Positions 1 through 32,506 of a DNA stretch of 32,506 nt are shown piece by piece (the first letter of the stretch is position 1; the number at the start of each line of letters is the position of its first letter). A program made the position numbers and the translations under genes. The stretch covers positions 1 to 32,506 of the forward strand of contig JAUVCL010000002.1 of assembly GCA_030595845.1 (NCBI GenBank), in the 5' to 3' direction. The notes below the pieces were generated by a model, which saw only the letters and a list, made by a program, of their open reading frames with translations, did no database searches and was not told the origin of the DNA. The stretch is from Campylobacterota bacterium. GTDB taxonomy: Bacteria; Campylobacterota; Campylobacteria; Campylobacterales; Sulfurovaceae.

Positions 1-1192
1 AACTCCTACTTATGACATATATCAAGATACAAATGTATTGCTAGTAAGTGGTGTAACAAGTCCGCATACAGAGACAATCGCAGGAGGAACAACTAAGTTT
101 TATTTTGTGAGAGCCACAAACAGCGAAGGAACAGCAGATAGCAATGAAAGTGTTGGTGAGTCTGTACCTGCTGTAGTTGGAAATATACCGCCTATATATA
201 ACTTTGCAGTAGCACCACAGCTTATAAGCGGATTCTATTATGTTTATAATGAAGCAAACTCATTATATGACGGTAAATTACTCAATGATCTTGGTGCATC
301 ATGGACGGCTCAAGAAGTGACAGACAGACTAGATACTGTTAATAATGTACCTGATCTATCTGATGGGTATACAATAGAGTGTACTAATTGGATAGCTGAA
401 CCAAATGAAGTTTGGTCATACTCATTTATTTACAATGTTAAATTAGGTGTAAGTCATGACATAGGAACAATACACAACTTAGGTAACAGTACTACAGCAG
501 ATATGCACGAGGGGCATAATGATATAAATGATACGTTGGTAGTACCTATTGCGATAAGAGAAGCAGGGAAAGCGTATGTACCACCTTTAGGAAACTTTAT
601 TATAGGTGCCGGTGCGCCTGATGGTTTTGAAACTGCAGTAGTTGATACAACCCCTACACATATATCTTATGGTTTATCTCCAACGACTGACCCTGCCCCT
701 GACGGTGTAACAATCAATATGTATGAAGGGTATCAAGATACGGCTGTTAAATCCCCTCTTAATGCTGACGGTAATGCCTCCGGTATAACAATCCAAATGA
801 CAAGCGTAGCACACGGCATAGCATCTACAACAGGTGGTACAAGTACGAGTGCAGATAGTGGAGCATTATATGATTATCAATTAAATTCATACTTCTATGT
901 TTCGTCCACAGGGATAGCTTCTATGACCCATAGCCTTGTATTACCAGTAGGAGCATACACAATAAGAACAACAGGGGCAAGAGGAGGCACAACTGCAAAT
1001 GACAGGGTTACTAAGTTTACTTTAGGTTCAGAGGGCTCTCAAACTGTAGATGCTGCCAGTAACACAGCACTATACGCAGAATGGACAAATGTAGTCAGTG
1101 ATGGTGTAACAGCTATACCATTTACAACTGAAATAGAAGTAGGTTCAATCTATGGTTATCTAAACGGACTTGACATAAGGAGAACAGCATAA
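1..1192 (+). CDS. Tail fibre/appendage protein with FN3-like repeats (3' part; 5' part is at 31908-32365 across the circular junction)
   Basis: Frame at position 2 is continuous with the frame of the GTG at 31908 once the 141-bp end overlap is collapsed (about 549 aa). Two FN3-like repeats: 'NAPTGFTASDN...YYVRATNSEGSA' and 'NAPTLFSASND...FYFVRATNSEGTA'. Stop overlaps next start (TAATG). Confidence 0.8.
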   Translation, partial: TPTYDIYQDTNVLLVSGVTSPHTETIAGGTTKFYFVRATNSEGTADSNESVGESVPAVVGNIPPIYNFAVAPQLISGFYYVYNEANSLYDGKLLNDLGASWTAQEVTDRLDTVNNVPDLSDGYTIECTNWIAEPNEVWSYSFIYNVKLGVSHDIGTIHNLGNSTTADMHEGHNDINDTLVVPIAIREAGKAYVPPLGNFIIGAGAPDGFETAVVDTTPTHISYGLSPTTDPAPDGVTINMYEGYQDTAVKSPLNADGNASGITIQMTSVAHGIASTTGGTSTSADSGALYDYQLNSYFYVSSTGIASMTHSLVLPVGAYTIRTTGARGGTTANDRVTKFTLGSEGSQTVDAASNTALYAEWTNVVSDGVTAIPFTTEIEVGSIYGYLNGLDIRRTA

Positions 1193-2634
1193 TGGCAACA
1201 GATAAAATAAGTAGAGTTGTAGGTAAAACAGCATTTTTAGCAGCAGATCAAGAATCTTTACAGGCTTTTGGTGCTTCAAATTTAATAGCAACTAAAACAA
1301 AGATAGGCGTAGATCCAACTAATAATTGGTTTTGGAACTTCAATAGCGGAATTAAAGTTTTAATGGGTGGCTCAACAGATGATAACCTCTTCCAAATATC
1401 AGGAGTTGCTTTAACGGATGAATTGGACTTAATTGCCTCTGTGGGTGGTAACTATGTAAGAAACACTATGAGCGACAGAGGTACTGGGTTTGCTAGAGCA
1501 TTTTTAGATACAGGAGGAGGCATTTACGACCTTACTCAATGGAACGCTACTTATTGGACTAACTTTGATAACTTTCTAAACGAGTGTTCAAAGAGAAATA
1601 TCATAGTTCAAATAGAGGTTTGGGATAGGTTCGATCACTCACAAGATAATTGGCTAACTGACCCATATCACCCCGACAATAATACAAACTACACCAATGC
1701 TACATCAGGCTTTGCAGACACATACCCTAACCACCCAAGCACAAATGAGCAACCATTCTTCTATACCGTACCTGCATTAAATAATAATACAGTAGTACTT
1801 CCTTTCCAAGAAGCTTTTGTAATGAAGATGTTGTCATACAGCCTGAATTACAACAATGTTCTGTATGTCATGGACAATGAAACTGGTGGCGATCCTTTGT
1901 GGGGCGACTATTGGGCTGATTTCATAAAAGCAGAGGCGGTTACTGCTGGAACAATAGCAGAAGTTACAGAGATGTGGGATGATAGTACATTATCTGTACC
2001 AGGTAATCAGCATGAAAATACTTGGGATGATTTAACTAGATACAGCTTTACTGATATATCTCAAAATAATCACAATAACGGGGATGTTCACTTTGACAAT
2101 ATCGTGTATGTGAGAAATTACATAAGTGCTGCACCTGTACCTATGAATAATGTCAAAATTTACGGCAAGTTCGGGGGTTCTCATGGAACTACAGCCGAAG
2201 CTATCAATAGATTTTGGTCTAGTTTAATGGGAGGTTGTGCATCAGTGAGATTTCATCGTGACGGTGGTGGATTATATGGGTTAGCAATAGACCCCTTGGC
2301 ACAAAATCAGATCAAAGGTGCAAGGCTTGTTGAATCACTTACTTTGTGGGCAGACAGATTACCTAATACTAATCACTCCTTGCTTACAAATAGAGCTACA
2401 AATGAAGCCTACTGCTCCTTTGAAACTGATAGTGCCTATGTAGTTTATTTTATTGGGGTAGGCAATGTTGATTTAGATTTAACGGCTGCAAGTGGTGATT
2501 TTAATCTTAGGTGGCTTGATCTTGATACTGGGGTAATGGGAAGTGCATCTACCGTAACGGCAGGCGGTTCACAAAATCTCACTACTCCATCTTCAAATAC
2601 TTATGGTCATGTGGCTGTACTTACTAAAGACTAA
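1192..2634 (+). CDS. Tail-associated glycoside-hydrolase-like (TIM-barrel-like, putative collagen-binding-type C-terminus) protein, candidate depolymerase
   Basis: Motifs 'GGNYVRNTMSDR', 'NVLYVMDNET', 'INRFWSSLMGGCASVRFHRDGGGLYGL', C-terminal 'FNLRWLDLDTGV' resemble clan GH-A/DUF4038-type sugar-hydrolase-like proteins; located directly after the fibre gene. Confidence 0.55.
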   Translation: MATDKISRVVGKTAFLAADQESLQAFGASNLIATKTKIGVDPTNNWFWNFNSGIKVLMGGSTDDNLFQISGVALTDELDLIASVGGNYVRNTMSDRGTGFARAFLDTGGGIYDLTQWNATYWTNFDNFLNECSKRNIIVQIEVWDRFDHSQDNWLTDPYHPDNNTNYTNATSGFADTYPNHPSTNEQPFFYTVPALNNNTVVLPFQEAFVMKMLSYSLNYNNVLYVMDNETGGDPLWGDYWADFIKAEAVTAGTIAEVTEMWDDSTLSVPGNQHENTWDDLTRYSFTDISQNNHNNGDVHFDNIVYVRNYISAAPVPMNNVKIYGKFGGSHGTTAEAINRFWSSLMGGCASVRFHRDGGGLYGLAIDPLAQNQIKGARLVESLTLWADRLPNTNHSLLTNRATNEAYCSFETDSAYVVYFIGVGNVDLDLTAASGDFNLRWLDLDTGVMGSASTVTAGGSQNLTTPSSNTYGHVAVLTKD

Positions 2635-2643
2635 AGGAAAAAT

Positions 2644-3120
2644 ATGAATGATTTTATAAATAGAGTAGGGGAAGTGTCACTACTCGCAAAACTGCTTTAC
2701 TCTACGCTTATCGCTATGTTTGCATCTGCAATGGCTTATTTAAACATAGACCAAGAGGCAATGTTCTTATACTTTCTGCTTCTATTTATTGATTTAACTA
2801 CAGGAATAGCTGCGGCTATGGTAGTTAAAGAAGTTATTACTGTGGCAAGATTATACGCAGGGATACTTTCAAAAGCACTTTTGTTTGTAGTTCCTATTGT
2901 TGCTGCAATTATAGTCAAGATGCAAGGGGATAGCTTATTATGGTTTATAAAATGGACAGTCATAGTGTTGGCTATTTCAGAGGGTATAAGCATATTTAAC
3001 AATGTTCTGAAAGCAAGAAAACAAAAACAATTACCAGAGTTTGATGCCATATCTCTTGTAGGCACAAAACTTACAGAAGGACTTGAAAAACTCTTTAAAG
3101 TTGGGGAGGGTAAAGAATGA
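2644..3120 (+). CDS. Holin (phage holin family 4/toxin-secretion type)
   Basis: Several TM segments, 'FLLLFIDLTTGIAAAMV...RLYAGILSKALLF', start of lysis cassette. Confidence 0.75.
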   Translation: MNDFINRVGEVSLLAKLLYSTLIAMFASAMAYLNIDQEAMFLYFLLLFIDLTTGIAAAMVVKEVITVARLYAGILSKALLFVVPIVAAIIVKMQGDSLLWFIKWTVIVLAISEGISIFNNVLKARKQKQLPEFDAISLVGTKLTEGLEKLFKVGEGKE

Positions 3121-3377
3121 TTGTAAGAGTACTCTTATATGCAATGGCTTCTATTATCGTAGGGATGGGTGCGTATATCATTTATCAAAATATGGTAAAT
3201 AATTCGCTAGAAGAAACCACTAAGGAGCAAGCACAGCAGATTGTAGATAAAGATTCACAAATTAAAGTCATAGGTGTAAACGTCAATAGCACTTTAGAAA
3301 GGATGGACAATGATACAAAGAATGAAATTATCGTTAATGATAACACTCTTCGTACTGGTAAACGTAGGTTGCGATAA
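3117..3377 (+). CDS. i-spanin-like (Rz-type) inner membrane protein
   Basis: N-terminal TM then charged coiled-coil-like region; overlaps holin stop (ATGA) and an out-of-frame lipoprotein gene. Confidence 0.6.
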   Translation: MIVRVLLYAMASIIVGMGAYIIYQNMVNNSLEETTKEQAQQIVDKDSQIKVIGVNVNSTLERMDNDTKNEIIVNDNTLRTGKRRLR

Positions 3378-3585
3378 AAAACCTATACCAAAGTGTTACT
3401 ACCCCGACATGAAAAAGGCTAGACACATGTCATGTGATTACACCATTAAACCTGATGGATCAATGGATATAGCTAACTCACAAAAAGCTGATAAATGCGT
3501 TTATAGTTTATGGAACAATCAAAACTACTATGAACGCAGATTCAATGATTATAATAAATACAAAAAGGAAAAAGAAAATGAATAA
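3322..3585 (+). CDS. o-spanin-like (Rz1-type) lipoprotein
   Basis: MKLSLMITLFVLVNVGC lipobox-type signal; start lies out of frame within the i-spanin gene (ORF track start 3310; ATG at 3322 preferred). Confidence 0.65.
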   Translation: MKLSLMITLFVLVNVGCDKKPIPKCYYPDMKKARHMSCDYTIKPDGSMDIANSQKADKCVYSLWNNQNYYERRFNDYNKYKKEKENE

Positions 3586-3958
3586 TACATGGATAGGAAT
3601 AATGTTAGCGGTTGTGGTTTTAGGTGGCTTTTTATATGCCAAAGAGATGAAAAAAACTCCTGATGGTTTTACCATTGAATCAGATGTAGTGCATACATAC
3701 TATGTTAATAAAATCATTTGGGGTGACAACTACACAGATCACACCAATACTACACCAGTTCACAACACAGAGGTCATAGCCTTTGGTGATGGATGGGAAT
3801 ATTCAACCACCACAGATGATAATGGAGATTTTAAAGTGGAAGTGAAGCCAGGTGTACCATTTTACATAAAAGCCTCTGATGGAAATGATTGGTCTGTATC
3901 TGTGGAGCAGCCACCTGTTGCTATTGGCACTACTTTTGATGATAGAACGGATAAGTGA
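3578..3958 (+). CDS. Membrane-anchored protein with carboxypeptidase-regulatory/Ig-like domain
   Basis: N-terminal TM 'WIGIMLAVVVLGGFLYA', then 'TEVIAFGDGWEYSTTTDDNGDFKVEVKPGVPFYIKAS' beta-sandwich pattern; ATG at 3578 with AAAAAGGAA upstream. Confidence 0.5.
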   Translation: MNNTWIGIMLAVVVLGGFLYAKEMKKTPDGFTIESDVVHTYYVNKIIWGDNYTDHTNTTPVHNTEVIAFGDGWEYSTTTDDNGDFKVEVKPGVPFYIKASDGNDWSVSVEQPPVAIGTTFDDRTDK

Positions 3959-3963
3959 TATAA

Positions 3964-4110
3964 ATGAAAAAGCTACTCTTGATCTTACCCCTCTTGATAT
4001 TTGGTGGATGCAGCACCAAAGAAAAACCAAAATGCCACAAATACAAAATACAGATGGCAAACATATCTAATCAATATGTAGAATGTAAAGGATTGAATTA
4101 TGATAAGTAG
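3964..4110 (+). CDS. Small (48 aa) lipoprotein, not in supplied ORF track
   Basis: Hand translation MKKLLLILPLLIFGGCSTKEKPKCHKYKIQMANISNQYVECKGLNYDK*; signal peptide plus FGGC lipobox; stop overlaps start of next ORF. Confidence 0.6.
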   Translation: MKKLLLILPLLIFGGCSTKEKPKCHKYKIQMANISNQYVECKGLNYDK

Positions 4111-4495
4111 TATGATAGTTGCCGTGATGGTCTTAATGTTGTTGTTTCTCGCGTATATGGCAGGCTTTAAAACTTTACCCTCAGATGGAAGAATATACCG
4201 TGTAGATGATTTTAAGTGGTATGAACTGCCTATCAAATGGTTTATGAAGTTGGCAGGATGGACGGGGTACACATCACCTCATAAGTATTATTATTTCATA
4301 GGCGTTCCTAGTGTGCAACTCAAACGACATGAGAATCAACATGGAGTACAGATGTATAGGGATGGCACATTGGATTATCACCTAACATATGGGGGTGAAT
4401 TTATCAAAGGTGTGTTTCAAGGCAAGAGCTTTAGACAGGCTTACCTTGATATACCTTATGAGGTAGAGGCTAGGACAGCAGAAGAAAATTTATGA
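4100..4495 (+). CDS. Membrane-anchored putative zinc metallopeptidase (HExxH)
   Basis: N-terminal TM; 'LKRHENQHGVQMYRDG' = HEXXH; downstream 'IPYEVEARTAEE' could supply a third ligand. Confidence 0.55.
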   Translation: MISSMIVAVMVLMLLFLAYMAGFKTLPSDGRIYRVDDFKWYELPIKWFMKLAGWTGYTSPHKYYYFIGVPSVQLKRHENQHGVQMYRDGTLDYHLTYGGEFIKGVFQGKSFRQAYLDIPYEVEARTAEENL

Positions 4496-4683
4496 TACAC
4501 GAAATCAAAACGGATGATGGTAAGTACTTGGCAGGGAAAGAATTTGAAGCTGTGGTTAATGCTATAGAGCATGATCGTGAATCTTTTTTTATGGATGATG
4601 AGAATAAAACGCGTGTTGATATAGTGAAGCACCGTGTAGACTCAGAAGGTAATAAGTTTACGGAAGTGAAGGTTTGGTTGTGA
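4492..4683 (+). CDS. Small hypothetical protein in lysis cassette
   Basis: Translationally coupled (ATGA overlaps at both ends). Confidence 0.55.
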   Translation: MIHEIKTDDGKYLAGKEFEAVVNAIEHDRESFFMDDENKTRVDIVKHRVDSEGNKFTEVKVWL

Positions 4684-5225
4684 GCGCTTTAAAAAATAGT
4701 GTGCTTGAAAACATTTTAAAAGTCGAGGGTGGTTATGTGAATGATCCATCAGATAGTGGCGGTGAAACTAACTTTGGGATAACTAAGCGTGTGGCTATGT
4801 CGTATGGTTATACCGGGGATATGAAAAGATTAACAAAAGATCAAGCATTTGAAATATATGCAAAGTTGTACTGGCATAAGTTGAGACTTGATGATATAGA
4901 AAAACTTTCTGAGAAAGTAGCTGAAGAGTTGGCTGATACGGGTGTAAATATGGGTACAAGAAGAGCTGCAAGATTTTTGCAGAGATCTTTAAATGTACTC
5001 AATAACAAAGCTCAGAGTTATGCAGACTTAACGGTTGATGGCCAAATAGGAAACGCAACGATCAGAGCATTAAAATCATACTTTTTGATCAGAGGTGTGG
5101 AAGGTGAAAAAGTACTGTTCCGTATGCTTAACGCTTTACAGGGTGCTTTCTATGTAACCCTTGCAGAACGTAGAGAAAAAGATGAAAAATTTGTGTATGG
5201 GTGGTATGCTAATAGGGTGATGTAA
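4680..5225 (+). CDS. Endolysin, GH108-type N-acetylmuramidase with peptidoglycan-binding C-terminus
   Basis: 'ILKVEGGYVNDPSDSGGETNFGITKRVA' (EGGY...GGxTxxGIT) and 'LTVDGQIGNATIRAL'; GTG start at 4680 overlapping upstream stop preferred over TTG at 4674. Confidence 0.85.
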   Translation: MSALKNSVLENILKVEGGYVNDPSDSGGETNFGITKRVAMSYGYTGDMKRLTKDQAFEIYAKLYWHKLRLDDIEKLSEKVAEELADTGVNMGTRRAARFLQRSLNVLNNKAQSYADLTVDGQIGNATIRALKSYFLIRGVEGEKVLFRMLNALQGAFYVTLAERREKDEKFVYGWYANRVM

Positions 5226-5309
5226 TTACCCTTGCCCCCCCCTTTTTTTTCCTCTTCTCTCATTTATCTTTCGGAATTTAGTTCCTCCTTGGCACGGTGC
5301 TTTAGCACT

Positions 5310-5340
5310 CGACAAAAAAACAAACTCCCTACCCTACACT
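5310..5340 (+). promoter_or_regulatory. Phage promoter P1 (15-mer box + N10 + -10)
   Basis: CGACAAAAAAACAAA-CTCCCTACCC-TACACT, upstream of ORF 5365. Confidence 0.65.
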
Positions 5341-5364
5341 AAAGAAAAATGTAAAGGTTTTACT

Positions 5365-5613
5365 ATGGATTGGTTGACAGGTTTATTTAAGGGTATGAGC
5401 GGTAAGGATTGGGGTTCTATTTTGACTGGTGCTGCCGGTGGGTATGGTGCTTACAAACAAGGCAAGGTTGCTGAGGATCTTGTGGGGCTTCAAAAGCAGG
5501 ATTATTATGATGAGAAGGATAGAAAAAAACGTACTCAGGCACGTTTGGATCTTGCTGCTGAAAACTTGGGGAAAGATCATACTTATGATACCCCTACTTT
5601 ACCTTTAAATTAA
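5365..5613 (+). CDS. Small virion-associated protein (hypothetical)
   Basis: Gly-rich N-terminus; starts the internal-virion operon after promoter P1. Confidence 0.6.
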   Translation: MDWLTGLFKGMSGKDWGSILTGAAGGYGAYKQGKVAEDLVGLQKQDYYDEKDRKKRTQARLDLAAENLGKDHTYDTPTLPLN

Positions 5614-5623
5614 GGGGGATGTG

Positions 5624-6187
5624 ATGGGACGTAATTATGGTGGATGGTATAGAGATAAGGCGATCAATAATATAGATGCTCGTTTAGCTCTGGAAGGTGC
5701 TGGTGCTGGTGCTAAGGCTGTTGGTGCTTTGGCTAAGATACCTTTGGATATAGATGATAGGGCTATGAAACAGCAAGCGTTGGATGCTGCTTCATCTTCT
5801 GCTAACTCAAGGCTCTCTGTGGCTGAGATAAATGCAAAGGCTAAAGTGGTTGCAGCCGAGTTAGGTCTGAAAGGCAAAGAGGTTACTGCATTTTCTAGGC
5901 AATATGTGGCAAATGCAGGTCGTGCGAATAATATAAATACGAACAATGACAATGTAGCAGCTAGGGATCATGCACTACTTGCACAAGCGAATAAGCATGG
6001 TGATGCTCTGATTTTACAGAAAGAGAAGAATAAGGTTACTGCTAAATCTCCTACTGAACAAAGAAAATACGATGGTGAGGGAAATCTCCTAGAAAAAACT
6101 GTAAAAGAAGCATATACTTCTAAAGATTTTAATGTTTATTCTAATAAAGATTTGGATCTATTAAAAAACTCAGTTAAGAAAAAATAA
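5624..6187 (+). CDS. Internal virion protein (hypothetical)
   Basis: Ala-rich helical protein, 'NNINTNNDNVAARDHALLAQANKHGDALILQ'; upstream of large internal virion genes. Confidence 0.55.
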   Translation: MGRNYGGWYRDKAINNIDARLALEGAGAGAKAVGALAKIPLDIDDRAMKQQALDAASSSANSRLSVAEINAKAKVVAAELGLKGKEVTAFSRQYVANAGRANNINTNNDNVAARDHALLAQANKHGDALILQKEKNKVTAKSPTEQRKYDGEGNLLEKTVKEAYTSKDFNVYSNKDLDLLKNSVKKK

Positions 6188-9100
6188 TGACAGTTTATCA
6201 GGTGCTTGGCCGAGACTATGTTGAAGGTGCGCTTTTGGGTGGAAAAAGCAAAGATGATATAAGAAAAGAAGCAAGATCTGCGATATCCCCCATTAAAGAG
6301 TCTTTAGGTGATGATGTGTTTGAGGCCTTCAAGTCTCAAGGGGTACCATTTTCACGGATGAAAGAATATGCTGATTTTCAGGTGCAAAAAGCTGAAGATG
6401 CGGCTAAGGCTGCTGAAGAGAAGGCGTACGAAAAAGAGGTAAAAGGCTTTGCTAAATCTTTTGAAGAGGATCTTAAAGGTGAAGATTTTACTGACAGGTT
6501 AAATCGTGGGGCGCACAGGGTAGTTTCTGAACTTGCTGTGGCTGGGAATAACCTTGTAGGGTCTAAGCCTGACCCTCGTTTTGTAGGTGTACTTGAAGCT
6601 GATGATAAGTTGAGTGGAGAGTTTGAAGAGAAGCGGCGTACTCCTGAAGAACAAAAGATTTATGAAGAGAAAGAAAAAGCTTTTGCAGATGCAAATGGTA
6701 CGGTAGATACTTTAACTACGGGTGCAGATATGTTGTACCAAAAGGTGAAAAACCCTTCTGAATGGAATATGGCCGGTCTTTTGGCAGAGGGGATCAACCC
6801 TATAAACTGGGTCGGTGGTGCTGCTGGTAATGTGGCTGCAAAGGCTTTGGCTAATACTGCTGTAAAAAGTGGTACTGCTGTAGCTGTTGGTACTGGTGCC
6901 GGTGCTGTTACTGATGGTGCAGTTGGCTATGGCTTTGACTACAGTGTTGAGCGTGGCCGTGGGCGTACTGAAGAAGAAGCTACAAAGGCAGCTACACTTG
7001 GTGCGGCTGCTAATGTGGCGATGGGTGGTGTCACTGGTGCCGGTGGTGTGCTTTATGGGCGTTGGAATAATGCTGATACCCCTGGACCTAACCCCCAAAC
7101 CTCTGATGCTACTCTAGTGGTTAATGAAGTTGAGATCCCTGATGATATAAAGAACTCTACACTTTTAAAGGTGGCAGAGGCAGAAGATCACTCTACTCAA
7201 GCAGATACGGTTATAACTGAACTCTCTTCTCAAGTAACAGATACACAGGCTAGAGATGCACTTATAGCTAAATACATCCCTGCTACCCAGGCAGAAGCAG
7301 AACTTTCTATGACGATAAACAATGATGTGCCGGTTCATGATAGACTTACTGGGGCGCGTGTGCGTACTGCCTTGGAAAAGACTATGATACAGGCTACTGA
7401 TACGCCTGAGAGCTTAAACGCTAAGTTGGCGTATTATGGGTTTACAGATGAGAGTCGTGCTATGATAGTGGATGCGTATGTCAAGAATGATATAGAGATC
7501 TTTGATAATTTTGTCGCTGATAAGCTAGAGCGAAGAGCAAAAGGAGAATATGATGCAAGAATTATTGCAGGAAATGAAAGAGAAGATACCAGAGTCCAAA
7601 CGGATAGAGTTGATAGTAGCGATGCAGGGGCTAGAGAAACAGTTGACCCGAACGCAGAACCCGAAACTATATCAGAATTTAAGCCAAGAGATACAGAAGA
7701 TCTCACAACTACTGGACGGGATATTAGGAACCTTGACGAAGAAACTGGAGTACCCATCACAGATAAAACAGTGGACGGACAACCAACCGTTGGAGATGAT
7801 GGTAGAGTTGTTCCAAGGACTGGAGGAGACCAACTGGTACAAAATGAAAATGGCGTACCAGTTGATGTAGAGACTCCTACCCAGATATATGATCGTCTCA
7901 AAGATGAAGCAGCTATAAGTGGTGAAGAGAAGGCAAGGCTAAGGCTCCTTAGTGAAGATTATGATGTAGAACAAAGTTCTGTGAGTGATGGGGTGATCAG
8001 TCGTTATGATAATGGTTTTGAGTTAAGATCATATCCTTTAAGAGTTAAGAAGATAGATGAGCTTGTAGAAAGTCCTAACGGTAAAAAGATTATAAATACT
8101 CTCTCTTATGTAGATGATGAAGCATTAAGTAGTGCCCTTGATTTTCAAAATAATGTAGCTATAAAAAGAGTGGTTAATAACTCTGACATAAAACATATAT
8201 TTAAGCAGCATGGAGATAGTGAGATAGAGGCCTCACGTGGTCAAATAGCTATAGATAAGAATGATATAGCTAATTATCCTGATATCGTTATTGAAGCAGA
8301 TATGCAAGGCATAGTAACAGGTAAAAACAATGTTAAAAAAGTACTCTCTGCAAAACAGATAAATGGCCATTATATAGTTGTGGAAGAAGTGAGTACCAAG
8401 AAAAATACTTTGAGTTTAAAAACGATGTGGAAAGTACAAGGAAAACTGAAAGCAGATACTTTACGTTCTATAGGTGGTGAATCCCCAACTCTTATCGTCC
8501 GAAACGCTTTAGGGTATGAGCCCAACGAGTTGATGCCTTCACCACGTAAAGCACCCGTTATTAAAAGTATAGCAGATGATATGAAAAATGTCAAAACCCG
8601 TGGTGAGTTAAAGTCTCATAGGTATTATGATGATGTAAAAAACATTGCACTAGGGAAAAAGAATAAGGATGGGTTTCATACATACAGTACTACAGAGCGC
8701 AAAAATATACAGAGTGGTAAACTTGACCGCCCTTTACTCCAAAAACTTAGAGATGATCTGCGTGAGTATGCTGCCAATCCTAAATGGGAGAAGAACAGAG
8801 CTGAGATAGATACTAAAGTACGTTCTGAAGCTGATGTGTTACGTGAGATAAGTCATGACGATGCGCTTGGCCTAGTACAGAGTGAGACTTTTACTAAAAC
8901 GTATAAAAATCCTTTGAGTGTGGATGATATGGTTAGATCGATAGATGATCGTCTTGATAATGTTAATAAAAAAGTAGAAACTAATACTGCCCTTGATAGC
9001 TTTTTCGGAGATTCAGAAAATGTAAAACTTTCAGATACACAGAATAAAGTACTTTCCATGATAGATGATCCCATAAAACGTGAAACTAAAAAAAAGAAAT

Positions 9101-9246
9101 TTGAGTTAAGTACTTTAGAATCGAAGGTAAAAGAGGCTGAACTTAAAGCCCACAAGGGAACTGTTACCCGTACCAAAAATGAGTTAAAGACGTGGAAAGC
9201 TGAAAATATGCGTGACGGTAAGATCAAAGAGATAGGAGATTGTTAG
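6187..9246 (+). CDS. Large internal virion / polyvalent protein with PBECR-like (Barnase-EndoU-ColicinE5/D-RelE) nuclease domain
   Basis: 1019 aa; Gly/Ala-rich membrane-active middle; 'SDIKHIFKQHGDSEIEASRGQIAIDKNDIANYPDIVIEAD...KKVLSAKQINGHYIVVEEVSTKKNTLSLKTMWK' matches PBECR pattern by eye. Confidence 0.6.
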   Translation: MTVYQVLGRDYVEGALLGGKSKDDIRKEARSAISPIKESLGDDVFEAFKSQGVPFSRMKEYADFQVQKAEDAAKAAEEKAYEKEVKGFAKSFEEDLKGEDFTDRLNRGAHRVVSELAVAGNNLVGSKPDPRFVGVLEADDKLSGEFEEKRRTPEEQKIYEEKEKAFADANGTVDTLTTGADMLYQKVKNPSEWNMAGLLAEGINPINWVGGAAGNVAAKALANTAVKSGTAVAVGTGAGAVTDGAVGYGFDYSVERGRGRTEEEATKAATLGAAANVAMGGVTGAGGVLYGRWNNADTPGPNPQTSDATLVVNEVEIPDDIKNSTLLKVAEAEDHSTQADTVITELSSQVTDTQARDALIAKYIPATQAEAELSMTINNDVPVHDRLTGARVRTALEKTMIQATDTPESLNAKLAYYGFTDESRAMIVDAYVKNDIEIFDNFVADKLERRAKGEYDARIIAGNEREDTRVQTDRVDSSDAGARETVDPNAEPETISEFKPRDTEDLTTTGRDIRNLDEETGVPITDKTVDGQPTVGDDGRVVPRTGGDQLVQNENGVPVDVETPTQIYDRLKDEAAISGEEKARLRLLSEDYDVEQSSVSDGVISRYDNGFELRSYPLRVKKIDELVESPNGKKIINTLSYVDDEALSSALDFQNNVAIKRVVNNSDIKHIFKQHGDSEIEASRGQIAIDKNDIANYPDIVIEADMQGIVTGKNNVKKVLSAKQINGHYIVVEEVSTKKNTLSLKTMWKVQGKLKADTLRSIGGESPTLIVRNALGYEPNELMPSPRKAPVIKSIADDMKNVKTRGELKSHRYYDDVKNIALGKKNKDGFHTYSTTERKNIQSGKLDRPLLQKLRDDLREYAANPKWEKNRAEIDTKVRSEADVLREISHDDALGLVQSETFTKTYKNPLSVDDMVRSIDDRLDNVNKKVETNTALDSFFGDSENVKLSDTQNKVLSMIDDPIKRETKKKKFELSTLESKVKEAELKAHKGTVTRTKNELKTWKAENMRDGKIKEIGDC
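7553..7870 (+). CDS. Overprinted ORF inside the polyvalent gene (candidate dual-coding gene)
   Basis: AAGGAG 6 nt upstream of ATG 7553; protein MQELLQEMKEKIPESKRIELIVAMQGLEKQLTRTQNPKLYQNLSQEIQKISQLLDGILG... is protein-like, while the main frame here reads as a low-complexity linker. Confidence 0.4.
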   Translation: MQELLQEMKEKIPESKRIELIVAMQGLEKQLTRTQNPKLYQNLSQEIQKISQLLDGILGTLTKKLEYPSQIKQWTDNQPLEMMVELFQGLEETNWYKMKMAYQLM

Positions 9247-9247
9247 A

Positions 9248-11389
9248 ATGGCTTGTAACTGGAAAATAGATGAAAATGCAGAAGAGACAACACGCGTACT
9301 CAAACTTAGTTTAGGTGAGAAGTGGGAAGCTGGTGTAGATAAAGCTTTAGCAGCTGCAGGAAAGAAAATAGGTAAAGTTGCCAATAAACTAGATAAAGAT
9401 AGGAAAATACTCAAATATATCTCTACCTCTAAAAATGTTAAAGCTGTTTCTTCTATGGTCAATGACAATATGAGTGATGCTGTGAATATGGCACGTGATG
9501 CGTCCACTCTCTTCGACTTCATACAAAACAACATGACCAAAGCAGATGGTGTAACTCTTACACGTGCTTTGGGTGGTGATTTGGAAGGTGAAGTGCCTAC
9601 CCATCTTAAAGGCATGTATGAGAAATTTCGTAATCTTATAGATACAAATGCGGATGAGTTAGTAAAGATAGGTGCTTTGTCTGAGAAAAGTAAGATGAAA
9701 GACTACTTGAAACGCTACTATGCCGGATATATGGAAGAGCATAAAAAATCAAGTGTGGCTATGGGTGAAGTCCATAAAAGAAAAGATCTTACCCTTGATG
9801 AGAGGTTAGAACTTGGTATGTTAGAAGATGCTTCTTTTGTAGTGGCAAATACACTCTTAGAACAAAAAAAGCAGATAGGTAAATACAAACTTTTAAAACA
9901 GTTAGCAGATGCCTTTTCTGTCGATGAGAAAATAGACGGGTATGTTCGTGTAAGTGATGAGACAATGGCAGGTGGTACTCTTAAGTGGGGTGCTTTAGCT
10001 GGTAAGTATGTTCCTGATGATGTAATGATGGAACTTAAAGCCTCTGCCAGTGTGGCTGACACTATGGCATTTTTAGATAAAAACTTTGTTATAGATGCAG
10101 TGGACCATATAAAAGTAAACGTGACGGTGAAGAACCCTGGTACTCATGTATATAACTTTGGTTCAAACCTGCAGGTATCATTTCTAAATGGTGATCTCCC
10201 TGCTTTGGCTGAAGTGATGTCTATGAATAAAGCAGATCGTACAAAGCTTTGGGAACTTGGTAAGGCACTGGGGCTGGGTAATGAACTGATGGAGTATGAA
10301 AAGCTTTATAGTAATATAGATGTAAAACAAGGAGATCAAGGCATCTTCAAAAAGCTTGCCTCTAACCTTTATATGTCTGAAAACTCTTTGATGGGTAAGA
10401 AGATAAGAGAAGCTTACGCTTGGGAAGATGAAGTGTTTAAAATGGCTTCTTTTTATAAACGTATAAAAGGTAAAACTTTAACGCCTGAGATGGCAAAGAA
10501 AGCCATGAAAGAAGCTATGAATGATTATGTGGACTACAGTACACCATTACCACCATTTATCAAGAGAATAGATAAAAATGGTTTATTCCCTTTTGTTCAC
10601 TATGCATGGAAGAGTACACCAAGAGTCGCTACAATCATTCTAAAAAACCCTTTAAAGTTTGTTGCTCTACAGTCTGCTCTTTATGCTGCAGGTGCTAGTA
10701 TGTTTAATGACAATGAAGATGATGCAGCTAAACCCAAATGGGCAAAAGAAAAGGGATTGTTTGGGATGTTCCCATATCTACCAACAAACCTTTTTGGTGC
10801 TAAACAATGGGTTCATACATTTGGAGATAACCATATAAACCTTGGACGTTCACTGCCTGGTATGCGAATGGGTGGTCTATCTGTAGATCTTGGGTTTATA
10901 GGGGCTACAGCATCTCTCATACAAGGACGAGATCCATTGTATAAGAGTGAGATATACAAAGAGACTGATACTACCATGGTAGCTGTCTTAAAAACGCTTC
11001 ACAAAGCTTCTATAAACTATCTACCTTCTATGACATTTGGTAGATATGGCCAACAATGGCTTTCTATCGCTTCAGGTAATGCACCAAAAAACCATTATGG
11101 TGAAGATCTTGACTTTACTGAGTCTGCTCAGAGGATATCTGGGGTTAGAAAGTTTAACGCAAACAAAGAAGTGACCAGTAGCATTAAAGCGGTCATTAAG
11201 CAGTGGAAGTATGACAATATAGATGATAAAGAGATGAAATACAGAATATCAGAAATGAAATCATACGCAAAAGAGCATGATATAAAAGTAGATAATAAAA
11301 AAGTGAATAGCTCACTTAAGGCAGCCAAGAAGGCTAAACCTAAGTTAGAGAAAGATGTTTGGCATTGGTTAAATAAGGTGAACCTTTAA
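9248..11389 (+). CDS. Internal virion/ejection protein, large polyvalent protein-associated domain (LPD38-like)
   Basis: 'NDYVDYSTPLPPFIKRIDKNGLFPFVHYAWKSTPRVATIILKNPLKF' followed by a hydrophobic stretch; adjacent to the 1019-aa gene. Confidence 0.5.
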   Translation: MACNWKIDENAEETTRVLKLSLGEKWEAGVDKALAAAGKKIGKVANKLDKDRKILKYISTSKNVKAVSSMVNDNMSDAVNMARDASTLFDFIQNNMTKADGVTLTRALGGDLEGEVPTHLKGMYEKFRNLIDTNADELVKIGALSEKSKMKDYLKRYYAGYMEEHKKSSVAMGEVHKRKDLTLDERLELGMLEDASFVVANTLLEQKKQIGKYKLLKQLADAFSVDEKIDGYVRVSDETMAGGTLKWGALAGKYVPDDVMMELKASASVADTMAFLDKNFVIDAVDHIKVNVTVKNPGTHVYNFGSNLQVSFLNGDLPALAEVMSMNKADRTKLWELGKALGLGNELMEYEKLYSNIDVKQGDQGIFKKLASNLYMSENSLMGKKIREAYAWEDEVFKMASFYKRIKGKTLTPEMAKKAMKEAMNDYVDYSTPLPPFIKRIDKNGLFPFVHYAWKSTPRVATIILKNPLKFVALQSALYAAGASMFNDNEDDAAKPKWAKEKGLFGMFPYLPTNLFGAKQWVHTFGDNHINLGRSLPGMRMGGLSVDLGFIGATASLIQGRDPLYKSEIYKETDTTMVAVLKTLHKASINYLPSMTFGRYGQQWLSIASGNAPKNHYGEDLDFTESAQRISGVRKFNANKEVTSSIKAVIKQWKYDNIDDKEMKYRISEMKSYAKEHDIKVDNKKVNSSLKAAKKAKPKLEKDVWHWLNKVNL

Positions 11390-11556
11390 TTAGACATAGG
11401 GCAAGACTCACCAACAGAAACGGTAACAGTACTCCCATCTAAGTAATAGCATACCTTGACAGTTCCTCGTATATCTTCACCGTTATACGGTGAATAAGCA
11501 TAGACCATAGTTGTAAGTGCCGCAAGTGTTATTATTGTTAGTAGAAGCTTTTTCAT
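11386..11556 (-). CDS. 56-aa secreted microprotein, not in supplied ORF track
   Basis: Reverse-strand hand translation MKKLLLTIITLAALTTMVYAYSPYNGEDIRGTVKVCYYLDGSTVTVSVGESCPMSN*; RBS AAAAGGATCTAC-ATG; signal peptide; two Cys. Confidence 0.55.
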   Translation of the reverse strand: MKKLLLTIITLAALTTMVYAYSPYNGEDIRGTVKVCYYLDGSTVTVSVGESCPMSN

Positions 11557-11652
11557 GTAGATCCTTTTCCTTTTTTAAGTCCTAAAGTATAACATAAATG
11601 TATCACACGATCTGAGTATTAACTCCTTGAAGCATAGTAGCTCTCATACATA

Positions 11653-11901
11653 GAAACGCCACCCCGTGGCTTTCTGTACGCTCTATAAGTGCCAAGGCAC
11701 GATGCCCAAGGGCAGGCATGGCGTATTTTACGTCATGCCTGCCCTAAGCGCCAAGACAAGGAAGAGCAAAACAAATATTTAGTAGAGATTCACGGTGTGG
11801 GGTGGTGTTTGGGTTTTCGTGTAGAAAGCACCCCACCCACTGATTAAAATTTAATCTACTGTTTATGTGAATAACTGTCCTGTTTTGTGGGTTATTCACA
11901 T
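11653..11901. other. Cluster of inverted repeats with two inverted TTATTCACA (DnaA-box-like) sites; candidate replication or structural locus
   Basis: 17-bp stem 11709-11725/11729-11745 (one G:T, loop TTT); GTGCCAAGGCAC 11689-11700; GTGGGGTG/CACCCCAC 11797-11804/11829-11836; ATGTGAATAAC/GTTATTCACAT 11865-11875/11891-11901. Confidence 0.5.
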
Positions 11902-12047
11902 TAGTTAAAAACAAGCATTGATTTTATTTTATGCGTGGTCAGATGTGTGTATATTTTTTTTAATAGAATTTGTCTTATGATAACCATATTAACTTGATAC
12001 GGTTCTAATAATGTTATACTAACATAAGAAAACAAAAAAGGTAAGCA

Positions 12048-12587
12048 ATGAGCCAAAACGACATTAAGAATCTAACCAAAGAAAAAGCGAGTGCTATCTA
12101 CTTTTATAGTGATGGAGAATTATTTAACCATAAAGGACTATTGCATAAGTTAAAACAGAATGTTGATCCTGCTCTATACTTCAAACCAATACGAGCTATA
12201 AAAAAGAGTAATGGTAGAGAATACAGGGTAGCTAGTCTTACTATACATGGTCATAAGCATATGGTGTTAGTGCATCGTATCGTGTGGAATTTACATAATG
12301 GTAAAATACCAAAGGGAATGATTATAGACCACATCAATAACGATAGCCTAGATAATCGCATTGAAAACCTACAATGTATTACTCAAAGTGAGAACATAAA
12401 AAGAGTACCACCCTCAATAAAAATGAAAGCCTCCAGGAAAAGATTTATAAATGGTTTTGTACCTCCCCTTAAATCAAAGACTAAAGGTTTATATACAGAC
12501 GGAAGCAAACAGTATATAAAACTACCATCAGGAAAAAGAAAGTATCTTACAGATGATAATAGGAATGAGATACTAAGTACACTATAG
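12048..12587 (+). CDS. HNH homing-type endonuclease
   Basis: 'HRIVWNLHNGKIPKGMIIDHINNDSLDNRIENLQCITQSEN' = HNH_3-type motif. Confidence 0.8.
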   Translation: MSQNDIKNLTKEKASAIYFYSDGELFNHKGLLHKLKQNVDPALYFKPIRAIKKSNGREYRVASLTIHGHKHMVLVHRIVWNLHNGKIPKGMIIDHINNDSLDNRIENLQCITQSENIKRVPPSIKMKASRKRFINGFVPPLKSKTKGLYTDGSKQYIKLPSGKRKYLTDDNRNEILSTL

Positions 12588-12732
12588 GAGTACTGGCACT
12601 TATCCTTTTCATATACACGCCCCCCTATTTCCCCCATCGCTCACGCTATATATACTACGGTAATGCATGGTAAAGTAAAAAAATCTGAAAATAAAATAAA
12701 AATCAATTTTACTGATTAACTAAAGCACACCT

Positions 12733-12771
12733 TTTAAATAATTGCTGTCCGCTCTTTGCCTTGGGACTTGT
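12733..12771. repeat. ~38-bp direct repeat, copy A
   Basis: TTTAAATAATTGCTGTCCGCTCTT-TGCCTTGGGACTTGT, near-identical to copy B at ~14278-14317. Confidence 0.7.
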
Positions 12772-12805
12772 AGGTCATAAAAAATGTATTATTCTAACCA
12801 TTAAC

Positions 12806-12833
12806 TTGAACATATCCTAAAAAATTGTATACT
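12806..12833 (+). promoter_or_regulatory. Sigma70-like promoter for the DUF4760-like gene
   Basis: TTGAAC-N16-TATACT. Confidence 0.5.
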
Positions 12834-12858
12834 CTGTCCAAATAATATAGGGGAAACG

Positions 12859-13659
12859 ATGAAGGATAAAATTAATATTTTTTTTAAAAAAACTTTTCAC
12901 TGGTGTGGAAATTATAACGGTAAGAGTACTTGGTGTGGTACATTTGAGATGAATGCAATCTGGGCAATGCTTGGGCTATTTGTAGGTGGTGCTGCAGCTG
13001 TTGTAATGATGGGATTAACAGAGATGAGCATCAATATCCTTAAAGTGATCACTGGAGGAATCTTGGCAGTTTCTGCTGGTGTGGCAGCACAACAATTCAG
13101 CTTTAATAGAAAACAAGCAGAATATGCAAATAATTGGAACAAGAAGCAACTTGCTATCTCCAGACTGCATGACAGTCGTCACATTTTGAAAGAATTACAA
13201 AATAAACTACATGGACATCTTGAAATACTTGAAAGAAACAAAGATCAACCATTTGGATTAAACAATATTCATGATAGCTTAGGGGTTAGGTTAAACGATG
13301 GAACCTTTGTTTTTCATGGTGAACATACGCCTGAAGATATCAAAAAAATACCAAAGACACAACCCGACGAATTGCTATTTAGTGCTTTAAATTTTTGTGA
13401 AGATACACAGGGGAGAGAGATAAAAGATAATATATTGGATTTCTTGGGTGAATATGAGTTTATATGTTCAGCGGTAAATAATGATGTTTTTGATGATGAA
13501 ATAGTTAAGAAACTATTTCAAAGTAATATAGTTAGGATCTATAATATATTTCAACCATATATCGAACATTTGCAAATTACACATGAATATGGGAAAGTTG
13601 TTTTTTGTGAGTTAGAAGAAGTCGCTAGAAAATATAGCGACAACGAAGTAGAAGACTAG
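12859..13659 (+). CDS. Membrane protein with DUF4760-like cytoplasmic domain (candidate lysogenic-conversion/exclusion gene)
   Basis: Two N-terminal TM segments then 'ILDFLGEYEFICSAVNNDVFDDEIVKKLFQSNIVRIYNIFQPYIEHLQ'; own promoter; accessory location. Confidence 0.55.
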   Translation: MKDKINIFFKKTFHWCGNYNGKSTWCGTFEMNAIWAMLGLFVGGAAAVVMMGLTEMSINILKVITGGILAVSAGVAAQQFSFNRKQAEYANNWNKKQLAISRLHDSRHILKELQNKLHGHLEILERNKDQPFGLNNIHDSLGVRLNDGTFVFHGEHTPEDIKKIPKTQPDELLFSALNFCEDTQGREIKDNILDFLGEYEFICSAVNNDVFDDEIVKKLFQSNIVRIYNIFQPYIEHLQITHEYGKVVFCELEEVARKYSDNEVED

Positions 13660-13854
13660 ACCTATAGGTCTGGCCATCCTTGAATGATTGTTTTCATATT
13701 GAATAACCTCGTATGAAATAGCGTGTTAAAATCTAACCGATGTATCTGCTCTGGTTAGATAATGTCTCCTTTATTAATACGCCCCTATATTAACTGAAAA
13801 AGGTTAATGAGTATATAGTTTGATCTATTTTAATATATTTTAATATATTTGGTA

Positions 13855-13977
13855 TCATTTAGATACATAATCTTTTTTTAATTCTCTTTTCTCTTTAGCA
13901 ACTTTTAAAGCGAACTTCACAGCCTCGGACATAGTTGAAAATGTTTTTCTTGGTTGGTCTTTTGTTGTATCTTTCAT
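13855..13977 (-). CDS. 40-aa protein coupled to repressor 1 (hypothetical)
   Basis: MKDTTKDQPRKTFSTMSEAVKFALKVAKEKRELKKDYVSK*; ATGA overlap with the repressor stop. Confidence 0.4.
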   Translation of the reverse strand: MKDTTKDQPRKTFSTMSEAVKFALKVAKEKRELKKDYVSK

Positions 13978-14240
13978 TTCTTTTCTTTGGGATCACAGTT
14001 TGGTACTTTAGGAGTACTTGCATAATGTGAATCTCCTAATGGTAGGCTAGCTAAAACTTCCTTCCCATTAATTTCCGCTATAACAGATTCCATTGTCATA
14101 CGCCATTTATCAGGTATATTATTTTGATGTATCCAACCATTAAGATTATATTTGTTTACGTTCAATATATCGGACAACTCTTTATCTGTCTCAACATCAA
14201 GCATTTTTTTCATTTGATTCAGTTCTTCACGTACATTCAT
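13974..14240 (-). CDS. Short CI-like repressor, copy 1
   Basis: 'MNVREELNQMKKMLDVETDKELSDILNVNKYNLNGWIHQNNIPDKWRMTMES' matches phage CI repressor HTH (PF07022-like); no peptidase domain. Confidence 0.75.
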   Translation of the reverse strand: MNVREELNQMKKMLDVETDKELSDILNVNKYNLNGWIHQNNIPDKWRMTMESVIAEINGKEVLASLPLGDSHYASTPKVPNCDPKEKK

Positions 14241-14277
14241 TTATTATCCTCCAACTCCCAAACAAACTTCAAAACCT

Positions 14278-14317
14278 CTTAAATAATTGCTGTCCGCTCT
14301 TCTGCCTTGGACCTTGT
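14278..14317. repeat. ~38-bp direct repeat, copy B
   Basis: TTAAATAATTGCTGTCCGCTCTTCTGCCTTGGACCTTGT. Confidence 0.7.
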
Positions 14318-14318
14318 C

Positions 14319-14648
14319 TTAGCTCTCCATCTCCAAAACATACCGCAGCACATTCCTACGCTGTTTAGTATCAAACTCTTTTAGGATCTCTACAATGCTT
14401 ACTATATCTGCGGGGAGATTACTAGAGTTGTATTGCATTGGGGCTTCTTCTACTTTATCCTCTAGTGGAAGTTTTGCTAGAGGGTGAACATGATGGCTAA
14501 TGATCATGCGCCATTTATCTGGGATGCGATTTCTTTTTACCCAACTTTCTAAATTTCTTTTATTTGTTTCCAATATATCGGCTAATTCTTGGTCTGTAGT
14601 CAGCTTAAGGGTTATTTTTGCCTGATTAAGTTCTTCTCTTGTATTCAT
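14319..14648 (-). CDS. Short CI-like repressor, copy 2
   Basis: 'MNTREELNQAKITLKLTTDQELADILETNKRNLESWVKRNRIPDKWRMIIS' paralogous to copy 1; helical C-terminus. Confidence 0.75.
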   Translation of the reverse strand: MNTREELNQAKITLKLTTDQELADILETNKRNLESWVKRNRIPDKWRMIISHHVHPLAKLPLEDKVEEAPMQYNSSNLPADIVSIVEILKEFDTKQRRNVLRYVLEMES

Positions 14649-14704
14649 AATTGACTCCTTTCTTTTAAAAATCCTACAAATTTAGACAAATTACTATAAA
14701 ATAC

Positions 14705-14733
14705 TTGACACATCCCTACATTTGTCGTATAAT
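14705..14733 (+). promoter_or_regulatory. PR-like early promoter
   Basis: Perfect TTGACA-N17-TATAAT in the divergent repressor/Cro intergenic region; TTTGTCG/CGACAAA half-sites overlap and flank it. Confidence 0.8.
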
Positions 14734-14800
14734 GTCGTAATAACATATTCAATTATAACATAAAAAGTACACGACAAAAAAATAAAGAGGAGATGAGAAG

Positions 14801-15022
14801 ATGGAACAAACTAGCAGTAAAAGAGTTCAGATCAGTAAGCAGATCAGAGAGGATTGGGGAACGGTGAAACACTTTTGTAAGAAGAATGACATCAACCACA
14901 ATACTTTTGATGTAGTGATGAATGGGGTCTATAAATCTAAACCGATTGCAAAAATACTTATAGCGTATGGGTACATCAAACATGCTGACGAACTTATGAA
15001 AGATAAAGCGGTAGGAGCGTAG
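14801..15022 (+). CDS. Cro-like/early HTH regulator
   Basis: First gene right of the divergent switch; small HTH-like protein 'REDWGTVKHFCKKNDINHNTFDVVMNGVYKSKPIAKIL'. Confidence 0.6.
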   Translation: MEQTSSKRVQISKQIREDWGTVKHFCKKNDINHNTFDVVMNGVYKSKPIAKILIAYGYIKHADELMKDKAVGA

Positions 15023-15025
15023 CGT

Positions 15026-15760
15026 ATGAAAATGGCCATAAGAGGGAATGACCATAAACTACGTTGGCTTTCATGGGCTGAGTTGCCATTGTTGCAATGG
15101 TATAAAAAACGGTATAAAGTAAACCCTAGCGAATTTAAAGAGGTCGATGGGGTTTTATATAGAGAATGTACTAAATTAGATGCTACTGAAAAGTTAAGAA
15201 TACTCTTAAATAGCTGCTTACAAATCTCAGGTACAAAATATGCCTTGGCGCTTTGTCTATGTAATGGTGACAGGAGAAGTGCTACTTTTTACAAAACTTT
15301 GGAAGTACTCACTAAAAGAAATTTCACAGATAAGCAAGCATGGATAGAAGTTTTTGAAGATCATATAAAAGACTATGGTATAAAAGTGGCCATGGTCGAT
15401 GATGGTGTCACACATTGGGAAGAGATAAATGAGGAATGTTCAGTAAAGCCTTCTGTATTAAAATCATACTTCAGCAAAAAGCCTGAACTCTTTGAAAAAA
15501 TAGATAACCTAATTTTCTTTCTCCCTACTCACAACATCTTACTTGAAAATATGTTCTTTAGGTGCATTGAGCTTGCCGGTGGTGAATATGCCCTAGCCTC
15601 TGCACTCAGCACAGATCAACTCACACAAGAAAGACATCTTAAAAACTTTGAGCGCATGAGTTTTAAGCATAGTCAAAATTTCAAAACCTATTCAAAACTT
15701 TTCTCAAACTTCTTAGCACGCACACAAACTCTTTTTGAAGAAGAGGTGATCTATGCTTAG
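15026..15760 (+). CDS. Early protein with internal duplication (hypothetical)
   Basis: Two related segments: 'CLQISGTKYALALCL' and 'CIELAGGEYALASAL'. Confidence 0.55.
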   Translation: MKMAIRGNDHKLRWLSWAELPLLQWYKKRYKVNPSEFKEVDGVLYRECTKLDATEKLRILLNSCLQISGTKYALALCLCNGDRRSATFYKTLEVLTKRNFTDKQAWIEVFEDHIKDYGIKVAMVDDGVTHWEEINEECSVKPSVLKSYFSKKPELFEKIDNLIFFLPTHNILLENMFFRCIELAGGEYALASALSTDQLTQERHLKNFERMSFKHSQNFKTYSKLFSNFLARTQTLFEEEVIYA

Positions 15761-15899
15761 AATAGTAAGTACACTAGGAAAGCGTTGTTTGGTATGTTCC
15801 GATGAAGTCATTTTTGAGGTTTTGCAAAAGTCCATTTTTCAAGGTACACGTACAGAGTGCGAAGCCTTTATAAAAAAGAGTGAGGCTAAACATGCATAA
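15753..15899 (+). CDS. 48-aa small protein, not in supplied ORF track
   Basis: MLRIVSTLGKRCLVCSDEVIFEVLQKSIFQGTRTECEAFIKKSEAKHA*; coupled to both neighbours. Confidence 0.4.
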   Translation: MLRIVSTLGKRCLVCSDEVIFEVLQKSIFQGTRTECEAFIKKSEAKHA

Positions 15900-18741
15900 C
15901 GATAACTGGTTTGAAAAAGCACGGTCCTATGATATGCCTTTGTTTTTGGAACAGGCATACATGATAGAAGTGAATAGGGCTAAAAAATGTATTTGTCCTT
16001 TTCATGATGATACAAAAGCTAGTTTAAGCCTTACAGAAAAAAGTGGGGAGTGGATATTTAACTGTTTTGTATGTGATTCCAAAGGTGACATAACCAATTT
16101 TGTAATGATGAAAGATAATTTGAATGCACTTGATGCAGTGAAAAAAATACTCATTCATCATGGAGAAAGTATAGAAGTAGGTGAGAAAAAAGAACTTACT
16201 GCAGCAGAGCTTGAAGAGATAGAAAAAAGAGCTGAAGAAGCAGCTAACAGAAAAGCTACAAAGATACAAGATGAAAAGAACCTTCAAAAGTCTGCACGTG
16301 TGCAGATGGCCAAAGCTTCAGAGGTCTATGCCCAAAATTTTTTTGATGCTTATGAGCAAGGCAATGAGGAGATCATTAAGATAGTAGAAGCTAAGTTCCC
16401 TCATATCTATAGTAACACTGAAATACGTGATCTTTATATGGGTTGGGATTATGAGAATGAATCACTGTGTTTGATAAACAGAAATTTGAACGGTGAGACT
16501 TTCAACATCAAAAGTGAAAAGCGTAAAGGCTTTTTTAAAGACTGGAAGTTTGGTGAGACATTTAAAGAATATGCGTTCCCTGGTAAATGGATAAGCTGGA
16601 AACATGCCACTGCTCATGCCTTTGGTTCTGACTTTATGGATGAGAGTGATAGCCGTGTTGTGATCTGTGAGGGTGAAAAAGATGCTATCAATCTTTTACT
16701 ACTTGGGATCAATGCTTTAACGCTTGGTGGGGTTACTACTTCATGGGAAGATCATAAGGAACTTTTGAAATATAAAAATGTTTTCATTTGGTTTGATCAT
16801 GATGAGGCTGGGTATATCAATGCTATTAAAAAACATAAAGAGTTATGTGAAGTAGCCAAAAGTTGTCAAGTGATATGGTTCTATAAGCTTGGTACTTTTG
16901 AAAACAAATATGACATCAGTGATTACATTACCGATAAGCAGATGATCAATAAAGAGCAAGTCTTTAAATCTATCATCTTTTCATCTTTCATACCTACTAA
17001 CTATGTGATCTATGAGCTTGAAGAGTATCTTGACTTAGATCAAAAATCTAATGTAGCTAAAGAACTGGCTGGGCTAAAAGAAGAAGAAGTACTTAGAGAC
17101 TTTAGTAAATGTAAATCACTCATCATAAATTCGGTAAAAGATGTACGTGGTGAAAAAGATGAAGAAGTTAAACTCATGCAGCACTTGGGGAAGCAACTTG
17201 AAAGCAGCCGGGTTAAAGAGGATCTTCAAAAACTCATCAACTCTCTTTTTACTGAAGACTCAGGTTTTTTAGGTTCTGAGCTTGCAAGCCTTAAAAAAGT
17301 CATACAGTTTAAAAAGTCTATGCTTACTGACTATAGACAGACTCACATTTATGACATGGTGAAAGAGCTTGAGCGTGCGACTCAAAGTGCTGGCTATTCA
17401 TTTGCTGTATATCGTGAAGTATTGTATTTTTGGACTGGTAATTACTTTTATGCGTTAGAAGACTGGGAGATAAAATCATTCATCATGAAAGAGTACTTGA
17501 GTGCTGCAAAGATAGACTTTAAAAAACAGACTGTGAAAACGCGTGACGAGATACTTCTTAACCTCTTTGGATGGTCACAAAACCTTGAAGCCTGGGTAGA
17601 GAATAACAAACGTGTTATCAATATGACTAACGGTGCTTTGATCATCCGTGCCAGTGGAAAGTACACTTTTAGGAATCATCATAAAAAACAAGACTGTGCC
17701 ATGAATATGCTTGGTTTTGCTTATGATGAAAAAGCTACTGCGCCAAAATGGAAAGTGTTTTTAAATCGTGTATTGCCTGACCAAAATGACCAGGACACAC
17801 TTATGGAGTTTATAGGTTACTGCCTACTTCCTTCTCATAATTATGAAAGTTTTTTATATCTGTACGGATCCAGTGGGGCAAATGGTAAATCAGTGGTACT
17901 TGCCGTGATACGTGACTTCTTCGCAAAAGAAAACATAAGTTACTTGCAACTTCACAATTTTGAGGGGCATGAGCTAGAGACACTTAGAAACAAGATTATC
18001 AATATAGGGTCTGAGATAGAGAGTGGTGGTGATATGCGTAAACAGATGTCCGTACTTAAAAACATGACTTCGGCTGAAGACTCTTTAACAGTAAACCCTA
18101 AAAATGAAAAACAGTTTACCATCCACCCAGAAGAAAAACCTAAGATGGTCTTTGCTGCTAACAAACTTGTGAAGAGTGGTGTAGATGATGGTGGTGTGCA
18201 AAGACGTATGATCTTACTTAACTTCAATCAAGAGATAAAAGATGGTGAAAAGATACGTGATCTACCTCTGAGACTTAGAGATGAAAAGCCTGGCATACTC
18301 AACATGGCCATAGAAGGCATGGTAAGACTCATCAAAAATAATGGGTTCTCTTTAAGTGAAGGCCGTGACAAGTTTATGGAGCAGTACAAGTCTGACATCA
18401 ACCCGGTTAGGGCATACATGAAAGAGTGTTTGGTTAAAGATAGTGGTCTTATGATAGCTAAGAAATTTGTTTATGCACATTACCAGGCGTGGTGTGATGA
18501 GAAAGGTCATAAAGCCTATGCATCGCCTACATTTTGGAGTAAATTTAAAGAACAGGAAAACTATGAAGAGATACGTCAACGGAAATATGAACATGATCTA
18601 TTGCCTGATCGCCATCCTTTTATAAAAGATTTTAGATTTATTCCTGATGCAGTTAGTGAGTTTGAAGTAGGAAACATGAAACTAAAAGTTGAGGATCACA
18701 ATATCTCACAAACACTGTTTTTACCTGTGGTAGTGGAGTAA
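15892..18741 (+). CDS. P4-alpha-like primase-helicase (CHC2 zinc finger + TOPRIM + D5/SF3 helicase)
   Basis: 'CICPFHDDTKASLSL...FNCFVC', 'RVVICEGEKDAINLLLLG...VFIWFDHDEAG', 'YLYGSSGANGKSVVLAVI' Walker A, 'NIGSEIESG', 'PKMVFAANKL'. Confidence 0.85.
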   Translation: MHNDNWFEKARSYDMPLFLEQAYMIEVNRAKKCICPFHDDTKASLSLTEKSGEWIFNCFVCDSKGDITNFVMMKDNLNALDAVKKILIHHGESIEVGEKKELTAAELEEIEKRAEEAANRKATKIQDEKNLQKSARVQMAKASEVYAQNFFDAYEQGNEEIIKIVEAKFPHIYSNTEIRDLYMGWDYENESLCLINRNLNGETFNIKSEKRKGFFKDWKFGETFKEYAFPGKWISWKHATAHAFGSDFMDESDSRVVICEGEKDAINLLLLGINALTLGGVTTSWEDHKELLKYKNVFIWFDHDEAGYINAIKKHKELCEVAKSCQVIWFYKLGTFENKYDISDYITDKQMINKEQVFKSIIFSSFIPTNYVIYELEEYLDLDQKSNVAKELAGLKEEEVLRDFSKCKSLIINSVKDVRGEKDEEVKLMQHLGKQLESSRVKEDLQKLINSLFTEDSGFLGSELASLKKVIQFKKSMLTDYRQTHIYDMVKELERATQSAGYSFAVYREVLYFWTGNYFYALEDWEIKSFIMKEYLSAAKIDFKKQTVKTRDEILLNLFGWSQNLEAWVENNKRVINMTNGALIIRASGKYTFRNHHKKQDCAMNMLGFAYDEKATAPKWKVFLNRVLPDQNDQDTLMEFIGYCLLPSHNYESFLYLYGSSGANGKSVVLAVIRDFFAKENISYLQLHNFEGHELETLRNKIINIGSEIESGGDMRKQMSVLKNMTSAEDSLTVNPKNEKQFTIHPEEKPKMVFAANKLVKSGVDDGGVQRRMILLNFNQEIKDGEKIRDLPLRLRDEKPGILNMAIEGMVRLIKNNGFSLSEGRDKFMEQYKSDINPVRAYMKECLVKDSGLMIAKKFVYAHYQAWCDEKGHKAYASPTFWSKFKEQENYEEIRQRKYEHDLLPDRHPFIKDFRFIPDAVSEFEVGNMKLKVEDHNISQTLFLPVVVE

Positions 18742-18760
18742 ATGATGAAAAATAGCATTT

Positions 18761-19280
18761 TGTCCTCTCTGTCCTTAGCAAATTTGGCTGTTGTCCTTAG
18801 CAAAATATGCACCAAAGGACAACACAAACAACGGTGTGTGCGTACTTTCAAGAGTAAAAACGGCTTTTGTCCTCTTGTCCTTAGCAAATTGGCTTATTCA
18901 TACTGTAGATATTTTTTACTTACGAAATATTTTTACAGCTCTAATTGGCTCTTTTGGAGAGGACAAGAGGACAAAGAGAGAAAAAGGGTCTTTATGCCAC
19001 CTTAATACGGGCTTTACTCTGTCCTCTGCTTGAATTATTTGCTAAGGACAGGGTAAGGACAGTGAGGACAAAAAGGAAATTAGAAAAAATTACAAAAAAA
19101 CTGTAAAAATATTTTATTACAAAAAATATTTTTTACAGCTCTAATCTACTCTTTTGCTTGGAACACTTGGAACAGAGAGAGAAAAAGGGTCTATAGACCC
19201 CCATTCTAGGGGCTTTGCCCTGTGCCATGCAAAGTAAATTTGCATGGCACAGTCTTGGAACACCCTGGCACAGTAGAAAA
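18761..19280. repeat. Iteron array / candidate replication origin
   Basis: TGTCCTTAGCAAA at 18770-18782, 18792-18804, 18876-18888 (+) and 19038-19050 (-); many extra GGACA/TGTCC sites; second module with GGAACA/GGCACA sites; AT-rich inverted repeats. Confidence 0.65.
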
Positions 19281-19307
19281 AGTTAGAAAATTAAAAAGGA
19301 GAAAAAA

Positions 19308-19532
19308 ATGAAAGAAAATAAAATATTAGCTTACAAGGTTATAAAATTTAATCATAGCGACAACACAGTTGTTTTGTTGGGTGAGTTTAATTATTCCGAT
19401 GATGGGTATACAGCTGCTAGTTTATGTTGCCAAGAAGCCAAAGATGAAGACCCCTCACAAGATGAAGATTATTTATACACATTTGAAATAGTGAGTACAT
19501 ATAGATTTAATACAAAATTAGGAGATAAATAG
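19308..19532 (+). CDS. Hypothetical early protein
   Basis: 74 aa, AAAAAGGAG RBS, upstream of the Gp49-Tad2 gene. Confidence 0.5.
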   Translation: MKENKILAYKVIKFNHSDNTVVLLGEFNYSDDGYTAASLCCQEAKDEDPSQDEDYLYTFEIVSTYRFNTKLGDK

Positions 19533-19533
19533 A

Positions 19534-20121
19534 ATGAGTAAAACATTTCAAATGATATTAAAAAAAGAGTTAGACGGTAATAACGGAAAAATACCTTTTT
19601 CATTTGTGCAGCACATGGCAGATATTGGTGAGACAAAATTTGTGCAGCTTACGCCAAATATGAGAGTGTGTGTGATCACTTTAACTACTGGTCATGAAGT
19701 CATTGGTGTAGCTCAAGTACTTGATGCTAAAAATGATGTTGAAGAGATAGGTAATAGTGTGGCTTATGAAAATGCAGTAAATGAACTTTGGAAACTTGAA
19801 GGATATTTGTTAAAGCAAAAGATTTATAACGGAAATATAAAAACCTCAAATATGAATTTTGGTCAAGCTATATCAGATATGAAGAAAGGTAAAAAAGTAG
19901 CTCGAAGTGGGTGGAATGGTAAGGGCATGTTTATTTATTATGTACCAGCAAATAAATATCCTATGAGTGGTAATACTCTTGAAACAATGAAAGGTATTTA
20001 TCCTGATGATTTAGTCCCTTATCAAGAATACACCGCTATGAAAACAGTTGATAATACCGTAGTGCCTTGGTTATGTTCACAATCTGATATGTATGCTGAA
20101 GATTGGGGGATTGTAGAATGA
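19534..20121 (+). CDS. Gp49-like (Phage_gp49_66) domain fused to Tad2/DUF2829 (Thoeris anti-defense) domain
   Basis: N-term 'RVCVITLTTGHEVIGVAQVLDAKNDVEEIGNSVAYENAVNELWKLEGYLLKQ'; C-term 'MNFGQAISDMKKGKKVARSGWNGKGMFIYYVPA...AMKTVDNTVVPWLCSQSDMYAEDWGIV'. Confidence 0.8.
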   Translation: MSKTFQMILKKELDGNNGKIPFSFVQHMADIGETKFVQLTPNMRVCVITLTTGHEVIGVAQVLDAKNDVEEIGNSVAYENAVNELWKLEGYLLKQKIYNGNIKTSNMNFGQAISDMKKGKKVARSGWNGKGMFIYYVPANKYPMSGNTLETMKGIYPDDLVPYQEYTAMKTVDNTVVPWLCSQSDMYAEDWGIVE

Positions 20122-20633
20122 AAAATATAATGATTGACCTTGAAACTATGGGGCAAAAAGGTAATGCAGCGATTATAGCTATTGGTGCAGTGTATTTTGA
20201 TAATAATGGTTTAGGGGATGAATTTTATGTTTTAGTCGATATTCAGAGTTGTGTTGATATTGGTATGGAAATAGATGCTTCTACTGTGATGTGGTGGATG
20301 AAACAAAGTGATGAAGCACGTTCTGCTTTTTCGGATAAAAGTTCGAGTATATTTTTAGCTCTTGACCATCTTAGAGAATTTATGGGAAGTAGCTCTGTAT
20401 TGTGGGGGAATGGTTCTGACTTTGATAATGTAATTTTAGCAAATGCTTATGACAAACTAAATCAACAATTACCTTGGAAGTTTTGGAATAGCAGATGTTA
20501 TAGAACAATGAAAAATATGTTTAAAGATGTAAAGATGGTGCGTGAAGGTGTACATCATAATGCGCTAAGTGATGCCATTACTCAAGCCAAACATCTTGTG
20601 AAAATCGTAAATGAAAAAGGTATTAAATTATGA
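20118..20633 (+). CDS. DEDD-type 3'-5' exonuclease (ExoVIII/Rv2179c-like)
   Basis: 'IMIDLETMGQKGNAAIIAIGAVYFD', 'LWGNGSDFDNVILANAY', 'HHNALSDAITQAKHL'. Confidence 0.75.
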   Translation: MKNIMIDLETMGQKGNAAIIAIGAVYFDNNGLGDEFYVLVDIQSCVDIGMEIDASTVMWWMKQSDEARSAFSDKSSSIFLALDHLREFMGSSSVLWGNGSDFDNVILANAYDKLNQQLPWKFWNSRCYRTMKNMFKDVKMVREGVHHNALSDAITQAKHLVKIVNEKGIKL

Positions 20634-21139
20634 GCCAAATAGGATTTGTAAAACAAGAGCAGCAGATCTTTAGAAAAGCTGGTGAAGAAGATAAGACGGT
20701 TAAATGGTTTGAGTGTCATTTTCGTGTGGCTGGTATGCGTCCTTTTAAAGCGAAGATGTCTGCTAACAAGAAAAAAGAGAAAGAGTCACAGCCTGACTTT
20801 TACATTTACTTACGTGCAAATGTAAACAAGGGTGATAAATTTAGAGATATCCGTATCGGTGCATTGTGGATCAAGAAGAAAGTATTTGATAATGTTGAAA
20901 AAACTTTCATGACTGGTAACGTGTTTATGGATTTTAAAGAGATCCCTATCACTGTATGGAAAGCAGAACCACGTTTTGAAGGTGAAGTGATCGAGTACTT
21001 GTATGATATCTCTATGATGAAAGATAAGCCTCAAGAAGATAATGCTGATACAGGTGGTGGATATGAAACTACCTATGAAGATGCCAACGGTAATGAAATC
21101 CCTCAAACAGATGAAAACGGTGAAGATATCCCATTTTAG
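20630..21139 (+). CDS. SSB-like protein with acidic DIPF C-terminal tip
   Basis: C-terminus '...IPQTDENGEDIPF' mirrors the bacterial SSB tip; location in the recombination/replication block. Confidence 0.5.
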   Translation: MSQIGFVKQEQQIFRKAGEEDKTVKWFECHFRVAGMRPFKAKMSANKKKEKESQPDFYIYLRANVNKGDKFRDIRIGALWIKKKVFDNVEKTFMTGNVFMDFKEIPITVWKAEPRFEGEVIEYLYDISMMKDKPQEDNADTGGGYETTYEDANGNEIPQTDENGEDIPF

Positions 21140-21148
21140 GAGAATACT

Positions 21149-21349
21149 ATGAAAGATAATATTACGATGACACCACCTAAACGGTGGTTGCGTCCTGCTG
21201 ATCTTGCTGAAGAGTTTGGTATAGCAAAGGCTACACAAGATCAGATGAGAAGTGACGGTAGGATCCCCTACTCAAAGCGCGGTAAGTTTGTATTTTATGA
21301 TCGTGAGAAAATAGATGCATGGCTTGAAGATGCTGTGATGGTTAGTTGA
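21149..21349 (+). CDS. Excisionase/MerR-like HTH DNA-binding protein
   Basis: 'RWLRPADLAEEFGIAKATQDQMRSDGRIPYSKRGKFVFYDREKIDAWLED' HTH_17 pattern. Confidence 0.65.
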   Translation: MKDNITMTPPKRWLRPADLAEEFGIAKATQDQMRSDGRIPYSKRGKFVFYDREKIDAWLEDAVMVS

Positions 21350-21559
21350 ATGTGGAGATTATTTAGATTTATATTTATAGGTAAATGGAATTATCCTAAA
21401 GAACATATATGTAAATGGAATTATCCTAAAGAACATATATGTAAATGGGAGATACTAAAAATCTATGAACGGAAGAGATTATCTAATGGCTCGGTTTATG
21501 CCATAGAATATCATTTAAAATGTTCTGAGTGTGGTGATATAAAAGTAAAGACAAGGTAA
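21350..21559 (+). CDS. Small Cys-containing protein with tandem 10-aa repeat
   Basis: (KWNYPKEHIC)x2 followed by KW...; C-terminal CSECGD. Confidence 0.4.
   Translation: MWRLFRFIFIGKWNYPKEHICKWNYPKEHICKWEILKIYERKRLSNGSVYAIEYHLKCSECGDIKVKTR
21381..21440 (+). repeat. Perfect 30-bp tandem duplication (2 copies, partial third)
   Basis: GTAAATGGAATTATCCTAAAGAACATATAT x2, then GTAAATGG. Confidence 0.9.
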
Positions 21560-21562
21560 AGG

Positions 21563-21691
21563 ATGAATATGAAAAAGTTTATGAGAACACTTAGCGTATG
21601 GTTTGGTCGCGATACGTCAAGTGTTATAGGTTCTTTGGTTAAAAGAGAATGTAAGTATATCACACTAAATTTAAAAGGTGGTACAAGATGA
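21563..21691 (+). CDS. 42-aa small protein (hypothetical)
   Basis: MNMKKFMRTLSVWFGRDTSSVIGSLVKRECKYITLNLKGGTR*; ATGA overlap with next ORF. Confidence 0.35.
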   Translation: MNMKKFMRTLSVWFGRDTSSVIGSLVKRECKYITLNLKGGTR

Positions 21692-21873
21692 GTGCGGTTA
21701 GTCCAGTGGTACCAGTGGGAAAAGTTGAAGATTTTATACAAGAGGTTGTTACAAATTTTGGAGAGGTAGAGTCAAAGGTTATCACTCTAAAAGTTAGAGT
21801 AGCAAAAAGAACGATATCTGAGGCAAGCCTTATGCGTGAGCTTGATGAGATATTGACGATTATTAGGAGGTAG
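21688..21873 (+). CDS. Hypothetical small protein
   Basis: 61 aa, coupled to upstream ORF. Confidence 0.4.
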   Translation: MSAVSPVVPVGKVEDFIQEVVTNFGEVESKVITLKVRVAKRTISEASLMRELDEILTIIRR

Positions 21874-21993
21874 TTATGTTAAAACAAGATTTTATAGAAA
21901 TAGAAAAGAAGAATAAATATATTAACGATTTACTAAAAAAAGAGCAAGAAGATCGTTACTGATGCATCGAGTAGGCTTCGTGAGATACATGCT

Positions 21994-22488
21994 GTGATCA
22001 TGGAGGTGTTTAGGGATGATGATTTTTACAGGGCTTTGTATTTGTTTGCTTTGATGGGTAGGCGTAAGGGTGAGATACTTTCTTTACGTTGGGAGAATGT
22101 GAGTTTTGAGCATAATTATGTGGTGTTGAGTGATACTAAAAATAATGAAGTGCAGAAGATGTTTTTACCCTCTTCTGTGAAAAGTGCCTTAGAGTCTTTT
22201 TATGATCCTGGTGCTGAGTGGGTTTTCCCCTCTCCTACTGTGCCGGATCATCATATCACGAATATAGAAAAGACCACGGATAAGATAAAAAAGAAGTTGC
22301 CCTACTTTACGCTGCATTATCTGCGTAATGTTATCGTGTCTGCTATGGCTGAACAGGGTGAGGCTGCTGTGAATATGTCGGGGGCGTTGGGGCATTTGTC
22401 GGCAAATACGATAGATAAGTATTTGACTTTGAATTATCTTGCTGGGTCTAAGAGTGCTTCTGAAACGATAGAAAAAATTGTACTGTAG
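21994..22488 (+). CDS. Tyrosine recombinase (integrase), catalytic domain only
   Basis: 'LMGRRKGEILSLRW', 'LHYLRN', 'GALGHLSANTIDKYL' give R, HxxR, H and Y; open frame extends back only to 21937. Confidence 0.75.
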   Translation: MIMEVFRDDDFYRALYLFALMGRRKGEILSLRWENVSFEHNYVVLSDTKNNEVQKMFLPSSVKSALESFYDPGAEWVFPSPTVPDHHITNIEKTTDKIKKKLPYFTLHYLRNVIVSAMAEQGEAAVNMSGALGHLSANTIDKYLTLNYLAGSKSASETIEKIVL

Positions 22489-22494
22489 GTTTCA

Positions 22495-22503
22495 TGCTAT
22501 AAT
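22495..22503 (+). promoter_or_regulatory. Extended -10 promoter
   Basis: TGC-TATAAT just after the integrase stop. Confidence 0.5.
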
Positions 22504-22510
22504 ACAATTC

Positions 22511-22638
22511 ATGAAGTGTTTAGTTATGTCTAAGCAGACGTGTTGGTACGACTTGCATATAGCACGGATAATGAGGGTTTGTTCCTTTACCGTGAGTATG
22601 GTCACGAGCGTTGTTCGGAATCCAGCCCAACACTTCAT
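22511..22638 (+). ncRNA. Candidate structured ncRNA closed by a 10-bp terminal stem
   Basis: ATGAAGTGTT (22511-22520) pairs with AACACTTCAT (22629-22638); inner GTCT/AGAC, CGTGA/TCACG and GGAT/ATCC pairs; promoter directly upstream. Confidence 0.4.
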
Positions 22639-22671
22639 CGAGAGCTTTATAACTATACTTTACTTAGCTAC

Positions 22672-22702
22672 TGACAAAAAAATAAACTCACTTCTTTATA
22701 AT
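22672..22702 (+). promoter_or_regulatory. Phage promoter P2
   Basis: TGACAAAAAAATAAA-CTCACTTCTT-TATAAT. Confidence 0.75.
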
Positions 22703-22708
22703 CATTTT

Positions 22709-22821
22709 GCACAAAAAAACTGGCTGTTATTTCCTCTTTTATAATAGTCAATCTCCTTTTTAAATATTTGTGTGGTTAAGTGAATGGTTCTGCTGCTGTA
22801 GCCTTTGACTTAACCTTTTTT
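22709..22821 (+). ncRNA. Candidate ~110-nt sRNA between promoter P2 and an intrinsic terminator
   Basis: P2 upstream, terminator at 22774-22821, no convincing ORF between. Confidence 0.4.
22774..22821 (+). terminator. Rho-independent terminator
   Basis: GGTTAAGT-gaat-GGTT-ctgctgctgt-AGCC-tttg-ACTTAACC followed by TTTTTT. Confidence 0.8.
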
Positions 22822-22833
22822 CCCCTTTCCTTA

Positions 22834-22864
22834 TGACAAAAAAACAAAACATCTTTACTATTAT
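22834..22864 (+). promoter_or_regulatory. Phage promoter P3 (upstream of terS)
   Basis: TGACAAAAAAACAAA-ACATCTTTAC-TATTAT. Confidence 0.7.
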
Positions 22865-22870
22865 TAATGT

Positions 22871-23422
22871 ATGAATGATGTAATGACCCATGATCAACAA
22901 AAAGCTGAAGAGATATACCTTGACAGTATAAGTTATGAGAATGACTATAAGGCTGTGAGTTTTTCACGGCTTAAAGAGATGCTTGAGAATGTGGGTGTAA
23001 AAACTTCTACTTCTGCGCTTGGGCGTTGGTGTGATAAGTTTAACTGGAAAGAGAAGGTTAAACAGATCGTTACTGCTGCGACCTTGGGAGATGGTGAAGC
23101 CTCAGAAATCATCTCTAAAAGCTCACTTGAAAAAAATACTAAAAAAATACTGACAGACTTTGAAGCCAATGAGTCTTTGAAAGATAGTGCTTATGCGATA
23201 CTTGGGGATCAGATAAAGCACTATGCTTCTGAGATGAAGAAAAAAACTCATCTTTCCTTAGAGAGTACAAAAGTAGTTATTAAAATACTTGAAGTTACTA
23301 CTATACGTGAAGATAAACTTCTTGACCGTGTGGCTCTGCTTCAAGCTAGTAAACTTGCTAACTCTACGGATGTGTTGGCTGCACTTGACAAAGAGTTTAT
23401 AGAAGTTGAAATAGATGAGTAG
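22871..23422 (+). CDS. Terminase small subunit
   Basis: HTH-like N-terminus 'FSRLKEMLENVGVKTSTSALGRWCDKFNWKEKVKQ', position directly before TerL. Confidence 0.65.
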   Translation: MNDVMTHDQQKAEEIYLDSISYENDYKAVSFSRLKEMLENVGVKTSTSALGRWCDKFNWKEKVKQIVTAATLGDGEASEIISKSSLEKNTKKILTDFEANESLKDSAYAILGDQIKHYASEMKKKTHLSLESTKVVIKILEVTTIREDKLLDRVALLQASKLANSTDVLAALDKEFIEVEIDE

Positions 23423-24914
23423 GATAGAGCCTTTACAGCGTTTGCGTTTCGTGAAGCATGTTGCCCCTCAGATCTTTGAAAGTAAGACTAAGACACCTAA
23501 GTTTCACATAGACTCTTTGAACCTTGTGGAAGAGCGCTATAGATTTACTGCGATAGTGGTTTTTCGTGGGGCTTCTAAGACTACCATTAATAACAAGGCG
23601 TATGTAAGTACGGAGATCTTTTTTAACCATGAGCCTTATACTCAGATCGTGAGTAAGGATAGTAATAAGGCTATGAAGTTTGTGCGTGATATACGTAAAC
23701 TTTTTGAAGCGATGATGCTTAAAGGGTTTGCTGTAAGTAAGGGTGAGGTGTGGAAAGATGATTACTTTGAGGTGATCATAGACGGGAGTAAGAAATGTGT
23801 GGTTGAGGCCATTGGTGCCGGTGAGGATCCACGGGGAAATACGGCAGATTTTGCACGGCCTACTTTGATAGTGATAGATGATCTTGAGTCTAAGAGTGGA
23901 AAGTATCCTATAGGGAACGCGAAGAGTAGAGAGAAACTTTCTAACTGGTTCTTTGATGATCTTAAACCGGGGCTTCACCCAACTAAAGGGCGTATGATCT
24001 TCTTGGGTACGATACTTCATAAAGACTCTTTGTTAAATAAATGCATACATGATCCTGAATGGGCGAAGATCATCGTGCCTATACTTAAAGACGGTAAGAG
24101 TGCCTGGCCTTCACGGTTCTCAGTGGAAGAGATACTTAGGGTGCGTGACTCTTACGCCAGGCGTGGGAAGCTTTCTAACTTTTCGCGTGAGTATATGAAT
24201 AAGCCGGTAGCTGATGAGAAGGTACTCTTTAAAGAAGAGTACTTTAAATACTTTTCTCATGTGGAGTTTGGGGGTGTACCTGAACAGAGACACATTGAAA
24301 ATGCTCAAAAAACTGTCACGATACTGATACAAAAACCCAAATATATTGTCTTTAATGATGGCACAAAATTAGCACTTGAAGCCTGTACCATTTATACGAC
24401 TGAGGATGTGGCGAGTGGGGATAAGATCGGTGACAGGACGGCTATCGTTACTTGTGCTTATGATGGATTTGGTAATAGATATGTGCTTGAGGTTAAAAGT
24501 GGATGGTGGGATCCTTTTGAAAAAGGGGTCTACTCTATGGAAACGTATCTGACCTGGAAACCTCTTTACTTTGGGATAGAAAAAGGTGGTATGCAAAATG
24601 ACTTTCATTCAAGTATAGAGGTTTTACAGCTTGAAGAAGGGGTAAAAATCCCTGTGGTTGGGTTGAGTCATGGGGGTATCAATAAGAATATACGTATAGG
24701 TAATATGCAGCCTTCTTTTGTGGCTGGCAATACATGGTTTAACTCACGTGATCCAAATACTGCGGTGCTTGAATCTCAACTTGGAAGCTTTGACATGGAG
24801 AGTGACAGTGATGAAGATGATGAGATGGATGCACTGGCGTACCAGGAGAAATTTACTAAGCGGAGTTATGAGGAGGAGGATGAAGATGAGGATGAAGGTG
24901 GGCTTTGGTCCTGA
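23415..24914 (+). CDS. Terminase large subunit
   Basis: Walker A-like 'VVFRGASKTT', Walker B 'LIVIDDLES', 'FLGTILHKDSLL', nuclease-region 'TTEDVASGDKIGDRTAIV'. Confidence 0.85.
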   Translation: MSRIEPLQRLRFVKHVAPQIFESKTKTPKFHIDSLNLVEERYRFTAIVVFRGASKTTINNKAYVSTEIFFNHEPYTQIVSKDSNKAMKFVRDIRKLFEAMMLKGFAVSKGEVWKDDYFEVIIDGSKKCVVEAIGAGEDPRGNTADFARPTLIVIDDLESKSGKYPIGNAKSREKLSNWFFDDLKPGLHPTKGRMIFLGTILHKDSLLNKCIHDPEWAKIIVPILKDGKSAWPSRFSVEEILRVRDSYARRGKLSNFSREYMNKPVADEKVLFKEEYFKYFSHVEFGGVPEQRHIENAQKTVTILIQKPKYIVFNDGTKLALEACTIYTTEDVASGDKIGDRTAIVTCAYDGFGNRYVLEVKSGWWDPFEKGVYSMETYLTWKPLYFGIEKGGMQNDFHSSIEVLQLEEGVKIPVVGLSHGGINKNIRIGNMQPSFVAGNTWFNSRDPNTAVLESQLGSFDMESDSDEDDEMDALAYQEKFTKRSYEEEDEDEDEGGLWS

Positions 24915-25004
24915 TGCCAGAAAATCATTTAGTGATTTGCTGCACGGTGCTTTAGCACTCGACCGTTCGGCATTTAGTGCCTCCTTGGCACTGCGTTTTA
25001 ACGC
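24915..25004. repeat. Array of short hairpins with TTTA(G) loops upstream of promoter P4
   Basis: AAATCA-TTTAG-TGATTT, GTGC-TTTA-GCAC, GGCA-TTTAG-TGCC, GCGTT-TT-AACGC. Confidence 0.6.
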
Positions 25005-25005
25005 T

Positions 25006-25036
25006 TGACAAAAAGACAAAGACATAGGCTTATACT
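25006..25036 (+). promoter_or_regulatory. Phage promoter P4 (upstream of portal)
   Basis: TGACAAAAAGACAAA-GACATAGGCT-TATACT. Confidence 0.75.
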
Positions 25037-25060
25037 TAATGTTATGATGAAGGAGAATGT

Positions 25061-26677
25061 ATGCAGATACCATCTATAGATTTGGATTATAAACTTATAA
25101 CGTATGCTGAAGATGCCCAAAAGGCGGCTAGTGTCGGCTGGCCTGAACTTGAACGCATTTATAAAAATACGGTAGATGCGGCGATGGCACAAAGGGCTAA
25201 AGAGCTTAACCGTTCTTATGTGCAGAGTCCTATAGCGCGTGATACTGTGCTGATAAAAAGAAGTATCTTTTCTACGAGTTTTAACATAGCTGATTTTCCT
25301 ATGACAATAAGCAAAGTGGGAGAAGAAGATAGTGAGAGGGCTAGGCAGTTACGTATTGCTGCTGCGTATTATTGGGGAAAATCTAAACCATTTGTGGAAC
25401 TCAATAAAGCGATGTTGCGTATGTTGATCTTCCCTGTGGGAATAGTCTCTCAATACTGGGATAAACAAAAGAGAAATATACCTGTAGAAGAGTGTAACCC
25501 TATGGATGTTTGTTTAGATCCTGATGCACGTAATGCTGATGATGTGCAGTATTTGACATACCGATACCAAAAAACGGGGAAAGAGATACGCCATATCATT
25601 ATGAATGATAAGAAGTTGAAGAAGAAACTTAGGTTTTACAATAAGCTTAAAGATCATGATGAATTTTTTCTTACTTCTTATGATGTAGATACTTTTGAAC
25701 CTTTTAAGCGTTACAAGTTTAAAGAGATCTTTATTAAGACAGGTAACGGTTGGCTGTGTAAGACTTACTATCCTGCCGGTAATTTGCTTTTGCGTGTGAC
25801 AAAATTTGCTGAGTCTCCTTTTCAGTGGGGGTTTGCACGTGAGCAGCTTTCTTCTGTAGATGATGCGGTACGTGAAAAACAGATCTTGGCTTATGGTGAG
25901 TCTGAAATAGACTACATCAAAGAGCATGTAGTTGCCATCAATAAACGGCGTAACCAACATACTGACATTGTGGAAGAGCAGATCAATCCTTCTATCTATT
26001 TGGGGGATGATGCAAAAGTAAACCCTGCTAACTTGAAACGGGGGGCTGGTGCAAAAATACCTGTGGGTGATGTGAAGCAGATACAGGAGAGAAGAGCGCC
26101 TTCTACTGCGGGTGTGCATGAGGATCTTTCTATGCTCAATGAGGATATAGAACAAACTTCTTCAGTGAATGGTCTGTATAAGGCTCAAACGAGTGGCAGT
26201 GATAGACGTGCGACTGGTGCGTTGGCGCTGCTGTCTGCACAGAGTTCTACGCGGATAGAAGAACAGATCATGACGGCAAATAATACGCTTTTTTCTCATG
26301 TGGCAAAAAGTTTTGTGAAGAAAGTTTTTCGTTATGTGGATGATAAGACTTTGAAAATGTTGGGGATAGAAGAACCGATGATAGGGGTGGATCATCCTCA
26401 AGAAGCACCTTTTGATTTTGTGGTGGATGTTGAGTTTGGATCAAGTGCAAAGAGGCAAGAAATGTATGCGGCGTACATGGATTCGGTGGCTGTTCTAGGG
26501 CAGTTCCAAAATGTGAACCCTAATACTGTGGATACTTTAGTAGAAAAAGCCATGCAGATAAAAGTTGGTGATGATTTTAAGGTGGAAAATTTGTTTCTGC
26601 CTCCACCTACTGAAGATGTACCTCCTGATCTTCCTGAAGAAAATCAAATACCGGAGTTGATACCTGGTTCGATTTAG
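25061..26677 (+). CDS. Portal protein
   Basis: Position after TerL; 'NINPSIYLGDD'-type core region, 'TSSVNGLYKAQTSGSDRRATGALALLSAQSSTRIEEQI' typical of podovirus-like portals. Confidence 0.75.
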   Translation: MQIPSIDLDYKLITYAEDAQKAASVGWPELERIYKNTVDAAMAQRAKELNRSYVQSPIARDTVLIKRSIFSTSFNIADFPMTISKVGEEDSERARQLRIAAAYYWGKSKPFVELNKAMLRMLIFPVGIVSQYWDKQKRNIPVEECNPMDVCLDPDARNADDVQYLTYRYQKTGKEIRHIIMNDKKLKKKLRFYNKLKDHDEFFLTSYDVDTFEPFKRYKFKEIFIKTGNGWLCKTYYPAGNLLLRVTKFAESPFQWGFAREQLSSVDDAVREKQILAYGESEIDYIKEHVVAINKRRNQHTDIVEEQINPSIYLGDDAKVNPANLKRGAGAKIPVGDVKQIQERRAPSTAGVHEDLSMLNEDIEQTSSVNGLYKAQTSGSDRRATGALALLSAQSSTRIEEQIMTANNTLFSHVAKSFVKKVFRYVDDKTLKMLGIEEPMIGVDHPQEAPFDFVVDVEFGSSAKRQEMYAAYMDSVAVLGQFQNVNPNTVDTLVEKAMQIKVGDDFKVENLFLPPPTEDVPPDLPEENQIPELIPGSI

Positions 26678-26754
26678 CATCTTAAAATAATTTTGGGCTT
26701 TTAACGCCTTGGCAGAAAATCATTTAGTGATTTTATGCACTGCATTTTAATGCT

Positions 26755-26785
26755 TGACAAAAAAGTAAAGCGGTGACTGTATAGT
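26755..26785 (+). promoter_or_regulatory. Phage promoter P5
   Basis: TGACAAAAAAGTAAA-GCGGTGACTG-TATAGT. Confidence 0.75.
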
Positions 26786-26814
26786 TTAATGAAATTAAAA
26801 TTAAGGAGCTTAAC

Positions 26815-27195
26815 ATGGCTAAAGAAAAAGTATTGAAGCTATCGGGAGATAGAGATCTTGGAGCGGTGACAAGAAAATTGTCATCTGGTATGTTTGTTAC
26901 GAGTAAAGGTGAGAAGGTTCCACCCTTACCTGGTATTACCATTGGCACAAAAGTAAAACTTACTAAGAGTAAGTTTGAGATAGTTGAGGGTAAAAAAAAG
27001 GTAGTAAACAGTACTGAAGATGCCGATAAACAGACCATCGCAGAAGTGAAAGCTGAAAATGTTGTCTTGAAAAAGCGTATGGATGCGATGGAAAAAGCGC
27101 AAGGTGCAAAAGGTTCTGATATTAAAGCCTCTGCACCTGCTGGTGATGGTGATAAAACAAATGCAGATAATGAACCGCCGAAAGTAGAGTCATAA
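26815..27195 (+). CDS. Small head protein (hypothetical)
   Basis: Between portal and scaffold; Lys/Ala-rich. Confidence 0.55.
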   Translation: MAKEKVLKLSGDRDLGAVTRKLSSGMFVTSKGEKVPPLPGITIGTKVKLTKSKFEIVEGKKKVVNSTEDADKQTIAEVKAENVVLKKRMDAMEKAQGAKGSDIKASAPAGDGDKTNADNEPPKVES

Positions 27196-27743
27196 TGTTA
27201 CGCGGATTGTTTGCGCTGTGGATGTCAATGCTGTTCATGTGGGTGGTTGAAGATGAGGGTGCCGGTGGTGGTGAGGATGATTTTCTTATAGATAATCCTG
27301 CACCAAAAGATCCGGAGCCTCCTAAAGATCCTGAACCTGTTAAGAAGGTAGACGATAAACCTCCCCTGAAGGCTGAACTTAATGAAGATACTAAAAAAGA
27401 GTTAGAAGATCTTAAGGCTGATAAAGCTGAAAGAGACATTGAAAAAGCGATTAATACGGCTGTAGATGCCATTAAGGGTGATTACCCTGAGTTTGACATC
27501 GAAAAAGTAAGTACGTTTTTACAAGAGTTAAATAAGACGGATCCTGAAAAGGCTGCATCTTATAATACGCCTGCCGGTTGGGAAGCTGTTTGGCTGAAAA
27601 ACTTTGCAGAACGTGAAGAAGATGGCACTTTTGATCCAGGTAGAAACAATGCGGATGAGCCTTACGAGTTTGATAAAACGCGTAAAGAGGCACTTAGTGG
27701 AAACAAAAAGTCAATGAAAAAACTTTTTGAAAATGCAAAATAA
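27195..27743 (+). CDS. Scaffolding-like protein
   Basis: Acidic, Pro-rich N-terminal part and charged helical C-terminal part directly before the capsid gene. Confidence 0.5.
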   Translation: MLRGLFALWMSMLFMWVVEDEGAGGGEDDFLIDNPAPKDPEPPKDPEPVKKVDDKPPLKAELNEDTKKELEDLKADKAERDIEKAINTAVDAIKGDYPEFDIEKVSTFLQELNKTDPEKAASYNTPAGWEAVWLKNFAEREEDGTFDPGRNNADEPYEFDKTRKEALSGNKKSMKKLFENAK

Positions 27744-27750
27744 GGAATAA

Positions 27751-28665
27751 ATGATGTTAAATTCAGTTGATGCTGTAGAAAACAAAGAGAGTTTTTATAA
27801 CGTAATTCGTGTGACGGGATATGGTGCTACACCATTTTTTGAATCGCTTAATGATGGTTTAGGTGGTAAAGCCTCTGCCGGTAAAGGTTGGAAGTGGGAT
27901 TATAGACCAGGTGCTTCAAATGGTGAAGATAATGCACATGCAGAAGGTTCTGTAAGATCAGGCATTACAACTTGGAATGCTGTAGAACTTTCTAATCAGT
28001 TTCAGATCTTTAAAAAGACTTCAGGAATTACTGGTTCTCAAGCTGCTTCATTTACTATAGAAGAGAAGCTTTCAAGCATTTCTACTCAAGAGATGGAAAA
28101 CAGAAAGCAACTTAGACTTGATATAGAAAAAGCACTACTTGCTGGTACTGCCCCTGTGCCTGCTGTACTGCTTACTGACATTCGTAAAATGGCCGGTATC
28201 AAGCACTACATTCCTGCAAATGGTGTGTTTGACCTCGTGGGTGCTGCTTTGAGTGTGAAAAATCACATTGATGAGGCACTTAAGCTTATGTTTAATCAGG
28301 GCATTGTGGGTGAAGATATCGTTGTTATGTGTGGTTCTGATGTGTATACGGATCTGAATTGGTACTATGCGGATAAGAATCTTTATAAGCCATCTGAGGG
28401 GACTATCACTGCTAAGAAAGATACGATCACTACTGGTTGGCATCCTAATGTTAGAATCATTGCTAACCCTAACATGTTAGATGATGAAGCACTTGTGTAT
28501 GCACCTAGTCTCATCAATGTTAAATTGCTTAGATCTCACAAGTCAAAAGATGTGAGTGATGCTACTTATGATGCAGAGGCAAAAGAAGATTTATTTGAAC
28601 TTACGCTTCAAGTACTTGACCCTTACGCTGCTATTCACATTAAGAACATCGGTAGAACAGCGTAA
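27751..28665 (+). CDS. Major capsid protein (DUF5309/SU10-like)
   Basis: 'WNAVELSNQFQIFKKTSGITGSQAA...EMENRKQLRLDIEKALLAGT...GWHPNVRIIANPNML'; syntenic position. Confidence 0.7.
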   Translation: MMLNSVDAVENKESFYNVIRVTGYGATPFFESLNDGLGGKASAGKGWKWDYRPGASNGEDNAHAEGSVRSGITTWNAVELSNQFQIFKKTSGITGSQAASFTIEEKLSSISTQEMENRKQLRLDIEKALLAGTAPVPAVLLTDIRKMAGIKHYIPANGVFDLVGAALSVKNHIDEALKLMFNQGIVGEDIVVMCGSDVYTDLNWYYADKNLYKPSEGTITAKKDTITTGWHPNVRIIANPNMLDDEALVYAPSLINVKLLRSHKSKDVSDATYDAEAKEDLFELTLQVLDPYAAIHIKNIGRTA

Positions 28666-29450
28666 TGACTTTAGCACAACTGAAAGAAAGATATGAAGCT
28701 TTAAAGATAGGTGGCCGTAAGCTGCCTATTGATACAAATCTTGAGGTTTTTCAGGCAATGGTATTTGATACTATTGTTCAGTTGTGTGATCCTTTGAATT
28801 TGGCAATCCCATACCAAGATAGTGACATATACAGACCCATAAATGAAGATGGAGATGTGGAGTGGTTTTTGAAAAAGCCGCGTATTGCTAAGGTGGATGC
28901 AGACTATATAGATATTGATAGCGGACTTGAGACGGCTTTTGTGTATTATCTGATCGCATTTTTGGCGAACGATGAAGATAAGTTAGTTTTTGAGCGTAGA
29001 GCTGATCGTATGTGTGTTGAGTATGCATGTAATGTCCTGAAGATGGGATTGCCAAAGGCAAAAGAAGTGTATGAACAGGAGAGTTTTCTCACGGCTGTTC
29101 ATTTTGACTGTGTGGGTAAGTTTTATGAAGTTTCCAATGCGTTCGTGGATGCGGTGTTAAACTGTTTACTATGTGGTAATGTGTGTTTGAACGCTGCACA
29201 AAAGAAGGAACTTGATCTTTATAAAAGTTATCTTGCCGGTGATCCGGTGCATCCTTTTGATGTGGAGCCACTTAGGGCTGTTGATGCTGCTGTGTTTTTG
29301 AAGATCATGGATAACATGGATCTTTATGCTGATTATACTGCTGAACAGTTGAGCGAGGCTACAACGCTTTCTTGTGAGTTTGGAAAAATACTTTTAGGTG
29401 AGGCTGTTGAGTCTTGGGTTACTGAGATGGATATCCGTCTTGGTTTTTAA
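28665..29450 (+). CDS. Head-tail connector/adaptor (putative)
   Basis: Position after capsid gene; coupled start. Confidence 0.45.
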   Translation: MTLAQLKERYEALKIGGRKLPIDTNLEVFQAMVFDTIVQLCDPLNLAIPYQDSDIYRPINEDGDVEWFLKKPRIAKVDADYIDIDSGLETAFVYYLIAFLANDEDKLVFERRADRMCVEYACNVLKMGLPKAKEVYEQESFLTAVHFDCVGKFYEVSNAFVDAVLNCLLCGNVCLNAAQKKELDLYKSYLAGDPVHPFDVEPLRAVDAAVFLKIMDNMDLYADYTAEQLSEATTLSCEFGKILLGEAVESWVTEMDIRLGF

Positions 29451-29463
29451 TAAGGGGTAAGCT

Positions 29464-29937
29464 ATGGCTGTAATAACTGATTTTGCTACAAACCTAACCG
29501 CTGCGCTTAATGCGATAGCTGCATCTAAAATCTATACTGATATAGATGCTATGTATACTGAAGGCAGGTTTCAGAAAGATCAGATTGATAAGATCATCAT
29601 AGCGTTTCATGAGAAAGCGCTTGCTATGGCTGGGGGTACGGCTGAGAATATAGCACTGAAAGGTTATAGGATTGATGAGATCATTGCCAAAGATCTAGAG
29701 GTGAAAGATGCTGAGATAGCTGAGAGTACCAAAAATCTAGAGGTAAAAGATGCCCAGATCTTAACTGAAGTTGAACGTAAGCTTCTTATAACCAGGCAAA
29801 AGACCGGCTTTGATGATAATGTGAGGATAGAAAAGGCGAAAATGCTCTCTGATGCCATAGGTATGATACAGAGTGGAGGAAATGAGGCACCGCCAGAGTT
29901 CTTTACTGCATGGACTACGGCTATAGCCGCAGTTTGA
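29464..29937 (+). CDS. Virion structural protein (putative)
   Basis: Helical; internal repeat KDLEVKDAEIAEST / KNLEVKDAQI. Confidence 0.45.
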   Translation: MAVITDFATNLTAALNAIAASKIYTDIDAMYTEGRFQKDQIDKIIIAFHEKALAMAGGTAENIALKGYRIDEIIAKDLEVKDAEIAESTKNLEVKDAQILTEVERKLLITRQKTGFDDNVRIEKAKMLSDAIGMIQSGGNEAPPEFFTAWTTAIAAV

Positions 29938-29949
29938 TAAGGACATAAT

Positions 29950-31176
29950 ATGTCTTGTGGTGTAGGTATATCAAACTATGAGCGTAAAAAGCAAGCACTC
30001 ATTAATGTGAACCTTTGGAAGTCTAATTTTATTTCACTTTGGGAACAATACGGCACATTTAGGTTTGTTGATGGGGTGAAGTGTTTTGATTATTATGATA
30101 TAGCTGGTGCTGGTGAGGGGCAAGAACGTATGTCAAAGCATCTGAAACAGCCTACTTTGTGGCAGGACACTCAAGATGATGATCTTGACTGGGTGCATTT
30201 GATATTTAACCTGTCTCAATTTGTTTGGATAGAGCAAGATGGGATCGATGCCTGGTTGGATGATTATAAAGCACAGGTTGATACTTATGAATTTGATAGG
30301 CTTGTGTATGTGATAGAAAACAATGTGGTTACTTCTCATGCTTTTTATTTGAATGGGGTGGCTGTTGATGATCCTTTTTTAAATCATTTGTCTTTAACCA
30401 TCGCAGAGCGTAAGAATCTTGATAAGGGTACTGATGAATGGGGAACGCCTTTAGATGATTTTTCTTATGATGAAGTTGTTACTGCTGCTGATGTAAAACT
30501 TCTTATGAATAACATAGCCACTTTCACCGATGATGGGAACGGTGGGGCTTATGTGTTTGATCTGCCTTTTATAGCGCTTGAAATAGCTACTTATTTAATG
30601 GAAGCAGGAATAGGTACGGACCTACTTGATCAGCTTGCAGTTGACGGTGTTATCATCGCAATAGGTAATTTAAGTACTGGGGCTATGGAGTATGCTTTAC
30701 CTGTAGATGTCGCTAAAAAGATGAATGGTTTTGGCTTTGTTAAACTCATAGAAGCTGCGCTTGATTTTCATTACCAGGTAGATAGGCATTGGTATGATTT
30801 CTTTGTTAAGGCTATAGGTTTTATATTTGCTGCGATAGCTGCTTATTTTGGTTTTTACGGTGTTGCTGTTTCTTTGTTCGTTTCTACTGTGGCCAGTAAA
30901 ACCAATAGCCAAGTTTTAAAAGTCTTGGCTGCTGTTGTTTCTTTGTATAGTAGTGGTGTAGGATCTTTGGCAGAAGTGGGAGCCGGTGAAGCTGTCTCTT
31001 TACTTCTGAATGTGTACGGTTTGTATGTGGAGATGAGCTATAAGCCTGAGAAAACAACGGATGAAGAGGTTGTTGATAATGATCAAGAGATGTTCTACCG
31101 TGCGCCCTACTCTGCTTACTCTGACCTTTATTGTTATAAAAGTCTTACGAGTGTTTCTGTTGCTGCTGTTTATTGA
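29950..31176 (+). CDS. Tail/internal virion protein with C-terminal hydrophobic segments
   Basis: 'FFVKAIGFIFAAIAAYFGFYGVAVSLFVSTVA' near C-terminus; located in tail module. Confidence 0.45.
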   Translation: MSCGVGISNYERKKQALINVNLWKSNFISLWEQYGTFRFVDGVKCFDYYDIAGAGEGQERMSKHLKQPTLWQDTQDDDLDWVHLIFNLSQFVWIEQDGIDAWLDDYKAQVDTYEFDRLVYVIENNVVTSHAFYLNGVAVDDPFLNHLSLTIAERKNLDKGTDEWGTPLDDFSYDEVVTAADVKLLMNNIATFTDDGNGGAYVFDLPFIALEIATYLMEAGIGTDLLDQLAVDGVIIAIGNLSTGAMEYALPVDVAKKMNGFGFVKLIEAALDFHYQVDRHWYDFFVKAIGFIFAAIAAYFGFYGVAVSLFVSTVASKTNSQVLKVLAAVVSLYSSGVGSLAEVGAGEAVSLLLNVYGLYVEMSYKPEKTTDEEVVDNDQEMFYRAPYSAYSDLYCYKSLTSVSVAAVY

Positions 31177-31201
31177 TATGTTTCCCCCAAAAAAAAACTC
31201 A

Positions 31202-31232
31202 TGACAAAAAAATAAAGCTTATCGTTTATGAT
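31202..31232 (+). promoter_or_regulatory. Phage promoter P6
   Basis: TGACAAAAAAATAAA-GCTTATCGTT-TATGAT. Confidence 0.75.
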
Positions 31233-31261
31233 GTGTAATAAATGATAAATAGGGGTTTAAG

Positions 31262-31903
31262 ATGCCATGTGCACCAGGTGGGTTTGTTCAAAATTTAAAA
31301 GATATGTTCGATTCGTTTATGAGTCGTAATGAGTTTACGGATGAAGAAAAGGCCAAGCTTGCATCGTTGATTCCTTCTCAGTATAAAGGTGTCTATACCA
31401 CTTTGGTTTTTTTAGATATGGCACATCCTACGGGAATAGCTGGTGATTATGCAACGATAGATGCTGGAACCGGTAGTGATGTTGAATTATATATATGGGA
31501 TGACAATGATAATGTCTGGAAATTCAACTCTTCGGGTATAACTCCTGAGCAAGAAGCCAAAATCAATGCAGCTATGCCTAAAGCTGGTGGAACATGGGAG
31601 GGTGATACCTCAATGTCATTTGATTACAAAATGACATTGAGGGGGATTGACCCTGATCTTGGATGGGATGTATATACAACCGGTGAAGGTATGTTAACCT
31701 TCAAGAATAAACAAAACAATGGTAAAGACTTCACTATTGATTTAAATGGTGTCATGAAAATGGATGCCGGCGTGATCCCTGTGTCTGATGTATCAGGTGT
31801 GGCTGGTGCCGTACCTATATATAACTTCATGAAACTGACTAGAGTGCAATACGATGCGATTGTGACAAAAAATGTAAACACTCAATATAATATAGTAGGT
31901 TGA
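31262..31903 (+). CDS. Tail fibre/appendage base protein
   Basis: Directly upstream of FN3 fibre gene; beta-rich, 'GVYTTLVFLDMAHPTGIAGDYATIDAGTGSDVELYIWDDNDNVWK' typical of phage fibre-linked proteins. Confidence 0.5.
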   Translation: MPCAPGGFVQNLKDMFDSFMSRNEFTDEEKAKLASLIPSQYKGVYTTLVFLDMAHPTGIAGDYATIDAGTGSDVELYIWDDNDNVWKFNSSGITPEQEAKINAAMPKAGGTWEGDTSMSFDYKMTLRGIDPDLGWDVYTTGEGMLTFKNKQNNGKDFTIDLNGVMKMDAGVIPVSDVSGVAGAVPIYNFMKLTRVQYDAIVTKNVNTQYNIVG

Positions 31904-31907
31904 TCTT

Positions 31908-32506
31908 GTGGAAAATCAAGATGATATAAGAATAGGCCTAGATCCTGTAGATGAAATCTATATTGGAGCAGAAAGAGTTTATGAAAGAGATTCTTCTGCT
32001 GTAGCACCAAACGCACCAACAGGCTTTACTGCATCTGATAATTTAAATGGTGAGATACAGTTCTCATTCGCAGGGTCTACTGTAGGGAATCCTGTACCTT
32101 CTTATTCCATCTATGAAACAGTTGGTGATGTTTTAGTTAGATCTGGGGCATATAACAATGTTGTTGTATCTATAGCAGATGGAACTAAATCATATTACGT
32201 TAGAGCTACCAACAGTGAAGGTTCTGCAAATAGTGCGAGTGATGATGGTACATCATTGCCTGTAGTAACACTTACAGCACCAAACGCACCTACTCTTTTC
32301 TCTGCATCAAATGATGAAGCGGAACAAATCATATTTACATGGGTAGACTCAACCGTTGGTAATCCAACTCCTACTTATGACATATATCAAGATACAAATG
32401 TATTGCTAGTAAGTGGTGTAACAAGTCCGCATACAGAGACAATCGCAGGAGGAACAACTAAGTTTTATTTTGTGAGAGCCACAAACAGCGAAGGAACAGC
32501 AGATAG
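31908..32506 (+). CDS. Tail fibre/appendage protein with FN3-like repeats (5' part; continues at position 1 with 141-bp overlap)
   Basis: GTG start 31908, MENQDDIRIGLDPVDEIYIGAERVYERDSSAVAPNAPTGFTASDN...; continuous with frame of 38..1192. Confidence 0.75.
   Translation, partial: MENQDDIRIGLDPVDEIYIGAERVYERDSSAVAPNAPTGFTASDNLNGEIQFSFAGSTVGNPVPSYSIYETVGDVLVRSGAYNNVVVSIADGTKSYYVRATNSEGSANSASDDGTSLPVVTLTAPNAPTLFSASNDEAEQIIFTWVDSTVGNPTPTYDIYQDTNVLLVSGVTSPHTETIAGGTTKFYFVRATNSEGTAD
32366..32506 (+). repeat. 141-bp terminal direct repeat identical to 1-141 (circular contig overlap)
   Basis: Base-by-base identical start and end, AACTCCTACTTATG...GCAGATAG. Confidence 0.95.

Follow-up and report, generated by a model that had tools for sequence, protein, structure and literature searches.

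The window, that is the whole stretch of 32,506 nucleotides analysed here, encodes a large terminase, an SU10-type portal and capsid and an endolysin, and its positions 1-141 and 32366-32506 are identical. Given the 141 bases shared by its two ends, the contig probably represents an entire phage genome of 32,365 bp, either circular or circularly permuted. The putative initiator is a primase-helicase of 953 aa (15880..18741, plus strand), in which Pfam and PHROGs recognised, in order, a CHC2 zinc ribbon, a Toprim primase, D5_N, an SF3/D5 helicase (DUF5906) and a Pox_D5-type C-terminus (aa ~840-892). The SF3 part and the C-terminus matched PDB 7ola 'DNA primase' with an E of 5e-13; this is the best solved relative, which we take to be the SaPI5 primase-helicase. 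An AlphaFold model of aa 480-953 calculated without an alignment reached a pLDDT of 36, was too poor for use and was discarded. A repeat array (array A, 18761-19070) begins 20 bp past the stop codon of this gene. The first-pass annotation had located the array correctly, but overlooked a second, homologous half-array (module B) that extends up to 19272. The gene at 22871-23416 is homologous to the gene that follows the array in relatives and had no clear PHROGs match; it is likely the small terminase, since it stands just before the large terminase. Three other features of the genome were recorded. Soon past the putative origin, a protein encoded at 19534-20121 combines a Phage_gp49_66 domain with a Tad2-like one (Thoeris anti-defence 2). 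A direct repeat of ~38 bp (TTAAATAATTGCTGTCCGCTCTT...TGCCTTGGRAC), found at ~12733-12770 and ~14274-14318, brackets a stretch with a DUF4760 gene and is possibly the boundary of a mobile or moron segment. An inverted pair, TGTGAATAAC...GTTATTCACA, lies at 11866-11900 in a gene-free stretch ~7 kb from the array, and has the DnaA-box-like TTATTCACA on both strands.

Array A had been noticed as four copies of a 13-mer together with about eight further GGACA/TGTCC heptamer-like sites. The 13-mer, TGTCCTTAGCAAA, was found exactly where reported, at 18770, 18792 and 18876 on the plus strand and at 19038 on the minus strand, with no further copy elsewhere in the window, nor in the host assembly of 1.97 Mb, and the additional sites number exactly eight. 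The repeat cluster is real, but its unit is neither the 13-mer nor a heptamer. All 12 GGACA sites within 18761-19070 read AGGACA, so that the true unit is the hexamer AGGACA/TGTCCT, present in 12/12 copies over 310 bp, where ~0.33 GGACA sites would be expected per 350 bp (Poisson p ~3e-15). No other 5-mer clusters as strongly in the window, the runner-up non-overlapping cluster being AT-rich sequence (~2e-8). The 13-mer was rejected as the functional unit in favour of the hexamer, as its TTAGCAAA tail stands on only four sites; the tail looks like scaffold, because GCAAA-type tails also occur in relatives behind sites with other words.

The sites are arranged as a dyad, which the first-pass annotation had missed. 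With T for TGTCCT and A for AGGACA, their order is TTTA TT / AT-rich / AA TAAA, that is 6+6, and the order string is its own mirror image. The left half (18761..18881) has TGTCCT at 18761, 18770 and 18792, AGGACA at 18816, and TGTCCT at 18868 and 18876; the right half (18960..19070), the mirror image of the left, has AGGACA at 18960 and 18968, TGTCCT at 19020, and AGGACA at 19045, 19056 and 19065. The spacings are near-mirror as well (9, 22, 24, 52, 8 / 84 / 8, 52, 25, 11, 9; permutation p 1e-4), and the strand-folding energy of the array (z -8.8) reflects the nested dyad. The dyad centre (18882..18959), a putative unwinding element, comprises 77 bp with 70% AT, rising to 78% in 40-bp windows. 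No Rfam family was matched in the array region. A GC-skew check had been suggested for an origin at this place, and no sign change was seen at the array; the skew is weak evidence here because nearly all genes point one way. BLASTN of the array returned nothing useful among phages and mainly low-complexity AT matches among 398 genomes, as expected if words and scaffold diverge, and the search of genome contigs gave one weak match.

About a dozen genomes from the same taxonomic order encode full-length relatives of the primase-helicase, at 36-40% identity. In 10/10 of the loci L044-L053, each of ~6-11 kb, no short-word cluster is stronger than the one found immediately past the primase stop, and an array directly 3' of the primase-helicase is kept in L065 too. 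At least five other words are used among these ten relatives: GTGACA in L044, TGAGCCA in L045, L046 and L049, TAAGACA in L047, L048, L050 and L051, GTGTAACC in L052 and GTGGTAAA in L053; the word of L065 is CTTGACA, and in L064 a truncated reading frame is followed by a TGAGCCA array. The site order is identical to that of array A in L044 (spacings 8, 12, 25, 42, 8 / 86 / 8, 42, 25, 12, 8) and in L047/L050 (10, 11, 14, 42, 8 / 113 / 8, 41, 14, 11, 9; the site count leaves out one overlapping single-mismatch match). For AGGACA, GTGACA and TAAGACA, the permutation p of spacing symmetry was 1e-4, 6e-4 and 1e-4, with 6/6 inverted pairs each, and we read the spacing differences between arrays as near 10-11 bp, about one helical turn. 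The central gap is 78-85% AT in four relatives. The arrays of L052 and L053 are incompletely symmetric, and that of L053 is truncated by the contig end. In L054, a full-length relative, no array was seen in the 9.5 kb examined, and in L080 a CCGTTACA array is situated ~2.4 kb upstream of the primase (reverse strand, about 220-530), not downstream, which is a possible origin relocation. Among eight more distant helicases (24-32% identity), seven had no clear adjoining array and only L060 (ATGGACG) has one. By eye, a GGTCCACC/GGTGGACC cluster was also seen upstream of the helicase gene in L008 (about 3200-3620), the contig of which may be a contaminant of its genome bin. The spacers under different words are 59-68% identical (L045, L048, L049, L051 and L065), close to the 69% of the same-word pair L048/L051. 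Since the spacers stay this similar, the array scaffold looks homologous, with the words changed in concert. The TAAGACA array of L048 retains one GAGCCA site at the homologous position, possibly a transitional remnant.

Natural exchanges link the word to a part of the helicase. Between L045 and L047, identity is ~95% over a stretch that starts 500 bp upstream and runs to codon ~390, 50-80% past that codon in the helicase half, lower across the array, and again 95-100% once the AAAAAGGAAAA leader of the next gene is reached. The identity pattern and breakpoints are the same in L049 versus L050, and the same-word pairs L045/L049 and L047/L050 are alike across helicase and array. This natural 2x2 exchange indicates that the word is inherited along with the helicase half, and independently of both the primase half and the next gene. 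In L048, the AAA domain is nearer to that of L045 (84 versus 72%), the C-terminal domain is nearer to that of L047 (67 versus 60%) and the word is that of L047, which is suggestive of a partly chimeric protein whose C-terminus accompanies the word. A sharper case is that of 13 Streptococcus phages, where the word tracks the final ~45-70 residues of the D5 helicase rather than its body. These phages form two clades with both words in each. Within a clade the helicase bodies are 92-99% identical, and phages with different words still share 92-100% of the ~260 residues ahead of the variable end, whereas the final ~70 residues change together with the word; GKTVR-type ends go with ACGTAAC/ACATAAC and KQxK-type ends with GGTAAC. 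The 13 phages are related, some near-identically, so their count is not one of independent events, and the helicase body is not constant by design. In the Streptococcus phages BV-0002 and P9 (L092, L093), the primase gene is annotated in two pieces and the array is intact. From these natural swaps, we infer that the C-terminal region of the window's primase-helicase (codons ~824-953; 18350..18738, plus strand) is a putative DNA-binding region that would read the recognition word.

Behind array A, a ACAAAAAGGAAATTAG leader (19068..19083, plus strand) carries the motif that serves in relatives as the ribosome-binding leader of the post-array gene. In relatives the gene follows at once, whereas in the window module B comes first and a gene only after it, which fits an insertion of module B behind the leader. 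Module B consists of an AT-rich block (19091..19158) homologous to the centre of array A and of an orphan right half-array (19159..19272) with the word TGGAACA/TGGCACA: TGGAACA at 19159, 19168 and 19256, TGTGCCA at 19221, and TGGCACA at 19245 and 19266. It also contains a perfect 14-bp hairpin (19220-19252). The order AA TAAA is that of the right half of array A, and the spacing is ~9, 52, 25, 11, 10 as compared to 8, 52, 25, 11, 9. One explanation is a tandem duplication of half an origin followed by drift, with no foreign helicase involved; the nearly gapless alignment of 19091-19272 to the right half of array A, with 121/201 positions identical as against at most 57% in shuffles, speaks for it. 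All six sites of module B, however, read GGNACA where array A has GGACA, with the spacing retained, and drift alone would not alter every word alike, so we regard duplication with drift as rather unlikely. The most likely explanation, at about even odds, is instead that module B stems from an earlier or foreign origin, whose right half remained in the genome when a helicase-plus-origin cassette was exchanged.

The first-pass annotation had proposed that the array is an origin recognised by the protein encoded immediately upstream. This proposal gains strong support from the conserved place of the array, its co-exchange with the helicase, the Streptococcus phages and the SaPI/PICI layout discussed below, and on this comparative evidence the array at 18761-19070 is almost certainly the replication origin of the phage. 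Alternatively, a regulator that controls transcription of the downstream operon might use the sites as operators, as the array often ends in a site that overlaps the next gene's leader, and the window encodes a CI-like helix-turn-helix protein. No promoter-like site was found in the array region, and a single weak minus-strand site resembled a terminator; the word tracks the helicase C-terminus, and a 6+6 arrangement of 12 sites, symmetric about an AT-rich centre, would be an unusual operator layout, all of which make operators very unlikely. A pac/cos packaging site bound by the small terminase would agree with the position of the putative terS gene, directly behind the array in most relatives. 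In the natural exchanges, however, the array changes together with the helicase half while the start of putative terS stays 95-100% identical, and the packaging reading was rejected on this ground; moreover, the window's putative terS homologue is 3.6 kb away, and in L080 putative terS directly follows the primase with the array elsewhere, leaving this reading with hardly any probability. Least probable of all is that a plasmid-like phage uses the array for partition (parS/centromere) or incompatibility. Arrays of that kind also have short words, and the genome can circularise through its 141-bp end overlap, but the array is co-exchanged with the helicase, and no ParA/ParB-like gene was recognised among the proteins scanned, a subset of the ORFs.

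For the origin reading, the following mechanism is proposed. The C-terminal domain of the D5-type primase-helicase would bind the twelve AGGACA/TGTCCT words, and each mirror-image set of six sites would recruit one helicase hexamer; six sites per half fit one hexamer per half, and the 6+6 layout predicts one site per subunit of a double hexamer. The two hexamers would come together facing each other on the AT-rich centre and melt the DNA there, the fused Toprim primase would lay primers, and replication would start bidirectionally at the array. We infer the binding, the hexamer per half, the central melting and the bidirectional start, and consider the explanation as a whole, from origin to Toprim priming, highly probable. 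A more tentative idea, which we place somewhat short of an even chance, is that phage origins of this kind keep the dyad scaffold while words and helicase C-terminus change in concert, whether by cassette exchange or stepwise, giving private 'incompatibility' types. The window would then have caught such a switch, with a one-word origin next to half of an older one that used another word. The natural exchanges are experiments of nature that map where initiator specificity lies, and they bear on how an initiator and a dozen sites shift specificity together in iteron replicons. L045/L047 and Javan140/GBSInt4 differ in word and helicase C-terminus and in little else nearby, so the change of specificity is directly testable.

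As compared to iteron plasmid (Rep/DnaA) origins, which have tandem direct iterons of 17-22 bp and DnaA boxes, array A has 6-bp words in both orientations, and no DnaA-box-like site is present between 18480 and 19472. The Streptococcus phages (Javan626, Javan140 and others) also have an array immediately 3' of a D5 primase-helicase and a conserved scaffold; their words, ACGTAAC or GGTAAC, change with the helicase C-terminus, and both words and scaffold are unrelated to those of the window. In P4, replication depends on two cis sites, ori and crr, that lie apart from each other, whereas the GGACA scan found a single AGGACA cluster in the window, with no counterpart of the distant second cis site. 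The alpha protein of P4 joins a Toprim primase to an SF3 helicase and binds origin repeats by a winged helix (PMC4234260), and the window protein, according to its Pfam order, likewise combines a Toprim primase, an SF3 helicase and a putative C-terminal DNA-binding domain. For ORF904 of pRN1, the required cis region lies directly downstream of the primase-helicase gene and has a dyad structure (PMC4234260), as in the window; unlike array A, it is a stem-loop without iterons, and the primase is archaeo-eukaryotic. Cch2 of SCCmec is also a D5-type helicase with iterons directly downstream of its gene, and its isolated C-terminal domain binds these short iterons (AAGTG), but it has only three of them and no fused Toprim primase (PMC7581432).

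In layout, array A matches the Rep-ori system of SaPI/PICI. The origin is described there directly 3' of the initiator helicase gene (PMC6092414; SaPI via PMC7581432), with two iteron sets flanking an AT-rich region and the iterons recognised by the helicase C-terminal domain (PMC6092414, PMC7581432). Array A agrees in lying immediately 3' of the primase-helicase gene and in having six sites on either side of an AT-rich centre. Recognition of the iterons by the C-terminus of the window's protein would be a further parallel, to which the co-exchange in relatives and Streptococcus phages points. Some aspects of this specificity may have been described before in the primary SaPI origin work. The explicit 6+6 dyad, the change of word within a conserved scaffold and the orphan half-array are additional to the SaPI/PICI layout. 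Unlike the PICI satellites, which depend on a helper phage for capsid and packaging, the phage of the window has its own TerL, SU10-type portal, major capsid protein and endolysin. The putative origin described here extends the SaPI/PICI type of self-loading-helicase origin to complete phages.
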